Source of the DNA: Alphaproteobacteria bacterium
GTDB lineage: Bacteria > Pseudomonadota > Alphaproteobacteria > JAJUGE01
Length of the DNA: 64,000 bases
Assembly: GCA_029268305.1 (NCBI GenBank)
Contig: JAJUGE010000003.1
Coordinates: 1 to 64,000 of the forward strand
Direction: 5' to 3'
Positions 1-64,000 of the stretch are shown piece by piece. Position numbers and translations under genes: made by a program. The notes below the pieces were generated by a model that had not been told where the DNA came from, did not search any database, and saw nothing but the letters and a program-made list of their open reading frames with translations. Positions within the stretch are counted from its first letter, which is position 1. Each line of letters opens with the position of its first letter.

Positions 1-81
1 CGACTCGCCCGCCTGCAGCCGCTCCACCGCCGCCAGCTTCAATCCACGCGGCCGGTCCATACCACCACTATGCTTCGACAT
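1..81 (-). CDS. Transposase OrfA-like protein, N-terminal fragment (runs off window)
   Basis: Only the first 27 residues are present. They are basic and read like the start of an IS3-family OrfA helix-turn-helix protein, with a core of RPRGLKLAAVERLQAGES. The ATG at 79-81 is preceded by a strong Shine-Dalgarno (GGAGGGAAG, about 8 bases away), which supports the start. An OrfA would bind the IS ends and be joined to OrfB by frameshifting. That part cannot be seen here. The call rests on the sequence style of 27 residues and the IS-like end beside it. Confidence 0.5.
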   Translation of the reverse strand, partial: MSKHSGGMDRPRGLKLAAVERLQAGES

Positions 82-146
82 CCGCTCTCTTCCCTCCGGA
101 GACAGACGTCAGGGTTTTCCCTGTCTCATTTCAAGGGTGCAGTCCA
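1..146 (-). mobile_element. End of an insertion sequence, IS3-like (partial)
   Basis: The window opens inside what looks like the left end of an insertion sequence. A transposase OrfA-like reading frame starts at 81 and runs off the window. Between its start and about position 146 lies a non-coding end reading, on the minus strand, TGGACTGCACCCTTGAAATG, which resembles an IS terminal inverted repeat. The opposite end and any target duplication lie outside the window, so family and boundary are inferred. Confidence 0.5.
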
Positions 147-338
147 GGGGTGACCACCCCCAGATTCCCCTACTTTTCCCCACAAATCCCTATGCTGCAA
201 AAAACCCCGCATCGGCATGCAGCACCACGAACCCCGGTGAATGCGACGATCGCGCACCGTCGACGCCTGCGCGGCGTCGGCCTATCCTGCGGCAAGCAGG
301 TGCAGAGCGCCGGGTGAATGAGAAGCGGAGGAACGAGT

Positions 339-1814
339 ATGCCTGATTACGACGTGATCGTGGTGGGAGCCGGCAACGCGGCCCTGGCGGCCAGCGTCTC
401 TGCGCGAAAGGCCGGTGCGCGGCGGGTGCTGGTGCTGGAGAAGGCACCGGAGGAGGAGCGCGGCGGCAACACGCACTTCTCGGGCGGCCTGTTCCGCTTC
501 GCCTTTGACCACGTCGATCAGCTCTTCCGCCTCGTGCCCGATGCCGAGAAGGACTATCCGGGCTTTACCGCCGGCGTCGAGCCTTACCCCGCCGCCGATT
601 TCCGCAAGGACCTGCACAGCGTCACCGGCGGGCGGACCGACCCGGAGCTGTCGGAGATCCTGATTGGCAACTCCTATGACACCGTCTGCTGGGCGCACGA
701 AGTCGGCGGCATCCCGATGGAGCCCTCCATCTCCCTTGGCGGCGTGCGCGTCGGCAACGTCATCAAGTGGCCGAGGGGCACCATCGTCCGCGCCGAGCAC
801 GAAGGCGTCGGCCTCTCGAAACACTGGTTCAAATCGGCCGAGGAGAACGAAGTCGAGATCCGCTATCGCACCGGCGCCGTCCGCCTCGAGCAGGATTCGA
901 AGGGGCGCGTGACCGGCGTCGTCGCCCGTGGGCCGGACGGGTTCGAGACGATCACCGCGAAGGCGGTGGTCCTCGGCTGTGGCGGATTCGAAGCCAACAT
1001 GGCGTGGCGCGCGCAGTATCTGGGCAAGCCCTGGGACCATTCGAAGGTGCGCGGCTCGCGCTACAACCAAGGCGATGGATTGCGCATGGCGATCGACGTC
1101 GGCGCGCTGCAGTGGGGGCAATGGAGCGGCTGTCATGCGACGCCGATCAACGCCGAAGCGCCGCCCTATGGTGTGCGCGAGCTCACCGACAAGACCAACC
1201 GCCTCTCCTACCCCTACGGCGTGATGCTCACGACCGAGGGCAAGCGCTGGATCGACGAAGCGCCCGACTTCCAGTTCTACACCTACGCGAAGTACGGAGG
1301 CCTGATCCTCCAGCAGCCGGACGGCTTCGTGTACCAGATCTTCGACGGCAAGGTGCTGCACCTGCTGGAAGCCCGCTACTCGACCAGCGAGCCGTACAAG
1401 GCCGATACGCTGGAAGACCTCGTGCGCCAGCTCAGAATGCCGTTCGCGACGGCGATGGAGACCTTGAACGCCTACAACGCTGCCGCCGGCCGTGGCGGGG
1501 AGTTCAACCCCGGCATCCTCGACAATCTGCACACCGAGGGAATCGACCCGCCGAAATCGAACTGGGCGCAGAAGCTCGATACGCCGCCCTTCGTCGCCTA
1601 CCCGTCGACGGGCGGCATCACCTTCACCTTCGGCGGACTGAAGATCAACGCGGACGGCCAGGTGATCGGCACCGACTGGCAGCCGATCCCCGGCCTCTAT
1701 TGCTGCGGCGAGATGGTCGGCAACATCTTCCACGGCAACTATCCGGGCGGCACCGGCCTCGTGTCGGGCCTCGTTTTCGGACGCATCGCCGGCCGCAGCG
1801 CGGCCTCGGCCTGA
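339..1814 (+). CDS. tcuA: FAD-dependent tricarballylate dehydrogenase-like flavoprotein
   Basis: A 491-residue flavoprotein of the succinate dehydrogenase/fumarate reductase/3-ketosteroid dehydrogenase superfamily, closest in feel to TcuA, which oxidises tricarballylate to cis-aconitate. The N-terminus has the Rossmann dinucleotide motif VVGAGNAALAA (residues 8-18), then LVLEK and ERGGNTHFSGG typical of the FAD site. The C-terminus has GLYCCGEMVGN and NYPGGTGLVSG, the second FAD-contacting segment. I chose ATG 339 over ATG 318 because GCGGAGG lies just before it. The metallophosphoesterase gene follows 10 bases later, so they are probably co-transcribed. No TcuB or TcuC partner is adjacent, so the physiological electron acceptor and exact substrate are uncertain. 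Confidence 0.8.
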   Translation: MPDYDVIVVGAGNAALAASVSARKAGARRVLVLEKAPEEERGGNTHFSGGLFRFAFDHVDQLFRLVPDAEKDYPGFTAGVEPYPAADFRKDLHSVTGGRTDPELSEILIGNSYDTVCWAHEVGGIPMEPSISLGGVRVGNVIKWPRGTIVRAEHEGVGLSKHWFKSAEENEVEIRYRTGAVRLEQDSKGRVTGVVARGPDGFETITAKAVVLGCGGFEANMAWRAQYLGKPWDHSKVRGSRYNQGDGLRMAIDVGALQWGQWSGCHATPINAEAPPYGVRELTDKTNRLSYPYGVMLTTEGKRWIDEAPDFQFYTYAKYGGLILQQPDGFVYQIFDGKVLHLLEARYSTSEPYKADTLEDLVRQLRMPFATAMETLNAYNAAAGRGGEFNPGILDNLHTEGIDPPKSNWAQKLDTPPFVAYPSTGGITFTFGGLKINADGQVIGTDWQPIPGLYCCGEMVGNIFHGNYPGGTGLVSGLVFGRIAGRSAASA

Positions 1815-1824
1815 GGCGCCCGGG

Positions 1825-2682
1825 ATGTCGTCCGCCACGGTCGTCCTCGTCAGCGACAGCCATCTCGGCCGGAATCATGCCTACTTCCAGGACAACTGGG
1901 AGGCTTTCCTGACCGAGATGGAGATCCTGAAACCGGACCTCATCATTCATGGAGGGGACGTCAGCTTCAACGGCCCGGACGTGCCGGACGACCTCCGCTA
2001 CGCCCGTGAGCAGATCGCACGGCTCCGGGTGCCCTGGGTCGCGATTCCCGGCAACCACGACATCGGCGAACCGGGCAACAACCCACGCCTGAAGCAGCCG
2101 GTCACCGCCGCCCGCCTCGCCGTCTGGCACGAGGTATTCGGCGCCGACCGGCACGTGCTCGACGTCGCCGGCTGGCGGCTCGTGCTGCTGAACTCGGAGC
2201 TCCTCGGCAGCGGCATGGCCGAGGAGCGGGCGCAGTGGGAGATGCTGGCCGAGGCGCTCGCCGGGGCCGAGGGCCGTCCGCTCGGCCTCATCCTGCACAA
2301 GCCGCTCTTCCAGATGACGCCGGACGAGGCGGAGCCGAACGGAAGCTGCGTGCACCCCGGCCCTCGGCGGCCGGTGCTGGCACTCGCCCGCGAGCACGGC
2401 GTTCGCTTCATCGCCTCGGGCCACCTTCACACCTGGCGGCGCTTCGACTTCGACGGCACTGACTTCGTCTGGGCGCCGACGACCGCGTTCATCACACCCG
2501 GCCGGTTCGCCGATGCCGGCGGCATCGCCCGCGTCGGCTACACCGTCTGGCACTTCGACGGTGACAGCTATTCGGTGGACTACGTGCAGCCGCCGCTCTT
2601 CGTGAATTTCGACATCACCAACTGGAGCTCGCAGAAGGGCTCATCGATCAGCCTGCCGCCGCTCCCGCACCGCCCCCGCTGA
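1825..2682 (+). CDS. Calcineurin-like metallophosphoesterase
   Basis: A 285-residue cytoplasmic protein with all metal-binding blocks of the calcineurin-like fold in order: DSH near residue 11, HGGD near 42, PGNHD near 75, a lone His in ILHKPLF near 155, and SGHLH near 200. These bind a di-metal centre that hydrolyses phosphomono- or diesters. There is no signal peptide. It follows the TcuA-like gene by 10 bases on the same strand and converges with the dehydrogenase gene downstream. The substrate cannot be told from sequence. Members of this branch often act on cyclic nucleotides or glycerophosphodiesters, but that is only a family-level guess. Confidence 0.88.
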   Translation: MSSATVVLVSDSHLGRNHAYFQDNWEAFLTEMEILKPDLIIHGGDVSFNGPDVPDDLRYAREQIARLRVPWVAIPGNHDIGEPGNNPRLKQPVTAARLAVWHEVFGADRHVLDVAGWRLVLLNSELLGSGMAEERAQWEMLAEALAGAEGRPLGLILHKPLFQMTPDEAEPNGSCVHPGPRRPVLALAREHGVRFIASGHLHTWRRFDFDGTDFVWAPTTAFITPGRFADAGGIARVGYTVWHFDGDSYSVDYVQPPLFVNFDITNWSSQKGSSISLPPLPHRPR

Positions 2683-2688
2683 CCGATC

Positions 2689-3672
2689 TCAACGCGGCGG
2701 CATGTCGTCCGGTCCGAGCACGTGCCACGCCTCCTCGCCCCGGAGCGCGCGGCGCACGTTCTCGGCAGCGAGCCGCATCGCCTTGTCGCCCGTGCCCGGC
2801 ACGGCGGCCGAATTGTGCGGCGAGCCGATCACGTTCGGGAGCGAGAGGAAAGGCCGGTCCATCCGGAACTCGCCGTGGCGCACCGGCTCGACCCACCAGG
2901 CGTCAATGCAGGCGGTGAAGGACGGGTTCGCCTTCAGGTGCTCGAACAGCGCCGTCTCGTCGATGATCTCGCCGCGGGCGAGATTGACGAGGATCGCGTC
3001 CGGCTTCATCGCGGCGAGCTCCGTCGCACCGATGAGGCCGCGCGTCGACTGCGTCAACGGCAGCGTGATCAACAGCACGTCGAGGCGCGGCAGCAGCGCC
3101 GGAATGTCTGCGGGCGTGCCGCAGAAGTCGACCGGCTCGTCGGTCCGCCCGCCGCGGTTGATCGCGTGCACCTCGGCGCCGAGGCAGCGGAACAGCCGGG
3201 CGGCCGCCTTGCCGATGCCGCCGAAGCCGAGAATGCCGACCGCCGCCCCGCGGAGCGTCTTCTTCGGCTGGAACTGGTTGAACTGGCCCTTCTCCAGGTT
3301 GCGGTGCTCCCGGAGCAGGCCCTTCGCCGCCGCCAGCGTCATGGCGAGGCCGTGCTCTGCCATCGGCTCGGCATAGGCGCCGGCGTTGCTCGCGATCGGC
3401 ACACCCGGCGGGATCCTGTCGAGCGGAATGTAGTCGACGCCGGCCGAGAGGAACTGGATCAGCTTCGCTCGCTCGATGAGCGCATGCTCCGCGTCGTCCA
3501 GCTCGATCCCGGTGTTGCGTGCCAGCAGGGCCTCGGCCGTGCCGAGAGCCGAGCGCCGATCGTCCGCGCCGACGTCGGTCAGGTAGACTACCCTGGCCTC
3601 TCTCCCGAGGACTTCGTCGATGATCGTGCGGGCGTGCTCACCGGCCTTGAAGGTGACGACGACTGTCTGCAT
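2689..3672 (-). CDS. D-2-hydroxyacid dehydrogenase, NAD(P)-binding
   Basis: A 327-residue member of the D-isomer-specific 2-hydroxyacid dehydrogenase family. The coenzyme domain shows GILGFGGIGKAA. The catalytic trio is visible as Arg in VNLARGEI, Glu in WWVEPVRHGEF and His in IGSPHNSA. It would reduce a 2-oxo acid or oxidise a D-2-hydroxy acid. A longer reading frame begins at 3750, but its extra 26 residues look unlike protein and MQTVVVTFKAGEH is a natural N-terminus, so I start at 3672. It is divergent from the LLM oxidoreductase gene. The exact substrate is not evident. Confidence 0.87.
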   Translation of the reverse strand: MQTVVVTFKAGEHARTIIDEVLGREARVVYLTDVGADDRRSALGTAEALLARNTGIELDDAEHALIERAKLIQFLSAGVDYIPLDRIPPGVPIASNAGAYAEPMAEHGLAMTLAAAKGLLREHRNLEKGQFNQFQPKKTLRGAAVGILGFGGIGKAAARLFRCLGAEVHAINRGGRTDEPVDFCGTPADIPALLPRLDVLLITLPLTQSTRGLIGATELAAMKPDAILVNLARGEIIDETALFEHLKANPSFTACIDAWWVEPVRHGEFRMDRPFLSLPNVIGSPHNSAAVPGTGDKAMRLAAENVRRALRGEEAWHVLGPDDMPPR

Positions 3673-3788
3673 GCGGAAATCCCGGCTACGAGAAGGTACG
3701 ATGATCCGGGAGGCGAAGGTGACGCCGCTTGTGGCCCCGGCAATCGACATCCTAGAATCGTCCCCGCACCGATCAAGGAGGCTCGGCC

Positions 3789-4661
3789 ATGGCCCTCGGC
3801 GTTTCGTTCCCGCAAACCGAGATCGGCTCCGACCCTGTCGCGATCCGCGACTTCGCCCAGGCGGTCGAGGAGATGGGCTACGACTATCTCACCTGCATCG
3901 ACCACGTGCTGCAGGAGCGCACGGTCACCGGCCCGGAATGGACCGCGGCCTACACGCGCGACAAGATGTACCACGAACCGATGGTCCTGTTCGGCTATCT
4001 GGCCGCGCTGACGAAGCGCATCGACCTCGTGACCGCGATCCTGATCCTGCCGCAGCGTCCGACCGCCCTGGTCGCCAAGCAGGCGGCGGAGATCGACGTG
4101 CTGTCGAACGGCCGCCTCCGGCTCGGGGTCGGCCTCGGCTGGAGCAAGATGGAGTTCGACGCCCTCGGGCAGAACTTCCACGACCGCGGCAAACGCTCCG
4201 AGGAGCAGGTCGAGGTGATGCGTCGGCTCTGGACCGAGGAGATCGTCAACTTCGAGGGCAGGTGGCACAGGATCACGGAAGCGGGGATCAACCCGTTGCC
4301 GGTGCAGCGTCCGATCCCGGTATGGTTCGGCGCGTTCGTCAATCCGGCGATCGAGCGGCTGGCGCGAATCGGCGACGGCTGGCTGCTGAACCCGCGTATG
4401 CCGCCGGGCGACGAGGCGCGCCGCCAACTGGAGCTGATGCGGCGCACCGCCGAAGCGGCCGGGCGCGATCCCGCCGAGATCGGAATCGACGCCACCGTCC
4501 TGGCGAAGCCGAATCGCAGCAACGAGTGGGTCGATCTGGCACACCGCTGGCGCAATCTGGGCGCGACCCACATCACCTTCCGGACAATGGCGCAAGGCTA
4601 TGGCTCGATCGACGACCAGATCGAGGCGGCCCGGTTCTTCAAGGAAGCGGTGGGGCAGTGA
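3789..4661 (+). CDS. LLM-class flavin/F420-dependent oxidoreductase
   Basis: A 290-residue luciferase-like monooxygenase-fold protein resembling the TIGR03619 family of putative F420-dependent oxidoreductases. Visible landmarks are the N-terminal strand GVSFPQTEIG, the DYLTCIDHVL segment, a conserved middle part (QAAEIDVLSNGRLRLGVGLG) and PIPVWFGAF in the second half. A strong AAGGAGG precedes the ATG. Members use reduced flavin or F420, and the actual cofactor cannot be read here. The gene is followed by an inverted repeat element and then an M20 dipeptidase gene. Function beyond a flavin-type oxidoreductase is unknown. Confidence 0.82.
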   Translation: MALGVSFPQTEIGSDPVAIRDFAQAVEEMGYDYLTCIDHVLQERTVTGPEWTAAYTRDKMYHEPMVLFGYLAALTKRIDLVTAILILPQRPTALVAKQAAEIDVLSNGRLRLGVGLGWSKMEFDALGQNFHDRGKRSEEQVEVMRRLWTEEIVNFEGRWHRITEAGINPLPVQRPIPVWFGAFVNPAIERLARIGDGWLLNPRMPPGDEARRQLELMRRTAEAAGRDPAEIGIDATVLAKPNRSNEWVDLAHRWRNLGATHITFRTMAQGYGSIDDQIEAARFFKEAVGQ

Positions 4662-4699
4662 CAGACTTGCCGAGCCTGCTCCTTGTCGACACGGAACGT

Positions 4700-4796
4700 C
4701 GTCATCGCGAGCGACCGGAGGGCGCGCGGCGATCCAGAAGCGGCTGGCTCGGCCGCTCCCCTGGATCGCCACGGCGCTTTGCGCCTCGCGATGACG
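4700..4796. repeat. Imperfect palindromic intergenic repeat element
   Basis: Two arms face each other: CGTCATCGCGAG at 4700-4711 and its exact complement CTCGCGATGACG at 4785-4796. Inside them, GGCGATCCAG and CTGGATCGCC form a second matching pair. The whole unit would fold into a long stem, with a GC-rich centre containing GGCTGGCTCGGCC. This style (GTCATYGCGAG ... CTCGCRATGAC) is that of the small repetitive palindromes scattered between genes in many alphaproteobacteria. Only one copy is visible in this window. Confidence 0.75.
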
Positions 4797-4836
4797 GATC
4801 GACCTTGTGCAAATTCCGACGGAAGCGGAGCACCCG

Positions 4837-6246
4837 ATGAGCAACACGTCTTTCGACCTCGCCCCCGTTCTCGCTCGCGCCGAGGCGGATTTCGACGGCT
4901 CCGTGCAACGCCTCTGCGATTTCCTGCGGATCGAGAGCGTCAGCACCGATCCGGCCTATGCGGTGAAGACCCGAGCCGCCGGCCAGTGGGTGGTGGACCA
5001 GCTGCGGGCGCTCGGGTTCGAAGCCGGCCTGCGCGACACCACCGGCCACCCTATGGTGGTCGCCCACCATCCCGGACCGCCGGGGACGAACGCGCCGCGC
5101 ATCCTCTATTACGGTCATTACGACGTGCAGCCGCCCGATCCGCTCGACCTCTGGGAGAGCCCGCCCTTCGAGCCGGCGATCGTCGAGGCGAAGCACGGCA
5201 AGCGGATCGTCGCGCGCGGTGCCGTCGACGACAAGGGTCAGGTCATGACGTGGCTCGAGGCGTTCCGCGCCTGGCATGCCGCCCACGGAACGATGCCGGT
5301 GCCGATTACCGTCCTGGTCGAGGGCGAGGAGGAATGCGGCAGCCCGAGCCTCCCGCCATTCCTCGAAGCCAATCGCGAGGAGTTGCAAGCGGCGGTCTGC
5401 ATGGTGAGCGACACCTCGAGCTGGGACATCGAAACGCCCGCCATCACCTACATGCTGCGCGGCCTTATGTACGCCGAGTTGACACTGCACGGCCCCAGCC
5501 GTGATCTGCACTCTGGCATGTATGGCGGGGCGGTCCTCAATCCCATCAACGCGCTGACCCGCATCCTCGGGCAACTTCACGACGACGAGGGCCGGGTGCA
5601 GATACCCGGCTTCTACGACGACGTCGCCGAACCCGGTGCCGAGGAGCTGGCACAATGGCGCTCGCTCGGTTTCGACGAGCAGGCGTTCCTGCAGGAGATC
5701 GGCCTCTCCACCCCTACCGGTGAATCCGGCCGGTCGCCGCTGGAGCGGCTCTGGTCGCGCCCGACCTGCGACCTAAACGGGATCGTCGGCGGCTATACCG
5801 GTGCGGGCGCCAAGACGGTGATCGCATCACACGCGATGGCGAAGCTGAGCTGCCGGCTCGTGCCGAACCAGGACCCGAACAAGATCCTCGCGGGCCTTCG
5901 CAGCTTCCTCGACGCGCGGACGCCGCCCGACGGCCGCTGGGAGATCGAGACCTTCGGCATGTCGCCGGCGATCCGCGTGCCGACTGACTCGCCTTACCTA
6001 AGGGCCGCGATCGACGGCCTCGGCGATGTCTACGAAAAGAAGCCGGTGCTGATCGGCTGCGGCGGATCGATCCCTGTCGTCGGAATGATCCAGTCGATCC
6101 TCGGCTTCGACTCGATCCTGGTCGGCTTCGGTCTGGAGGACGATCGCGTCCACTCGCCGAACGAGAAGTTCGAGGTTCGCTGTTATCGAAACGGCATCCT
6201 CTCCCATGCCGCCATTCTGGCGCGGCTGGCGGGGATGTCTGCGTGA
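4837..6246 (+). CDS. M20-family dipeptidase (zinc metallopeptidase)
   Basis: A 469-residue M20 peptidase of the dipeptidase/carnosinase-like type. Metal and catalytic blocks are visible: YGHYDVQPPDP (His ligand and catalytic Asp), GAVDDKGQ (bridging Asp), EGEEECGSPSL (catalytic Glu and ligand Glu), a dimerisation-domain His in GPSRDLHSGMYGG, and a C-terminal ligand His in DDRVHSPNEKF. ATG 4837 is preferred to the upstream in-frame ATG at 4807 because GCGGAG precedes it and the natural N-terminus MSNTSFDLAPVL follows. It converges with a second M20 gene 4 bases downstream. The substrate is probably a dipeptide or N-acyl amino acid. Confidence 0.9.
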   Translation: MSNTSFDLAPVLARAEADFDGSVQRLCDFLRIESVSTDPAYAVKTRAAGQWVVDQLRALGFEAGLRDTTGHPMVVAHHPGPPGTNAPRILYYGHYDVQPPDPLDLWESPPFEPAIVEAKHGKRIVARGAVDDKGQVMTWLEAFRAWHAAHGTMPVPITVLVEGEEECGSPSLPPFLEANREELQAAVCMVSDTSSWDIETPAITYMLRGLMYAELTLHGPSRDLHSGMYGGAVLNPINALTRILGQLHDDEGRVQIPGFYDDVAEPGAEELAQWRSLGFDEQAFLQEIGLSTPTGESGRSPLERLWSRPTCDLNGIVGGYTGAGAKTVIASHAMAKLSCRLVPNQDPNKILAGLRSFLDARTPPDGRWEIETFGMSPAIRVPTDSPYLRAAIDGLGDVYEKKPVLIGCGGSIPVVGMIQSILGFDSILVGFGLEDDRVHSPNEKFEVRCYRNGILSHAAILARLAGMSA

Positions 6247-6249
6247 ATC

Positions 6250-7413
6250 TCAGTCCATGCGCAGGATCGTGAGCGCGAGCGCCTTGGCTCGTGGCACCAT
6301 CGTGTCGAGATTGCAGTACTCCTCCGGGCTGTGGGCGCCGCCGCCGGTGGGTCCGGTCGCGCAGAGGGTAGGCGCGCCCACGTTGGCGGTGAACCCGGAG
6401 TCGGCCGAGCCGCCGGTGAACTCTCCCTCGACGCGATAGCCGATCTCGGCCGCGGCGGCGGCATAGCTCTCGAATACGCGCTGGCTCTCCGCATCGGGGT
6501 TGAGCGGCAGGAAGCCGCGCTGCTCGACGATCCTGGTCACGGCACCGGCGAGATGACTACGCCCGAGGATATCTTCGATCCTCTTCCATACCTCGTCGCG
6601 CTGCTGGTTGGTGACGAAGCGCACGTCGACCTCGGCCGAGGCATGGGGAGCCACGGTGTTGACCGAGCTGCCACCCTTGATCAGACCGACATTGACGCTG
6701 ATCCCCTTCTCGTAGTCGTTGAGGGCGTGTAGCTCCACAATCTTACGGGCCAGCTCCTCGATCGCGCTGATCCCGTCCTGCGGCCGCGCTCCGGAGTGTG
6801 CGGGCTTGCCGGTGATCTCGAACGTGAAGAAGGTCGCCCCCTTGCGCTGCTTCACGACATTCCCGGACTGACGCCCCGGCTCGGCGTTGAAGACAGCGCG
6901 GGCGTTGCGCGCCTCCCGCTCGATCACCGGCCGCGACGACGGCGAAGCGATCTCCTCGTCCGACGTATAGAGGCCGACCAGCGGAAACGGGGCGCCGCCG
7001 AAGCGCTTAAAGGCCTCGAGCACGAAGGTGTTGAGAACGAGGCCCGACTTCATGTCCGAGACGCCCGGCCCGTACGCGACATCCCCCTCGATCCGGAACG
7101 GCCGCTCCGCGACGGTCCCATCTGGAAAGACCGTATCGCGGTGTCCCATCAGGAGGACGTGCCGATTGGCACCGCCCGGTGCGGCAGGCACGACGGCGCG
7201 GATGCAATCGCCGAAGCGCTCGTGCGGCACCCGCTCGCTCGCGATGTCGCTCGCTGCGAGGTGCGTCTCGATCACCCGACCTACGGCATCGACGCCCGCC
7301 TTGTTGTAGCTGCCGGAGTCGATGTTCACGAGGTCCCGGAGCAGGTCCGTCATCGCCTGGCGTTGCCCGTCCAGCCAACCGAGGATCTCCCGCTCGCGAC
7401 TTGCATCCGACAT
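6250..7413 (-). CDS. M20-family peptidase, glutamate carboxypeptidase (CPG2)-like
   Basis: A 387-residue M20 protein with the CPG2-type arrangement: MGHRDTVFPDG, then PGVSDMKSG, then SDEEIASPSSR, followed by an inserted dimerisation domain (ITGKPAHSGARPQDG) and a C-terminal GGGAHSPEEY His ligand. Enzymes of this branch remove C-terminal glutamate or hydrolyse N-acyl amino acids. There is no signal peptide, so it is probably cytoplasmic, unlike secreted CPG2. It is divergent from the amidase gene at 7572, which suggests a shared amide or peptide catabolic theme, though no regulator is nearby. Confidence 0.88.
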   Translation of the reverse strand: MSDASREREILGWLDGQRQAMTDLLRDLVNIDSGSYNKAGVDAVGRVIETHLAASDIASERVPHERFGDCIRAVVPAAPGGANRHVLLMGHRDTVFPDGTVAERPFRIEGDVAYGPGVSDMKSGLVLNTFVLEAFKRFGGAPFPLVGLYTSDEEIASPSSRPVIEREARNARAVFNAEPGRQSGNVVKQRKGATFFTFEITGKPAHSGARPQDGISAIEELARKIVELHALNDYEKGISVNVGLIKGGSSVNTVAPHASAEVDVRFVTNQQRDEVWKRIEDILGRSHLAGAVTRIVEQRGFLPLNPDAESQRVFESYAAAAAEIGYRVEGEFTGGSADSGFTANVGAPTLCATGPTGGGAHSPEEYCNLDTMVPRAKALALTILRMD

Positions 7414-7571
7414 GGTCCGCCTCCGGCCGCCGTTGGTTTCCGATGTGGAATGCTAGGAGAGTGCCCTGCCGCGGGGCAATGCCTTCACCGGCATATGCTG
7501 GCAGAGACGGGTGGCCTCATGACGGGACAAGGTGCAAGATGCCGCGGCCCGCATTTCCTGCAGAGCGAACG

Positions 7572-9029
7572 ATGAGCGATCTCCCCTTCAAGTCCGCGGT
7601 CGAGCTTGCAACCGCCATACGCGAGCGGCGGATCGGCTGCGCCGAACTCCTCGAGCTCTATGTCGCGCGAATGGAGCGCCACAACCCTTCCCTCAACGCG
7701 ATCATCGTGACCGACCTGGAGAAGGCGCGGGAACGGGCGAAAGCGGCAGATGAAGCGCTGGCGCGCAACGAGATTTGGGGGCCTCTGCACGGCGTGCCGA
7801 TGACGATCAAGGAATCGTACGACGTGGTGGGAATGCCCACCACCTGGGGCATGCCGTCGCTCAAGGATAACTTCCCGTCGCGGAACGCCCTTGCGGTCGA
7901 TCGCCTCCTAGACGCCGGCGTGGTCCTCTTCGGGAAGACGAACGTGCCGCTCCTGCTCGCGGATTGGCAGAGCTACAACGACATCTACGGAGCGACCAAC
8001 AATCCCTGGGACCTGACGCGCACCCCCGGGGGATCGTCGGGCGGGTCGGCCGCAGCCCTCGCCGCCGGCATCACCGGCATCGAGGCCGGAAGCGATATCG
8101 GCGCCTCGATTCGCAACCCGGCCCATTACTGCGGCGTCTTCGGCCATAAGCCTACCTATGGGATATGCCCGCCGCGCGGACAATCCCTGCCTGGCCGAGT
8201 CACGGCGGCGGATATCTCTGTCATCGGCCCGCTCGCGCGCAGCGCCGACGATCTCGAGGTGGCACTCGATGCCATGGCCGGGCCGGACGAACTAGACGGC
8301 GCGGCCTGGCGTCTCGATCTCCCGCCTTCGCGCAAGACCCGGCTCGCCGACTTCCGCGTCGCGGTCATGCTGACGGACCCGAATTGCGCGGTCGACGACG
8401 AGCTGAGCGAGCGCCTGCAAACGCTTGCCGGGGCGATCGCACGCAAGGGGGCGCATGTAAGCGAGTCGGCGCGGCCGGAAATCGATACCCGGCGGCTCCA
8501 TGCCGTCTATATCCAGCTGCTGCGCGCCGCGACCTCCGGCCGGCAGTCAGCGGAAGCGTTCGAGTGGAACCTGGCGCAAGCGAGATCGGTTGCGGCGGAC
8601 GATGAGAGCTATTTCGCGCGCATGGTTCGGGCCAACACAATGCATCACAAAGACTGGCTCGCCCTCAACGAGGAACGCGGTCATTTCCGGATCCGGTGGG
8701 CGGAGTTCTTCCAGGACTACGACGTCCTTCTGTGCCCGGCTGCGGCATCGGCGGCGTTCCCCCACGATTTCGAGGGCGAGCGTTGGGAGCGGACGATCCC
8801 CGTGAACGGAAAGGCCGAGCCGACGACCGATCAACTCTTCTGGGCCGGCTACAGCGGCGTCGCCTATCTTCCCTCGACCGTCGCCCCGGCGGGCCTAACC
8901 CGCTCGGGGCTGCCGGTGGGCGTGCAGATCATAGGGCCGCACCTCGGTGACCGGACGTGCATCCACTTCGCGCGGTTGCTGGAGCAGGAGTTCGGCGGGT
9001 TCATCGCGCCGCCAGGTTACGCGGCCTGA
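7572..9029 (+). CDS. Amidase-signature family amidase
   Basis: A 485-residue amidase-signature hydrolase. The Ser-cisSer-Lys machinery is visible: catalytic Lys in MTIKESYDVVG, the glycine/serine-rich GGSSGGSAAALAAG, and the nucleophile segment EAGSDIGASIRNPAHYCGV. The start ATG 7572 yields MSDLPFKSAVELATAI, a normal N-terminus, whereas the much longer open frame upstream is not protein-like. The rhomboid gene starts 11 bases after its stop. It hydrolyses a carboxamide of unknown identity. It lacks anything to suggest the GatA role, for which GatB and GatC neighbours would be expected. Confidence 0.9.
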   Translation: MSDLPFKSAVELATAIRERRIGCAELLELYVARMERHNPSLNAIIVTDLEKARERAKAADEALARNEIWGPLHGVPMTIKESYDVVGMPTTWGMPSLKDNFPSRNALAVDRLLDAGVVLFGKTNVPLLLADWQSYNDIYGATNNPWDLTRTPGGSSGGSAAALAAGITGIEAGSDIGASIRNPAHYCGVFGHKPTYGICPPRGQSLPGRVTAADISVIGPLARSADDLEVALDAMAGPDELDGAAWRLDLPPSRKTRLADFRVAVMLTDPNCAVDDELSERLQTLAGAIARKGAHVSESARPEIDTRRLHAVYIQLLRAATSGRQSAEAFEWNLAQARSVAADDESYFARMVRANTMHHKDWLALNEERGHFRIRWAEFFQDYDVLLCPAAASAAFPHDFEGERWERTIPVNGKAEPTTDQLFWAGYSGVAYLPSTVAPAGLTRSGLPVGVQIIGPHLGDRTCIHFARLLEQEFGGFIAPPGYAA

Positions 9030-9039
9030 AGAACGAGCC

Positions 9040-9744
9040 TTGATTCCACTTCACGACGACAATCCCACGACGATCACGCCTCTGATCACGATCGTCCTGA
9101 TCGTCATCAACGTGTTCGTCTTCCTGTGGCAGGTCAGCCTGCCGGCGATGGAGCAGGAGCGCGTCGTCTTCGCTCTCGGCTCAATCCCGGCGGTGCTGTT
9201 CGGCGAGGCAGTGCTCGCTACCGATTTGGCGCTCGTCCCGCCGGAGCTCTCGGTGATCACGTCGATGTTCCTGCACGGGGGCTGGCTGCACCTGATTGGC
9301 AACATGCTCTATCTGTGGATCTTCGGTAACAACGTCGAAGATGCCATGGGGCATGTGCGCTTCGTCGTCTTCTACCTGTTGTGCGGCATCGCGGCAGCCC
9401 TCGCCCAGGCGTGGCAGGACCCGACCTCGACGATCCCGATGATCGGTGCCAGTGGTGCGATCGGCGGCGTGCTCGGCGCCTATCTGATCCTGCACCCGAC
9501 CGCTCGCATTCTGGTTCTGGTGCCTTTGGGCTTTCTGTTCCCGGTAATTCGTGTTCCCGCGGTCGTCGTGCTCGGCATCTGGTTCTTGATGCAGTTTCTG
9601 GAATCTGCCGCGAGACCGGCGGGAGCGGGCGGAGTCGCCTACTGGGCACATATCGGCGGGTTCATAGCCGGCGCCGTTCTGATCTTTGTCTTCAAGCGGC
9701 GCCAGGTAGTGCTGCTGGATCGCCGCGCCGGCCCCTGGGGCTGA
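9040..9744 (+). CDS. Rhomboid-family intramembrane serine protease
   Basis: A polytopic protein of about 234 residues, with a long hydrophobic first segment (ITPLITIVLIVINVFVFLW), then FLHGGWLHLIGNMLYLWIFG typical of rhomboids. The catalytic Ser sits in GASGAIGGVLGA and the catalytic His in YWAHIGGFIAG, so it should be active. It cleaves membrane-spanning substrates within the bilayer. I start at TTG 9040 (IPLHDDNPTT follows), since upstream codons of the open frame overlap the amidase gene. Its target is unknown. It converges with a small lipoprotein gene 4 bases downstream. Confidence 0.9.
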   Translation: MIPLHDDNPTTITPLITIVLIVINVFVFLWQVSLPAMEQERVVFALGSIPAVLFGEAVLATDLALVPPELSVITSMFLHGGWLHLIGNMLYLWIFGNNVEDAMGHVRFVVFYLLCGIAAALAQAWQDPTSTIPMIGASGAIGGVLGAYLILHPTARILVLVPLGFLFPVIRVPAVVVLGIWFLMQFLESAARPAGAGGVAYWAHIGGFIAGAVLIFVFKRRQVVLLDRRAGPWG

Positions 9745-9748
9745 GTAG

Positions 9749-10144
9749 TCAGGAGGAGGGTGTGGGCGCGATCCGCACCCGATCGGCCCGGATCACCTGA
9801 TATGTCTGACAGGTGGACCACAGTGCAATCGGACCGGTGACCTCGACCGTCTGCCCGAGACGGACCTCTCCCAGATTGCCTATGATGGCAAACATGCGGC
9901 CGTCGTCCGTGCGCATCGATGCGCACTCGATGGATTCCGGTCCTCCGGTCACGCCCACGAGCTCGCCGGTCAGGGTGAGCGTGACGTCGCGGCGCCAGAC
10001 GGCGACGATGCCGTCATCGGCATTCGCCGGAGGTTGGCCGATCGACGGAACGAGGTCCGAAAATCCGATCCCCCCGCCGCCGCACCCCGCCAGCAACAAG
10101 GCGGCCGCGAATGGAAGCACGACGCGGCATGAACGCACAATCAA
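9749..10144 (-). CDS. Small lipoprotein of unknown function
   Basis: A secreted protein of about 131 residues with a lipoprotein signal: hydrophobic VVLPFAAALLLAGC, where the lipobox LAGC gives an acylated cysteine followed by GGGG. The mature part is a small beta-rich domain (VTLTLTGELVG, GQTVEVTGPIALW, YQVIRADRVRI) that looks like an OB-fold or similar barrel. It carries two cysteines (IECASM and STCQTY) that could form a disulfide. The start is TTG 10144 or GTG 10138, and neither has a strong ribosome site. I do not recognise a family. Confidence 0.65.
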   Translation of the reverse strand: MIVRSCRVVLPFAAALLLAGCGGGGIGFSDLVPSIGQPPANADDGIVAVWRRDVTLTLTGELVGVTGGPESIECASMRTDDGRMFAIIGNLGEVRLGQTVEVTGPIALWSTCQTYQVIRADRVRIAPTPSS

Positions 10145-10387
10145 AGCGAAATCCCGTCCCTATCAATCGTCAAGGTGTCCCCCCGATCGCCGGTCGGCCT
10201 CAGAAAACCCCCTGCGAAGCGGGCCCCTCGCCGCCTCGTGAGCGGGCGAAATATGTCACAAGCCCCCGAGGCGTCAAAGTGCCTTTTCCGAGGTGGTCTT
10301 CGCGCCCGAGCGTCCGGCGAGCTGTCTGGAGCGTGACCGGCATGCTAAACAGGGCCACTTTCTCAACCGCCCGGTTCGCTTGTTCGA

Positions 10388-11467
10388 TTGAATGTTGTCC
10401 TAGCCGGCTCGACCCTCGATGCGGCGCTGGTCCACGCCGCACTCGGAGCCGCCCTCTTCGCAATCTCGGCCCTCGCCTGCCGTCAGCTCGCCCGTTTGCG
10501 CTGGATGCTGGATCTCCCGAAGGAACGCTCGCTGCATGATCGGCCGATTCCCAGATCCGGCGGCTTGGCGATCCTCCTGACCTTCCTCCTGGGCGTCCTG
10601 CTCCAGAGCGCCACCGACCAGGGCAGCCGGATCGCCGAACCACAATTTCTGGCGTTTTTGGCGTCGGCGATGATGATGGGGGTCGTGTCGCTGATCGACG
10701 ATCTGGTCACCTTGGACTTTCCCGGCAAGCTATCCGCCCAGATCTTCTCGGCCGCCGCCGTAGTGCCGTTCGGCCTCGCCATCCACAGCCTCCCTGTGCC
10801 GTTCGTCGGAATGGTGGAGATCGGCGCAGCGGGCTATCTGTTCGCCACGCTCTGGATCGTCGCACTAACGAACGCATTCAATTTCATGGACGGCGTCGAC
10901 GGCCTTGCTGCCGGACAAGCGGTCATAGCCGGCATCTTCTGGGGCTTGACGGCGTTCCTCCAAGGAAGTCACTTCTCCTGGTCGATCGCCTACATCGTCA
11001 CGGCGGCGTTGTCGGGTTTCCTCCTCCACAACTTTCCCCGAGCCCGGATCTTCATGGGCGATACCGGAAGCCAGTTCCTGGGATTCACGTTCGCCGTGCT
11101 GGCGATCATCGGAGCGAGGCACGATGCCGCGCCGCTGTCGCTGATGATCATGCCCCTGCTCTTCTTCAACGTGATCTGGGACACTTTCTATACTTTTGTC
11201 AGGCGCCTGCTTCGCGGGGCGCAGGTGACCCGCGGTCATCACTCTCATCTCTATCAGCTGTTGATCCGCTCGGGTTCGCCACCTGTCAGGGTGACCTTGT
11301 TCCACTACGCGGTGGCTATCGCGCAGGGCCTCGGCGCGCTCGTCCTGATCCACCTCGGCGACAGAGAGAGTCCGCTCGTGTTCATCCCCTTCGTCATCCT
11401 TCAGCTTTGCTACACCGCTTTCGTCCTACGTCGCGCTCGCATAGCTGGCCTGGAGGTGGATCGATGA
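10388..11467 (+). CDS. WecA/MraY-family undecaprenyl-phosphate sugar-phosphate transferase
   Basis: A 359-residue polytopic membrane enzyme that transfers a sugar-1-phosphate from a UDP-sugar to undecaprenyl phosphate, starting a surface glycan. It shows the family's cytoplasmic-loop motifs: DLPKERSLHDRPIPRSGG near residue 42, SLIDD, the NAFNFMDGVDGLA Asp cluster, and PRARIFMGDTGSQFLGF, followed by the basic HHSHLYQLL loop. The start used is a TTG at 10388 with no obvious ribosome site, so the true start is uncertain. Its stop overlaps the next start (ATGA at 11464), and that gene in turn overlaps a GDP-mannose dehydratase gene, giving a coupled glycan operon. WecA/WbpL-like is likelier than MraY, given the context outside a murein cluster. 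Confidence 0.85.
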   Translation: MNVVLAGSTLDAALVHAALGAALFAISALACRQLARLRWMLDLPKERSLHDRPIPRSGGLAILLTFLLGVLLQSATDQGSRIAEPQFLAFLASAMMMGVVSLIDDLVTLDFPGKLSAQIFSAAAVVPFGLAIHSLPVPFVGMVEIGAAGYLFATLWIVALTNAFNFMDGVDGLAAGQAVIAGIFWGLTAFLQGSHFSWSIAYIVTAALSGFLLHNFPRARIFMGDTGSQFLGFTFAVLAIIGARHDAAPLSLMIMPLLFFNVIWDTFYTFVRRLLRGAQVTRGHHSHLYQLLIRSGSPPVRVTLFHYAVAIAQGLGALVLIHLGDRESPLVFIPFVILQLCYTAFVLRRARIAGLEVDR

Positions 11468-12498
11468 GCCGGCCTGCAGCCAGTGAGGTGGTCGGTCCGG
11501 TGGTGCATAGACGCGGCAGCCTCGGGCGGACTGGTCGCATCCGCCTCGGATTGCCCTCGGTCGTCCTCTTCGCATCGCTACTCATCGCCGCCTGCGCGGG
11601 GGCGGTCGGTGGGCCCTCTGCAGGCGCATCGGGGAACGGCGCGCTGACATATCTGGCCGGCTTCGATCTGTCCGGGGCGGACGGGCTCAGCGGCCTTTCC
11701 GGGCTCCATGTGAGCGAAGACGGCAAGCGTTTGGTCGCGGTCAGCGACGACGGCCGGCTCATCACCGGAGCTCTCGCCCATACTTCCAATGGGGGGATGA
11801 AGAGCTGGACTGTGGAGCGGCTGGCGCCGCTGCCGGGACTCGAAGGGGCGGGCAAAAAGGATGCCGACGCCGAGGCCCTGCTCCGGCAGCCGGACGGCTC
11901 CTGGCTGGTGACGTTCGAGCGACGCCACCGGATCGTCCGATATCCGGGCGGAGAGCACGGGCCCGACGGCGCTCCTCGCGTCCTGGACGTTCCTGCGAGC
12001 CTGCGATTGCTCCCGCCGAACAAGGGTATCGAAGCCCTGGCGCTCCGGCCTGACGGGATCCTGGTTGCGTTCGCCGAAGCCATGGAGACGGCGGATGGCC
12101 AGCACCGGCTGTATCTGCGGCAAGGCGAAGATTGGACGGAGAAGCGGTACCGGACCGACCCGTTCTTCTCTCCGTCGGATGCCGCATCCCTGCCGAACGG
12201 CGACGTCGTCGTCCTCGATCGAGGCTATTCGCTGGCGGCCGGCGTGCGCAGCCGCCTGATCCACGTGAAATCGGAAGACCTCCTCGGCTCCGACATCGTG
12301 GAGGGGACCGTGCTCGGAGATATCGAGCCACCGATCGGAACCGACAACTTCGAGGGCCTCGCCCTCCGGCAAGCGCCCGATGGGCGACTGCACGTATACA
12401 TTGTCTCCGACGACAACTTCTCGCCGCTGCAGAGGACGTTATTGATCCAGTACGAATTGCGCCTGCCGCAATCGTCGACAGATCGACCCTCGCCATGA
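11464..12498 (+). CDS. Phytase-like esterase-domain lipoprotein
   Basis: A 344-residue exported protein with a hydrophobic segment and lipobox (ASLLIAAC near residue 43) after a basic N-terminal stretch. The mature part has repeated beta-propeller-like strands (SGLHVSEDGKRLVAVSDDG, EALLRQPDGSWLVTF, GIEALALRPDGILVAF, DNFEGLALRQ, YIVSDDNF), matching the esterase-like activity of phytase family. These proteins are probably periplasmic, and their true substrates are poorly known. The ATG overlaps the upstream stop by 4 bases and its own stop overlaps the next ATG, so it is translationally coupled inside the glycan unit. Its role there is unclear. Confidence 0.75.
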   Translation: MSRPAASEVVGPVVHRRGSLGRTGRIRLGLPSVVLFASLLIAACAGAVGGPSAGASGNGALTYLAGFDLSGADGLSGLSGLHVSEDGKRLVAVSDDGRLITGALAHTSNGGMKSWTVERLAPLPGLEGAGKKDADAEALLRQPDGSWLVTFERRHRIVRYPGGEHGPDGAPRVLDVPASLRLLPPNKGIEALALRPDGILVAFAEAMETADGQHRLYLRQGEDWTEKRYRTDPFFSPSDAASLPNGDVVVLDRGYSLAAGVRSRLIHVKSEDLLGSDIVEGTVLGDIEPPIGTDNFEGLALRQAPDGRLHVYIVSDDNFSPLQRTLLIQYELRLPQSSTDRPSP

Positions 12499-13478
12499 AA
12501 GCGGGAGCCCGCAAGGCACTGATCTTCGGCATCTCCGGGCAAGACGGCGCCTATCTGGCCAGGCTGCTGCTGGAGCGGGGCTATGAGGTGTTCGGCACTT
12601 CTCGGGACCGGGAGATCCGCTCGTTTCACAATCTGGAGGCACTCGGCATTGCGGACCGGGTCACCCTGAGTTCGGCGACTCCAGTCGACTTCCGCAACGT
12701 GTTCGCCGTCATCGACGCCGTCCGGCCGGACGAAATTTATAACCTGGCCGGGCAGTCTTCGGTGAGGCTGTCGTTCGATCAGCCGGTCGAGACGGTGCAC
12801 AGCATCGTCGACGGGACCCTGAACATCCTCGAATCCATGCGGATGCTCGGCGGTCGAGGCCGATTCTATCAGGCTTCGTCCTCCGAATCGTTCGGGAACA
12901 TCGCCGATGCCCCGGCCGACGAATCCACCGCCTTTCGGCCGCGAAGCCCCTACGGCGTCGGCAAGGCCGCGGCACACTGGGCCGTCGCCAACTATCGCGA
13001 GTCCTATGGACTGTTCGCGTGCGCCGGCATTCTCTTCAATCACGAGTCCCCTCTCCGCCCCGCCCGATTCGTCACGCAGAAGATCATTCGCGGCGCCGCC
13101 GACATCGCCGAGGGCAAGACGGATCGCCTCGCGCTGGGCAGGCTCGACATTTCGCGCGACTGGGGCTGGGCGCCGGAATATGTGGAGGCCATGCACCGCA
13201 TTATCTCGCATGAGACCCCGGAGGATTTCGTGATCGCGACCGGCACCTCGCGAAGCCTCGAGAATTTCGTGGAGCGTGCGTTCGCCTGCTTCGGGCTCGA
13301 CTGGCGCAATCATGTGGAGGTCGACCCGGTACTGCTCCGCCCGTCGGATATCAGCCACAGCGTCGGGAACCCCGCGAAGGCCGTACGGGAGCTGCATTGG
13401 CGAGCGAAGGTCACAATGCCCGACCTCGTCGACCGGCTCGTCGAAGCCGAGCTTCGGCGTCGGAGAGCTCTGGAGTAG
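12495..13478 (+). CDS. gmd: GDP-mannose 4,6-dehydratase-like NAD-dependent epimerase/dehydratase
   Basis: A 327-residue short-chain dehydrogenase-fold protein of the GMD branch. The nucleotide site reads GISGQDGAYLARLLLERGY. YNLAGQSSVRLSFDQP, QASSSESFGN (catalytic Ser/Glu region) and SPYGVGKAAAHW (catalytic Tyr and Lys) follow. ILFNHESPLRP and DISRDWGWAPEYVEAM are typical of GDP-mannose 4,6-dehydratases. It would make GDP-4-keto-6-deoxymannose for deoxysugars such as rhamnose or fucose. Its start overlaps the lipoprotein stop (ATGA). It is shorter than the approximately 370 residues of E. coli Gmd, so a related nucleotide sugar is possible. Confidence 0.85.
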   Translation: MKAGARKALIFGISGQDGAYLARLLLERGYEVFGTSRDREIRSFHNLEALGIADRVTLSSATPVDFRNVFAVIDAVRPDEIYNLAGQSSVRLSFDQPVETVHSIVDGTLNILESMRMLGGRGRFYQASSSESFGNIADAPADESTAFRPRSPYGVGKAAAHWAVANYRESYGLFACAGILFNHESPLRPARFVTQKIIRGAADIAEGKTDRLALGRLDISRDWGWAPEYVEAMHRIISHETPEDFVIATGTSRSLENFVERAFACFGLDWRNHVEVDPVLLRPSDISHSVGNPAKAVRELHWRAKVTMPDLVDRLVEAELRRRRALE

Positions 13479-13589
13479 CGACGCAAACGGCGGCCGACCT
13501 CACCAGGCCGCACCGCCGAGCATCCCGAGGTTGAACCCGCCCGATCAGGCGATCAATGTTGAAGCGTTGCCCACTTCGAGAGAGCTTCG

Positions 13590-14534
13590 ATGCGAAGAAG
13601 ATTGTCCGCCGCGGCCGTCGCGTGCCTGATCACCGCCGGTGGAGCCGCCCATGCCGATCCCGACGTGCGCATCGCCACCGGCGACGAGCAGGGCGTCTAT
13701 CACGTCATCGGTCAGGCGATTTGCGCTCACCTGGATCGCACGGTCGCAAATTGCAGCGCCGAATCCAGCGCCGGCTCCGCGGCGAACATCGAGCGGCTTA
13801 GATCCGAAGAGGTCGATTTCGCGCTGGTCCAGGCCGATCTTCAGTTCGCAGCGGCGACCGGACTTCCGCCGTTCAAGGAGGCCGGCAAGTTCGAGGGGCT
13901 CTCCTCCGTCGCCTCGTTCCATGCCGAGGCTTTCACGATCATCGCGCCGGAGCGGACCGAGATCCGCCGCTTCACCGATCTCAGGGACAAGCGGGTCAAC
14001 GCCGACGAGCCTGGATCCGGCACCAGGCGTACGTTCGACTTTCTGCTCGACTGGAAGGAGTGGACGACGAGCGACTTTTCGACCGTGGCCGAGTTCCCGC
14101 CGAGCGCGATCGAACAGATGCTGTGCGGTGGGCGCGTCGATGCATCGGTTTACGTCGTCGGCCATCCCAATCGCGCGGTCCGCGAGGCGATCGACGATTG
14201 CCCGATCACCTTCGTGCCATTCGGCGAGGAGGAGATCCGGACGCTGACGGTCGCGTTCCCCTACTTCATTCCGGTCGTCATTCCCGCAGGCACCTATCCC
14301 GCGGTCCCGGAAGACGTGCCGACCTTCGGGGTTCCTGCCACTCTGCTGACGCGAGCGGACGTGTCCGATGCGCGTGTGCGCGCCGTCCTGGGCGCGATTT
14401 ACGACAACCTGGACGAACTGCGGCGCGGACATGCCGCACTCGCGGGCCTCGATCCGGAGCGCATGCATTCCGCCGGCCTCTATGCGCCGCTCCATCCGGC
14501 GGCGAAGGCCTTTTACTTGGACCGCGACCGCTAG
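13590..14534 (+). CDS. TAXI-family TRAP transporter solute-binding protein
   Basis: A 314-residue periplasmic binding protein. It has a clear signal peptide (RRRLSAAAVACLITAGGAAHA, cleaved before DPDVRIATG) and the TAXI-type core: IATGDEQGVYHVIGQAIC, SAGSAANIERLRSEEVDFALVQAD, DLRDKRVNADEPGSGTRRT and QMLCGGRVDASVYVVGHPN. Such proteins feed a fused TRAP membrane subunit, but none is adjacent, so this one is an orphan or serves a permease elsewhere. The ligand is unknown, and family members bind dicarboxylates or amino acids such as glutamate. The start at 13590 is the only sensible one for the signal peptide. Confidence 0.85.
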   Translation: MRRRLSAAAVACLITAGGAAHADPDVRIATGDEQGVYHVIGQAICAHLDRTVANCSAESSAGSAANIERLRSEEVDFALVQADLQFAAATGLPPFKEAGKFEGLSSVASFHAEAFTIIAPERTEIRRFTDLRDKRVNADEPGSGTRRTFDFLLDWKEWTTSDFSTVAEFPPSAIEQMLCGGRVDASVYVVGHPNRAVREAIDDCPITFVPFGEEEIRTLTVAFPYFIPVVIPAGTYPAVPEDVPTFGVPATLLTRADVSDARVRAVLGAIYDNLDELRRGHAALAGLDPERMHSAGLYAPLHPAAKAFYLDRDR

Positions 14535-14535
14535 G

Positions 14536-16071
14536 TCAGTCGGGCGTGAAGACGGCGAGGCCGTCGGTCGTCGTCACCCGGCCGCCCGCGCCTAGATAGT
14601 CCCGCCGCGTCATGTCCTCCAGCAGTGCCGGATCCTCGGGCGTGTTGGCGATGAAACGGCGACCGTCGCCGAGCCGCCCGAACAATATGGCATAGGCTGG
14701 GCCCTTGCGGTCGTGCATCACGGTGTAGGTCTCGATCGTTGCCACCCCCTCCGGAGCCTCGGTGGTCGACGGTCCCTTGTCGGCATCGATCTCGGCCTGG
14801 TAGACGGCCGGATCCTTGGGCGCGAACGGCCGCTTCGTCGGCTCGGTCGAGTAGATGCCGGCCGACTGCTTCGTCACGTAATTGCCGTTCGCCGTGACCA
14901 TGCCCTTCGAGCCCGGCTTGGCGCGGACCCGGTCTATCATCTCGGCGATCGAGTGGGTTACGTAGTTGTTCCCGGGACCGCCGAAATAGGGAAGCCCCCC
15001 GGTGATCGTCAGGCCGCGCGGGTCATCCTCCGCGATACCCATCTCGGCGCACGCAATTTCCACCGCCGAGGGGAAGCAACTGTAGAGGTCGAGCGCGTCG
15101 ATCTCCGCCAGCGACGTTTCCGCCATCTCTAACGCCTCGCGCGCCACCGTGCGCATAGCCGGAGACGAGTGGTAGTTCTTGCGGTCGCTGATGAACCAGT
15201 GGTCGTAGGCGTCGGCGCAGCCATGCAGGTAGACCCAGCGATGCTCCGGTATCGCGAGCTCGCGTGCCTTCGCGACCGAGGTCAAGATGATCGCCGCCGC
15301 CTGGTCGATGAAGGCGTTGGCGTTCATCAGCTTTGTGTAGGGGAACCCGATATACGGGTTCTTCTCGCTGACGGTCGCGATCTCCTCGGCCGAAAAGCCA
15401 TGGCGGCGATCTGCCTTCGGGTTCTGCGCCGCGACGGCGGCGAAGCGGGCGAACAGCCGCCCCATTGCCGCTTGGTGCTCCTCGATGGTTCGGCCGCGCG
15501 CACCGCGGATGCCGTTCTCGAACAGCGGGTAAGCGAAGATCGCGCCGGCCATACGGTGCCGGTCCTCGATGTCGTTCCAACCGCGCGTCTCGACGCCCCA
15601 GAGCTCCGGCTTGCCGCCCGCGTCCTCATTCCAGTCGAGCTTCAGACCACCCCGTTCCGCCGCCTTCTGCGTCGCCAGCGATTCGCCGCCGGCGATGAGC
15701 GCCGCGCCGACCTCGCCGCGCGTGACCATCTCGAACAGCCGGTTGACGCACCATTGCGGCATGTTGCCGCCCGGCCAGGTGTAGATCAGGCGCCGCGCCG
15801 CATCCGCCCCGAGGCGCGTCGCCAACGACTTCGGCGGATTGCTCGGACCTCCGAATGGCGAAGCAAACCGCCAGCTCGTGTCGGAGAAGGAGCGCAGGAC
15901 GACGATCGTATCGAGCATTGCGAGCAGCCGCCCCCCGGGCCCCGCATCCTCCGCCGCCGACTTCGCCGCCGCCGCGGTCAGATCCATCGGCGAGAGCGCC
16001 TTCGCCGGATCCGGCTCGCGCTGCGTGATCTGCCCCGCACCGACGAGTATCGGGATCCTGCTTTCGTCCAT
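14536..16071 (-). CDS. Thiolase-like acetyl-CoA acetyltransferase homologue (SCP-x/type 1 like)
   Basis: A 511-residue thiolase-superfamily protein with the N-terminal IPILVGAGQIT and an extra C-terminal domain (ATIETYTVMHDRKGPAYAILFGRL), as in the thiolase-like type 1 group. The usual nucleophile Cys loop is replaced by TWPGGNMPQWCVNR, so classic thiolysis may be absent. Active-site-like residues include DLYSCFPSAVEI and TGGLPYFGGPGNNY. ATG 16071 follows GTG 16074, and GAGGAAACGG lies at proper spacing. It sits downstream of an Fe-S protein gene and a molybdenum hydroxylase gene on the same strand. It probably acts on an unusual acyl-CoA. Confidence 0.8.
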   Translation of the reverse strand: MDESRIPILVGAGQITQREPDPAKALSPMDLTAAAAKSAAEDAGPGGRLLAMLDTIVVLRSFSDTSWRFASPFGGPSNPPKSLATRLGADAARRLIYTWPGGNMPQWCVNRLFEMVTRGEVGAALIAGGESLATQKAAERGGLKLDWNEDAGGKPELWGVETRGWNDIEDRHRMAGAIFAYPLFENGIRGARGRTIEEHQAAMGRLFARFAAVAAQNPKADRRHGFSAEEIATVSEKNPYIGFPYTKLMNANAFIDQAAAIILTSVAKARELAIPEHRWVYLHGCADAYDHWFISDRKNYHSSPAMRTVAREALEMAETSLAEIDALDLYSCFPSAVEIACAEMGIAEDDPRGLTITGGLPYFGGPGNNYVTHSIAEMIDRVRAKPGSKGMVTANGNYVTKQSAGIYSTEPTKRPFAPKDPAVYQAEIDADKGPSTTEAPEGVATIETYTVMHDRKGPAYAILFGRLGDGRRFIANTPEDPALLEDMTRRDYLGAGGRVTTTDGLAVFTPD

Positions 16072-16086
16072 CACGCCGTTTCCTCA

Positions 16087-16102
16087 TGTCATGTTCTTGA
16101 CA
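16087..16102. promoter_or_regulatory. Short dyad upstream of the thiolase-like gene
   Basis: TGTCA and TGACA arms separated by six bases lie 16 bases before the thiolase-like start. It could be an operator half-site pair or chance. Nothing else in this 130-base gap looks like a promoter. Confidence 0.25.
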
Positions 16103-16201
16103 GGCGCGGATTGTGGCCGTCCGGAAGCAAAGTCGGCAAGGGCGACGCGCTCTCTCGCCGGCGTCACCGAGGATGCCGGCGAGATCAGCATTCATGGCAG
16201 A

Positions 16202-17506
16202 TCACTTGCCGCCGAACATGTCCTTCGCGAGCGCGTCGCGCACCGTCTCCAGGTCCAGCCCGTACGCGGCAATCAAGTCCGCGGAGTCGGCCACAACGGC
16301 GTCGATGTCGCCCATCAGGCTCAGGCGCTTGTAGAGATCGGGAATGTGGATGCCCATGCTTTCGCCGATCAGCTCCATGAAGTTCAGCAGCTCGAACGAG
16401 ACCTGCGGCTGGAACTTCACCAGCTCGCGGTGGCAGGCGTGGAAGATCGAGGCGAAGGTGGTCACGCCGGCCTCAGCCGCGGCTTCGAACTCGCGGCGGC
16501 GAAGCTCCGCCTTGAACTTCGGCAAGACCGAGAGGTGATTCGCCTGGGTGCTGACCACCGGCACGTCCAGCTCCACCACCTCGAGCTCAGGAATGGCGCG
16601 CAGCAGCGTCTTCACCGCCGCCATCACCCCCGGCAACGCCGCCCGCTCCTGCAACGCCACGCGCTTGCGAACCGGGTGCACGAGGAAGGGCCGCAGATCC
16701 TCGATCCGGCCGGCGAGGTACTCGGTGATCGGGCTGAGCTCGAACGGCATGTCGCCACGCGCCCGCTCCCAGGCTGGTAGCGCCACCTCTCCCACCTGAA
16801 CCTGGCAGCTTGGGCACCAGGAGAGCACGCGCGCCGCTCCCGGCCTGCTCAGCCGCTCGATGGTGTTCCAGCCAACGCGGCCGGCAGTCTTCGCGTCGCC
16901 CTGCTTGAACTGCTGGATGCCGCAGCAAGTGGGGACGCCGCCCATCACCTCGTAGGTGACGCCGAGACGGTCCAGCACCTCGAGCACGAGGAGCGCGATA
17001 TGCGGCGTCTTGATGACGTTGCAGCCGGTGTAGAAGACGATGTCGGGTGGGCTGTCGTAATCTCCGGCCGGCCGAAGTGGCGGGTTCAGCCGCGTCAGCA
17101 CCTCCGGGGCGAGCTGCAGGCGCGAGATCACCCGCGTGCCGCGGCTCATGTCGCTGTAGTAGCGGTGCGCGTTCCGCCGGACGACCTCGTCGCCCTGCTT
17201 CGCCTTCGCGGCAATCCGAGCCATGTTGACCATGAAGCGTGGATTTACGCCATAGTCGCAGGCGGAAATGCAGCGGCCGCTGTTGGTGCAGACCTCGGCC
17301 CAGCGCTCCGCCTCCGGCGTTCCGGTGCCGCCGCGCAGGAGATCGAGGGTCCCTTCGACCACCGCGGCCGGATCGGATGCATCGATGCCGGCCGGTTCGA
17401 CCATCGGGCAGGCCTCGACGCATTTGCCGCACCGGGTGCATGCGTCGAGAACGTCTTCCACCCGACCGTGCAGAGCATCCAGGAACGAGGCGCCGGAATC
17501 GGGCAT
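16202..17506 (-). CDS. Fe-S oxidoreductase with CCG domain (heterodisulfide reductase/GlcF-like)
   Basis: A 434-residue electron-transfer protein. An N-terminal ferredoxin domain has one canonical cluster motif, CTRCGKCVEACP. The second motif reads CTNSGRCISACDYG, where Ser takes the place of the second Cys. A CCG (heterodisulfide-reductase-type) domain follows with GCNVIKTPH, PTCCGIQQF and WCPSCQ. The second CCG half near the C-terminus is degenerate (FHACHRELVKFQ). Such proteins pair with flavoprotein or other dehydrogenases. I chose ATG 17506 rather than GTG 17533 because GCGGGAGAG precedes it. It lies between a molybdenum hydroxylase gene and a thiolase-like gene. The partner enzyme is not certain. 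Confidence 0.82.
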   Translation of the reverse strand: MPDSGASFLDALHGRVEDVLDACTRCGKCVEACPMVEPAGIDASDPAAVVEGTLDLLRGGTGTPEAERWAEVCTNSGRCISACDYGVNPRFMVNMARIAAKAKQGDEVVRRNAHRYYSDMSRGTRVISRLQLAPEVLTRLNPPLRPAGDYDSPPDIVFYTGCNVIKTPHIALLVLEVLDRLGVTYEVMGGVPTCCGIQQFKQGDAKTAGRVGWNTIERLSRPGAARVLSWCPSCQVQVGEVALPAWERARGDMPFELSPITEYLAGRIEDLRPFLVHPVRKRVALQERAALPGVMAAVKTLLRAIPELEVVELDVPVVSTQANHLSVLPKFKAELRRREFEAAAEAGVTTFASIFHACHRELVKFQPQVSFELLNFMELIGESMGIHIPDLYKRLSLMGDIDAVVADSADLIAAYGLDLETVRDALAKDMFGGK

Positions 17507-17603
17507 CACCGCTCTCCCGCTGTAGTCGGGCACGATGATAGCGGAGAACCTCGTTCTTCATCCACCCCGGCCGAAGAGCCGGCACCCCGTCAAGTGAAGG
17601 CGC

Positions 17604-19976
17604 CTATACGCCCGTCTTCGCCGCCTGGATCGCCTCCCAGACTCGCAGCGGCGTCGCCGGCATGTCGATATGGCGGATACCGTATTCCGAAAGCGCGTCC
17701 ACCAGCGCATTCATCACCGACGGCAGAGCGCCAGCGCAGCCGGCCTCGCCGCAGCCCTTGACACCGAGCACGTTCGTCTTCGCCGGCACCGGGTGGAAGC
17801 GGACGTTCGACATGTCGGGAGCATCGTCCGCCTTGGGCAGGGCATAATCCATGAACGAGCCGGTCAACGGTTGGCCGTCTTCGTCGTAGACGACGTTCTC
17901 CAGCAGCGCCTGGCCGATGCCCTGGACGACGCCGCCGTGCGCCTGGCCCTCTACCAGCATCGGATTGATGACGGTGCCGAAGTCGTTGACCATCGTGTAC
18001 TTCACGACCTCGGTCACACCAGTCTCCGGATCGACCTCGACCTCGGCGATGTGACAGCCGTTCGGATAGGAGAACGGCGGACCCTCGGCGACATGGCTGA
18101 CCGATAGCGTCTTCGGTACGTCCGGCGGCAGCTCGATCCCGCTTCGCAGCTTCTCCGCGAGCTCCATGATGCCGATGCTGCGGTCGGTGCCGACGATGCG
18201 GAAGCGGCCTTCCGGATGCGCTTCGAACTCGATGTCGGCGACCGCCGCCTCGAGCACGTGCGCGGCGATCTTCCGCCCCTGCTCCAGCACGAGATCGCTC
18301 GCCTCCATGATCGCCGTGCCGCTCGCCATCATCGACTTGGACCCGCCGGTGCCGCCGCCCGCCAGCAGTTCGTCGGAGTTTCCCTGAAGCAGCCGGACGC
18401 GCTCGAACGGAACGCCGAGCCGGGTGCACAGGACCTGCGCGAACGGCGTCGCGTGTCCCTGTCCGTAGTCGAGCGTGCCGGTGATGATCGTGACGGTGCC
18501 ATCGTCCTCGAAACGGATGCCGCCCATCTCCTTCGCCGGCGGTCCGGTAACTTCCAGATACTGGCCGATGCCGCGGCCACGCAGCTTGCCGCGCTTGCGG
18601 CTCTCCTCGCGCCGCGCCTCGAAGCCGTCCCAGTCGGCGGCCTTCAGCGCCTCATCAAGAATCGCGGTAAAGTCGCCGCTGTCGTAGGTGGTGCCGGCCG
18701 GGGTCTTATAGGGGAAGGCGTCGCTCGGAATATGGTTGCGACGCCGGATCTCGGCACGGTCGATCCCCATCTCCCGCGCCGCCGTGTCCAGCAGCCGCTC
18801 GATGTAGTAGTTGCCCTCCGGGCGGCCGGCGCCGCGGTAGGGCCCGACGCAGGAGGTGTTCGTGAAAACGACCTGGCTCGTCACCTCCTGCAGGGGCGTC
18901 GCATAGACGCCGATCGTGTTCTTGACGATGTTCCCGGTGGGTTGCAGCACGGTGCCGTTCGAAAGATACGGCCCGACGTTGCCGTAGCCCCTGATGCGCA
19001 GCGCGAGAATGCGGCCCTCGGCATCGAGCGCGATCTCCTGCTCCATGTCGTGCGCCCGCCCGTGGCTGTCGGAGAGAAAGCTTTCGGATCGGGTATCGGT
19101 CCACTTCACGGGCCGGCCGAGCTCCCGCGCGGCGTGCAGGATGGCGATGTATTCGGGATAAACCGACGCCTTCATGCCGAAGCTGCCGCCGACATTGCCG
19201 GTCAGAACCGTGATGTTCTCCTTCTTCGTCCGGAGCGGGCGGGTCAGCAGCGCCCGCATGCCGAACACGCCCTGACAACCGAGCCGAAGCGTCCAGTGAT
19301 CCCGCTCCCGATCGTACTCGCCGATCGCCGAGCGCGGCTCCATCGGGCAGACGACGACCCGCGGGTTCAGGATCTTCATCGACACCACATGGGCCGCCCC
19401 GGCGAACGCCTCCTCGACCTTTTCCGTGTCGCCGTGGTGGAAGTCGAAGATGACGTTTCGCGGCGTGCCCTCATGCACGAGGGGTGCCCCGTCTTTCACC
19501 GCTTCGCGTGCCGAAGTCACTGCCGGCAACGGGTCGATATCGACCACCACCATTTCGGCTGCATCCTGCGCCTGGGCACGGGTCTCCGCGACCACGACGG
19601 CAACGGGGTCGCCGACGAACCGTACCTTGTCGGTGGTGAGCGGCGGCTGCGTCGGCTTCGGCATGGGGGAACCGTCGCGATTCTTGAAATCCATACCGGA
19701 CGGCATCGGGCCGAAACCGGCCCCCTCGATGTCTGCGCCGGTCCAGATGCCGAGCACCCCCGGCATTGCCCTCGCCTCCTCCGCATCGATCGAAAGGATG
19801 CGGCCATGGGCGACCGTGCTGCGCACCATCACCGCATATGCCTGGCCCGGCAGGTTCTGGTCGTCGGTATAGTTGCCGAGCCCCCGCACCAGGACCGGGT
19901 CCTCCTTGCGCGGCACGGGCTGACCGATGGCATACTTCTCGAACCCGACTTCCATGGGATTGAGCGGTGCGTTCAT
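17604..19976 (-). CDS. Molybdenum hydroxylase large subunit (xanthine dehydrogenase/CoxL form II-like)
   Basis: A 790-residue molybdopterin-binding subunit. Landmarks are QPVPRKEDPVLVRGLGNYTDD at the N-terminus, GGSFGMKASVYPEY (cofactor contact), TNTSCVGPYRGAGRPE, which is the form II motif rather than the CO dehydrogenase AYRCSFR, DYGQGHATPFAQ, and the C-terminal GVKGCGEAGCAGALPSV with the catalytic Glu. It hydroxylates an N-heterocycle, aldehyde or similar compound. The FAD and [2Fe-2S] subunits (CoxM and CoxS types) that should accompany it are not in this window. Downstream on the same strand are an Fe-S protein and a thiolase-like protein. It is not a true CO dehydrogenase. Confidence 0.88.
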   Translation of the reverse strand: MNAPLNPMEVGFEKYAIGQPVPRKEDPVLVRGLGNYTDDQNLPGQAYAVMVRSTVAHGRILSIDAEEARAMPGVLGIWTGADIEGAGFGPMPSGMDFKNRDGSPMPKPTQPPLTTDKVRFVGDPVAVVVAETRAQAQDAAEMVVVDIDPLPAVTSAREAVKDGAPLVHEGTPRNVIFDFHHGDTEKVEEAFAGAAHVVSMKILNPRVVVCPMEPRSAIGEYDRERDHWTLRLGCQGVFGMRALLTRPLRTKKENITVLTGNVGGSFGMKASVYPEYIAILHAARELGRPVKWTDTRSESFLSDSHGRAHDMEQEIALDAEGRILALRIRGYGNVGPYLSNGTVLQPTGNIVKNTIGVYATPLQEVTSQVVFTNTSCVGPYRGAGRPEGNYYIERLLDTAAREMGIDRAEIRRRNHIPSDAFPYKTPAGTTYDSGDFTAILDEALKAADWDGFEARREESRKRGKLRGRGIGQYLEVTGPPAKEMGGIRFEDDGTVTIITGTLDYGQGHATPFAQVLCTRLGVPFERVRLLQGNSDELLAGGGTGGSKSMMASGTAIMEASDLVLEQGRKIAAHVLEAAVADIEFEAHPEGRFRIVGTDRSIGIMELAEKLRSGIELPPDVPKTLSVSHVAEGPPFSYPNGCHIAEVEVDPETGVTEVVKYTMVNDFGTVINPMLVEGQAHGGVVQGIGQALLENVVYDEDGQPLTGSFMDYALPKADDAPDMSNVRFHPVPAKTNVLGVKGCGEAGCAGALPSVMNALVDALSEYGIRHIDMPATPLRVWEAIQAAKTGV

Positions 19977-20011
19977 GGCGTCGCTAGTCCTTCATGCCGT
20001 CTGGATGTCTC

Positions 20012-20033
20012 GCGAAGGTCTCCTTTCCTTCGC
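20012..20033. repeat. Hairpin between divergent genes
   Basis: GCGAAGG and CCTTCGC arms (7 bp) with an 8-base pyrimidine loop lie in the 109-base gap between the divergent molybdenum hydroxylase and alcohol dehydrogenase genes. It may be an operator or a leader hairpin. The gap has no clear promoter. Confidence 0.3.
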
Positions 20034-20085
20034 TCTCGCGGCAACATAGCGTTTTCGTCGTCTCGATCTACAGGAGTGCCCTTCC

Positions 20086-21102
20086 ATGCGCTTATACCGC
20101 CTGCCGAAGAACGGAACCGTCGACAGCCTCGAGCTAGTCGAAGCCGAGGTGCCGAAACCGGCGCGCGGCCAGGTGCTGGTGCGGATGCGCGCCGCTTCTC
20201 TCAATTACCGCGATCTCATGGTCGCCTCCGGGCGCTATGCCCTCGGCGACGTTCCCGAGAATCTGATCCCGCTCTCCGACGGCGCGGGCGAGGTGGTCGA
20301 GGTGGGCCCGGACGTGACGCGCGTGAAGCCGGGCGACCGCGTCTCACCGAACTTCCTCCAGACCTGGATCGGCGGTGATCTGGAGTGGCACCACAACCAC
20401 TCCGCCCTCGGCGGTTCGGTCCATGGTGTCCTCTCCGAATACGGCCTGTTCGATCAGGAGAGCCTGGTGCACCTGCCCTCCCATCTCTCGTTCGAGGAGG
20501 CTGCCACCCTGCCGTGCGCCGCTCTCACCGCCTGGAACGCGCTCTTCACCGGCCGCGCCGCCGGACCCGGACAAACCGTGCTGATCCTCGGCACCGGCGG
20601 CGTTTCGGTGTTCGCGCTCCAGTTCGCGAAGCTGGCCGGTGCCCGCGTGATCGGCACCTCGTCCAGCGACGAGAAGCTCGAGCGGGTGCGCGCGCTCGGT
20701 CTCGACGAGGGGATCAACTACCGCACGACGCCGGACTGGGAGCGGCCGGCGCGCGAGCTCACCGGCAGCCGCGGCGTGGATCACGTGATCGAGGTCGGCG
20801 GTCCCGGCACACTGTCCCGCTCTATCCAGGCGGCGCGAATCGGCGGCTGGATCCATCTGATCGGCTCTGGCCTCGCCCCCGGCGACGCGATCAACCCGGC
20901 GCCTGCCATGCGGAAGGGTCTCGTGCTCCGCGGCATCCGCATCGGATCGCGCGAGATGTTCGAGGCGATGAATCGCGCGGTCGAGTTCCACCGCCTGAAG
21001 CCGGTGATCGACCGCACCTTCCCGTTCGACGAAGCCAAGGCCGCCTACCGCCACCTCGAGAGCCAGAAGCATATCGGCAAGGTGGTCATCTCGATCAGCT
21101 GA
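20086..21102 (+). CDS. Zinc-free NAD(P)-dependent alcohol dehydrogenase (MDR family)
   Basis: A 338-residue medium-chain dehydrogenase/reductase. It has the MDR GroES-like N-domain (AASLNYRDLMVASGRY, PLSDGAGEVVEVGPDV, VKPGDRVSP), then the coenzyme domain with LPCAALTAWNALF and LILGTGGVSVFALQFAKLAGA. The catalytic zinc Cys and the structural zinc Cys cluster are missing, as in the quinone oxidoreductase branch, so it probably reduces a C=C or C=O bond of an unknown compound using NADPH. The gene ends 170 bases before tctC and is unrelated in sequence to the TTT system, though it may belong to the same catabolic region. Confidence 0.87.
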   Translation: MRLYRLPKNGTVDSLELVEAEVPKPARGQVLVRMRAASLNYRDLMVASGRYALGDVPENLIPLSDGAGEVVEVGPDVTRVKPGDRVSPNFLQTWIGGDLEWHHNHSALGGSVHGVLSEYGLFDQESLVHLPSHLSFEEAATLPCAALTAWNALFTGRAAGPGQTVLILGTGGVSVFALQFAKLAGARVIGTSSSDEKLERVRALGLDEGINYRTTPDWERPARELTGSRGVDHVIEVGGPGTLSRSIQAARIGGWIHLIGSGLAPGDAINPAPAMRKGLVLRGIRIGSREMFEAMNRAVEFHRLKPVIDRTFPFDEAKAAYRHLESQKHIGKVVISIS

Positions 21103-21154
21103 CGAGAATGCTGCGAGTGATGGGAGCGAATAACCGGGGCGAACGCCGTTGACA

Positions 21155-21177
21155 GCGTGTGACGATGCGTCGCACGC
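21155..21177. promoter_or_regulatory. Dyad in the tct leader region
   Basis: GCGTG-T-GACG and CGTC-G-CACGC arms flank an ATG centre, with one mismatch. The dyad follows a TTGACA at 21149-21154, but no AT-rich -10 lies at the right distance. It could be an operator for tctCBA, whose start is about 95 bases downstream. Confidence 0.35.
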
Positions 21178-21271
21178 TCGCTCCACACGACCGGATCTCC
21201 GTCCCTGAGGCGCGATGCGCTCGGCCCCAGGCGGTGAGGTTCGGCGCAAAAAGTCTCAGGGAGAGAAACCG

Positions 21272-22282
21272 ATGTCCTTTAGCCCCGCGCGTGCTGCTTG
21301 TGTCGCAGGCGCTCTGGCCTTCCTGTCCGCTGTCCCCGCCCTGGCGCAGAGCGGGACGCAGATTCCGGATCTGCCGGAATCGAGCTGGAAGCCCGACAAG
21401 CCGGTCGAGTTCGTCGTACAGGCGTCCGCCGGCGGCGGCAGCGATATATTCGCCCGCACCATGGCAGAGATCATGGGCAAGCACGGCCTGGTCGATGTGC
21501 CGGTGAACGTCGTCAACAAGTCGGGCGGCAGCGGCGCGGTGGCGTACGCCTATATGAGCACGAAGAAGGGCGATCCGCACGTGATCGCCACTGCCACCAG
21601 CAGCTATCTAACGACGCCCATCCAGGGGCATTCCCCGGTCAGCTACAAGGACTTCATAAACCTCGCCGTCCTTTGCGTCGAAGACTATGTCGGCGTGGTG
21701 AATGCGGAGTCTCCCTATCAGACCCTCACCGACCTGGTCGAGGCGGCGCGCGAGAACCCGAACGGGATTCGCATCGGCGGCAGCAGCGTCGGCTCCTCAG
21801 ACAACATCATCGAGAACCGCCTGGAGAAGGCGGCCGGTATCCAGCTCAATTACATCGTGTTCCAGGGTGGCGGTGATGCGAACGCTGCCCTCCTCGGCGG
21901 TAATGTCGATCTGGCAGGCCCCAACCCGAGCGAAGCCGCGCAGTTGGTCGAGGCGGGGCGCCTGCGGGCGATCGCGATGTTCTCGGCGGAGCGGCTGGAG
22001 AACTGGCCTGACGTGCCGACCGCACGGGAGCAGGGTTTCGACGTGACGCTGGAGCAGCATCGCGGCGTCATCCTTCCGGCGGATCTGACCGACGACCAGG
22101 TTCTGTTCTGGCAGAACGTTATGGTTAAGCTGTTCCAGACGGACGAGTTCAAGAAATATCTCGAAGACAATGGTCTGAGACCGCTGTTGAAGGTCGGCGA
22201 AGAGAGCGAGCAGTACATCGCCGAACAGCACGAATACTACAAGGAGATCCTGACCGAGCTCGGCATCGCGAAAAAGGAGTGA
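21272..22282 (+). CDS. tctC: Tripartite tricarboxylate transporter substrate-binding protein TctC
   Basis: A 336-residue periplasmic binding protein. Its signal peptide is ARAACVAGALAFLSAVPALAQ, cut before SGTQIPD. The mature part has KPVEFVVQASAGGGSDIFARTMAEI and VNVVNKSGGSGAVAYAY, the TctC ligand-binding beginning, plus the later GGNVDLAGPNPSEAAQLVEAGRLR. ATG 21272 has GGGAGAG upstream. It leads the operon tctC-tctB-tctA and should deliver a tricarboxylate, dicarboxylate or aromatic acid to the TctAB permease. The length, about 336, is slightly longer than the usual 320. The ligand cannot be read from the sequence. Confidence 0.92.
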   Translation: MSFSPARAACVAGALAFLSAVPALAQSGTQIPDLPESSWKPDKPVEFVVQASAGGGSDIFARTMAEIMGKHGLVDVPVNVVNKSGGSGAVAYAYMSTKKGDPHVIATATSSYLTTPIQGHSPVSYKDFINLAVLCVEDYVGVVNAESPYQTLTDLVEAARENPNGIRIGGSSVGSSDNIIENRLEKAAGIQLNYIVFQGGGDANAALLGGNVDLAGPNPSEAAQLVEAGRLRAIAMFSAERLENWPDVPTAREQGFDVTLEQHRGVILPADLTDDQVLFWQNVMVKLFQTDEFKKYLEDNGLRPLLKVGEESEQYIAEQHEYYKEILTELGIAKKE

Positions 22283-22325
22283 GTCAGTTGGCGGTGCGCT
22301 CGACCAAAGGACGGGGCTGCGAATC

Positions 22326-22796
22326 GTGACCCGCGCAGACATCTTCGGCGGGGTACTCCTGGCAGCGGGCTTCGGCGCCGTCCTGTGGGAGGCCTCCTCA
22401 TTTCAGTACGGCACCGAGTTCGCTCCGGGGCCGGGCTTCACGCCGGTCTGGTACAGTGTGATCGGCATCGTTCTCTCCCTGTCGATCGCCGGTCTGGCTT
22501 GGCGGGCGGTGCGGCAGTCGCCGCAGCGGGAATCCGATAGCGACGACCGCCTCGACGCTGCCGGCCTGTTGCGTGTCGGGGCGGCACTGGCGGGAATGGC
22601 GGCGATGCTGTTGGTCACCTCCCTGGTGGGGCTCCTGCCGGCGCTGCTCGCATTCCTGCTGTATCTGACGCTGGTGGTGCAGAGACTGCCGATTCTGCCC
22701 GCGACCGGTGCCAGTCTCGCCACCGTCGTCTTCATCTACTTCGTCTTCGTCCACTTCCTGGGCGTTCCTGTCCCGACCGGCCCCCTCGGATTCTGA
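22326..22796 (+). CDS. tctB: Tripartite tricarboxylate transporter small membrane subunit TctB
   Basis: A 156-residue membrane protein with four hydrophobic segments, in the short TctB pattern: ADIFGGVLLAAGFGAVLWEA, FTPVWYSVIGIVLSLSIAGLAW, then two helices around LVTSLVGLLPALLAFLLYL and GASLATVVFIYFVFVHFLG. The start is GTG 22326, 43 bases after tctC stops. It forms the permease with TctA, whose gene begins 4 bases after this stop. TctB sequences vary widely, so the identification rests mainly on size, topology and its position between tctC and tctA. Confidence 0.88.
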   Translation: MTRADIFGGVLLAAGFGAVLWEASSFQYGTEFAPGPGFTPVWYSVIGIVLSLSIAGLAWRAVRQSPQRESDSDDRLDAAGLLRVGAALAGMAAMLLVTSLVGLLPALLAFLLYLTLVVQRLPILPATGASLATVVFIYFVFVHFLGVPVPTGPLGF

Positions 22797-22800
22797 TCTC

Positions 22801-24300
22801 ATGGAATTTGGCGATCTGCTGCTGGGCTTCTCGATCGCGTTCACGCCCACGAACCTCCTCTTTGCCTTCGTCGGCGTCCTGCTCGGCACGATCATCGGCG
22901 CCCTGCCGGGGATCGGTCCTTCGGCGGGCGTCGCGGTGCTGCTGCCGGTCACCTTCGGGATGCCGCCGGTCACGGCAATGATCATGCTCGCCGGCATCTA
23001 TTACGGTGCCATGTACGGCGGTACCATTACGTCGGTCCTGATCAACACGCCCGGCGAATCCGCGTCGGTGATGACGACGCTGGACGGTTACCAGATGGCG
23101 CTTCGGGGACGAGCGGGTGCCGCTCTCGGCATGGCAGCGATCGGCTCTTTCATCGCCGGCACGATCAGCGTCGTGCTGCTGATGATCGCCGCACCACCGC
23201 TCGCCGATTTCGCCGTTACCTTCGGGCCTCCCGAATACTTCGCCTTGATGGTGCTGGGGCTTACGACTCTCGCCAGCCTGACCGGCGACTCGATGCTGAA
23301 GGGCCTGCTGATGGCGGTGGTGGGACTGATCCTCGGCACGATCGGAATCGACCTCATGCTGGGCGCGCCACGTTTCACCTTCGACAACGTCCATCTGCTC
23401 GACGGGCTGGACTTCCTGCCGGTCGCGGTCGGCCTCTTCGCGATCGGCGAGTTGCTCTACAATCTGTATCGTCCGGTCCGAGCCGAGCCGATCAAGGCGA
23501 AGCTGAGCGGTCTCCTGCCGACGCGCCAGGACTGGCGGGATGCCCGCGGCGGCGTCGCCCGCGGCACCGCGATCGGCTTCTTCGTCGGTATGCTGCCGGG
23601 CGCAGGTGCGACGATCGCATCGTTTCTCGCCTATGCGACCGAGAAGCGCGTATCGAAGCGGCCAGAGAAGTTTGGCACGGGCACGATCGAGGGCGTGGCC
23701 GCCCCGGAATCCGCCAACAACGCCGCCTCGACCGGCGCGCTGATCCCGCTGATGGCCCTCGGCATACCCGGATCCGGGACCACGGCGGTGATGCTCGGCG
23801 CTCTGACCCTTTACGGCATGCAACCCGGGCCGTTGCTGATGAGCACCCATCCGGACGTGTTCTGGGGCCTGGTCGCCAGCATGTACATCGGCAACGTGAT
23901 GCTGCTGATCCTGAACCTGCCGCTGGCCCCGGTATTCGCGAGCATCCTCCGGGTGCCCTACAGCATCCTCATTCCGATCATCATCGGCGTGGCACTCATC
24001 GGCGTGTACAGCTTCGAGAACAGCCTGTTCAACGTCGGCGTGGCGGTCGTCTTCGGCGGGATCGGCTTCGTGATGCGCCTCTACGGCTATCCGCCGGCGC
24101 CGCTGGTGCTGGCGCTGGTGCTGGGGCCGATGCTGGAGCGGGCGCTCAGACAGTCGCTGCAGATGTCGCTTGGCAGCCCCGAGATCTTCGTGACGCGCCC
24201 CGTGAGCGCCGTCATCCTTGCGATCGCAGCCGCGGCGGTGATCCTGCCGCTGGTCGCCTGGACTCGAACCCGTCTCGCCGCGCGGGCCCTCGCGTCCTGA
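22801..24300 (+). CDS. tctA: Tripartite tricarboxylate transporter large membrane subunit TctA
   Basis: A 499-residue polytopic protein with the two signature repeats of TctA: GVLLGTIIGALPGIGPSAG near residue 28 and GFFVGMLPGAGATIASFLAY in the second half, plus YYGAMYGGTITSVLINTPGE, which follows the first. The Na+/H+-driven permease works with the TctC binding protein and TctB. ATG 22801 begins right after tctB and the ribosome site is weak, consistent with coupled translation. It converges with terC 12 bases later. Confidence 0.94.
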   Translation: MEFGDLLLGFSIAFTPTNLLFAFVGVLLGTIIGALPGIGPSAGVAVLLPVTFGMPPVTAMIMLAGIYYGAMYGGTITSVLINTPGESASVMTTLDGYQMALRGRAGAALGMAAIGSFIAGTISVVLLMIAAPPLADFAVTFGPPEYFALMVLGLTTLASLTGDSMLKGLLMAVVGLILGTIGIDLMLGAPRFTFDNVHLLDGLDFLPVAVGLFAIGELLYNLYRPVRAEPIKAKLSGLLPTRQDWRDARGGVARGTAIGFFVGMLPGAGATIASFLAYATEKRVSKRPEKFGTGTIEGVAAPESANNAASTGALIPLMALGIPGSGTTAVMLGALTLYGMQPGPLLMSTHPDVFWGLVASMYIGNVMLLILNLPLAPVFASILRVPYSILIPIIIGVALIGVYSFENSLFNVGVAVVFGGIGFVMRLYGYPPAPLVLALVLGPMLERALRQSLQMSLGSPEIFVTRPVSAVILAIAAAAVILPLVAWTRTRLAARALAS

Positions 24301-24312
24301 TCGCCGGCCGGT

Positions 24313-25347
24313 TCAGAGCCTCGAACGTCGGGGCTCCGATCGCGGATCACGCGCAGGCGGGCTGCCCGGCACCCAGCCCGTGGGCAGGGTTGCCGGCTCC
24401 GACAAAGGTCGGCCGCGCGTGCGGATCAGGGAGAGCACGATCGACCCGCCGATCAGAACGAAGGTGATCAGGAGCGCGAGTTCCGTCGGGACGAACTTCC
24501 CCCCGTAGAAGTAGTTGGCGATCATCTTGCCGCCGACGACCACCAGCACCAGCGACAGCGCGTACTTGAGATAGATGAACCGCGGCACGATCCCCGCCAG
24601 CGCGAAATACAGTGCGCGCAATCCGAGAATGGCGAACACGTTCGAGGTGTAGACAATGAAGGGGTCGGTGGTGATCGCGAGGATCGCCGGAATCGAGTCG
24701 ACGGCGAACACCAGGTCGGTGATCTCGACCATCACCAGGACCAGAAACAGCGGCGTGACGAAGAGCAGTCCGGCGCGACGGACGAAGAACGCCTTGCCTT
24801 CGTAGTCTTCCGTCACCCGGAGTCCGCGGCAGAGCGCGTTCAGAACGATGTTGTTGTCGATGTCCGGCTTCTGGTCGGCGACGATCAGCATCTTCACCCC
24901 GGTAACGACCAGAAAGCCGCCGAAGACCAACGCCATCCAAGCGAAGCTGTGCATCAGCTGCACGCCTGCCAGGATCAGCAGCCCGCGCAGGACGAGAGCC
25001 CCCAGAATGCCCCAGAACAGCACGCGATGCTGGAGGCGAGCCGGAACCGAGAAGTAGGTGAAGAGCAGGACGAAGACGAAGATGTTGTCGACGCTCAGCG
25101 ACTTCTCGATCACGTAGCCGGTCAAGAAGTCGATGCCGTCCTGGCTTCCCCGGAGCCAGAAGAGGCCGGCGCCGAATGCTAGCGCGAGAAGAACGTAGCC
25201 GAGGCTGAGCCAGAGTGCTTCTGCGACCCGAATTTCCCGCTCCTTGCGATGAAGGACGCCGAGATCGAGTGCGAGGAGAAGAAGGACGAAGGCATTGAAG
25301 GCCAGCCACGGCCACCAGGAGAGGTCGAGCATCTGCGGACCCTGCAT
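24313..25347 (-). CDS. TerC-family membrane protein (Alx/YkoY type)
   Basis: A 344-residue polytopic membrane protein of the TerC/Alx family of metal (mainly manganese) exporters. It carries WWPWLAFNAFVLLLLALDLGV, EKSLSVDNIFVFVLLFTYF with conserved Asp, and EITDLVFAVDSIPAILAITTDPFIVYTSN, whose acidic residues lie inside membrane spans. A soluble arginine-rich tail (ARDPRSEPRRSRL) ends it. The start could be ATG 25347 or 25332. I looked for the manganese-sensing yybP-ykoY riboswitch in the leader and could not see it. The direction converges with tctA. Confidence 0.9.
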   Translation of the reverse strand: MQGPQMLDLSWWPWLAFNAFVLLLLALDLGVLHRKEREIRVAEALWLSLGYVLLALAFGAGLFWLRGSQDGIDFLTGYVIEKSLSVDNIFVFVLLFTYFSVPARLQHRVLFWGILGALVLRGLLILAGVQLMHSFAWMALVFGGFLVVTGVKMLIVADQKPDIDNNIVLNALCRGLRVTEDYEGKAFFVRRAGLLFVTPLFLVLVMVEITDLVFAVDSIPAILAITTDPFIVYTSNVFAILGLRALYFALAGIVPRFIYLKYALSLVLVVVGGKMIANYFYGGKFVPTELALLITFVLIGGSIVLSLIRTRGRPLSEPATLPTGWVPGSPPARDPRSEPRRSRL

Positions 25348-25539
25348 CTGCGGTCGCGCCCGTCGGCGCGAAGGCGAATGAGGGGGTCCGACATCACGGT
25401 AAACGGCTCAACCGCCAGAGGGGCCCGGACCCGGGTTCCAGCAGGAAATGGTCAGGGGCGGGCCATGTTCAAGAGGCAGCATCCGGATCGACGCCGGGCT
25501 CGATGACGCCGGCTGCTCCGCGAACTGCCGGCTCGATCC

Positions 25540-25572
25540 GCAGGCGGCCGATGCCGAAGCACGGCCGCCTGC
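25540..25572 (-). terminator. Strong hairpin with UUCG loop after the selenoprotein gene
   Basis: Eight bases beyond the selenoprotein stop codon, the minus strand forms an 11-bp stem (GCAGGCGGCCG/CGGCCGCCTGC). It continues into TGC-TTCG-GCA, giving a C(UUCG)G tetraloop with one bulged base. There is no U tract, so it may act as a Rho-independent-like stop or as a 3' end stabiliser. Confidence 0.55.
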
Positions 25573-25579
25573 AGCACTG

Positions 25580-26116
25580 CTAGGCGTCTTTGGAACTGAT
25601 CAGGGCGAGAATATTCGGCACCGCCGCATCAGCCAGCGCCTCCAGTTCTTCGGGAGTGCGGTTCTGGATCGGGTGCGGCACGAAATGCAGAGCCGGGCTA
25701 AACCCTATCGCCTTCGACTGCGCCGCCGCGGCCGGCTCGAATTCTACCGTCGCCACCGCGCAGCCTGGAATACCGCGCCGGTCGAGCTCCGTGATGTCAT
25801 GCAAACTGCACGACGTGCACGAGCCTCAATCGGCCAGGCCTTCGACGACGACGTCACAGCGCTCGACGATATCCTGGATGACGTTCACCGGCGCCGGCTT
25901 GGTATGCGTCGGCTTGGCAAAGCGCAGTACGTTCAGGCCGTGCTCGGCGAGGCGCATCTCGACGCGGTCGAGGAACTCCTCGCTGCGCTCCTTGGAGATG
26001 CAGAGCAGGCCGATCGTCGCCGCCTTCAGGTCCGCCGGCGGCGGCACCCGCTCGCGCATTGCCGGCGCCGTCTCGGCGGTCGGGTCGCGCATCAGATAGG
26101 GCTCGTTCCGTATCAT
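25580..26116 (-). CDS. UGSC-family selenoprotein (in-frame UGA = selenocysteine)
   Basis: A 178-residue protein read through an in-frame TGA at 25826-25828, codon 97. The codons straight after it are Gly-Ser-Cys, then Thr-Ser-Cys, so the motif is U-G-S-C, the hallmark of a selenoprotein family known from computational surveys of marine microbes. Reading continues for 81 codons to a normal stop. Residues 1-96 (MIRNEPYLMR... ATIGLLCISKERSEEFLDRVE... CDVVVEGLAD) look like an alpha/beta domain. The tail has CAVATVEF and LHFVPHPIQNRT. Without readthrough the gene splits into two fragments that each make no sense. A SECIS hairpin follows the UGA. Its ATG overlaps the upstream stop (ATGA). The reaction is unknown, but a UxxC pair suggests redox chemistry. 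Sel genes and tRNA-Sec are outside this window. Confidence 0.9.
25790..25821 (-). promoter_or_regulatory. Bacterial SECIS element downstream of the Sec UGA
   Basis: On the minus-strand RNA, CGUG at bases 5-8 after the UGA pairs with CACG at bases 33-36, with a small internal loop. An 8-bp upper stem (GUCGUGCA with UGCAUGAC, one G-U) is closed by the triloop GUU, whose first base is 20 bases after the UGA. A G-U in the apical loop at about this distance is the bacterial SECIS requirement for SelB. Confidence 0.82.
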
Positions 26117-27549
26117 TCGGTGATCTCCTTCGTCACGACCTGGATCTCCTTTGCGTTCCGCTGTCCCGTCCAGCCGCCGATGATGGCGGACATGAGCCCG
26201 CCGCGGCCACCCGCGCGCACCAGCAGGAAATTCTCTCGCCCGAACTTGTCGACAAGGGCATCGCCGAGCGCCGGATCGACGCCGACGGGAACGCCGCCGA
26301 CACCCCGCGCCACCTCCGAGGCGGGCCGCTTCAGTGCCTCCCAGAGTGCGGCCTCGATATCGGCGCGCGACCAGCCCTCCGCCTTGTAGATGTCGTGGTG
26401 GTTGGGCGAGAGTACGAGCATGGCGCCGCCGCTGGCGTCGCTCGCCGACTTCGGGTGAGTCACCCGCCAAAGTCCCATGGCGAGCGAGCGCGTCAGCTCC
26501 TCCGGCGTGCGCGACTTCTGGTCGGAAAAGCCGCTGACGCCCTCGCCGTGGAACAGGGTCACAGTCGAGGCGCCGGGCGCGAAGCCGCGCGCGACAGAGA
26601 GCGGCGTCCAGTCCGGATCGGTCTCATCTTCGGCGAAGCAGAAGGTGTACTTGCCGGGATTGCCGAGGATGGCGCGGTCGATCTCCTGCGGCCTGCCGCC
26701 ACCCACGTTCCTGATCAGGAGCTGCAGCGCCCGCCCGATCGTCGCGTTGGCGCGATTCCCCTGCCCGAGTGCATTGCCGGCCCAGTTCATGCCGATCCGC
26801 TTCGCCACCGGTCCGTTCACCAGCACGACCGGTCCGGCGAAGTGCAGCGTGCAGAGAAGACCGTGCATGGCGAAGGCCGGCATCAACGCGGCTTCGATCA
26901 CCGTCAGCACCACCGGGAAGTAGTCGGGTCGGCAGCCGGCCATGACGGCGTTGATGGCGACCTTCTCGACCGTGCACTCGGCCAGGTTCGGTGGAATCAG
27001 GCCGATCACCTCGTCGGGCTTGCGCGACGTGCCCGCCAACATCCGAGCGATGCGCAGGTCGGTGGGCGGCACTACGGGCAGGCCATCGGTCCACCCGCGA
27101 TCGTATGCGGCCTCGATCGGATCTTCCCAGTCCGAGACCTCGATGGTGCGCGCCTTGAGCGCCAGGTCCCCGAAACGGAGCGCCAGCCGCTCCGGCATCC
27201 CCGGCTCTACGTTGAGCGCGCCGCACCCCGGTCGGCTCTCCGGCAGCTGAGTGCCGAGCCCCGCGATGCCGCTCACGCTTTCCCACTCGCCGCGATGCCA
27301 GCCTTCCGCGCGTGCGACCTCACGCCCCTCCTCGAGCCGAAAGAGAGTCGGCACCGTCTCGACCTTCAGCCGGTGGGAGCGCTCCAGCGTCTCGTCGTGC
27401 CGCAGGTCGGCGATCCCCTCCGGAAAGGTGGGGTCGTCCTGGGTGTAGACGGTGAGCCGCCGCCCGGCCGCGATTTCGCGCAGCACCGGTGCCACGAGCT
27501 CGCAGGTCGGGCACTCCCGCTTCACGATGGCGACCAGTTCTTCGGCCAT
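26113..27549 (-). CDS. Thioredoxin-fold plus DGLPVVPPT-domain protein, partner of the UGSC selenoprotein
   Basis: A 478-residue two-part protein. Residues 1-85 are a thioredoxin-like domain with a CPTC active site at 13-16 (MAEELVAIVKRECPTCEL) and a cis-Pro-type ETVPTLFRLEEG near 67. Residues from about 130 on form a large alpha/beta domain starting RGWTDGLPVVPPTDLRIARML and containing GMNWAGNALGQGNRANATIGRAL, a pattern I know from uncharacterised proteins. I chose ATG 27549 because GGGAAGAAG precedes it, and the 33 codons upstream do not look coding. Its stop overlaps the selenoprotein start, so both are made together. Probably a redox partner delivering electrons to the selenoprotein. The substrate is unknown. 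Confidence 0.8.
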   Translation of the reverse strand: MAEELVAIVKRECPTCELVAPVLREIAAGRRLTVYTQDDPTFPEGIADLRHDETLERSHRLKVETVPTLFRLEEGREVARAEGWHRGEWESVSGIAGLGTQLPESRPGCGALNVEPGMPERLALRFGDLALKARTIEVSDWEDPIEAAYDRGWTDGLPVVPPTDLRIARMLAGTSRKPDEVIGLIPPNLAECTVEKVAINAVMAGCRPDYFPVVLTVIEAALMPAFAMHGLLCTLHFAGPVVLVNGPVAKRIGMNWAGNALGQGNRANATIGRALQLLIRNVGGGRPQEIDRAILGNPGKYTFCFAEDETDPDWTPLSVARGFAPGASTVTLFHGEGVSGFSDQKSRTPEELTRSLAMGLWRVTHPKSASDASGGAMLVLSPNHHDIYKAEGWSRADIEAALWEALKRPASEVARGVGGVPVGVDPALGDALVDKFGRENFLLVRAGGRGGLMSAIIGGWTGQRNAKEIQVVTKEITE

Positions 27550-27660
27550 GGCTTCTTCCCAACCCGTTCCGCTGACGAATGCTAACGCCGCACAGCAGTG
27601 CCGCCAATGGAAATGGCCGCTTCCTCGATCTTTGCACGACGGGAACATCCCGGACGGCGC

Positions 27661-27687
27661 CTCGTTTATTCGTGTCAGCCAAACGAG
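27661..27687 (+). promoter_or_regulatory. Inverted repeat overlapping the ribosome site of the first Ku gene
   Basis: CTCGTTT at 27661-27667 and AAACGAG at 27681-27687 are exact complements with 13 bases between. The right arm runs into GAGG, the likely ribosome site 6-9 bases before the Ku ATG at 27693, so a fold would hide that site. It may equally be an operator. Confidence 0.35.
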
Positions 27688-27692
27688 GTCCC

Positions 27693-28499
27693 ATGGCGCC
27701 GCGCCCCTACTGGAAAGGCTATCTGAAGCTTTCGCTGGTCACCTGTCCGGTATCCCTGACGCCGGCGACGACAGAGCGCGAGAAGGTGCGCTTTCACACG
27801 ATCAATGCGAAGACCGGCAACCGCGTTCGCAGCCGCTATGTCGATGCGGATACGGGAAAGCCGGTGACGGAGGAGGACGAGGTCCGGGGCTACGAGGTCG
27901 AAGAGGGCCGCCACGTCGTCATCGAGGACGAGGAGCTCGAGGCGGTCGGGCTCGAAAGCACCCGCACGATCGACATCCAACAGTTCGTTCCGTCCGACAG
28001 CATCGAGTGGATCTGGTATGAGACGCCCTACTACCTGATGCCCGAAGACGAGGTGGCTCAGGAGGCGTTCGCCGTCATCCGCGAGGCCATGGCGGCCACG
28101 GAAACCGTGGGAATCTCGCGGCTGGTCCTCGCGCGCCGCGAGCGGGCGGTGATGCTGCAGCCTCGGGGCAAGGGCATCGTCCTCTGGACGCTCCGCTATG
28201 GCGACGAGGTGCGCGACCCGGAGGAGATCTTCGGCAAGACGAAAGAGAAGAAGCCGGAGGCGAAGCTCGTTTCGCTCGTCCGCAAGGTAATCGAGGACAA
28301 GACCGAGCCCTGGGATCCGTCGATGGTGCGCGATCCCGTCCAGGAGCGGCTGAAAGACATCATCGCTAGCAAGACAAAGAAAAAAGCCAAACCGAAGAAG
28401 CGCAAGGAGCAGGAGGAGCCGGAGACTCCGTCCAACGTCGTCAACATCATGGATGCGTTGCGGAAATCCCTCTCGCAGGAAAAGAAGAAGAGCAGCTGA
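27693..28499 (+). CDS. ku: Ku-type DNA end-binding protein (first copy)
   Basis: A 268-residue bacterial Ku, which forms a ring-shaped homodimer around broken DNA ends and recruits ligase D. The start MAPRPYWKGYLKLSLVTCPVSL is the typical Ku N-terminus. The beta-barrel core continues with KVRFHTINAKTGNRVRSRYVD, YLMPEDEVAQEAFAVI and VMLQPRGKGIVLWTLRY. A lysine-rich tail (KKKAKPKKRKEQEE) probably contacts DNA or ligase. A long upstream open frame from 27579 is not protein-like. It converges with ligD, sharing no spacing (stops adjoin). The second Ku copy is at 30989. Confidence 0.93.
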   Translation: MAPRPYWKGYLKLSLVTCPVSLTPATTEREKVRFHTINAKTGNRVRSRYVDADTGKPVTEEDEVRGYEVEEGRHVVIEDEELEAVGLESTRTIDIQQFVPSDSIEWIWYETPYYLMPEDEVAQEAFAVIREAMAATETVGISRLVLARRERAVMLQPRGKGIVLWTLRYGDEVRDPEEIFGKTKEKKPEAKLVSLVRKVIEDKTEPWDPSMVRDPVQERLKDIIASKTKKKAKPKKRKEQEEPETPSNVVNIMDALRKSLSQEKKKSS

Positions 28500-30989
28500 T
28501 CAGGCCGCCTTCTTCTTGTCGCGGCCGGGCAGCGGGCGAGCGGCCCGCCAGAAATCTTCCCACGGATCCCGGTCGAGAGACGCCAGCCGACTCACCGCGT
28601 TCTCGACGGTGAAATAATCGGGTCCGACCGCCGGGCTCAGCTCGCTCCAGGCAAGGGGCATGGAAACGGCCGCTCCCGGGCGTGCACGCGTGGAATACGG
28701 CGCCACCGCCGTCGATCCCCGCCCGTTGCGAAGATAATCGACCAGCATCTTGCCCTTGCGTTTAGCCTTCGCGATCGTGGCCACGAAGCGTTGCGGGCTG
28801 TCGGCTGCCATCTCGTCTGCGATCGACTTCGCGAACGCCTTCACCTCTTCCCAGCTTGCCCGTGGCTTCAGCGGCGCGACGACGTGCAGTCCCTTCCCGC
28901 CTGAGTTCTTCACGAAACTCTCCAGCCCCGCCGCTTTCAGCCTGTCCCGGACCTCTTCGGCCGCCTCGATCACGGCCTCCCAGGCCACATCGGGGCCGGG
29001 ATCCAGATCCATGTTGATGAAATCCGGCTTCTCGAGATCGCCGAGCTGCGAGCCCCAGGGATGGATCTCGAGAACGCCGCCTTGCACGAGCCCGAGCAGG
29101 CCAGGAAGACTATCTATGGCGATGATCGGTTCTTCCGCCTCGTCCTTCGGATCGTACGCCGTGAGGATTTCGGGCGATTGCCCGCGCCACGCGTGCTTCT
29201 GAAAGAAGCACTGGCCGCCGACGCCATCGGGGCAGCGCACGAGCGCGAGCGGCCGGTTGACGATGAAGGGCCCCATGCGGGACCAGACCTCCGTGTAGTA
29301 GTCGGCGAGGCCCTGCTTCGTGACCCCCGCCTCCTTCCAGTAAAGACGGTCCGGATGGGTGAGGCGTACCGCAGCGCGCGGCTTTTCGAGCGGCGCTTCC
29401 GCGGCCGATTCTCTCGACACTTCCTCCGGCCGCCGGTCCTCCCGCAGACCTCGGAACGAGGCGTGCCGGACGATCCCGTCGGCAGTCCACGCCCGGAACT
29501 CGACTTCGGCCACCAGCTCCGGCCGGACGAAGGTTACCTGGCGGGCCTCGTCGGCGGAGAGTTTCCGGGCGAACGGGCTTTTCCTTTGCTTTATCTCCTG
29601 GAGGCGCTTGAACAAATCCTTCGCCACCTGATGCGAGTATCCGGTGCCGACGCGGCCGGCATAGATCAGATCGCCGTCCTCGTAGTAGCCGAGCACTAGG
29701 GATCCGATCGCCTTGCGCGAGGTGCTTGACGGCACATACCCGGCGACGACGAACTCCTGCCGCTCGGCACATTTCGATTTGATCCAGCTCCGACCTCTGC
29801 CAGACGAATACGGAGCGTCCCGGTCCTTGGAGACGACGCCCTCCAGGCTCAGTCGACAGGCATGGCGGAGGACCAGGTCCCCGTCCTCCTCGAAATGCTC
29901 GCTGTATCGGAGTGCCGGCGGAGCACCCGCCATCACCGCCTGCAAGGCGAGCTTACGCCCGAGCTGAGCCGCGGGGCGGAGATCCTGTCCATCGACATAG
30001 AGGAGATCGAACGCGTAGAACACGAACCTGTCGGCGCGTCCGGCCGAGAGATCCGCCTGAAGAGTCGAGAAATCCGAGGCGCCGCCCGACCCCTCCACGA
30101 CCAGCTCTCCGTCGACGATCGCCTCGTGCACGGGCAGGCCCGACAGCGCGGCGACGACGTCCGCCCCGAATTTCTCCGTCCAGTCGAGCCCGCTTCGGGT
30201 CAACAGGGACACCTCGCCGTCGCGGATGTGTGCCTGCAGGCGGTACCCGTCGAACTTGATCTCGTGCAGCCATTTCTTGCCCGTAGGCGCCGACGGCTTC
30301 AGGGTGGCGAGGGCAGGCGGGATGAAGCCGGGGAACGCGGCCTTCTTCGCCTTTTTCGGAATCGGCAAGCTCGCCGTTTCCGGGCTTTCGATCTTCCCCG
30401 TCTTCGACGACCACCCCGGCGGCTCACCCTCCACCTGCTCGACCGTCCTGCCGGTCTTCACCGACTCTGGCCGCTCTTCCAGGATGTCCGGATCATCTTC
30501 ACCCCGCGCGAATTCGTCGTCGCCCTTGATGAGGAGCCAATTGTCCTTCTTCTCGCGCGGCTTTCGCGCCATGCGCACGAGATGCCAGCGTCCGCGCAGC
30601 TTCTCCCCGTGGATCTCGAAATCGAGATGCCCCTTGCGATATCCCTTCTTCGCGTCTCCGATCGGAGACCATCGACCTCGATCCCAGAGGATGACGGTCC
30701 CGCCGCCGTACTCTCCCTTCGGGATCGTTCCTTCGAAGTCGCCATATTCGAGCGGATGATCCTCGACATGAACGGCGAGTCGCTTCTCGCCGGGCACGAG
30801 GCTCGGCCCCTTCGTGACAGCCCAGCTCTTCAGAACGCCGTCCATCTCCAGACGAAGATCGTAGTGCAACCGCCGGGCGGCGTGTTTCTGTATCAGGTAG
30901 CTGTCGCCCTTGGCGGACCGTTTTACCTTTCCGGACGGCTCCGGCGTCGTGTTGAAATCACGCTTCTTGCGGTACTTGGTGAGCGCCAT
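28500..30989 (-). CDS. ligD: Multifunctional DNA ligase D (end joining)
   Basis: An 829-residue LigD with three catalytic modules. At the N-terminus is a 3'-phosphoesterase (HAARRLHYDLRLEMDG, IPKGEYGGGTVILWD, residues about 35-165). A central ATP-dependent ligase follows, with the adenylation motif EIKFDGYRLQAHI (Lys about 245) and its OB domain to about 530. A C-terminal polymerase/primase (RLYWKEAGVTKQGLADYY, then DFINMDLDPGPDVAWEA with catalytic Asps) runs to the end. The order phosphoesterase-ligase-polymerase suits a proteobacterial LigD rather than the mycobacterial order. Its ATG shares one base with the stop of the second Ku gene, so the two are coupled. Confidence 0.95.
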   Translation of the reverse strand: MALTKYRKKRDFNTTPEPSGKVKRSAKGDSYLIQKHAARRLHYDLRLEMDGVLKSWAVTKGPSLVPGEKRLAVHVEDHPLEYGDFEGTIPKGEYGGGTVILWDRGRWSPIGDAKKGYRKGHLDFEIHGEKLRGRWHLVRMARKPREKKDNWLLIKGDDEFARGEDDPDILEERPESVKTGRTVEQVEGEPPGWSSKTGKIESPETASLPIPKKAKKAAFPGFIPPALATLKPSAPTGKKWLHEIKFDGYRLQAHIRDGEVSLLTRSGLDWTEKFGADVVAALSGLPVHEAIVDGELVVEGSGGASDFSTLQADLSAGRADRFVFYAFDLLYVDGQDLRPAAQLGRKLALQAVMAGAPPALRYSEHFEEDGDLVLRHACRLSLEGVVSKDRDAPYSSGRGRSWIKSKCAERQEFVVAGYVPSSTSRKAIGSLVLGYYEDGDLIYAGRVGTGYSHQVAKDLFKRLQEIKQRKSPFARKLSADEARQVTFVRPELVAEVEFRAWTADGIVRHASFRGLREDRRPEEVSRESAAEAPLEKPRAAVRLTHPDRLYWKEAGVTKQGLADYYTEVWSRMGPFIVNRPLALVRCPDGVGGQCFFQKHAWRGQSPEILTAYDPKDEAEEPIIAIDSLPGLLGLVQGGVLEIHPWGSQLGDLEKPDFINMDLDPGPDVAWEAVIEAAEEVRDRLKAAGLESFVKNSGGKGLHVVAPLKPRASWEEVKAFAKSIADEMAADSPQRFVATIAKAKRKGKMLVDYLRNGRGSTAVAPYSTRARPGAAVSMPLAWSELSPAVGPDYFTVENAVSRLASLDRDPWEDFWRAARPLPGRDKKKAA

Positions 30990-31837
30990 CAGCTGGCCTT
31001 GCGGCGCTCGGCAGGAGCGGCCTTGTTCCGGGAACGCGCCTTCGACTTCTTCGGCGTTTTGCCCGACGCCTTCGCGCTCTCCCGCAGGGCATCCAGGAGA
31101 TTGGTGACCTTGGTCTCCTTGGGAGGCGGCGGTGCCTTGATCTCGCGGCCCTCCATCTTGGCCTTCACGAGTTCCGCCAGAGCCTCATCGTAGCGGTCGT
31201 CGAATTTGCGCGGGTCGAACTTGCCGGACTTCGTATCGATGATGTGTTTGGCGAGGTCGAGCATTTCGCCTTCGATCTTAAACTCCGGCAGATCCTCGAA
31301 CACGTCGTCGGCCGAGCGAACTTCGTAGTCGAAGTTGAGCGTATGCGCGACCAGCCCTGGGCCCTGGGCCCTGAGCATCAGCGTGCGAACCCTTCGGAAC
31401 AGCACCGCGCGGCCGAGCGCGGCCACCTTCTGCCGACGCATTCCTTCCCGCAATACAGCGAAGGATTCGCCCACGACATCATCCGTCGGGGCGATGTAGT
31501 AGGGCTTGTCGAAATAGACCGTGTCCACATCCGGGCACTGAATGAAGGTATCGATGCGGATGGTCTTGTCGCTCTCCGGTACCGCCTCGGCGATCTCCTC
31601 CGGCTCCAGGATCACGTATTTGCCACCGTCCACTTCATAGCCCTTCACCTGCTGATCTCGCTCGACCGGCTTCTCGGTTTCCTCGTCGACGTACTCACGG
31701 TGCACGCGGTTACCGGTACGTCGATTGAGGATGTGGAAGGAGATGCGCCCCGACGTCGTCGCGCCGGCATAGAGGGAGACCGGAAACGCCAGCTCTCCCA
31801 CCTTCACATACCCCTTCCACGTGGCACGTGGCGCCAT
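30989..31837 (-). CDS. ku: Ku-type DNA end-binding protein (second copy)
   Basis: A 282-residue Ku paralogue. It starts MAPRATWKGYVKVGELAFPVSL and has RISFHILNRRTGNRVHREYVD, IQCPDVDTVYFDKPYYIAP and the later GPGLVAHTLNFDYEVR. The C-terminus is Lys/Arg-rich (KASGKTPKKSKARSRNKAAPAERRKAS). ATG 31837 has a very good GAGGGGAG, while the longer frame from 31870 lacks one. The stop overlaps the ligD start (TGATG). Two Kus may form hetero- or separate homodimers, as seen in rhizobia. A hairpin sits just upstream of its ribosome site. Confidence 0.93.
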   Translation of the reverse strand: MAPRATWKGYVKVGELAFPVSLYAGATTSGRISFHILNRRTGNRVHREYVDEETEKPVERDQQVKGYEVDGGKYVILEPEEIAEAVPESDKTIRIDTFIQCPDVDTVYFDKPYYIAPTDDVVGESFAVLREGMRRQKVAALGRAVLFRRVRTLMLRAQGPGLVAHTLNFDYEVRSADDVFEDLPEFKIEGEMLDLAKHIIDTKSGKFDPRKFDDRYDEALAELVKAKMEGREIKAPPPPKETKVTNLLDALRESAKASGKTPKKSKARSRNKAAPAERRKAS

Positions 31838-31853
31838 CCGAAGCACTCCCCTC

Positions 31854-31871
31854 GTTGAGTTTCGACTCAAC
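31854..31871 (-). promoter_or_regulatory. Perfect dyad next to the ribosome site of ku-ligD
   Basis: On the minus strand GTTGAGT-CGAA-ACTCAAC is a 7-bp stem with a CGAA loop, ending one step before GAGGGGAG, the ribosome site of the second Ku gene. It could be an operator or an RNA hairpin that tunes translation of the end-joining pair. Confidence 0.45.
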
Positions 31872-32043
31872 AGTTTTCCACACTACGTGTTCCAACGCTG
31901 CGCGGGGGCTTGCGGTGCCGTCGAGACGCTGTTGCGTGTCCAAAGCCTCATCCGGATGGCATAGCCGCTACCGTCATCCGGCGATAAAGTGAACGCGTTT
32001 GGAGAATGGCAGCGCCACGTTGCCGCATCGAGGAGTCGGAGCC

Positions 32044-32925
32044 TTGCCGAAGATCGTCACCGACGACGGCGTGAATCTCTATTACGAGGAGTGCGGCACC
32101 GGCACGCCCATCGTCTTCCTCCACGAATTCGGTGGCAATTATCGGAGCTGGGAGCCGCAGATGCGGTACTTCGCGCGGCGCCACCGGTGCGTCGCCTATG
32201 CCGCCCGCGGCTTTCCCCCTTCCGACGTACCCGCCGATCCCGAGGCCTATTCGGAGGATCGTGCCGCGGACGACATCGTCGCGGTGCTGCGGGCCCTGAA
32301 CATCGATCAGGCGCATCTCGTCGGCCTGTCGATGGGGTCCACGGCTGCCCTGAACCTGGCGCGGCGCCACGACGGGGTGACATTGTCGATCACGGCTGCC
32401 GGCGTCGGATCCGGCGCCTCACCCGACCTCAAGGCCAAATTCCACGCCGAGACCGAAGCGATGGCCGAGGCGCTGCGGCAAGACGGCATGCAGGCGGCGG
32501 CAGAGCGTTATGCGAATGGACCGACGCGGGCGCAGCTTCGCTACAAGGATCCGCGCGGCTGGCAGGAATTCTACGAACAACTGGTCGAGCACTCGGCCGA
32601 GGGCTCGGCCCTGACCATGCTCGGTGTGCAGCGGCGGCGCGACTCGCTTTACGACCTAGCGGAGCCGTTGTCTCGTCTGCGGGTGCCGATCCTGGTGATC
32701 GCCGGGGACGAGGACGAGCCGACGCTTGACGTGTCGCTCTTCCTCAAGCGGACGATTCCTTCCTGCGGTCTGGCGATGTTCCCGCGCACGGGACACACCA
32801 TCAATCTCGAAGAGCCGGACCTGTTCAATCGCACGGTGGAGGATTTCATCGCGACGGTCGAAGCCGGCCGCTGGAACCCGCGCGACACGGAGGCCGCACG
32901 CGCCAGCGTCATGTTCGGCCGCTGA
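32044..32925 (+). CDS. Alpha/beta hydrolase
   Basis: A 293-residue alpha/beta-fold hydrolase. The nucleophile elbow is HLVGLSMGSTAAL, the oxyanion-side motif is IVFLHEFGGNYRSW near residue 20, the acid lies in VIAGDEDEPT and the His is in FPRTGHTINLEEP. I start at TTG 32044 with a GAGGAGTCGGAG before it, giving MPKIVTDDGVNLYYEE. A longer frame begins at TTG 31999. Members include esterases, lactonases and C-C bond hydrolases. The substrate is unknown. It ends against a strong palindromic hairpin, and the next gene converges. Confidence 0.86.
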   Translation: MPKIVTDDGVNLYYEECGTGTPIVFLHEFGGNYRSWEPQMRYFARRHRCVAYAARGFPPSDVPADPEAYSEDRAADDIVAVLRALNIDQAHLVGLSMGSTAALNLARRHDGVTLSITAAGVGSGASPDLKAKFHAETEAMAEALRQDGMQAAAERYANGPTRAQLRYKDPRGWQEFYEQLVEHSAEGSALTMLGVQRRRDSLYDLAEPLSRLRVPILVIAGDEDEPTLDVSLFLKRTIPSCGLAMFPRTGHTINLEEPDLFNRTVEDFIATVEAGRWNPRDTEAARASVMFGR

Positions 32926-32927
32926 AC

Positions 32928-32949
32928 GGGCGCCGCTGTAGCGGCGCCC
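32928..32949. terminator. Bidirectional hairpin between convergent genes
   Basis: GGGCGCCGCT and AGCGGCGCCC form a perfect 10-bp stem with a 2-base apex, just after the hydrolase stop and before the ABC binding-protein stop. There is no T run on either side, so termination may be of the GC-hairpin kind. Confidence 0.6.
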
Positions 32950-32966
32950 TGCCCGTCGATCGACCG

Positions 32967-33950
32967 TCACATCTTCGGCGGAATGCTCGTATAGGTGACC
33001 CGCTCCGGCGCGACCTTCTTCAGGAGATCCGGGTAGACGAACTTCTCCCAATCGAGGTCCTTCTGCAGCTTGCCGATCCGCTTCAGCTGCTCCTCGACCG
33101 TGGCGATGTTCTCCATCGTGCCGTCGCTCAGGTCCATGTTGAAGTCGAGCTTCGGCATCAGCTCGGTCGCGAGATCGAGCGGCATCCGGAGGAAGTTCGC
33201 CACCATCTGGGTAGCCGCCTCGCGGTCGTCGTTGATGAGCTCGGTCGCCTCTACCATTGAGCGCATGAAGGCTTCGGCCGTCTCGGGATTTTCCTCGATC
33301 CAGTCGCGGTTCATGAACACCAGGTTGCGGAGATTGAGGAAGCCTTCGTTGTCCAGCAGGATCTTCGCTCCCTCAACCGACATCACCGCCCGGGTCGGCC
33401 ACGGCTCCCAGACGCTGAAGGCGTCGATGTTGCCCCGCTCCAGCGCCGCGACCATCTCCGGCGCTTCGACGTTGACGACCTCGTAATCCTCCGCCTTCAG
33501 GTTGAGGTTCTTGAGGACCGAGAGCCAGAACGTCTCGCTGCCGGTCGCCTGCGCCACGCCGACCCGCTTCCCCTTCAGATCCTCGATGGTCTTGATCTGA
33601 TCGTTGGCGACGACCGAGAGCCAGCGCTTCAGGAACGTGCCCTCGCCGACGGTGACGACCCTGTCGTCTACCTGGTTGTTGAGAACGCCTGAATTTTCCG
33701 AGCCATACGCGGCATGGACCTGATTCCCGATCAGGAAGGCCACCATGGCCGAGCCGGACGGACCGGTATTCACCGAGACGTCCAGGCCGTTCTTCTCGAA
33801 GATCCCCGATTCCTTCGCCACGTAGAATTGGGAGAAGGCCGGGTCCACCCCCGTCGCGATCGTCATCTTCGTCAGCTCGGCCGCGACGGCCGCGCCGCCC
33901 GCCGCCAGAGCCAATCCGGCGGCGGCGAGCACTGTTGCAATTTTCTTCAC
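32967..33950 (-). CDS. ABC transporter substrate-binding protein (NitT/TauT/SsuA-like)
   Basis: A 327-residue periplasmic protein with a signal peptide (KKIATVLAAAGLALAAGGAAVAAE). Its core starts MTIATGVDPAFSQFYVAKESGIFEKNGLDV, the pattern of nitrate/taurine/sulfonate-type binding proteins, and includes GKRVGVAQATGSETFWL and NIDAFSVWEPWPTRAV. GTG 33950 is chosen because GAGGGAG lies 9 bases before it. The longer open frame to 34766 is a shadow of the permease gene. It is the last gene of a unit with permease, ATPase and an amidase. Confidence 0.88.
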   Translation of the reverse strand: MKKIATVLAAAGLALAAGGAAVAAELTKMTIATGVDPAFSQFYVAKESGIFEKNGLDVSVNTGPSGSAMVAFLIGNQVHAAYGSENSGVLNNQVDDRVVTVGEGTFLKRWLSVVANDQIKTIEDLKGKRVGVAQATGSETFWLSVLKNLNLKAEDYEVVNVEAPEMVAALERGNIDAFSVWEPWPTRAVMSVEGAKILLDNEGFLNLRNLVFMNRDWIEENPETAEAFMRSMVEATELINDDREAATQMVANFLRMPLDLATELMPKLDFNMDLSDGTMENIATVEEQLKRIGKLQKDLDWEKFVYPDLLKKVAPERVTYTSIPPKM

Positions 33951-33997
33951 GATCCGTACTCCCTCTGGTGCGGGCCGAGGCCCGATCTCGCCGGCCG

Positions 33998-34825
33998 TCA
34001 GGCGACCGGCGAATAGCGGCCGGCAAAGGCGAAGATCGCCCAGCGAAACAGGCGGTCTATGACGAAGCCGAGGAGCCCGAGCGACACCAATGCGACGAAA
34101 ATGTCGTCGACCAGCATGTAGAGTCGGGAGTCCCACAGCATCTTGCCGAGCCCCTCGTTCGCGGCCACCAACTCCGCGGCAACGATCGTCACGAACGAGT
34201 TCGCCATCGCGAGCCGCATGCCGGTGAGGATGTATGGCACCGTGGCCGGCAGAGCGACGTAGCGGAAGACCTGGAACGAAGATGCGCCGAGCGACCGGGC
34301 GGCACGAGTCTTGTTCTTGGCGATGGCACCCACCCCGGCAGCGGTGTTCAGAATCACGATGAAAATCGTCGTGTAGATGATCAGGAATATCTTCGATTCT
34401 TCGCCGATGCCGAACCAGATCACCGCGACCGTGATCATTGCGACCGCCGGGATGAAGCGAAAGAACTCGGTGTACGGCTCGAGGATCTTGCGGACAGCCG
34501 GAAACGATCCCATCGCGAGGCCGATCGGGATTCCTGCGAGCGAGCCGAGAAAGAAGCCGATCAGGATGCGGCGGAGGCTGACGGCGATGTGCTCCAGCAG
34601 GACGCCGGACCAGATAAGAACGCCGGCCTTGGCCAGCACCTGACCGGGTGGAGGGAAAAGCGCCGAGCCGACGAGGTAGACCGCAGCCAGATGCCAGATC
34701 ACGAAGAGGCTCGCGAAACCGATGAGGTATCCGCCATAGCCCCGCGAGATCGACAGCGGGTTCCATCCGGGTGCGCCAGCCGACTTGACGGTCCCCTGCC
34801 GGCGCAACGAGATCGCCTTGCTCAT
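33998..34825 (-). CDS. ABC transporter permease (NitT/TauT type)
   Basis: A 275-residue inner-membrane protein with about six hydrophobic segments. The conserved EAA loop sits in [28 protein letters not shown], and [22 protein letters not shown] precedes it, as in SsuC/TauC. It begins with a basic N-terminal tail. The ATG overlaps the ATPase stop by 4 bases, so the two are coupled. It forms the channel for the solute caught by the binding protein downstream. Confidence 0.92.
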
Positions 34826-35628
34826 GCCCCCTGTCCCGCCGCCTTCTCCTGGCGGCTCATCGCGATCCCCACTTCCTCCCGGATCATACCGTAGACCGTC
34901 TTGTAAATGTCGAGGAACCTGTCGTTGGTGCGTTCCCGCTCATCCTGCGCCAGGTCGACGTCGACGATCCCCTTGATGGAAGAAGCGGGCCCGGCGCGCA
35001 TCACGCCAATCCGGTCGGCGAGCGTGACCGCTTCATCGATGTCGTGCGTGATGAAGAGCACGGACTTGTTGGTCGATGCCTGGATCTTCAGCAACTCCGA
35101 TTGCATGGACAATCGCGTCTGCGCATCGAGCGCCGCGAACGGCTCGTCCATGAGAAGCATCCGCGGCTCGTTGGCAAGCACACGCGCGATCTGGATGCGT
35201 TGCTTCATGCCGCCGGAAAGCTCGGAGGGATGCTTGTTCTCCTGTCCCTTCAGCCCGACCAGTTCCAGGTAATGGAGCGCGCGATCGCGCCGCTCCTTGC
35301 GCTCGATCCCGCGCATCCGCAAGCCGAACTCGATGTTCTCGACCGCGGTGAGCCACTCGTAGAGGGAGTCGTCACCCTGAAAGACCACCCCGCGATCCGC
35401 TCCCGGGGCCTCGATTATCCGGCCGTCGATCTCTATTCGTCCGGTGGTCGGCTGCTCAAAGCCGGCGAGCATGGTGAGCACGGTGGTCTTGCCGCAGCCG
35501 CTGGTCCCGAGAAGACAGAAGAACTCCCCGGCTTCGATCTCGATATTGAAATCCTCGACCGCGACGTAGTCGTCCCCCTGGAGGGAACGGTAGGTCTTCC
35601 CGACGTTCCTGAGCGATACCAGAGCCAA
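34822..35628 (-). CDS. ABC transporter ATP-binding protein (NitT/TauT type)
   Basis: A 268-residue nucleotide-binding subunit. Walker A is GTSGCGKTT near residue 42, the Q loop contains [12 protein letters not shown], the signature is [15 protein letters not shown], Walker B is [11 protein letters not shown], and the switch His is in [16 protein letters not shown]. It powers the permease encoded right after it (4-base overlap). The amidase gene ends 27 bases upstream, so a single transcript probably carries amidase, ATPase, permease and binding protein. Confidence 0.94.
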
Positions 35629-35655
35629 GCGCCTGTCCTGAATAAATTCTCGAAT

Positions 35656-37101
35656 TTATGAAGCATTATCCGGGCCAGCGGTCCGACCGGCAAGCTGATG
35701 AGAAGGCTGCCCCGCTCGCAACGGCGGGCGCAGGTGGAGACCCAGCGCTCTCACGATTTCCGTCGCCGCGGCCAGCAGCTCGCCGTCGTGCCAAGGCTTG
35801 CCGATGATCTGGAGACCGATCGGGAGTCCGTTCCCGCCGAGCCCTAAGGGAATGGAAATCGCCGGGCACCCCGCGAAATTCGCGATCGCCAGCATGTCCG
35901 CCTGATATGGCAAGCCACCGGCCTCGAAGGCGTAGGCGGTGTCCGGAACCGTCGGGGAGACGACAAGGTCGACATCACAGAACACACGAAGAAATTCGTG
36001 ACCGGCAATGCGGATCGCCCGCTCCGCCTTCATCAGCTTGAGGCCAGGGACCTTGCTCCCGAAGGTGAGCATGCCAGCGTAGTAAGAAGAGTAGATTTCC
36101 GGGTGGCTCTGCATCGCCGCTTCGTGAAACACGGCCGACTCGGCCTCGCTGACGAGGAGGCCGGCGAGCCGCGCCGGCGTCGGCCGATATTCCGGCAGCT
36201 GCAGCTCGCGAATCTCGCAGCCGAGGTCCTTCAGGAGACCCAGCGCGTTCGAAAACGCAGCCTCCACGTCGGGCTCGAGACAGACCTCGGCGAAATTGAG
36301 GAGGATGCCAACACGTCGGCCTTCCGGTGGCCAGGGCGGCGACGTGCCGAGATCGAAGCCGGGCGGCGGCCGCACCGCTTCGACACAGTCCGGATCGTAG
36401 CCGGCGATCGCTCGAAGCATCAGGGCACTGTCGCCGACGGTTCGGCACAGCACACCCAGGTGATCGAGCCGCCAGCTCATCGGCGCGACGCCGCGTGTGC
36501 TGACGAGCCCGTAGGTGGGCTTCAGCCCGACGATGCCGCAATAGGCGGCGGGAATCCGCACCGAGCCCATCGTGTCGCTGCCGAGCGCCGCCGGCACCAG
36601 CCGCGCAGCGACCGCTGCACCGGAACCTCCGCTCGACCCGCCGGCCGAATGGCTGTGCTTCCAGGGGTTTACCGTACGGCCATGATGGGGATTGTCCGTG
36701 CCGCCGCCGAGTGCGCCTTCATCCATGTTGGTCTTTCCGATGAAGACGGCGCCCCCTGCCCGTAGCCGGGCAATCACCTGCGCGTCGGAGGACGGCAACA
36801 CCGGCCGGTCCGGCAGTGCGAGCCCATTCGTCGTCGGGACGCCCACGATGTCGATATTGTCCTTGATGGCGATCGGGACGCCGTCTAGCGGCCCCAGGCG
36901 ATTACCTCGGGCCCGCCTCCGATCCGCGTGACGCGCGTCCTCGATCGCGCTCTCCGCCAGAACCGTCACGAAGCTGTTGAGGACACGATCCAGAGACGAA
37001 ATGCGCTCGAGGCTGGCGAGGACCAGCTCTTCGGCCGAGATCTCACTGCGCGCCAACCGGTCCGCGATCTCCTGGAGCTCCAGATCGACGAGGCCGGTCA
37101 T
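35656..37101 (-). CDS. Amidase-signature family amidase (second copy)
   Basis: A 481-residue amidase-signature enzyme. The catalytic Lys is in GVPIAIKDNIDIVG, the glycine-serine stretch is GGSSGGSGAAVAAR, and the nucleophile segment is LGSDTMGSVRIPAAYCGIVGLKP. ATG 37101 has GGAG upstream and is preferred to 37122. It precedes the ABC ATPase gene by 27 bases, so it probably hydrolyses an amide imported by that system. It is not closely paired with GatB or GatC, so a tRNA role is unlikely. Confidence 0.9.
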   Translation of the reverse strand: MTGLVDLELQEIADRLARSEISAEELVLASLERISSLDRVLNSFVTVLAESAIEDARHADRRRARGNRLGPLDGVPIAIKDNIDIVGVPTTNGLALPDRPVLPSSDAQVIARLRAGGAVFIGKTNMDEGALGGGTDNPHHGRTVNPWKHSHSAGGSSGGSGAAVAARLVPAALGSDTMGSVRIPAAYCGIVGLKPTYGLVSTRGVAPMSWRLDHLGVLCRTVGDSALMLRAIAGYDPDCVEAVRPPPGFDLGTSPPWPPEGRRVGILLNFAEVCLEPDVEAAFSNALGLLKDLGCEIRELQLPEYRPTPARLAGLLVSEAESAVFHEAAMQSHPEIYSSYYAGMLTFGSKVPGLKLMKAERAIRIAGHEFLRVFCDVDLVVSPTVPDTAYAFEAGGLPYQADMLAIANFAGCPAISIPLGLGGNGLPIGLQIIGKPWHDGELLAAATEIVRALGLHLRPPLRAGQPSHQLAGRTAGPDNAS

Positions 37102-37254
37102 CCCAACGCTCCTGCCGCTCATCCCCGCCGCCAGTCATTCCAGGCGGCCGTCAAAGATACAAGACAGGACGCTACACCGGCGCCGTTTCCATGGCGAGCC
37201 GGCATCGGTCACCACGACCGCGACCGGGAGAGCTCTCGCTGATCGGGGCTGGAA

Positions 37255-37647
37255 TCACCTTGCAGCGGAACGCGCAGTGGCCGGTTCCGCTTCGATCAGC
37301 GCGACGATCGCGCGATGTAAGTCCTCGGCTCCATAGGGCTTGGGGACACGCGGAGCACACCGAACAGCCCGCGGCATCGAGTCATCGATCGGAGTGCCCG
37401 ATGCGACGATGAAAGGAATGGCGCTCCGATCGAGAGCATCTGCGATCGGGTCGGCGCGGCATCCATCCAGGCTCAGGTCGAGAACGACGACATCGCACTG
37501 CCCATCGATAGCAGCTTCAAGAGCCGCCTGCACGTCGACGGCTACCCCGAGCACCTCGTAGCCCAATTGCTCCAGACCCATTTCTGCTTCGAGAGCAACC
37601 AGGCTCTCGTCTTCAACGATAAGAACTCGTAACCCTGCATGATTCAT
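37255..37647 (-). CDS. Single-domain response regulator (CheY-like receiver)
   Basis: A 130-residue receiver domain without an output domain. The acidic pocket is in VLIVEDESL, the phosphoacceptor Asp is in CDVVVLDLSLDG, the Thr/Ser is in FIVASGTP, and the Lys is in VPKPYGAEDL. Such stand-alone receivers in alphaproteobacteria often connect to hybrid or HWE-type kinases. No kinase gene is adjacent, so it is an orphan. ATG 37647 gives MNHAGLRVLIVEDES. The longer frame to 37725 is not supported by a ribosome site. Confidence 0.87.
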   Translation of the reverse strand: MNHAGLRVLIVEDESLVALEAEMGLEQLGYEVLGVAVDVQAALEAAIDGQCDVVVLDLSLDGCRADPIADALDRSAIPFIVASGTPIDDSMPRAVRCAPRVPKPYGAEDLHRAIVALIEAEPATARSAAR

Positions 37648-37782
37648 ACGTACGCTCCGGAGCTTGACCGCGACGAAGCGGTAAGGAGGAGCGCGGCGAA
37701 TGGTTCCTCGGCAGGGTCGTTCCAATCACGCCTCCGTCAGAGCCGCGGAAGCGGTCGTCACGACCACAGAATGGCTCGGCGC

Positions 37783-38646
37783 TCAATCGACGGCAGTTTC
37801 GAAGACCAGTCCGCCGTCGCGGCGGCCGACACGGATCGTGCCGGGGAACGGGATGTGAGCGCCAGCGATTCGCATTCCCGTCGCCGCGATCTCCTCCAGC
37901 AGGGCCAGCCGCGTCCGGAGAGCCAGAGCCCCGTCGACATCGAACAGAAAACCCCATTCCGGCCGCGCGACCTGCAAGGCGGGCATGTGCAGCACGTCGG
38001 CCGAGACTAGCACCGGCTTTTCGTTTCCGATCCTGTAGCCGACCTGACCTGGCGTGTGACCCGGCAGCGCGGTCGTGCGCACCCCCGGCAAAATCTCGCC
38101 GCCGGGCTCGAACAGGCAAGTGCGCTCCCGGTAGGCGTCCAACGCGGCGAGCGCCAGTGGCGTCTGTGTCGCCTGAACGGGATCGTGCTCCTCCGGCGTA
38201 TTCCAGAAACGATGCTCTTCCGCCGAGACGTGCAGATCGGCGTTCGGGAAAATCGGCCGCCCCGCCTCTACCAGCCCCGCGGCATGGTCGCCATGCAAAT
38301 GCGTCATGAGCAGGTCGGTGACGTCGCCGGCCTCATAGCCAGCTGCCTTCAACGCTCGTCGAAGATGGCCGAGGCTGGCGCCTCGGCGGGAGCCGTCGCC
38401 GGCGTCGATCAGGCAGAGCCGGCCGGGAGCTTCGATTAGGAAGCAATTGACCGAGACGCACAGATCATCCAGGTCCTGGCCATCCGCCGCTGCCAGACCA
38501 TCCCCCACCCCCCGCACGACTGCCGGAAAACGCGACAGGTCGAGGTCGAGGTAGCCGTCACAGAGCGCCGTAAGCTTCGGCCCGTCCGTCGATATGGCGA
38601 AAGCCTGGCCGCCGGAAGATCGGATGCGCTCGGTCGTTTCGCCCAT
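37783..38646 (-). CDS. Metallo-beta-lactamase-fold hydrolase (MBL)
   Basis: A 287-residue MBL-fold enzyme. The metal site is THLHGDHAAGLVEAG (HxHxDH), with later ligands in ALPGHTPGQVGY, VSADVLHM and a final AGAHIPFPG. It looks like the lactonase/hydrolase branch rather than a glyoxalase. An AGGAGGAACAG lies before ATG 38646, a strong reason for this start. The substrate is unknown, possibly an N-acyl homoserine lactone or ester, but I have no direct support. It is divergent from dps. Confidence 0.86.
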   Translation of the reverse strand: MGETTERIRSSGGQAFAISTDGPKLTALCDGYLDLDLSRFPAVVRGVGDGLAAADGQDLDDLCVSVNCFLIEAPGRLCLIDAGDGSRRGASLGHLRRALKAAGYEAGDVTDLLMTHLHGDHAAGLVEAGRPIFPNADLHVSAEEHRFWNTPEEHDPVQATQTPLALAALDAYRERTCLFEPGGEILPGVRTTALPGHTPGQVGYRIGNEKPVLVSADVLHMPALQVARPEWGFLFDVDGALALRTRLALLEEIAATGMRIAGAHIPFPGTIRVGRRDGGLVFETAVD

Positions 38647-38868
38647 GACTGTTCCTCCTGCCGCCGGGCCGGCCGAACCGCCCGGCGCGTTTGCGAATCG
38701 GCGTCCCGTCGAGTTTGGCGGTGAGAACGCACGGGAGCAACGAATCGTGGCGTGTAGCCTGCGGCTTCCGGAAACAAATTCCGATGGGACCTTCTGGCCG
38801 GAGGTTCCGTTTAAGCGGTTGCTATCGTACCGTTGGGTTACGGTCCCCATTCTTCACGGAGACTATGA

Positions 38869-39336
38869 ATGTCGAGCAACATCGAGATGAGCCAGGAAGG
38901 CAAGAAGGCCTGCGCCGAAGCGCTGGCGAAGGTCCTGGGCGACACTTACGTCCTTTATCTGAAGACGCACGCCTTCCACTGGAACGTGGAAGGTCGGAGC
39001 TTCCGCACACTCCATGAAATGTTCGAAGAGCAGTATCGCGACCTCTGGGAATCGACCGATGAGATCGCTGAGCGTATCCGGGCTCTCGGCGAATATGCCC
39101 CCGGAAGCTACGCCAAGTTTCAGTCGCTCGCGTCCATCAAGGACAATGAGGGTGTCCCCAGCAGTGACGAGATGCTGCGCGAGCTGATCTCGGACAACGA
39201 AGCGACCGTCAGGACGATCCGCTCCGCAATCGCGACTGCGGAGGAGCACGGCGACGAAGCATCGATCGACCTGCTTACCGGCCGCCTGTCGACGCTCGAG
39301 AAGCAGATCTGGATGATGAAAAGCATCCTCAAATAG
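38869..39336 (+). CDS. dps: Dps-family ferritin-like DNA-protection protein
   Basis: A 155-residue Dps. The ferroxidase and interface residues are in KTHAFHWNVEGRSF and LHEMFEEQYRDLWESTDEIAERIR. The protein forms a 12-mer shell that oxidises and stores iron and shields DNA in stationary phase or oxidative stress. The N-terminal tail (MSSNIEMSQEGKKA) has only a few Lys, so strong DNA binding is not assured. CGGAG precedes the ATG. It is followed by a sulfation operon on the opposite strand. Confidence 0.93.
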   Translation: MSSNIEMSQEGKKACAEALAKVLGDTYVLYLKTHAFHWNVEGRSFRTLHEMFEEQYRDLWESTDEIAERIRALGEYAPGSYAKFQSLASIKDNEGVPSSDEMLRELISDNEATVRTIRSAIATAEEHGDEASIDLLTGRLSTLEKQIWMMKSILK

Positions 39337-39460
39337 GCGGCCCGCCCTGGTCGCGTGCCGGATCCCGGCTCGCGACCCGTCGGCGGACGCCGGCGCGGCT
39401 CACCCCACGCGACGGGTTGGGAGCGGTGTGCAACCCGGCCGGCCGGTGCCGTCCGAAACT

Positions 39461-40603
39461 TCAGAAGTCGTATCCGAACCGGCGCGCGACCGCCCCGGTG
39501 ACGTCCCGGATCAACGCCTCTTCCGACGGCGTGAAGGAGGGACGGTAATAGCCGGGTGGGCTGACGCGGCGCGCGGTCCGCTCCGGCAGATCCGACCGGG
39601 CAAGCCCGCAGTGGTCCAGCATCGCGCGCATGGTGTCGAGCGGCTCGGCACACAAGTCTTCGTATCTCACTATCTTCGCCGCAGCGTCGATCTCCGGCAC
39701 TCGTTGGAGCGTGTCGGCGACGTGACCGTAGATCAGGGCCCAGTACCGGGCCCAGCCCTCGACCTCCTTCTCTGACTTCCAGAGATCTTCAACGATGGCC
39801 GCGGCGGCATCGTCACCGGTGTTGATGACACGGCGGTTCAGTCCGAACTCGAAGTGCCCGCTTCGCGCCATGTGTTCCAGAACGCGCGGGTCGCGCTCCT
39901 CCGCTTCGACGAACAGCCGGTGCTGCTTCATCAGCGACGCGATATGCCAGACCGGGTCGCGAATCGGGATCAGAAAACGAGCGTCCGGGAACAGCTTAAG
40001 CAGGTAACCGAGTCGCGTGACGTCGTAGTTGTTCTTCGCCAGATACCGCTCGCCGCCACGCAGAAGCAGTAGTTTCCGGATGTGATCGCGGTAGAACCGC
40101 TCGAAGCCCGGCGCCTCCGTCCCGCCGTCGAGCACCGCGTTCTTGTTGGAATCGTGCAACCGCTCGAAGAACGCCATCCAGATCACTTCCTCGAAGCCCT
40201 CGGGACTTTCCGGAGTGACCGCGATCCCGTCGCCGTGCGCGCGCTCGCGCGGATCGGCGTCACGGCTGGCGGCCCGGTCCAGGAACCAGTTCCAGCTCCA
40301 GGGAGCCAGGACGACCGGGAAATCGCGATAGCGATGGGTCGCGAGCGCGGGATGCTCGGCGAGAAGCTCGAGAAGGATCGTGCTCCCGGAACGGGCAAGG
40401 CCGGTGACGTAGATCGGAGCACGAATGCTCACCTCGTCCAGACGCGCGCGCAGCGCCGCGCTCTCCCGATCCGCAAGCCATTTCAGGAGACCAGACGATC
40501 GGTCGACCAGCCGGCCGACCCGATGCACCCAGCCCTCGACCTCGACCGCGGAAGCCTTGCTGCTGGCGGCCTCTTCGACAGTTACAGCCATGCGGTCGCT
40601 CAT
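39461..40603 (-). CDS. Sulfotransferase (PAPS-dependent)
   Basis: A 380-residue soluble sulfotransferase-fold protein. The 5'-phosphosulfate loop is VTGLARSGSTILLELLAEHP and the 3'-phosphate region is PIRDPVWHIASLMKQ. The catalytic region around YLAKNNYDV and a Trp-rich PWSWNW differ from cytosolic SULTs. It would add sulfate from PAPS to a hydroxyl or amine of an unknown acceptor. Its ATG overlaps the stop of a membrane protein gene (ATGA), the last step of a four-gene unit that begins with an arylsulfotransferase-like gene at 42965. Confidence 0.85.
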   Translation of the reverse strand: MSDRMAVTVEEAASSKASAVEVEGWVHRVGRLVDRSSGLLKWLADRESAALRARLDEVSIRAPIYVTGLARSGSTILLELLAEHPALATHRYRDFPVVLAPWSWNWFLDRAASRDADPRERAHGDGIAVTPESPEGFEEVIWMAFFERLHDSNKNAVLDGGTEAPGFERFYRDHIRKLLLLRGGERYLAKNNYDVTRLGYLLKLFPDARFLIPIRDPVWHIASLMKQHRLFVEAEERDPRVLEHMARSGHFEFGLNRRVINTGDDAAAAIVEDLWKSEKEVEGWARYWALIYGHVADTLQRVPEIDAAAKIVRYEDLCAEPLDTMRAMLDHCGLARSDLPERTARRVSPPGYYRPSFTPSEEALIRDVTGAVARRFGYDF

Positions 40604-41325
40604 TCGATCCGCCGCACCAGTTTCAGGGCGAGCGCTGCCAGAAAGAGTGTGGTGAAAAACAGAGGCTCCCAGCCTCGCAGCCACGAAGGGCCAGCCCCGA
40701 ATAGCTCCAGGCGCGGCAGGTCGATGGAGATACCGTCGACCGGAGCCTCGTCCGGGAGATATCCCGCCGGATTGCCTAGCAAGACATTCCACGGACGATG
40801 CTTGTGGATCACCGGCACCGGCTTCTCGATCGGGACGTCTGCGACGGGCCTACCCTCGGGATCTGCGACGATCGCCCGTGCCGGGGCTTCGCTCTTTTCC
40901 CGCAACAAGGCACCCGAATATCGCGGGTCGGAGACCTTTACCGAAACTTCCTCTCCCGGCTCCGGAAGCCGGTACGCGTGAGAAGTGTCGAGCCAGAAGA
41001 TGATGGCGAGCACGGGGAGGGCCGCCACCAAGGTCGCGGGAAACACCAGAAAGATGCGTCGCAATGCGAGCGAGAGCACGCGAGACATCACCGGCCACAC
41101 GCCTTCTGCCGGGCCGTCGTATTCCGCCATCTCCCGCTGCGCCGCCTGCAGGCGCTGCCGGATGTCTGCGATACGCCGCTGCGGGGACAGCAGACGATAC
41201 AGCTCCATGGAGAGGAGGCCGGCTAGAACAGCCCAGATCACGATACGCACCGGCAGAGGCAGCAGGTCGGCGAAGAGCTGATCGCTCCAATCGACCGCCG
41301 CCGCCGGAAGATTGAAAAGTCCCAC
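40600..41325 (-). CDS. Membrane protein of unknown function in sulfation operon
   Basis: A 241-residue membrane protein. It has an N-terminal segment (PVRIVIWAVLAGLLSMELY), then a coiled, charged stretch (QRRIADIRQRLQAAQREMAEYDG), two hydrophobic segments around RIFLVFPATLVAALPVLAIIFWL, a periplasmic-like domain rich in Pro and charged residues (RLPEPGEEVSVKVSD ... DGISIDLPRLELFG), and a final helix (PLFFTTLFLAALALKLV). The first half resembles EMC3/TMCO1-type insertase layouts, but I cannot confirm that. It is 6 bases downstream of an 85-residue protein and overlaps the sulfotransferase. Confidence 0.7.
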   Translation of the reverse strand: MGLFNLPAAAVDWSDQLFADLLPLPVRIVIWAVLAGLLSMELYRLLSPQRRIADIRQRLQAAQREMAEYDGPAEGVWPVMSRVLSLALRRIFLVFPATLVAALPVLAIIFWLDTSHAYRLPEPGEEVSVKVSDPRYSGALLREKSEAPARAIVADPEGRPVADVPIEKPVPVIHKHRPWNVLLGNPAGYLPDEAPVDGISIDLPRLELFGAGPSWLRGWEPLFFTTLFLAALALKLVRRIE

Positions 41326-41331
41326 CGAAGG

Positions 41332-41589
41332 TTACCTGCCGGTGTCGGGCGACTGCCCTGCCGTTACGGCGGAATCCGGTCCCGTCGCGGTGGCCTGCTC
41401 CTGCCGCCGACGGCGCATCCGTCGCACCGGCCAGGCTACGAGGAACAACAAGGCCGCACCGACGGCCAGCAGCAATGCCCACAGCGCACCGAGCAGGCTC
41501 AGACCGGCACCGGGGCCGACATAGGCCAGAGCGGGAGTGGAGATCGAAACGGCCAAGGCGAGGGCCGCATATGCCAGAGGGTGTTTCAT
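41332..41589 (-). CDS. Small membrane protein, GPGAGL motif, in sulfation operon
   Basis: An 85-residue protein with a signal-like first helix (HPLAYAALALAVSISTPALAYV), a short GPGAGLSLL turn, a second helix (ALWALLLAVGAALLFLVAW) and a basic stop-transfer tail (PVRRMRRRRQ). A GCAGGAAGAATC precedes ATG 41589, which overlaps the end of the arylsulfotransferase gene. Similar small GPGAGL proteins seem to accompany arylsulfotransferase genes elsewhere (from memory). Its role is unknown. Confidence 0.7.
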   Translation of the reverse strand: MKHPLAYAALALAVSISTPALAYVGPGAGLSLLGALWALLLAVGAALLFLVAWPVRRMRRRRQEQATATGPDSAVTAGQSPDTGR

Positions 41590-42965
41590 GATTCTTCCTG
41601 CAAGTCTGGTGAAGGGGACCCAATGCCAAGCGCGACGAGGAAGGAGCTGTCGAAATAGTCCTCGGGCACTCGCTGGGCGAAACACACGATCGCGACCATT
41701 GCTTCGCCGTCGCCACCGCGGCGGGGATTGACGAACTCCCAGACGATCTCGCCGTCCTGCGTGACCTCGAAGATGCGACCGGCGTTCGACTCCGTGATCA
41801 GGGTGTTCCCGTTCGAGAGACGTTGCTGAGACGACCGGATGTCGCTGTCAAAAGGTCGCTCGGGGGTGCCGGGATATTCCCATACGATCTCGTAAGTCGA
41901 TGGATCGAACTCGAGCACGCGGGAGCGCCCCTCGGGCACGGCGAAGTTGCCGTAGTTGTCGAACAGAATGATATGGCCGTTCGGCAGCACGTCCGGATCG
42001 TGCTGCCCGATCCAGGGCCCGCGCGCCATCCACGTCATCTGCTCGCTTTCGATGTCGAGGACGCCGATCGCGCCCAGTTCGCGAAACGACAGCAACACCT
42101 TGCCGGGGCCTGCGTGTTGGAAGGCCGCCGTCTCCGGCTTGTCGAGCGGATCGACGTCATTGGTATGCAGCGGGTCTGCGATAGAATACGAGGAAACGGT
42201 GTGCACCAGATGCCGCCAGGGCGAGCGCGCAACGATCGGCGTGAGGGGGATGTTGTGCAGCTCCTCGCCGTCCGGGGAAAGAACCACAAGGTAATCCTCG
42301 AGCCGCGCGGTTGCCAGATTATCAAACCCTTCAAGCCGCTCCTGAACGATCTCGTGCGTGAGCACATAGATGCGGCCATCGGCGCCGACGTCGACGTTGT
42401 GGTGTGTACGCCCGCCATAGCGCCAGATGACGTTCGAGTCACGGTCGAGCTTGACCAGCCCGTAACCGTAGGGCGTGTCGCCCACTCCTTCGTACACGAC
42501 GAGCAGATCCCCATTGGGGAACGGCACTGCCTTGCGAAAATACACGTGGCTGTCCGGCTGCGGATTGCGGACGCCGCTGCCGTCCGGCCACGCGGTGCTA
42601 TAGGGCCGGTGCCAGCGATGCACGACCTTGCCTTCGGCATCTATCAAATGCGCCTCGGGGCCCGACGTATAGAGCGTTAGGCCTGGCTGCATAGCATCCG
42701 CTACGCTGCCGGTGACGCCCTTGCGGTCGGTGCGCGCGGGGTACCAAAGGTCCGACGCGTAGACGTCGTCGTAGGCAGTCAGCTTGGCATAAAGGGCTCT
42801 GCCTCCCTCGTACGCGCGGGCTATCTGGGGGCCGGGGAAAACCTTGCTGGCCATGAGCAGGCTGCCGGCAAGGAAACTGATCAGTAAAAGAGCAGCAACG
42901 AAGCCGCCGAGCAGAACACGGTCGAGCCAGCCGCCCGACCGTGACGGCGCCGATTCATCCTTCAT
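41586..42965 (-). CDS. Arylsulfotransferase-family (ASST) membrane-anchored protein
   Basis: A 459-residue protein with an N-terminal anchor (VLLGGFVAALLLISFLAGSLL) then a beta-propeller of arylsulfate-sulfotransferase type. Repeated HxxN/DG turns are visible: FPNGDLLVVYEG, GRTHHNVDVGADGRIYVLTHE, LHTNDVDPLD, GQHDPDVLPNGHIILFDN, LSNGNTLITESNAGRIFEV. Conserved His residues (HHNVD and QHDPD) match ASST active-site positions. PAPS-independent ASST transfers sulfate between phenolic esters in the periplasm. The operon also has a PAPS-type sulfotransferase, an unusual pairing. Confidence 0.8.
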   Translation of the reverse strand: MKDESAPSRSGGWLDRVLLGGFVAALLLISFLAGSLLMASKVFPGPQIARAYEGGRALYAKLTAYDDVYASDLWYPARTDRKGVTGSVADAMQPGLTLYTSGPEAHLIDAEGKVVHRWHRPYSTAWPDGSGVRNPQPDSHVYFRKAVPFPNGDLLVVYEGVGDTPYGYGLVKLDRDSNVIWRYGGRTHHNVDVGADGRIYVLTHEIVQERLEGFDNLATARLEDYLVVLSPDGEELHNIPLTPIVARSPWRHLVHTVSSYSIADPLHTNDVDPLDKPETAAFQHAGPGKVLLSFRELGAIGVLDIESEQMTWMARGPWIGQHDPDVLPNGHIILFDNYGNFAVPEGRSRVLEFDPSTYEIVWEYPGTPERPFDSDIRSSQQRLSNGNTLITESNAGRIFEVTQDGEIVWEFVNPRRGGDGEAMVAIVCFAQRVPEDYFDSSFLVALGIGSPSPDLQEES

Positions 42966-43119
42966 GTGCGTTCAGTCTCACAATCGATCCACGACAAGAA
43001 CAGCCCGACCTTCCGGGCGGTTCCCGACGGAGCGGTCCGGCGGCACGATGCACGGGCAGGGTCGATGGCAGTCCTACAACATCTTGTAGGTAGACCGCCG
43101 AAAGGGCGGGGGATGTTCC

Positions 43120-43147
43120 TTGATCGGCGACCGGCCCCTCCTATAAT
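43120..43147 (+). promoter_or_regulatory. Sigma-70-like promoter of parE
   Basis: TTGATC at 43120-43125 and a perfect TATAAT at 43142-43147, separated by 16 bases, lie directly before parE. The -10 ends only 6 bases before the ATG at 43154, so the transcript would begin at or near the start codon and be leaderless. Confidence 0.72.
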
Positions 43148-43153
43148 CCGCGC

Positions 43154-45166
43154 ATGTCAGATCTATTCGATTCTCCCGACCCGAGCTCAACCTACAGCGC
43201 TCGTGACATCGAGGTGCTGGAGGGTCTCGAGCCGGTCCGTCGCCGGCCCGGCATGTATATCGGCAGCACCGACGAGCAGGGTCTGCACCATCTGGTCGCC
43301 GAATTGGTCGACAACGCCATGGACGAGGCGGTGGCGGGCCACGCCAACCTGATCGAGATCGAGCTCGATGAGGACGGCTTCGTGTCGGTGCGCGACAACG
43401 GCCGCGGGATCCCGATCGACGCGCACCCGAAATACAGGAACAAGTCCGCGCTCGAGGTGATCCTCACCACGCTCCACTCGGGCGGCAAGTTCGGCGGAAA
43501 GGTGTACGAGACTTCCGGCGGCCTCCACGGTGTCGGCATCTCGGTCGTGAACGCGCTCGCCGACGAACTGGTGGTGGAGGTTGCGCGCGATCGTCAGCTC
43601 TGGCGCCAGACCTACAGCCGAGGCCAGCCCTTGTCGAAGCTGGAGAAGGCGGGGGCCGCTCAGAACCGGCGGGGCACGCTCGTCCGCTTTCACCCCGACC
43701 CGGAGATCTTCGGCAGGAACGCTCGTTTTTCGCCGCCCCGGCTCTACCGGATGGCGCGGTCCAAGGCCTATCTCTTCCGGGGCGTCAAAATTCGCTGGCG
43801 CTGCGCCCCAGCCCTGCTCCGGAACGGCGAGACACCGGCCGAGGAGGAGCTGCATTTTCCGGGCGGTATCGCCGACTACCTCACCGCCGCGACGCGCGAG
43901 AGGATCGGGATCACGACCGAGCCCTTCGTCGGCAACTTCGAGTTCTCCAACGGTGAAGGCCGGGTCGAGTGGGCGATCGGCTGGGTCGCCGACGGCGACG
44001 GGTTCGCCCATTCTTATTGCAACACGATCCCCACACCGCTCGGCGGCAGTCACGAGAGCGGCTTCCGCGCTGCACTCCTGCGCGGCCTCAAATCGTTCGG
44101 TGAGTTGACCGGTAACAAACGCGCCGCCCAGATCACCGGCGAGGACGTGCTCGGCGGCGCGTGCCTGATGCTCTCCGTCTTCATCCGCAACCCGCAATTC
44201 CAGGGCCAGACCAAGGAGCGGCTCGACTCACCCGAGACGGCGCGCCAGGTCGAGTCCACGGTAAAGGACCATTTCGAGCATTGGCTGAGCGCCGCGCCCG
44301 ACGGAGCCAACCTGCTGCTCGACCACGTGATCGACCGTGCCGAAGAGCGCCAGCGGCGACGGCGCGAAAAGGACCTCCAGCGCAAGACCGCGACTTCGCG
44401 CAAGCTCCGCCTCCCGGGCAAGCTCACCGATTGCACCAGCAACGATCCGCGCGGCACCGAGATCTTCCTGGTCGAGGGCGACTCAGCCGGAGGTTCGGCC
44501 AAGCAGGCGCGCGATCGCGCGACCCAGGCGGTACTGCCCCTTCGCGGCAAGATCCTCAACGTCGCCAGTGCCAGCGCCGACAAGGCGCGGGCGAACCAGG
44601 AGTTGAACGACCTGTTGCAGGCGCTCGGCTGCGGCTCGGGCTCCCGCTTCGACGCGAGCAAGCTCCGCTACGAGCGGGTGGTCATCATGACCGACGCCGA
44701 TGTGGACGGTGCCCACATCGCCTCGCTTCTCATGACCTTCTTCTTCCGCGAGATGCCGAAGCTGATCGAGGGCGGACACCTGTATCTGGCGCAGCCGCCC
44801 CTCTACCGCCTCTCGGCGGGCGGAACCACCGCCTACGCCCGTGACGACGCCCACAAGGAAGAGATCCTGAAGACGGTCTTCAAGGGCCGTACCAAGGTCG
44901 AGATCAGCCGCTTCAAGGGCCTGGGCGAAATGCCGCCGGCGCAGCTTCGGGAAACGACGATGGATCCGGCGACGCGCACCCTGCTTCGGGTCGGCTTCCA
45001 GGACCTGGAGACCACCCTTCCCCGCGACGAGGTGAACGGGCACGGGGCCGGTGAAGGCTGGCGTCAGGCGCGAGAGCTGGTCGAACGGCTGATGGGACGG
45101 AAGCCGGAGCTGCGTCTGGCGTTCATTCAGGAGAATGCCCGCTTCGCCGAGACCATCGATATCTGA
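43154..45166 (+). CDS. parE: DNA topoisomerase IV subunit B
   Basis: A 670-residue GHKL-type ATPase subunit of topoisomerase IV. The ATP site has VDNAMDEAVAGH (catalytic Glu and Asn), VSVRDNGRGIPID and SGGLHGVGISVVNALA. The toprim domain has EIFLVEGDSAGGSAKQARD and IMTDADVDGAHIASLL. It decatenates chromosomes with ParC, which is not in this window. It is probably ParE rather than GyrB because of its length, under 700 residues, and the absence of the extra GyrB domain. No ribosome site precedes the start, in line with a leaderless transcript. Confidence 0.92.
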   Translation: MSDLFDSPDPSSTYSARDIEVLEGLEPVRRRPGMYIGSTDEQGLHHLVAELVDNAMDEAVAGHANLIEIELDEDGFVSVRDNGRGIPIDAHPKYRNKSALEVILTTLHSGGKFGGKVYETSGGLHGVGISVVNALADELVVEVARDRQLWRQTYSRGQPLSKLEKAGAAQNRRGTLVRFHPDPEIFGRNARFSPPRLYRMARSKAYLFRGVKIRWRCAPALLRNGETPAEEELHFPGGIADYLTAATRERIGITTEPFVGNFEFSNGEGRVEWAIGWVADGDGFAHSYCNTIPTPLGGSHESGFRAALLRGLKSFGELTGNKRAAQITGEDVLGGACLMLSVFIRNPQFQGQTKERLDSPETARQVESTVKDHFEHWLSAAPDGANLLLDHVIDRAEERQRRRREKDLQRKTATSRKLRLPGKLTDCTSNDPRGTEIFLVEGDSAGGSAKQARDRATQAVLPLRGKILNVASASADKARANQELNDLLQALGCGSGSRFDASKLRYERVVIMTDADVDGAHIASLLMTFFFREMPKLIEGGHLYLAQPPLYRLSAGGTTAYARDDAHKEEILKTVFKGRTKVEISRFKGLGEMPPAQLRETTMDPATRTLLRVGFQDLETTLPRDEVNGHGAGEGWRQARELVERLMGRKPELRLAFIQENARFAETIDI

Positions 45167-45238
45167 GCCGGAACTTCTGGCGGCGGAGCATCTCTTAGGC
45201 CACCGGCAGTTCGGCGGTCGCACTCGTCGGGAGGCAAC

Positions 45239-45805
45239 ATGAAGTCGAGGATCTTTGCCACCGTTATCGCCCTTCTGGCTACCGCTTGCGCGGAGGGCGG
45301 CATCGGGTCGGGCGTCATCGTCCGGAATGCGCATTACGACGGTTACAGCCACAGCGACTATGTGTATGCGTCCGCAGGCGGATTTCCCGTAGAGGTGCGC
45401 GGCAACCCGCTATCGGTTCCTCAGGAGGTTTTCCAGGAGGCCGTGGTTGAGGCGATGCAGGGAACGACCTGGGGTCCACCGGCTCATTTCGTGGTTCAGC
45501 CGGAGGGTGAGCCGCCCCTCTCGCGCATCGTGCTGGAGTTCGGCGACAGCAGGAATGTCGACACCCGTGCGCTCTGCACCACGAATGCGCGTGGCGAGGG
45601 CCGGTTCGAGGGGCGGCCGGTGGTGGTCGGCGCTGCCTTCTGTCACGGGGAGCGCGCGCTCTCCCGAGTTACCGGGTCGGTTCCGGACCTGTCCGGCCCA
45701 CGCGACACTCGCCTCTATGCCCTTATGTCACAGGTGAACGGCCAACTCCTGCCGCCGGAGAACCCGCACTTCCGCGACGGCTGCCGCTTCGGCTTCGGCT
45801 GCTGA
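45239..45805 (+). CDS. Putative lipoprotein of unknown function
   Basis: A 188-residue exported protein. A lipobox is in IALLATACAEGG (Cys 17), so the mature protein is lipid-anchored. The mature part has VRNAHYDGYSHSDYVYASAGGFPVEVRGNP, then QTVF-free neutral segments, HFVVQPEGEPPLSRIVLEFG and a C-terminal cysteine pair (RDGCRFGFGC). I recognise no named family, but the YVYASAGGFPVEVRGNP stretch resembles uncharacterised alphaproteobacterial lipoproteins. GGGAGG precedes the ATG, which is 72 bases after parE. Confidence 0.65.
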   Translation: MKSRIFATVIALLATACAEGGIGSGVIVRNAHYDGYSHSDYVYASAGGFPVEVRGNPLSVPQEVFQEAVVEAMQGTTWGPPAHFVVQPEGEPPLSRIVLEFGDSRNVDTRALCTTNARGEGRFEGRPVVVGAAFCHGERALSRVTGSVPDLSGPRDTRLYALMSQVNGQLLPPENPHFRDGCRFGFGC

Positions 45806-45881
45806 CGCTTGCGGCTGGCGGAGGCGGCTTCCTCCGACCTAGACTGCCCTCCTGAACGAAAAGAGAAGGAGGACAGCCCTC

Positions 45882-47138
45882 GTGACCCCCAACAGCGACA
45901 TGGACGTCTCCACGCCGCGCAGCATGCGCGACCAGTTCGCGATCGTCGGCGTGGGAGAGACCACCTACACCCGCGGCTCCGGCCGCTCCACACGCGCCCT
46001 CGGCACCTGGGCGATCCGCAACGCGATGGAAGATGCCGGGCTCGGCCCAGACGACATCGACGGCATGCTCTCCTACTCCAACAACGACTCCACGCCGGCC
46101 ACCTTCATGGCCGGCGATCTCGGCATCCGCCTCAACTTCTTCATGGACTGCTACGGCGGCGGCTCGAGCACGGAGGCGCTGATCGGCATGGCGACCGGGG
46201 TGATCGCCGCCGGCATGTGCAAGACCGTGGTCATCTTCCGCGCCATGAACGGCTTTAGCCAGGTCCGCATCGGCGGCACCGGCGCCCGCTCCGCCGTGCC
46301 GGTCGATGGCGACAACCTGCACAGTCGCGCCTATGGCTGGCAGAGCGCCGGCCAGATGTTCGCGCCTTCCTTCTTGCGGCACATGTACGACTACGGCACC
46401 ACGCCCGAGCAGGTGGCGATGGTGAAGGTGGTGCATAGCGAGCATGCGTCGAACAACCCCAAGGCGCTCTACAAGAAGCGCCTCACGGTGGACGACGTGC
46501 TGAGCAGCCGCATGATCTGCAAGCCGCTGCACCTGCTCGACTGCTGTGTCGAGACCGACAATGCGACGGCGATCATCGTCACCAGCATCGACCGGGCCCG
46601 TGATTGCAAGCACCGTCCGGCGATCATCCGCTCGATCGCGGGTCGCGTCTGCAAGCCGCGCGCTGACATGCACTACCAGGCCGGCCCGATTTCGACCGTT
46701 GCCGGACATTATGCCAAGGACATCCTCTGGCCGAATGCCGGTGTCGGGCCCGAGGACATAGACGTCACCGGTGCCTACGACGCCTTCACCTTCACCACCA
46801 TGCTCCAGCTCGAAGACTACGGCTTCTGCAAGAAGGGCGAAGGCGGCCAGTATGTCAGCGACGGAACGACGCGCCTCGGCGGCAAGCGGCCGAACAACAC
46901 GAGTGGCGGCCACCTGTGCGAGGGCTATACCCATGGCATGAACATGGTGATCGAGAACGTCCGCCAGCTTCGCGGCGACGTCGACGATTCCTGCCCGATC
47001 GGCCCCGATGGGAAGCGTCAGCACACCTACGACTACCGCGAGGGCGGCTGCCGGCAGGTGAAGGACGTGGAGCTCACGGCGAACCTCGGCTGGGCCAATC
47101 CCGGGACCGGGTCGGCCATGGTCATGATGCGCGGTTGA
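45882..47138 (+). CDS. Thiolase-superfamily protein (lipid-transfer/acetyltransferase type)
   Basis: A 418-residue thiolase-fold protein of the lipid-transfer-type group (FAIVGVGETTYTRGSGRST). The nucleophile Cys seems to be in FMDCYGGGSSTEALIG, and the later active-site stretches are VTGAYDAFTFTTML and NTSGGHLCEGYTHGMN. These often work in pairs with an OB-fold DUF35 protein, and one follows 14 bases downstream. Such pairs act in retro-aldol or Claisen chemistry of steroids or fatty acyl-CoA. The start is GTG 45882 with AAGGAGGA well placed before it. ATG 45900 is an alternative. Confidence 0.86.
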   Translation: MTPNSDMDVSTPRSMRDQFAIVGVGETTYTRGSGRSTRALGTWAIRNAMEDAGLGPDDIDGMLSYSNNDSTPATFMAGDLGIRLNFFMDCYGGGSSTEALIGMATGVIAAGMCKTVVIFRAMNGFSQVRIGGTGARSAVPVDGDNLHSRAYGWQSAGQMFAPSFLRHMYDYGTTPEQVAMVKVVHSEHASNNPKALYKKRLTVDDVLSSRMICKPLHLLDCCVETDNATAIIVTSIDRARDCKHRPAIIRSIAGRVCKPRADMHYQAGPISTVAGHYAKDILWPNAGVGPEDIDVTGAYDAFTFTTMLQLEDYGFCKKGEGGQYVSDGTTRLGGKRPNNTSGGHLCEGYTHGMNMVIENVRQLRGDVDDSCPIGPDGKRQHTYDYREGGCRQVKDVELTANLGWANPGTGSAMVMMRG

Positions 47139-47152
47139 GGGGGAGACGAGCT

Positions 47153-47674
47153 ATGGCACTCGAAGGCGACCGCTACGGCATGAAGTTGACCGTCAACGAC
47201 CTCGACATTGAGAACCTGGAGTATTTCCGGCACTGCAGCGAGCACAATTTCCACCTGCAGAAGTGCACCAAGGATGGGCTGCTGCGCTATCCTCCCACCA
47301 CCGCCTGCCCCTGGTGCACCAATCCCGAGTCGGAATGGGTGCCGGTCGAGGGCAAGGGCACCATCCACTCCTACACCGAGATCCACCACGCCATCCAACC
47401 GGCATTCAAGGGCAGGACCCCCTACATGCTGCTGGTCGTGGACCTCGACACCCAAAAGGGCCAGCCGACCGAGCACGAAGCGCTCCGCGTCGTCGGCAAC
47501 CTCACCACCCCCGACGGCGAGCTCGCGCCGCCGGACATGGTGAAGAAAGTCGGCATCGGCACCCGCGTGCGCATGGTCTTCCAGGACGTGGGAGAGGGGC
47601 TCTCGCTACCGATGTGGACCATCGACGAAACGGCCCAGCAGCCGGAGAAGCCCTGGCGTTATCCGCAGGAATAG
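47153..47674 (+). CDS. Zn-ribbon/OB-fold (DUF35-type) acyl-CoA-binding partner
   Basis: A 173-residue OB-fold protein with an N-terminal zinc-ribbon-like stretch (CPWC visible, with an earlier Cys in LQKCTKDGLLRYPPTTACPWC). The fold includes GKGTIHSYTEIHH, PYMLLVVDLD and GTRVRMVFQDVGEGLSLPMW. It is the usual partner of DUF35-associated thiolases and contributes to acyl-CoA binding. ATG 47153 follows GGGGGAGACG. It ends before a UUCG-loop terminator. Confidence 0.86.
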   Translation: MALEGDRYGMKLTVNDLDIENLEYFRHCSEHNFHLQKCTKDGLLRYPPTTACPWCTNPESEWVPVEGKGTIHSYTEIHHAIQPAFKGRTPYMLLVVDLDTQKGQPTEHEALRVVGNLTTPDGELAPPDMVKKVGIGTRVRMVFQDVGEGLSLPMWTIDETAQQPEKPWRYPQE

Positions 47675-47682
47675 ATTGGCCC

Positions 47683-47708
47683 ACGGCGTCGGCTTCGGCC
47701 GACGCCGT
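47683..47708. terminator. Perfect UUCG-loop terminator hairpin
   Basis: ACGGCGTCGGC pairs perfectly with GCCGACGCCGT across a TTCG loop (11 bp). On the plus strand it starts 8 bases after the OB-fold stop, and the convergent oxygenase gene ends 10 bases further on, so it can serve both directions. No T run follows. Confidence 0.7.
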
Positions 47709-47717
47709 CCAACCGGC

Positions 47718-48533
47718 TCATGCGTCGAAGAACGCCAGTGTCCTGATCTCGATGCTCTCGCGCGGCTTCGCGTCGGCAGGTGCCGTCGGGTCGCGGAAGG
47801 CGGAATGGGCGGTGAAGCGGGCGCGGCCGTCCTCGGCGGAATCGTAGCACTTCAGCAGCAGGACCTCGTCCTCGGTCATTTCCGGTGCATAGAACCACTG
47901 GTGGTTCGGGCTGTAGCGCACTCCGTAGGTTTCGCCCTTGCGGTCGCGGTAAACGAGGTCGGACGCTACGAAGTCTTCCATGCCGACGCTGCGCGCGTCG
48001 CAGACAGCGAGCGGCATGTCGATCGCTGCGCCGTGGATCGGGCGCCAGACGTTGACGATCTGGAACCGACGCTTCAGGAGCTCCTCCGCCTCCTCTCCCA
48101 TCAGATCGCGCACCCGCTGCGGTCCGGACTTCAGAGTGTAATCGTTGTGAACGCGCGTCACGGGCTGCCGCGACGCACCGTCGGCGTTCAGCCGAACGGT
48201 ATGGTCGAACACCTCCACTCGGCTCGCGCCCGTTGCCTCGGCGACGATGCGGGCACTCTCCTCGTAGTAAGCTTCCCTAATCAGCGTCTCGTCGGTGAAC
48301 TGCCGCACGACGCTCGGCCGGTGCAGCAGCGCGAAGCCCTCGCGGTCGAGGTCGAGCCCGGACGCGATCGGCCGGACGTTGAAGACCGGCATCTGCCGGG
48401 ATTCGTATATCGCGTTGGTGACCCGCTCGTCCGGCGCCGGCTCGTATTGCAGCCGAAACGGCTTTTCCGCCATCGGTGCCAGATAGCTGAAGTCTGCGAC
48501 CACTGTGGACAGGGTACTCGGGGAAAAGCCCAT
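47718..48533 (-). CDS. CmcJ/NvfI-like 2OG-Fe(II) oxygenase
   Basis: A 271-residue non-heme iron oxygenase-like protein. The iron-binding His-x-Asp is in TRVHNDYTLKSG, the distal His is in FTAHSAFRDP, and the 2-oxoglutarate Arg is in that same stretch. IVNVWRPIHG is typical of the CmcJ branch, which includes a cephamycin methoxylase component. ATG 48533 follows AAGGGAGCGG, while the frame from 48647 is non-coding-like. The substrate is unknown. Members often occur in catabolic gene clusters. Confidence 0.8.
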   Translation of the reverse strand: MGFSPSTLSTVVADFSYLAPMAEKPFRLQYEPAPDERVTNAIYESRQMPVFNVRPIASGLDLDREGFALLHRPSVVRQFTDETLIREAYYEESARIVAEATGASRVEVFDHTVRLNADGASRQPVTRVHNDYTLKSGPQRVRDLMGEEAEELLKRRFQIVNVWRPIHGAAIDMPLAVCDARSVGMEDFVASDLVYRDRKGETYGVRYSPNHQWFYAPEMTEDEVLLLKCYDSAEDGRARFTAHSAFRDPTAPADAKPRESIEIRTLAFFDA

Positions 48534-48643
48534 CGATCCGCTCCCTTGTGGGTGTTGGGGAGAGATTTGGGTCGTGCGTGTCGTGAGGAAAGATGCAGCA
48601 GCGGCGGAAGTTCTTTGCCAAACGCGCAAAATCCAGTTCGACT

Positions 48644-48937
48644 TCACCCCCCACTGATCGCGGTGATGATGAAGACCTCCGCCCCCGCCGAGATCGCGGT
48701 ATCCAGGTTCGCACGCTCTCCATCGACAAATACGTTGATGTGGCGCCGGATCGACGGGCGAGAGTCGCAGAGCCTGTCGCGCATGCCGGGCCAGCGCGCG
48801 TCCAGGGCCGTGATGACCTCATCCACCCGCGACGCCGCGAGCTCTACCCGCCGCTCCGCGCCCGGGAACAGGTTCACCAGCGCCGGCGGCAGCAGGACCA
48901 CGGCGTGCCCCGCCGCCGGCTTCGCGGCCTCGATCAT
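48644..48937 (-). CDS. MoaD/ThiS-type ubiquitin-like sulfur carrier
   Basis: A 97-residue beta-grasp protein ending in the hallmark GG (ITAISGG), the site where a thiocarboxylate would form. VVLLPPALVNLFPGAERRVEL begins the fold and RRHINVFVDGERANLDTAISAGAEVFI follows. The gene starts just after a BNR-repeat gene on the same strand (12 bases). It probably is not the Moco-synthesis MoaD itself, because no moa genes are near and it pairs with the BNR-repeat protein. Confidence 0.82.
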   Translation of the reverse strand: MIEAAKPAAGHAVVLLPPALVNLFPGAERRVELAASRVDEVITALDARWPGMRDRLCDSRPSIRRHINVFVDGERANLDTAISAGAEVFIITAISGG

Positions 48938-48948
48938 CGTCCGCTCGC

Positions 48949-50037
48949 TCAGATCACCAGCGTCTCTACCGAAGTGATCGTCGGCAGGTGCTCGGCCACG
49001 CATGTCCAGCTCTCGCCCTCGTCGGCGCTCGCATAAAGGCTGCCGCTGCCGGTGCCGAAATAGACACCGGCCGGATCGAGGCGGTCGGTCGCCATCGCCT
49101 GACGCAGCACTCCATAGAAGACGTTCTGCTGCGGCAAACCGCGGCGCAGCGCGTCCCAACTGCGGCCGCCGTCGCGCGTCCGCCAGACTGCCGCCCTGGC
49201 CTCGGGCATGTAGCGCCCGGCGATGTCGCCATTGAGCGGCACCAGGTAGAGCGTGTCTGGATCGCGCGGATGAACCGCCGCGGGGAAGCCGAAGCTGGAC
49301 GGGAGGCCGGCCTCGATGCTCTCCCAGCCGCGACCGCCGTCATCACTGCGGTACATGCCGCAGTGGTTCTGCTGATAGAGCCGGTCCGGCATTCCCGGCG
49401 CCGTCACGAGGCAGTGCACGCACTGCCCGAACTCCGGATAACGCTGGTCCTCCGGATTGAAGTCGGCGCGCGTGCCGCGGTTACGCGGCTCCCAGGTCTC
49501 GCCTCCGTCGGCAGTGTGGAAGACGCCCGCCGCAGAGATCGCCACCCAAAGCTGCTTCTCGTCCTCCGGGTGCGGCACCAGACCGTGGAGGATGAGCCCG
49601 GCGCCGCCAGGCTGCCACTCCGGCCGCGACGGATGGTCGCGCAGGCCGGACAGGTGGTGCCACGATGCGCCGCCGTCGTCGCTGCGGAACAACCCTGCCG
49701 GCTGCACCCCGGCATAAAGGGTCTTTCCGGCACCCCGGGCCGCCGGCGCCAGGCTCCACACCATCTTGATCGGCTCCTCCTCCGGCGGGTAGCTGAGTCC
49801 CTCGCTCGAGTGCGTCCAGCTTTCCCCGAAGTCGGTGGTCTTCCATACGGCCGGGCCGAACCACTCGTTTCCGCCTGCCGCATAGATCGCGCCACTCGCG
49901 CTATCGCCGACGACATGGTTGATTGGCCAGGTATCGCAGAAGGGGCCGCGGAGGCTCCAGGACGATCGCGAGGTGTCGCTCGACAGGATGAATGCGCCCT
50001 TCTTCGTGCCGACCAGCAGCAGAACCTTCTCGCCCAT
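48949..50037 (-). CDS. BNR/Asp-box beta-propeller (sialidase-like) protein
   Basis: A 362-residue beta-propeller protein with several Asp-box repeats (SDDGGASWHHL, TADGGETWEP, SDDGGRGWESI, TRDGGRSWDAL, SADEGESWTCV). It begins MGEKVLLLVGTKKGAFILSSD and lacks a signal peptide, so it appears cytoplasmic. Similar proteins are often called glycosyl hydrolase or sialidase-like, but no true sialidase active site is visible. I chose ATG 50037, as AGGGAGCG precedes it, over 50061 and 50073. It pairs with the MoaD-like gene and is divergent from a MarR regulator. Confidence 0.82.
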   Translation of the reverse strand: MGEKVLLLVGTKKGAFILSSDTSRSSWSLRGPFCDTWPINHVVGDSASGAIYAAGGNEWFGPAVWKTTDFGESWTHSSEGLSYPPEEEPIKMVWSLAPAARGAGKTLYAGVQPAGLFRSDDGGASWHHLSGLRDHPSRPEWQPGGAGLILHGLVPHPEDEKQLWVAISAAGVFHTADGGETWEPRNRGTRADFNPEDQRYPEFGQCVHCLVTAPGMPDRLYQQNHCGMYRSDDGGRGWESIEAGLPSSFGFPAAVHPRDPDTLYLVPLNGDIAGRYMPEARAAVWRTRDGGRSWDALRRGLPQQNVFYGVLRQAMATDRLDPAGVYFGTGSGSLYASADEGESWTCVAEHLPTITSVETLVI

Positions 50038-50073
50038 CTGCGTCGCTCCCTGATGCGCCATCTTGACATTCAC

Positions 50074-50085
50074 GTTGATATCAAC
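50074..50085. promoter_or_regulatory. Perfect 12-bp palindrome between divergent MarR and BNR genes
   Basis: GTTGATATCAAC is an exact palindrome lying between a TTGACA (50063-50068) and a poor -10 (AGTTAT, about 50086-50091), just before the MarR start at 50098. This is the typical place for a MarR-family operator, which would control both the regulator and the divergent BNR/MoaD pair. Confidence 0.65.
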
Positions 50086-50097
50086 AGTTATGAGGCC

Positions 50098-50547
50098 ATG
50101 TCAAACGACGATATCGACCTGCCCCACAAGCTCACTCTCGAAGTGCGGGATACGTGTCTCTGCCTGCACGTGCGGCGCGCAGCCAGAGCGGTGGCGAGGC
50201 TCTACGATGAAGCACTCCGACCGGTCGACCTGACCAACGGGCAGTTCTCGCTGTTGATGTCGCTAAATCGCCCCGAGCCTCCGACCATGGGGCAGGTCTC
50301 GGCGGTGCTGGCGATGGACCGCACGACGCTCACGGCGAACCTGAAGCCGCTCGAGCGGCGCGGGCTCGTCGAGGTGACCGTCGATTCGAATGACCGGCGC
50401 AGCCGGCGCATGTCGCTCACCGCCGAGGGCCGCCGCACGCTCGCGGCGGCAATGCCGATCTGGCGCGAGACCCAGCTCGCGGCTGAACGCCTGCTCGGCG
50501 GCTCCGACGTCGACCGGCTGCGCAGGGATCTGCGATCGCTATCCTGA
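50098..50547 (+). CDS. MarR-family transcriptional regulator
   Basis: A 149-residue winged-helix regulator. The recognition region reads PPTMGQVSAVLAMDRTTLTANLKPLERRGLVEVTVDSNDRRSRRMSLT, a MarR-type DNA-binding helix and wing. The N-terminal helix (CLHVRRAARAVARLYDEAL) and C-terminal helix form the dimer. I chose ATG 50098, as the open frame running further upstream is only the shadow of the BNR gene. It likely binds the palindrome at 50074-50085 and represses itself and the BNR/MoaD pair. The ligand is unknown. Confidence 0.88.
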   Translation: MSNDDIDLPHKLTLEVRDTCLCLHVRRAARAVARLYDEALRPVDLTNGQFSLLMSLNRPEPPTMGQVSAVLAMDRTTLTANLKPLERRGLVEVTVDSNDRRSRRMSLTAEGRRTLAAAMPIWRETQLAAERLLGGSDVDRLRRDLRSLS

Positions 50548-50552
50548 GCCGC

Positions 50553-51704
50553 TCAGGCGCGTAGCCAGGTCCGCAGTCGCGACGCCGCCTCTCCCACTTC
50601 TTTCGTCGAGCCCGCGAACGAGAACCGGAGCGTGCCGCTGCCACGGCCGGTATCGAAGTCGATGCCGGGTGTTGCGGCTACGCCGGTCTCGGCCAACAGG
50701 CGGCGACAGAATTCGCCGCTGTCGTTCGTGAGGTGCGAGACGTCGGCATAGACGTAGAAGGCGCCGTCGGAGGGCGCCAGCCGATCGATCCCCGCTTTCG
50801 GCAACTCACGAAGCAGCAACGCACGGTTCTCCGCGTATCGGGCGACGTTGGTACGAAGCTCTTCGTGGCAGTCGAACGCCGCTATCCCGCCGTGCTGTGA
50901 AAGCGTCGGCGGTGAAATGAACAGATTCTGAGCCAGACGCTCCACCGGCATCACCAGCGCCTCCGGCACCACCATCCAGCCGAGCCGCCAGCCGGTCATG
51001 GAGAAATATTTCGAGAAGCTGTTCACGATCACGGCGTCGCCGCCGAGCGAGAGTGCCGTCACCGCCGGTTCGTCGTAGGTGATGCCGTGGTAGATCTCGT
51101 CGGAGATCAGCCGGATGCCGCGGTCGTTGCAGTAGGCCGTGAGCGCACGCAACTCCCCCGGCCGGATCATCGAACCGGTCGGATTGGATGGGCTCGCGAT
51201 GATGAGCCCATCGATCCGGCCGTCCACCCGGTCGAGTAACGCCGGCGAGGGTTGAAAGCGGGTGTCAGGCCCCACCGGGATATGCACCGTCTCGACGCCC
51301 AGCGCCTTGAGAATGTTGCGATAGCAGGGATAGCTCGGATCCGTCAGGACCACGCGGTCGCCCGGCTCGAAACAGGCGAGGAACGCCAGCAGGAATGCGC
51401 CGGAGGAGCCTGTCGTCACCACGACCCGTTCGGGGTCGACTGTGACGCCGTACCAATCGGCATAGTGGCGCGCGATCCTCCGCCTGAGCGGTGGCAACCC
51501 GAGCGCGTCGGTATAGCCGAGCGCCTGCTGACCTAGGACCGCCTGCACTGCCGCCACCACCCCTGCCGGTGCGCCCGTGCTCGGCTGCCCTACTTCGAGG
51601 TGGAGCACGTCACCCCCTGCCGCAGCGCGCTCGTTTGCGGCGCGCATCACGTCCATAACGATGAAGGGCGGGACGGTTCCCCGGCTCGCGATCTTGAGAC
51701 TCAT
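50553..51704 (-). CDS. PLP-dependent aminotransferase (class I/II)
   Basis: A 383-residue fold-type I aminotransferase. The PLP Lys is in VIVNSFSKYFSMTGWRLGW, PSNPTGSMI is the phosphate-binding loop, and RLISDEIYHGITYDE holds the Asp that contacts the pyridine. It resembles aspartate or aromatic aminotransferases of the ISDEIY type. Its ATG overlaps the GGT-like gene's stop (ATGA at 51701-51704), suggesting they are co-translated. The amino donor is unknown. Confidence 0.9.
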   Translation of the reverse strand: MSLKIASRGTVPPFIVMDVMRAANERAAAGGDVLHLEVGQPSTGAPAGVVAAVQAVLGQQALGYTDALGLPPLRRRIARHYADWYGVTVDPERVVVTTGSSGAFLLAFLACFEPGDRVVLTDPSYPCYRNILKALGVETVHIPVGPDTRFQPSPALLDRVDGRIDGLIIASPSNPTGSMIRPGELRALTAYCNDRGIRLISDEIYHGITYDEPAVTALSLGGDAVIVNSFSKYFSMTGWRLGWMVVPEALVMPVERLAQNLFISPPTLSQHGGIAAFDCHEELRTNVARYAENRALLLRELPKAGIDRLAPSDGAFYVYADVSHLTNDSGEFCRRLLAETGVAATPGIDFDTGRGSGTLRFSFAGSTKEVGEAASRLRTWLRA

Positions 51705-53020
51705 GGCCGCCCCTCCCGCGGCAGCGAGGCGGCCGCGTAGCCCGGCCCCCGCGGATCGGCCGACATCCGGCAGCTTTGCGACTGCGAGGGCATCCCATCC
51801 GGACAGGAAACGATGTTCACGAGCGCGGAAGCCGCCTCCCCGAACGTTTCGCTGAGGGGCGCCCGCTCCATCGTCGCCTTGTAACCGACATTCACCACCT
51901 CCCCGGGCGCCCCGGCACCCGAACCCGACGCCGCGAGCAGAAGAATGTCCGTGTTATGGTTCACGACGAGCACCGGCGAGAGAGCCCCCGAAGGCATGTT
52001 CGGCTCGGCAGGGGCGGCCGGAAAGATTCCGGTGCCGGGTGCGGTGCGACCGATCCCGAACGGCCGGTTGAGGGTCAGACCGCAGGCCACAGCGTTTCCG
52101 CTGCGGTCGACGGCGACGAAGCTGGTTCCCGACGGGGCGAATGTTGTCGGGCCTGCGCTACCGTTTCGCTCGCGACCCGCAAGCGCGCCCCAGCGGGCGG
52201 CCTGCCACGGCCCCGCCGTATGGTCGAACGGAAGGAAATAGGCTTCGGCGTGTCCGGCAGGTTGCGTCCGCGGCTCTCCCAGCTTCGGCGCCTGGGCTCG
52301 CATCTCGGAGAAATCCAGTCGTTCGCCCGCTTGCCCTACCGCCTCGGCAAACCTCTCCCCAAGCGGCCCGGCGTAGAAGGCGGCAGGCCCGCTCACCCTG
52401 ATCTGGCCGATGAAGTCCGCGAGCGCCGGCTGAACGACCCGATCGCCTTCGCCGACAAGGCCGCCGCCGGCGGTCCGGACCCTCGCGCCGAACTCTTCGT
52501 CCCTGGCTACATCCGGCCGCGCCTCGAGGTCGCTGACGAACGAACGGGTCGCGGCGGTGCCGAACCGCGCGAGCCTCTCGGCCGGGCCGAGGAGTTGCGA
52601 CCAGGGCTGGCGGCCGAGCATGGCATGAACCGCATACATGCCTCGCACTGCGCCCGGGATCGCGACGGATCCGGACGCGTTCGGAGGCGACGTGAAGTCC
52701 AGCGCACGCACCGTCTTCTCGCGAGGCTGATACACGAGGCAAGCACCGACGGCGCCGAGACCCGCAGAGGCGGGCTTGGTCACTGCGAGGGCGAAGTACA
52801 TCGCCACGGCGGCATCGCCAGCGGAGCCGCCGGCGTCGAGCACGTCGCGCCCGATGTTCGCCGCCGTCGGCTCATCCGCCACCGCACCGCCATAAAAGCC
52901 GCGCAAAAAGTCCACTCTGGTAGGCTCGTTCGAGCTGGAACATGCGGAGATCGCCAGCCCGACAACCGCGATCGTGATGGATTGACGCAATATCGGCCGC
53001 ACCCTACGTACATTTTCCAT
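51701..53020 (-). CDS. Short gamma-glutamyltranspeptidase-like lipoprotein
   Basis: A 439-residue exported protein related to GGT. A lipobox is in VVGLAISACSSS. The GGT core has NIGRDVLDAGGSAGDAAVAM, FTSPPNASGSVAIPGAVRGM and, in place of the TTHFSVVD nucleophile region, FAPSGTSFVAVDRSGNAVACGLTLNRPFG. A catalytic Thr in GTSF is possible. It is shorter than typical GGT of about 580 residues, so gamma-glutamyl transfer is not proven. ATG 53020 overlaps the divergent M48 gene's ATG at 53019. A later GTG is an alternative. Confidence 0.78.
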   Translation of the reverse strand: MENVRRVRPILRQSITIAVVGLAISACSSSNEPTRVDFLRGFYGGAVADEPTAANIGRDVLDAGGSAGDAAVAMYFALAVTKPASAGLGAVGACLVYQPREKTVRALDFTSPPNASGSVAIPGAVRGMYAVHAMLGRQPWSQLLGPAERLARFGTAATRSFVSDLEARPDVARDEEFGARVRTAGGGLVGEGDRVVQPALADFIGQIRVSGPAAFYAGPLGERFAEAVGQAGERLDFSEMRAQAPKLGEPRTQPAGHAEAYFLPFDHTAGPWQAARWGALAGRERNGSAGPTTFAPSGTSFVAVDRSGNAVACGLTLNRPFGIGRTAPGTGIFPAAPAEPNMPSGALSPVLVVNHNTDILLLAASGSGAGAPGEVVNVGYKATMERAPLSETFGEAASALVNIVSCPDGMPSQSQSCRMSADPRGPGYAAASLPREGRP

Positions 53021-54404
53021 GAACGGGATCAGCCCTGTGCGCACTCGCATACGTTCCCTACTCGCTGTCGCTTGTTTCGCCGGCAGCCTGCTGGCCTCGG
53101 GTGGCCCTGCTCTGGCTCAGGGAGTGTCTCTGATCAGAGACGCGGAGATCGAAACTACCATCCGCAAATTCTCGACACCAGTTTTCGAGGCGGCCGGCCT
53201 CGCGCCTGAGGACGTCAGCATCTATCTCGTACGGGACGACCGGCTCAACGCCTTCGTCGCCGGCGGCTTGAACCTCTTCCTGAACACCGGACTGATTCAG
53301 CGGACCGAGGACCCGAATCAGCTGATCGGCGTGATCGCGCACGAGACGGGTCACATCGCAGGCGGACACCTTGCGCGCCTGCGCGACGAGCTCACGGGGT
53401 TCTCGGCGCAGAGCATTCTCGCCGTCGTGCTCGGCACCGCAGCCGCGATCGCATCCGGAGATGGGGGAGCGGCGGCCGCCATCATTTCGGGCGGCACGTC
53501 GATGGCGCAACAGAACCTGCTGCGATACAGCCGCACGCAGGAGGCGTCGGCCGACCAGGCCGCATTCCGCTTCCTCGACAGGACCGGACAATCGACGCGC
53601 GGTTTCGTCGATTTTCTCGAGATCCTGGGGCAGCAGGAGCTCATCGCTGCCGAGCGGCAGGACCCTTATCTGCGCACCCACCCCATCACAACCGAGCGTA
53701 TTGCCGCCGCGCGCCAGCACTTCGACAACTCACCGCATCGAGACGCCACCGACCCCGAGGAGTGGCAACGTGCGCACGCCCGCATGCGCGCCAAACTGGA
53801 CGGCTTCATTCTTCCGCCGCGCACGACCCTGGCGCGCTACGGGGAGGGCGATCGCTCGGTGAGCGCCCGCTATGCCCGCGCGATCGCCTATTACCGAATT
53901 CCCGATCTCGCTCGGGCCCTCCCTGCGATCGACGAGCTCATAGCCGAACATCCGAACGATCCGTATTTCCACGAGCTGCGCGGCCAGATGCTGTTCGAGA
54001 ACGGCCGGATCAACGAGGCACTGCCCGCTTACGAGAAGGCGCTCCAGCTCAGCCCCCGCTCTCCTCTCCTCCAGCGGGAGCTGGCGCGGGTGAAGATCGA
54101 AACCAACGACCCGGCTCACACGCAGGACGCGGTGCGCCTCCTCGAGCAAGTGGTGCGGACGGAGCGAGACGATGCCGGCACGTGGCGCCTGCTCGGCATC
54201 GCTCACGGACGTCAGGGCCAGATGGGGGAGGCCTCGCTCGCCCTTGCCGAATCGGCGCTGATCCGCCGGCAGCACGAGGACGCGATGCTCCAGGCAGATC
54301 GCGCGCAACGGACACTGAAGCAGGGGACACCCGGATGGCTGCGCGCCGAAGACATCAAGCGTGCAGCCGAGGACCTCAGACGCAAGGCGGAAGAGCGCAG
54401 CTGA
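53019..54404 (+). CDS. M48-family metalloprotease with TPR tail (BepA-like)
   Basis: A 461-residue secreted protease. The signal peptide is LLAVACFAGSLLASGGPALAQ. The zinc site is GVIAHETGHIAGGHL (HExxH), with the third ligand in SADQAAFRF. TPR-like helices (LHEL... INEALPAYEKALQLSPRSPLLQREL) fill the C-terminal half. BepA-type proteins trim or assist outer-membrane LPS transport proteins such as LptD. ATG 53019 overlaps the divergent start, and GTG 53037 is another choice. Downstream is a DsbA gene. Confidence 0.9.
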   Translation: MNGISPVRTRIRSLLAVACFAGSLLASGGPALAQGVSLIRDAEIETTIRKFSTPVFEAAGLAPEDVSIYLVRDDRLNAFVAGGLNLFLNTGLIQRTEDPNQLIGVIAHETGHIAGGHLARLRDELTGFSAQSILAVVLGTAAAIASGDGGAAAAIISGGTSMAQQNLLRYSRTQEASADQAAFRFLDRTGQSTRGFVDFLEILGQQELIAAERQDPYLRTHPITTERIAAARQHFDNSPHRDATDPEEWQRAHARMRAKLDGFILPPRTTLARYGEGDRSVSARYARAIAYYRIPDLARALPAIDELIAEHPNDPYFHELRGQMLFENGRINEALPAYEKALQLSPRSPLLQRELARVKIETNDPAHTQDAVRLLEQVVRTERDDAGTWRLLGIAHGRQGQMGEASLALAESALIRRQHEDAMLQADRAQRTLKQGTPGWLRAEDIKRAAEDLRRKAEERS

Positions 54405-54508
54405 TCGCCGGCTGACAGCGCGTGCGGCGGGTTCGCACCCGTCTCGCGGAAACGATATAGTGCGCCCACACCACTTCTCTTCGTTCCAGCCGGCAAGGAT
54501 CCTTCGGT

Positions 54509-55318
54509 ATGCGGCTCTCCTCCTTCGCAGCGTTTACGGCAGGGGCCGTCGTAGCCCTCGGTGCGGCCTTCGTCGCCGACACCTATCGAGAGCCGGACCT
54601 CGACCGCGAAGAGATCCGGGAGATCGTCGCCGCGCATCTCGCCGAGAGTGAGAGCACCATCTCACGCGAGGAGGTCGCCCGCATCTCGGCAGACCATCTC
54701 CGCGAGAACCCTGAAGTAATCGTCGAAGCCATCCAGGCCTATCAGCTCCGCGAGCAGGAAGCGGAGCAGACCGCGCGGCTGGAGACCCTGGAGTCGCGCT
54801 GGTCCGAGATAGCGAAGACCGGGGACGATCCGGTGCTGGGCAACCCCGAGGGCGATGTCACGCTCGTCGAGTTCTTCGACTATCGCTGCGGCTACTGCCG
54901 ACGCGCATACCCGGACGTGCGGGCGCTGCACGACAACGACCCGAACCTCCGGATCGTCCTGAAGGAGTTCCCGATACTCGGCCCGGAGTCGGTGTTCGCC
55001 TCGCGTGTCTCGCTGGCCGCGCGCAACCAGGACCAGTTCGCCGACTTCCATGCCGCCGCGATGGAAGCCGAAGGGCAGCTGACCGAAGAGCGGGTGCTGG
55101 AGATCGCGCGCGATGTCGGCCTCGACATGGAGCGATTGCGTCGCGACATGGACGACCCCGAGATCCAGCGCATCATAGACAGCAACTACGCCCTTGCCGA
55201 AACTCTGGGGATCCGCGGCACGCCCGCATTCGTCACCCGCGGCGAGATCATCCCCGGGGCCGTCGGCCGCGCACGGTTGGAAGCCGCGATCGCCGAAGCC
55301 CGGAAGAAGGAAAGCTGA
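54509..55318 (+). CDS. DsbA-family thiol-disulfide oxidoreductase
   Basis: A 269-residue periplasmic protein with an N-terminal hydrophobic anchor or signal (FAAFTAGAVVALGAAFVADTY). A charged coil follows (EEVARISADHLRENPEVIVEAIQAYQLREQEAEQ, ScsC-like N-terminus that may oligomerise). The thioredoxin-fold domain has FFDYRCGYCRRAYP (CGYC active site) and the cis-Pro in GIRGTPAFVTRG. It catalyses disulfide formation or isomerisation, with a long N-terminus favouring an ScsC-type isomerase. It is in an M48/DsbA/PLP gene run on the plus strand. Confidence 0.89.
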   Translation: MRLSSFAAFTAGAVVALGAAFVADTYREPDLDREEIREIVAAHLAESESTISREEVARISADHLRENPEVIVEAIQAYQLREQEAEQTARLETLESRWSEIAKTGDDPVLGNPEGDVTLVEFFDYRCGYCRRAYPDVRALHDNDPNLRIVLKEFPILGPESVFASRVSLAARNQDQFADFHAAAMEAEGQLTEERVLEIARDVGLDMERLRRDMDDPEIQRIIDSNYALAETLGIRGTPAFVTRGEIIPGAVGRARLEAAIAEARKKES

Positions 55319-55340
55319 GCGTCGAACGGGGGCGCAGCGA

Positions 55341-56471
55341 ATGTTCCGGCAAGTCGAGACACCGCGCCTGATCCTCGACCGTGCGGTGTTGCAGCGCAAT
55401 GCGGATCGCTTCCTCGCGCGCGCCGCCGCGGCCGACGTGGTGCTTCGGCCGCACCTCAAAACGGCGAAATCCATCGCCGTCGCCAAGGTGGCGACCGGCG
55501 GTCGCATGTCGACCGTCACCGTCTCCACGCTGAAGGAGGCGGAGCGCTTCGCCGCTGCAGGGTTCGACGACATCCTCTACGCGGTCGGCATCTCTCCGAA
55601 CAAGCTGTCCCGCGTGCAGCGGATCTCGGACGAGACCGGCAAGCGGATCCTGGTGGTCACCGACAACCGGCCAATGGCCGAGGCTATGGCCGCGTTCTCG
55701 CGCGATACCGGCTTTCGGCTGCAGGTGCTCCTCGAGATCGATAGTGGCGAGGGTCGCGGCGGGCTTCCGCCACGGTCGCCTGAGTTGGTCGAAATCGGCA
55801 GGAGTCTCGCCGAGGCTCCCGGACTGGATTTCCGGGGCGTGATTACTCACGCTGGGCATTCCTATGCCGTCGCCGACCCCGCCGCGATTGCCGACATAGC
55901 CGAAGCCGAGCGCCGGAGCGCCACCGACGCCGCGGTCGCCCTGCGCGACGCGGGCATTGCTTGCGAGATCGTCAGCGTCGGCTCCACGCCGACCTTCCTG
56001 CACGCGCGCTCGTTCGAAGGCGTGACCGAGGCCCGGTGCGGTGTCTATGCCTTCTTCGATTTGGCGCAGCTATCGCGCAACGTCTGCGCGGTGGAGGATA
56101 TCGCGCTTACGGTGCTGGCTTCCGTCATCGGCCATAACCGGAAGGCCGGCACGATCCTGATCGATGCCGGCGCCCTCGCCCTGTCGAAGGACGTGAGCGC
56201 CAACACCTTCATGAGCGATGCGCACTACGGTCACGTCTGCGATCCGCTCACGATGCAGCGTCTCGGCGAGCTCTCCGTGGCCGTCGTCCACCAGGAGCAC
56301 GGCAGCATCCCGGTCGAGGACCCCATCTGGTTCGAGCGCCTGCCGATCGGCAGCCTGGTGCGCATCCTCCCGAATCATGCCTGCATGACTGCCGCTGCCG
56401 GTTACGAGAGCTATCTGGTCGTCGACGGCGATCGCATAACAGCCGAGTGGGACCGCTTCAACGGCTGGTGA
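55341..56471 (+). CDS. D-threonine aldolase/alanine racemase-fold PLP enzyme
   Basis: A 376-residue fold-type III PLP enzyme of the D-TA/DSD1 family. The PLP Lys is in VLRPHLKTAKSIAVAKVA. The metal-binding His/Cys pair is near the C-terminus (RILPNHACMTAAA), and GVITHAGHSYAVA and IVSVGSTPTFLH are shared with D-serine dehydratases. It would cleave D-3-hydroxy amino acids or remove ammonia from D-serine. ATG 55341 gives MFRQVETPRLILDR. Upstream frames overlap the DsbA gene. Confidence 0.87.
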   Translation: MFRQVETPRLILDRAVLQRNADRFLARAAAADVVLRPHLKTAKSIAVAKVATGGRMSTVTVSTLKEAERFAAAGFDDILYAVGISPNKLSRVQRISDETGKRILVVTDNRPMAEAMAAFSRDTGFRLQVLLEIDSGEGRGGLPPRSPELVEIGRSLAEAPGLDFRGVITHAGHSYAVADPAAIADIAEAERRSATDAAVALRDAGIACEIVSVGSTPTFLHARSFEGVTEARCGVYAFFDLAQLSRNVCAVEDIALTVLASVIGHNRKAGTILIDAGALALSKDVSANTFMSDAHYGHVCDPLTMQRLGELSVAVVHQEHGSIPVEDPIWFERLPIGSLVRILPNHACMTAAAGYESYLVVDGDRITAEWDRFNGW

Positions 56472-56476
56472 AGCGA

Positions 56477-56495
56477 GGGGCCGCTCCTGGGCCCC
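56477..56495. terminator. GC hairpin between convergent genes
   Basis: GGGGCC and GGCCCC arms with a 7-base loop lie right after the D-threonine aldolase-like gene and before the ppdK stop. No T run is present. A weak terminator candidate for both directions. Confidence 0.4.
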
Positions 56496-56496
56496 G

Positions 56497-59172
56497 TCAC
56501 CCGCCCGACCGTTCACCGCCGAGCGCGGCCTGGGCTGCGGCCAGGCGTGCGATCGGCACCCGATACGGCGAGCACGACACATAGTCGAGGCCGGCTTCGT
56601 GGCAGAAGCGGATCGAGGCGGGATCGCCGCCATGCTCGCCGCAGATCCCGACCTTGAGGTCCGGTCGCGTCCGGCGCCCGCGCTCACTGCCGATCGAGAC
56701 CAACTCGCCGACACCATCGACATCGATGCTGACGAACGGATCCTTCTCGAGAATGCCGCGCTGGCGATAGGTCTCGAGGAAGGAGCCGGCATCGTCGCGG
56801 GAAATACCGAAGGTCGTCTGAGTGAGATCGTTCGTGCCGAAGCTGAAGAATTCCGCGAAGCGGGCGATCTCCGCCGCGCGCAAGGCTGCCCGTGGCAACT
56901 CGATCATCGTTCCGACGAGATAGTCGATCTTGACGTTGTTCGCCTCCTGAACCTCACGGCCGATGCGGTCGACCACCTCCTTCAGCAGCTCCAGCTCGCG
57001 CGCGGTCGCCACCAGCGGGATCATGATCTCCGGGATGACGGGGTTTCCGGTCTCGCGACCGACCTCGGCCGCAGCCTCGAAAATGGCGCGCGCCTGCATC
57101 TCGTAGATCTCGGGATAGGAGATGCCGAGCCGGCAGCCGCGATGGCCGAGCATCGGGTTGGCTTCCCGCAACTGGATCACGCGATGCCGCACGGCTTCCA
57201 GGCTCTTGCCGGAAACAGTCGCGACCTCGCGCATTTCCTCGTCCGAGTGCGGCAGGAACTCGTGCAGGGGCGGATCGAGCAGACGGATCGTCACCGGCAG
57301 GCCGGCCATGATCCGGAACAACTCGACGAAATCCTGCCGCTGCACCGGCAGCAACTTCGACAGAGGCCGGCGACGCCCTTCGGCATCTTCGGCCATGATC
57401 ATCTCGCGGACGCTGATGATCCGGTCCGCGTCGAAGAACATGTGCTCGGTACGGCAAAGACCGATCCCTTCGGCGCCGAACTTGCGTGCGGTCTCGGCGT
57501 CGCGCGGAGTCTCGGCGTTGGTGCGAATGCCGAGTCGGCGGATCTGATCGGCCCATTCCATCAGCTTCGCGAAATCGCCCGACACGTTCGGTTGGCGGGT
57601 TGGCACCTCGCCGAGCATTACTTCACCGGTCGAGCCGTCGAGGGTTATCAGCTCGCCTTTTCCGACGGTGTGGCCGCCGCCGGACAGAGTCTCGGTTTTG
57701 TAATCGACGCGGAGCTCCCCTGCGCCGGACACGCAGGCGCGCCCCATGCCGCGTGCGACCACGGCCGCGTGGCTGGTCATCCCGCCGCGGGTGGTCAGGA
57801 TTCCCCGCGCGGCGTGCATGCCGTGAATGTCTTCGGGGCTGGTCTCGACCCGGACCAGGATCACGTCCTTGCCGTCGGCGGCCATCCTTTCGGCATCGTC
57901 GGCATTGAACACCACCTGCCCCGAGACCGCGCCCGGAGACGCCGGGAGGCCGCGTCCGAGAAGCGTGCGCGGCGCGTCGGGGTCGAGCGTCGGATGCAGC
58001 AGCTGGTCGAGCGACATCGGATCCACCCGCCCGACCGCCGCCTCCCTGTCGATCAGGCCCTCCTCGACCATGTCGACCGCCATCTTCAGTGCCGCCGTCG
58101 CGGTGCGCTTGCCACTCCGGGTCTGCAGCATCCAGAGCCGCCCCTTCTGGACGGTGAACTCGATGTCCTGCATGTCCCGATAATGGGCTTCCAGCCGCGC
58201 CTGAATCTCGACCAGCTGCTGGAAGACCTCCGGCATCACCTCTTCCATTGCCGGAAGATCAGAGCCGTGCTCCTGCTTGCCGGCAATGGTGAGGTGTTGC
58301 GGCGTCCGGATGCCCGCGACCACGTCCTCGCCCTGGGCGTTGACCAGGTATTCGCCATAGAGCCGCCGTTCCCCGGTGGACGGGTTGCGGGTAAAGGCGA
58401 CGCCGGTGGCGCTGTCGTCGCCCATGTTGCCGAACACCATGGCCTGTACGTTGACCGCAGTGCCCCAGGATTCCGGGATGTCGTTGAGACGGCGATACGT
58501 CACCGCGCGCGGGGTCATCCAGCTCTTGAAAACGGCGCCGATCGCCCCCCAGAGCTGGGCGCGCACATCCTGCGGGAACGGCGATCCCGTCTCCGCCTCG
58601 ACGATCTGCTTGAACTGGCCCACCATCTCCTGCCAGTCGCCGGCGTCGAAGTCGGTATCGAGATAAGCTCCCTGCTCCAGCTTCCGGTTCTCGATGACCT
58701 CTTCGAAGAGCGAGTGGTCGACGCCGAGAACCACGTCGCTGTACATCTGGATGAAGCGGCGATAGCTGTCGAAGGCAAAGCGCCGATCCCCCGCCTGCGT
58801 CGCCAGCCCTTCGACGGTATCGTCGTTGAGGCCGAGGTTCAGGACCGTGTCCATCATGCCCGGCATCGAAGCGCGCGCACCCGAGCGGACCGAGACGAGC
58901 AGCGGGTTCGATCGCGAGCCGAACCCGGCACCGACGCTCTGCTCGATCCGCTTTAGCGCCTCTTCGACCTGGCCTTCGAGGTCATCGGGGAATTTCTGCC
59001 CGTTCTCGTAGAAATGGGTGCACACCTCGGTCGAGATCGTGAACCCGGGAGGCACCGGCAGACCGAGATTGCTCATCTCCGCGAGATTGGCGCCCTTGCC
59101 GCCGAGCAGCTCGCGCATGTCCGCACGCCCTTCGGCCTTGCCGTCACCGAAGCCGTAGACCCACTTGCCCAT
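56497..59172 (-). CDS. ppdK: Pyruvate, phosphate dikinase
   Basis: An 891-residue enzyme interconverting pyruvate, ATP and phosphate with PEP, AMP and PPi. The start is MGKWVYGFGDGKAEGRADMRELLGGKGANLAEM, an ATP-grasp entry. The phosphohistidine domain has TTRGGMTSHAAVVARGMG, and the PEP-binding barrel has LGHRGCRLGISYPEIYEMQ and FSFGTNDLTQTTFG. All domains are complete. It follows glyS by 5 bases, an arrangement common in alphaproteobacteria, and supplies PEP for gluconeogenesis. Confidence 0.96.
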   Translation of the reverse strand: MGKWVYGFGDGKAEGRADMRELLGGKGANLAEMSNLGLPVPPGFTISTEVCTHFYENGQKFPDDLEGQVEEALKRIEQSVGAGFGSRSNPLLVSVRSGARASMPGMMDTVLNLGLNDDTVEGLATQAGDRRFAFDSYRRFIQMYSDVVLGVDHSLFEEVIENRKLEQGAYLDTDFDAGDWQEMVGQFKQIVEAETGSPFPQDVRAQLWGAIGAVFKSWMTPRAVTYRRLNDIPESWGTAVNVQAMVFGNMGDDSATGVAFTRNPSTGERRLYGEYLVNAQGEDVVAGIRTPQHLTIAGKQEHGSDLPAMEEVMPEVFQQLVEIQARLEAHYRDMQDIEFTVQKGRLWMLQTRSGKRTATAALKMAVDMVEEGLIDREAAVGRVDPMSLDQLLHPTLDPDAPRTLLGRGLPASPGAVSGQVVFNADDAERMAADGKDVILVRVETSPEDIHGMHAARGILTTRGGMTSHAAVVARGMGRACVSGAGELRVDYKTETLSGGGHTVGKGELITLDGSTGEVMLGEVPTRQPNVSGDFAKLMEWADQIRRLGIRTNAETPRDAETARKFGAEGIGLCRTEHMFFDADRIISVREMIMAEDAEGRRRPLSKLLPVQRQDFVELFRIMAGLPVTIRLLDPPLHEFLPHSDEEMREVATVSGKSLEAVRHRVIQLREANPMLGHRGCRLGISYPEIYEMQARAIFEAAAEVGRETGNPVIPEIMIPLVATARELELLKEVVDRIGREVQEANNVKIDYLVGTMIELPRAALRAAEIARFAEFFSFGTNDLTQTTFGISRDDAGSFLETYRQRGILEKDPFVSIDVDGVGELVSIGSERGRRTRPDLKVGICGEHGGDPASIRFCHEAGLDYVSCSPYRVPIARLAAAQAALGGERSGG

Positions 59173-59177
59173 TCGCC

Positions 59178-61298
59178 CTAACCCTCGATCTTCGAGAAAT
59201 CCGCAGACTCTTCCATTGTCGACCGGATCGCCGAGAGCAGGCGAAGCCGGTTGACGCGAAGGTGGCTGTCCTCGGTGTTGACGGTCACCTCGTCAAAGAA
59301 CGCATCGACCGACGGCCGGAGTGCAGCGAGCGCGCCCATGGCCGCAGAGAAATCTTCCGCCTCGCGAGCGGCGGCGCTGACTTCGCGCGCAACCTCCAGC
59401 TCACGGTGCAGCCGCTGCTCCTCGGGTGCTGCAAGCGCAGCCGCATCCACGTCGGCGCCCTCGTACTTCGCCGCGTCCTTCTTCTCCTCGATCGCGACGA
59501 TGTTACGTGCGCGCCGGTAGGCTGTAAGGAGATTGGCCCCGTCCTCGCTCGCGACGAATGCCTCCAGCGCATGCACCCGCGCTAGGAGGCGTACGAGGTC
59601 GTCCTCGTCGCCAAGGGCAAACACCGCGGCGATCATGTCGTGGCGCACGCCCTGCTCGCGGAGATGCACCTTCAGTCGGTCGGCGAAGAAATCGAGCAGC
59701 TGGTTTACCACCGCCTCCGGCGGCAGACCCTCGGGCGAGGCGGCAGCGAACGTCGGCAGGGTCTGTCGGTAAATTTCGTAAGCAGCGCCGAAGACCGCGC
59801 GCAACGGCACGCGCAGCCTGTTCTCGAGGATCAGGCGGATCATTCCGAGCGCCGCCCGCCGCAGGGCGTAGGGATCACGGGAGCCGGTCGGGCGCTCGTC
59901 TATGGCGAAGAAGCCGGTGAGGATGTCCGCCTTGTCCGCGAGGGCGACCGCGACCGACACCGGCATTGTCGGGCAACGATCGCCCGGCCCCTGCGGCGAG
60001 TAGTGATCGGCGATCGCGTCGGCCACCGCCGGATCCAGCTTCTGCTCCAGCGCATAATATCGGCCCATTATGCCCTGCAGCTCGGGGAACTCGCCGACCA
60101 TGCCGGAGACGAGATCCGCCTTGCAGAGGCGGGCGGCTTCCCGAGCCGCGGCGGGATCGGCGCCCGGCACATAACCGGCGATCGTTTCGGCAAGCTTTTC
60201 GAGGCGTCGCGCCCGATCACCGACGCTGCCGAGGCGGGCGTGGAACACCACCTCGTCGAGCGCGGGCAAGCTCGCCTCCAGCGGCGTCTCGCGATCCTGA
60301 TCCCAGAAGAAGCGGGCGTCGGAAAGACGTGCCCGCAACACACGCTCGTTGCCGGCGACGATCTGCCTGCCGCCATCGGCCGCGACCATATTGGCCACCG
60401 TGGCGAAACGGGGCGCCAGCGAGCCGTCCTCACGCAGCAGCGAGAAATACTTCTGGTGAGTCCGCATAGTCGTGGTCAGCACCTCCGGCGGAACTTCCAT
60501 GAAGGCATCATCGATCGAACCGATCAGCACCACCGGCCACTCGACCAGCCCGACCACTTCGGCGAGGAGCCCCCTGTCCTCCTTCGGCCTCAGCCCTTCA
60601 GCGGCAGCGAGCCTCGTCACCTCGCTGCTGATCGTCTCCTCGCGCTCGGCGGAATCGAGCATGACGTGCCGAGCCCGCAGGCCGTCCCGGTATTCGTCCC
60701 AGGTCGACACCGAAAACGGCTCCGACGCGAGAAAGCGATGGCCCCGCGTCTCGGCGTTGAAGGTCAGTCTCCCGATCGAGCCGCCGACCTCGAGTGCACC
60801 TTCGAGCGGCCTTCCGTCGAAAAGGGCGAGCACGTTGTGGAGCGGCCGGACGTATCGTGCCGCCGTGTCCGCCCAACGCATCGACTTCGGCCACGGTATC
60901 TCCAGAATGGATTCCGCAACCAATCCCGGCAGCACGTCCCTCGCCTCCCCGCCCTTGCGCTCCCGCACGACGAACCAGAAGGTGGCGTTGCCGACGGTGC
61001 GCTGCTCGCATTCGTCCAGCGACCGAAGGCCGGCCGATCGGAGGAAGCCCTCTATCGCCTTGTCCGGTGCGCCGACGCGCGGCCCCTTCCGCTCTTCGGT
61101 GCGATCCGGCTGCCGAAGCGGAAGATTGCGAACGAGGAGCGTCAGGCGGCGGGGGGTGGCGAAACTCACCGCATCGTCGAACGCGAGGCTGGCTTCCTCC
61201 AGCCGGCGCACGACGATCCGGCGGAAATCCTCGGCCGCCTGCGCCTGCATCCGCGCGGGAATCTCTTCAGAAAGAAGCTCGATCAGCAGGTCCGGCAT
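59178..61298 (-). CDS. glyS: Glycine-tRNA ligase beta subunit
   Basis: A 706-residue beta chain. The N-terminus is MPDLLIELLSEEIPARMQAQAAED, the family signature, followed by the large central regions (RFATVANM, GVVEWPVVLIGS-like VGLVEWPVVLIGS) and the anticodon-binding C-terminal part (VDAFFDEVTVNTEDSHLRVNRL). It works in an alpha2beta2 complex with GlyQ, encoded 3 bases upstream. Confidence 0.96.
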   Translation of the reverse strand: MPDLLIELLSEEIPARMQAQAAEDFRRIVVRRLEEASLAFDDAVSFATPRRLTLLVRNLPLRQPDRTEERKGPRVGAPDKAIEGFLRSAGLRSLDECEQRTVGNATFWFVVRERKGGEARDVLPGLVAESILEIPWPKSMRWADTAARYVRPLHNVLALFDGRPLEGALEVGGSIGRLTFNAETRGHRFLASEPFSVSTWDEYRDGLRARHVMLDSAEREETISSEVTRLAAAEGLRPKEDRGLLAEVVGLVEWPVVLIGSIDDAFMEVPPEVLTTTMRTHQKYFSLLREDGSLAPRFATVANMVAADGGRQIVAGNERVLRARLSDARFFWDQDRETPLEASLPALDEVVFHARLGSVGDRARRLEKLAETIAGYVPGADPAAAREAARLCKADLVSGMVGEFPELQGIMGRYYALEQKLDPAVADAIADHYSPQGPGDRCPTMPVSVAVALADKADILTGFFAIDERPTGSRDPYALRRAALGMIRLILENRLRVPLRAVFGAAYEIYRQTLPTFAAASPEGLPPEAVVNQLLDFFADRLKVHLREQGVRHDMIAAVFALGDEDDLVRLLARVHALEAFVASEDGANLLTAYRRARNIVAIEEKKDAAKYEGADVDAAALAAPEEQRLHRELEVAREVSAAAREAEDFSAAMGALAALRPSVDAFFDEVTVNTEDSHLRVNRLRLLSAIRSTMEESADFSKIEG

Positions 61299-61301
61299 GG
61301 G

Positions 61302-62186
61302 TCAAGCCGCCTCGGCGGGAAGGTGCCCGCGCGACTTGAGCCACATCGCCGCGCTCGCACGTGCCAGCGCCCGCACCCGCCCGATATAAGCGGCGCGCTC
61401 TGTTACGCTGATGACGCCGCGCGCATCCAGCAGATTGAACACATGGCTGGCCTGGATGCACTGGTCATAGGCGGGAAGCGCCAATCCGGCCTCCACCAGA
61501 CGATTGCACTCCCTCTCGGCATCCTCGAAATGCCGGAAGAGGATGCCCGTGTCGGCTTGCTCGAAATTGTAGACCGAGAATTCGCGCTCCGCCTGACGAA
61601 ACACCTCGCCATAGGTCAGGCCAGCGCCGTTGAAGTCCAGGTCATAGACGTTCTCGACACCTTGCACGTACATCGCGAGACGCTCGAGCCCGTAGGTGAT
61701 CTCGCCCGAGACGGGGTGGCAGTCGAAGCCGCCCACCTGCTGGAAATAGGTGAACTGCGTCACCTCCATGCCGTCGCACCAGACCTCCCAACCGAGGCCC
61801 CAGGCGCCGAGCGTCGGGCTCTCCCAATCGTCTTCCACGAAGCGGATGTCATGATTCGCCATGTCGATCCCGATCGCCTCCAGCGAAGCCAGATAACGAT
61901 CGACGATGTCCGGCGGGTTCGGTTTGAGAATGACCTGGTACTGATAATAGTGCTGCAACCGGTTCGGATTCTCGCCGTAGCGGCCGTCGGTCGGCCGGCG
62001 CGATGGTTGCACGTAGGCCGCATTCCACGGCTCCGGGCCGAGTGCGCGCAGCGTCGTCGCCGGATGGAAAGTCCCGGCCCCGACCGTGAGATCGTAGGGC
62101 TGAAGGATGGCGCAGCCCTGCGAGGCCCAGTACGCCTGGAGCTTCAGGATCAGGTCCTGGAAGCTCTTGCCCGCTTCGGCAGCCAT
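61302..62186 (-). CDS. glyQ: Glycine-tRNA ligase alpha subunit
   Basis: A 294-residue class II synthetase catalytic chain. The active site is [23 protein letters not shown], plus [26 protein letters not shown] and [19 protein letters not shown] (motif 3). It joins glycine to tRNA-Gly with GlyS. The gene is followed by glyS then ppdK on the same strand and preceded by a small membrane protein and an S49 peptidase. Confidence 0.97.
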
Positions 62187-62245
62187 CGTCTCTTCTTCCT
62201 CCGGTCGGAATCGCGGCGCAAATTACCGAGGCGCCCCCGAAAAGG

Positions 62246-62455
62246 TCAATCGCCGCGCTGTCGCGGCTCGTACGCCCCGGTCTTGGGGTTGCGCTCGAGG
62301 TCGACGACGTGCCCGTCTCCCCGCCGGGCGCGCACTCGGTCGGTGGCGGCGGAACCGCCTACGGCGCTACGCCGATCGAGCCAGCGGAAGCCGAACCAAA
62401 CCACCGCCACGATGGCGACCAGGACCGCCAGCTTCGCAAAGCTTAACCCGAGCAT
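62246..62455 (-). CDS. Small single-helix membrane protein
   Basis: A 69-residue protein with one hydrophobic segment (SFAKLAVLVAIVAVVWFGFRWL) and a charged, basic C-terminal tail ending RNPKTGAYEPRQRGD. ATG 62455 has GAGGTGG upstream. It lies between the S49 peptidase and glyQ genes. Similar short proteins sit at this place in relatives, but I know no function. Confidence 0.7.
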   Translation of the reverse strand: MLGLSFAKLAVLVAIVAVVWFGFRWLDRRSAVGGSAATDRVRARRGDGHVVDLERNPKTGAYEPRQRGD

Positions 62456-62477
62456 GGCGGGGCCACCTCGCGGGCGC

Positions 62478-63353
62478 TCACAGGCCGAACCGGGCCCAGT
62501 GCGCCCGCTCTTCGATCCACGCCAGAGCCGCGCCGGCCAAAGAAGCGGCAACGGCTTCGGCATCGACCCCGGTGCGACCGGGCGGGCGCGACAGCAGCCG
62601 CTTCCAGAGAGGCTCCTTCCCCCCGATCAGCCGGAGCTGAACCTTGTCGCCGTAGCGGCTTCGCATGGTCGCCCGAAGGTCACCGAGCCCATCTACCAGG
62701 CCCAGTTCGAGCGCCCGACGTCCGGTCCAGAACTGGCCGGTGAAGAGCTCCGCCTCATCCGCGCGCAGCCTCTTTCCACGCCGTTCGCGGACCATCGCCT
62801 TGAACGATTCATGGATGTCGGCGAGCAGCACCTCGAGATGCGCCACCTCTTCGGGGTCTTCCGGCTGGAAGGGATCGAGCATCGCCTTCTTCTCGCCAGC
62901 CGTGTGCAGGCGCCGCTCCACCCCCAGGCGGTCGATCAATCCCTGGAAGCCGAACCCCGCCGAGACGACGCCGATCGAGCCCACGATCGAAGACTCGTCC
63001 GCGAAGATCTCGTCTGCGGCGCACGCCAACCAATAGCCGCCGGAGGCCGCGGCATCTTCGACGAAGGCGACCACCGGGATGTTCTTCTCGGTCGCGAGGG
63101 ACCGGATACGCCGTGCGATCAACGCCGACTGGACAGGAGATCCGCCCGGCGAGCTGACGGCGAGTGCCACGCATTTGACGTTCGGCAGCTCGAACGCGTG
63201 TTCGAGGTGGCCCGCCACCTCGGCAAGCGTGAGTCCCGTGCGGGCACCCATCACGTTGCCGATCACGCCCGACAGGCGCACGACGCCGACCACCGGCGGT
63301 CCGCGTCGGGCGATCGCCGCCCGGACCGATCGTATCGCATTCTTCAGACCCAT
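62478..63353 (-). CDS. S49-family serine peptidase (SppA-like signal peptide peptidase)
   Basis: A 291-residue peptidase. The nucleophile Ser is in VEDAAASGGYWLACAAD, the Lys is probably in HTAGEKKAMLDPF, and VSSPGGSPVQSALIARRI is the fold's first binding loop. It is the short form without the N-terminal SppA repeat, as in SohB/short SppA. MGLKNAIRSVRAAIARR at 63353 gives a basic start, while MFAAMGL at 63365 is an alternative. It degrades leftover signal peptides or membrane proteins and heads the glyQ-glyS-ppdK unit. Confidence 0.88.
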   Translation of the reverse strand: MGLKNAIRSVRAAIARRGPPVVGVVRLSGVIGNVMGARTGLTLAEVAGHLEHAFELPNVKCVALAVSSPGGSPVQSALIARRIRSLATEKNIPVVAFVEDAAASGGYWLACAADEIFADESSIVGSIGVVSAGFGFQGLIDRLGVERRLHTAGEKKAMLDPFQPEDPEEVAHLEVLLADIHESFKAMVRERRGKRLRADEAELFTGQFWTGRRALELGLVDGLGDLRATMRSRYGDKVQLRLIGGKEPLWKRLLSRPPGRTGVDAEAVAASLAGAALAWIEERAHWARFGL

Positions 63354-63489
63354 GGCTGCGAACATAGTCCCGCGAGCCGCGCCCGCCAACAATCTGGCAG
63401 CTATCGCTGGATCAGCTTTGGTGACACCTTGGTGGCACGGCCCCGGCGCAACGCTTGATCTCGCGGCCTCCTGCTTCTAAGTGGGCCAC

Positions 63490-63558
63490 GCGGGGACGAC
63501 CTCGCAGCTTCGCGAGCCATCGCGCAGCTTCCGGACATTCGATGAGGACGACCTCATC
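63490..63558 (+). promoter_or_regulatory. Guanidine-II (mini-ykkC) riboswitch
   Basis: Two hairpins with identical ACGA loops lie before the SMR gene. P1 is GCGGGG-ACGA-CCTCGC (63490-63505; one G-U pair). P2 is GATGAGG-ACGA-CCTCATC (63541-63558; perfect 7 bp). They are separated by 35 bases. Paired ACGR-loop hairpins upstream of a Gdx gene are the mark of guanidine-II. Their loops kiss when guanidine binds. CTCATC of P2 could instead pair with GATGAG at 63571-63576, which lies between the ribosome site and the ATG, so ligand binding should switch translation on. Confidence 0.88.
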
Positions 63559-63577
63559 ACCAGTGATGGAGATGAGC

Positions 63578-63898
63578 ATGGCCTGGCTCGTGCTGTTCGT
63601 GGCGGGCTTGTTCGAGATCGGCTGGGCGGTCGGCCTCAAATACACGGAAGGCTTCACCCGGCTGTGGCCGACGGTCTGGACCGCGGCGTCGATGTTGATC
63701 AGCCTCTGGCTCCTGGGGCTGGCGCTTCGATCGCTGCCGCTCGGGACCGCCTATGCCGTCTGGACCGGGATCGGCACGACGGGGACCGCGCTCCTCGGCA
63801 TCGTGCTATTCTCCGAGCCGGCCGAGGCGATGCGCCTCGTCTGCATAGGCCTGATTGTCGCAGGCATCATCGGCCTCAAGCTGGTCACCCCCCAATGA
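63578..63898 (+). CDS. gdx: SMR-family guanidinium exporter (Gdx/SugE)
   Basis: A 106-residue small multidrug resistance protein of the SugE/Gdx group. It starts [22 protein letters not shown], with Glu13 in the first helix as the transported-cation site and Trp16 typical of Gdx. Four helices fit the SMR dimer. The choice of ATG 63578 rests on GGAG six bases upstream (63568-63571), while ATG 63566 and 63572 are in the same frame. The guanidine-II riboswitch before it supports guanidinium as substrate rather than quaternary ammonium drugs. Confidence 0.92.
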
Positions 63899-63928
63899 TG
63901 GTCGCGTGCGGGAGCCCGGGTACGGGCC

Positions 63929-63944
63929 GGGGCGATCTCGCCCC
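63929..63944. terminator. Short GC hairpin after the exporter gene
   Basis: GGGGCG-ATCT-CGCCCC folds into a 6-bp stem, 30 bases after the exporter stop. The lack of a T tract makes this a weak terminator call. It could serve a convergent gene too. Confidence 0.4.
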
Positions 63945-63964
63945 TCCGGGGCCTCCTCGATCGC

Positions 63965-64000
63965 CTATACGGACGAGGTCCTCAGACTGACGACCTCGGC
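63965..64000 (-). CDS. Possible C-terminal end of a convergent gene (partial)
   Basis: The minus strand is open from the window edge to a TAG at 63965-63967, reading AEVVSLRTSSV. It may be the tail of a gene that ends here, convergent with the exporter. Only 11 residues are visible, so this is weak. Confidence 0.25.
   Translation of the reverse strand, partial: AEVVSLRTSSV

Follow-up and report, generated by a model that had tools for sequence, protein, structure and literature searches.

Glycine reductase and D-proline reductase are among the closest described systems to the locus analyzed here. In these enzymes, one subunit is believed to supply a selenocysteine (Sec) selenolate that attacks the substrate held by another subunit, and the selenenylsulfide that forms is reduced by a dithiol (PMC10298544). 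A fluoroacetate case of the same chemistry was also described (PMC10838667). The UGSC family itself was described by 2008 by Zhang and Gladyshev as 'UGSC-containing protein'; in that survey, a thioredoxin-like fold was guessed for it, and a domain left without a name ('Unknown_1') was reported as fused to it (PMC2398784). Reviews of 2022 (PMC9312934) and 2026 (PMC13188914) still list UGSC without a function.

Here, we analyzed a window of 64,000 nucleotides, i.e. positions 1 to 64,000 of contig JAJUGE010000003.1 from an alphaproteobacterial genome assembly (GCA_029268305.1). Because the family was described by 2008, the UGSC gene in the window is a further member of a known family. New are a partner gene that overlaps it and encodes what we call the DGLP domain, a predicted flavodoxin/Rossmann-like fold together with probable remote kinship to GrdB and PrdB, and associated dithiol modules. 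For the near-obligate partner, the dithiol modules and the GrdB/PrdB link, no statement was found in the searchable literature, which excludes most subscription papers and all supplements.

The UGSC gene and its decoding

The features of the gene pair, all on the minus strand, are as follows:

25580-26116, minus strand: UGSC-family selenoprotein gene, 178 amino acids including Sec at residue 97 (U97), stop codon within the coordinates
25826-25828, minus strand: in-frame TGA read as Sec (U97), opening the UGSC motif (UxxC), a conserved column in relatives
25796-25814, minus strand: bSECIS-like hairpin with GUU as apical loop and a stem of 8 bp that begins 11 nt after the TGA
26125-26130, minus strand: AAGGAG, similar to a Shine-Dalgarno sequence, 8 nt ahead of the start codon of UGSC, read directly
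26113-27549, minus strand: partner gene, 478 amino acids, its stop codon TGA overlapping the UGSC start codon (ATGA)
27298-27540, minus strand: N-terminal thioredoxin-like domain of the partner, CPTC motif at 27502-27513
26122-27150, minus strand: C-terminal DGLP domain of the partner (WTDGLPVVPPT...NAVMAGCRPDY...NATIGRA)

The UGSC open reading frame starts with ATG at 26116 and comprises 96 codons, the TGA, the sequence GSCTSC and in total 81 residues after Sec, followed by TAG at 25582-25580. Re-reading reproduced exactly the 96 codons, the TGA at 25826-25828, Gly-Ser-Cys and the 78 further codons given by the first-pass annotation. The resulting read-through protein of 178 amino acids (MIRNEPY...GLADUGSCTSCSLHD...SSKDA) was matched by NCBIfam model NF041046 over residues 33-173 (E 5e-37) with a score near the cut-off (127.1 vs 125 bits), and by Pfam model PF24696 over residues 10-173 (125.8 bits, cut-off 25). 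In a raw six-frame search of the genome with TGA left as stop, the same gene scored 119.8 bits against NF041046. Since the matches to both models cover both sides of the TGA, the read-through is not due to chance. Both curated cut-offs are thus passed by the joined sequence, in agreement with the family identity proposed in the first-pass annotation, and Sec-Gly-Ser-Cys and the UGA with a bSECIS-like hairpin are further features shared with the family. Judged from its sequence, 25580-26116 is a genuine selenoprotein gene of the known, uncharacterised UGSC family. The first-pass description of the role as undescribed holds insofar as the family is still uncharacterised in the 2026 review (PMC13188914), but the family was already known in 2008 at the latest (PMC2398784), and Pfam and NCBIfam models exist for it.

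In an alignment of 98 UGSC sequences, U97 (entered as Cys), G98, C100 and F126 are invariant, and K42, K68, D107 and H148-P149 are conserved as well. The first-pass annotation had staked its claim on a conserved U/C column at this position; the codon is TGA in 97 of the 98 relatives and Cys in one, and the claim stands. Exactly one TGA was present in each of 31 UGSC matches from the own genome and 12 other genomes of its class. The sole Cys form among the 98 sequences belongs to Elioraea rosea, where the hairpin loop reads TCG instead of GTN and no selA match above the cut-off was found in the genome. The Sec form is carried, for example, by the cultivable Pseudonocardia bannensis (L129).

For the hairpin, alignment columns 15-22 pair with columns 26-33, the loop is GUN in 87 of 87 sequences, and 94% of the alignment cells of the stem are paired. 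For the inner seven pairs, 96.6% pairing was observed vs 65% (maximum 73%) with random synonymous codons drawn by the codon usage of neighboring partner genes. Dealing the observed codons among the sequences changed this value little (96.0%), and the evidence for the hairpin therefore lies in codon choice more than in covariation. In the subtype with the motif ending in SSW, G:C replaces a C:G pair, along with changes from Cys to Trp and from Leu to Phe.

The Sec machinery, which the first-pass annotation had named as a check, is completely present in the own genome (about 4.0 Mb, 226 contigs, 92% complete). The genes selA (601.6 bits) and selB (429.7 bits) are located side by side on contig C29 and selD (314.5 bits) on contig C8, all above the cut-off. 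The tRNA-Sec on contig C50 also exceeds its cut-off (72 bits) and is called by ARAGORN with anticodon tca. Co-occurrence was analyzed in 96 genomes, i.e. the own genome and 95 of the same class, in which UGSC was found in 13, selA above the cut-off in 15, and both in 12. Hence selA accompanies 12/13 UGSC-bearing vs 3/83 other genomes (Fisher p 9e-12), and the lone UGSC-bearing genome without selA is 77% complete. Homologues of selA and selB, with neighbor clusters named by HMM from one representative each, are also among the commonest neighbors (9 and 10 loci, respectively, of those fetched via partner or UGSC).

The DGLP partner and its pairing with UGSC

The UGSC gene overlaps the upstream partner gene by 4 bases and has its own ribosome binding site. 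The longest open reading frame of the partner starts at 27648 (511 amino acids); homologues begin at its residue 34-38, and the ATG at 27549 is the likely start. In the N-terminal domain, the CPTC motif is found at the place expected for the Thioredoxin/ResA family and the matches are weak (E 0.0034 by HMM, E 0.08 against thioredoxins in the PDB); one relative matches ResA at 1.1e-4. Unlike members of that family, the partner has this similarity in one domain only and stays below the family cut-offs. The C-terminal DGLP domain contains the invariant residues D188-G189-x-P191, A237-G238, P241, G279-P280, R306 and E340 and the near-invariant C239 (28/29; all in the numbering of the 511-amino-acid frame). 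No Pfam or NCBIfam model matched it in a first set of 10 and a second of 67 partner sequences, and a profile search of the PDB gave no match. By these searches, the partner is a widespread protein family outside Pfam and NCBIfam, with named hosts among Alpha-, Beta- and Gammaproteobacteria, Desulfatitalea, Myxococcota, Chloroflexi, Acidobacteriota, Pseudonocardia and Acidimicrobiia. Judging from their names, we take most named hosts not to be amino-acid-fermenting anaerobes, unlike those of GrdB and PrdB.

Further features were detected around the gene pair. Just downstream of UGSC lies a TerC/Alx membrane protein gene (24313-25347), preceded by a terC regulatory RNA (RF03067, 62.9 bits; 25379-25436, minus strand). 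A bacterial end-joining cluster with a DNA ligase D gene between two Ku genes occupies 27579-31870, the nearer ku gene being divergent from the selenoprotein pair. The C-terminal half of a protein of 599 amino acids (32970-34766, minus strand) is an NMT1/SsuA-type substrate-binding protein, while its N-terminal ~270 residues gave no match.

In 28 of the 30 loci retrieved with UGSC, the partner adjoins it or is fused to it. When the partner was used as query instead, 578 confirmed stretches were obtained in reference genomes; among the best 80 of these 578, UGSC lies on the same strand at a distance of at most 400 bases in 67 loci, two loci are cut by the contig end, and 11 have no UGSC immediately adjacent. 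For seven loci with DGLP partner genes, no UGSC was present in the fetched stretch. Such partners without a nearby UGSC may act in trans or with another component. Fusion polypeptides of UGSC and DGLP occur in five loci. One of them was modelled at pTM 0.92, which is consistent with one compact enzyme; the fused model had no fold match in the PDB at E≤0.001.

The following architectures were distinguished:

Architecture A (window): thioredoxin-like domain plus DGLP, then UGSC(T/S)C; 74 of 78 partners have CxTC or CPxC
Architecture B: DGLP with C-terminal CxDC tail, then UGSCSSC (6/6)
Architecture C: UGSCSSW, then two DGLP proteins; a thioredoxin-reductase-like flavoprotein (E 1e-49 for the representative) adjoining in four loci
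Architecture D: UGSC-DGLP fusion of ~600 amino acids (GMGCUGSCTPA), then a second DGLP protein
Architecture E: fusion with UGACATAC and a CEGGVC tail

A dithiol module is present in most architectures; in the fused (TPA-type) loci no obvious one was seen. The own genome has one of each architecture, on contigs C3 (window, A), C13 (B), C26 (C), C9 (D) and C121 (E). These five UGSC genes of five subtypes each have their own DGLP partner or fusion, and such paralogues within one genome suggest that substrates have diversified. Beside the partner in Candidatus Blastococcus massiliensis, the UGSC gene appears split between two frames (5866-7565 of the fetched stretch, L127), apparently a broken gene or a sequencing error. 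A regular-expression match to UASCAT in another locus (L065) was spurious and left out.

Predicted fold and probable kinship with GrdB and PrdB

The AlphaFold2 model of the UGSC protein, calculated from an alignment of 98 rows, has a mean pLDDT of 95.3 and consists of five alternating beta-alpha units, with Sec placed at the start of helix 98-113. The top fold matches in the PDB are mostly flavodiiron, flavodoxin, TIR and corrinoid-binding domains, at TM scores below 0.5 by query; no relatives of solved structure were found by sequence. Based on the model and these best matches, the UGSC domain is predicted to be flavodoxin/Rossmann-like and not thioredoxin-like. The thioredoxin fold guessed in 2008 finds no support in the model, with its five beta-alpha units and flavodoxin-type matches.

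The models that describe the Sec-bearing subunits are TIGR01917, NF040794, NF040795, TIGR04483 and PF07355. Among the 98 UGSC members, 66 match the GrdB model TIGR01917 and 61 the GrdF model NF040794 (best 6e-6). The protein of the window matches TIGR01917 over residues 87-153, around Sec, and does not reach the whole-protein cut-offs for GrdB (17.5 vs 602 bits for TIGR01917, 12.3 vs 65 bits for TIGR01918). With hhalign, UGSC was aligned to Sec-containing PrdB/GrdB-like proteins bearing the motif UPVCHQT, taken as reference from other genomes, at E 4.6e-5 and a probability of only 69%, U falling on U and C on C. Matches to PF07355 from the own class were rejected as reference; none contained a TGA inside the match, and an automatic UxxC search gave only noise. 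Such Sec-containing PrdB/GrdB-like proteins (UPVCHQT, UPDCCRS, UPLDHQT; L179-L188) were encountered, in some cases several per genome, in UGSC-bearing genomes.

UGSC resembles GrdB, GrdF and GrdH of glycine, sarcosine and betaine reductase and PrdB of D-proline reductase in the UxxC motif with Sec aligned to Sec, in the segment after UxxC up to 'GIP' and in an 'HP' motif. Taken together, the comparison lends moderate support to a remote homology between the UGSC Sec domain and the Sec part of GrdB/PrdB. By analogy, UGSC would likewise act with a second subunit in a complex and draw electrons from a dithiol. Unlike these proteins, UGSC matches the Sec-bearing part only, and its partner is unrelated to GrdE/PrdA by sequence. 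The partner was considered as a GrdE/PrdA homologue and rejected, with no GrdE/PrdA match in Pfam or NCBIfam; a search with PF09338 in 11 genomes with the pair or the partner gene also gave no match, but neither did the control. Given this lack of resemblance between the DGLP partner and GrdE/PrdA, there is no support for a pyruvoyl cofactor.

Proposed function of the UGSC-DGLP pair

On balance, we favor the view that UGSC and DGLP form a two-component, thiol-recharged selenol reductase which resembles glycine and proline reductase without being a member of that group. The UxxC motif, the near-obligate second subunit and the dithiol module are the basis for this proposal, in which the pair would act like glycine or D-proline reductase with a different partner. 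The UGSC protein and its partner would form one enzyme, with the selenolate of Sec in the UGSC subunit positioned where a helix begins, like that in the GrdB/PrdB Sec domain, and the DGLP domain completing the active site and probably binding the substrate. The selenolate would attack an electrophilic centre, presumably carbon, of a small organic molecule and would be released as a selenenylsulfide with C100 of the UxxC motif. A dithiol module, in the window the CPTC domain of the partner, would then re-reduce the selenenylsulfide; in other subtypes, this could be done by the Cys-rich tail of the partner or by the adjoining thioredoxin-reductase-like flavoprotein.

The gene neighborhood was evaluated for hints on the substrate. 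No metabolic operon was found at the UGSC loci, where neighbors beyond the partner and the sel genes vary by locus. Sets containing thiolase, MaoC-like and acyl-CoA genes recur, but these are specific to lineages and do not converge; they were therefore rejected as a guide. In nine loci, the gene immediately downstream on the same strand encodes a thiolase; eight of these loci also have an upstream small membrane protein in common.

A less likely reading is a general thiol or peroxide oxidoreductase, in which the Sec/Cys pair reduces disulfides, peroxides or sulfoxides, the thioredoxin-like partner serves only as electron donor or scaffold, and no carbon-heteroatom bond is cleaved. The UxxC motif, the further Cys (TSC) and the thioredoxin- and thioredoxin-reductase-like modules would fit any thiol-recycled selenoenzyme, and the 2008 survey placed UGSC among thiol oxidoreductase-like proteins (PMC2398784). 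However, the predicted UGSC fold is neither that of thioredoxin nor that of peroxiredoxin, UGSC is closest in sequence to the Sec domain of GrdB/PrdB, and the part retained throughout the architectures and joined to UGSC in fusions is DGLP, not the thioredoxin module. Considerably more improbable is the binding of a metal or metalloid (mercury, arsenic, copper) by Sec for sequestration or detoxification without redox catalysis, as metal binding was proposed for some other uncharacterised selenoproteins (PMC13188914); no metal resistance genes were seen in the annotated part of the most recurrent neighbor clusters, and K42, K68, D107, F126 and H148-P149 together with the large partner domain resemble an active site. 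That the TGA is a real stop, as in the standard code, followed by a decayed part or a separate fragment, is hardly credible given its retention in 97 of 98 relatives, the conserved protein and hairpin beyond it, the complete Sec machinery, and its replacement by Cys in a genome without selA above the cut-off.

Returning to the thiol-recharged selenol reductase, UGSC and DGLP could tentatively be regarded as a new class of two-component selenoenzymes, in which the Sec domain of glycine/proline reductase is joined by an undescribed partner fold replacing GrdE/PrdA. Such a class would occur in Proteobacteria, Actinobacteria, Chloroflexi and others, with at least five subtypes in a single genome, and might cleave small organic molecules reductively in contexts other than amino-acid fermentation. 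The most informative parts of the locus, the partner gene with its overlap and the relationship to GrdB/PrdB, are both absent from the first-pass annotation. The near-constant partner or fusion and the GrdB/PrdB-like Sec domain turn the orphan UGSC protein into a testable enzyme by indicating the complex to produce, the residues to mutate and the electron donors worth testing.
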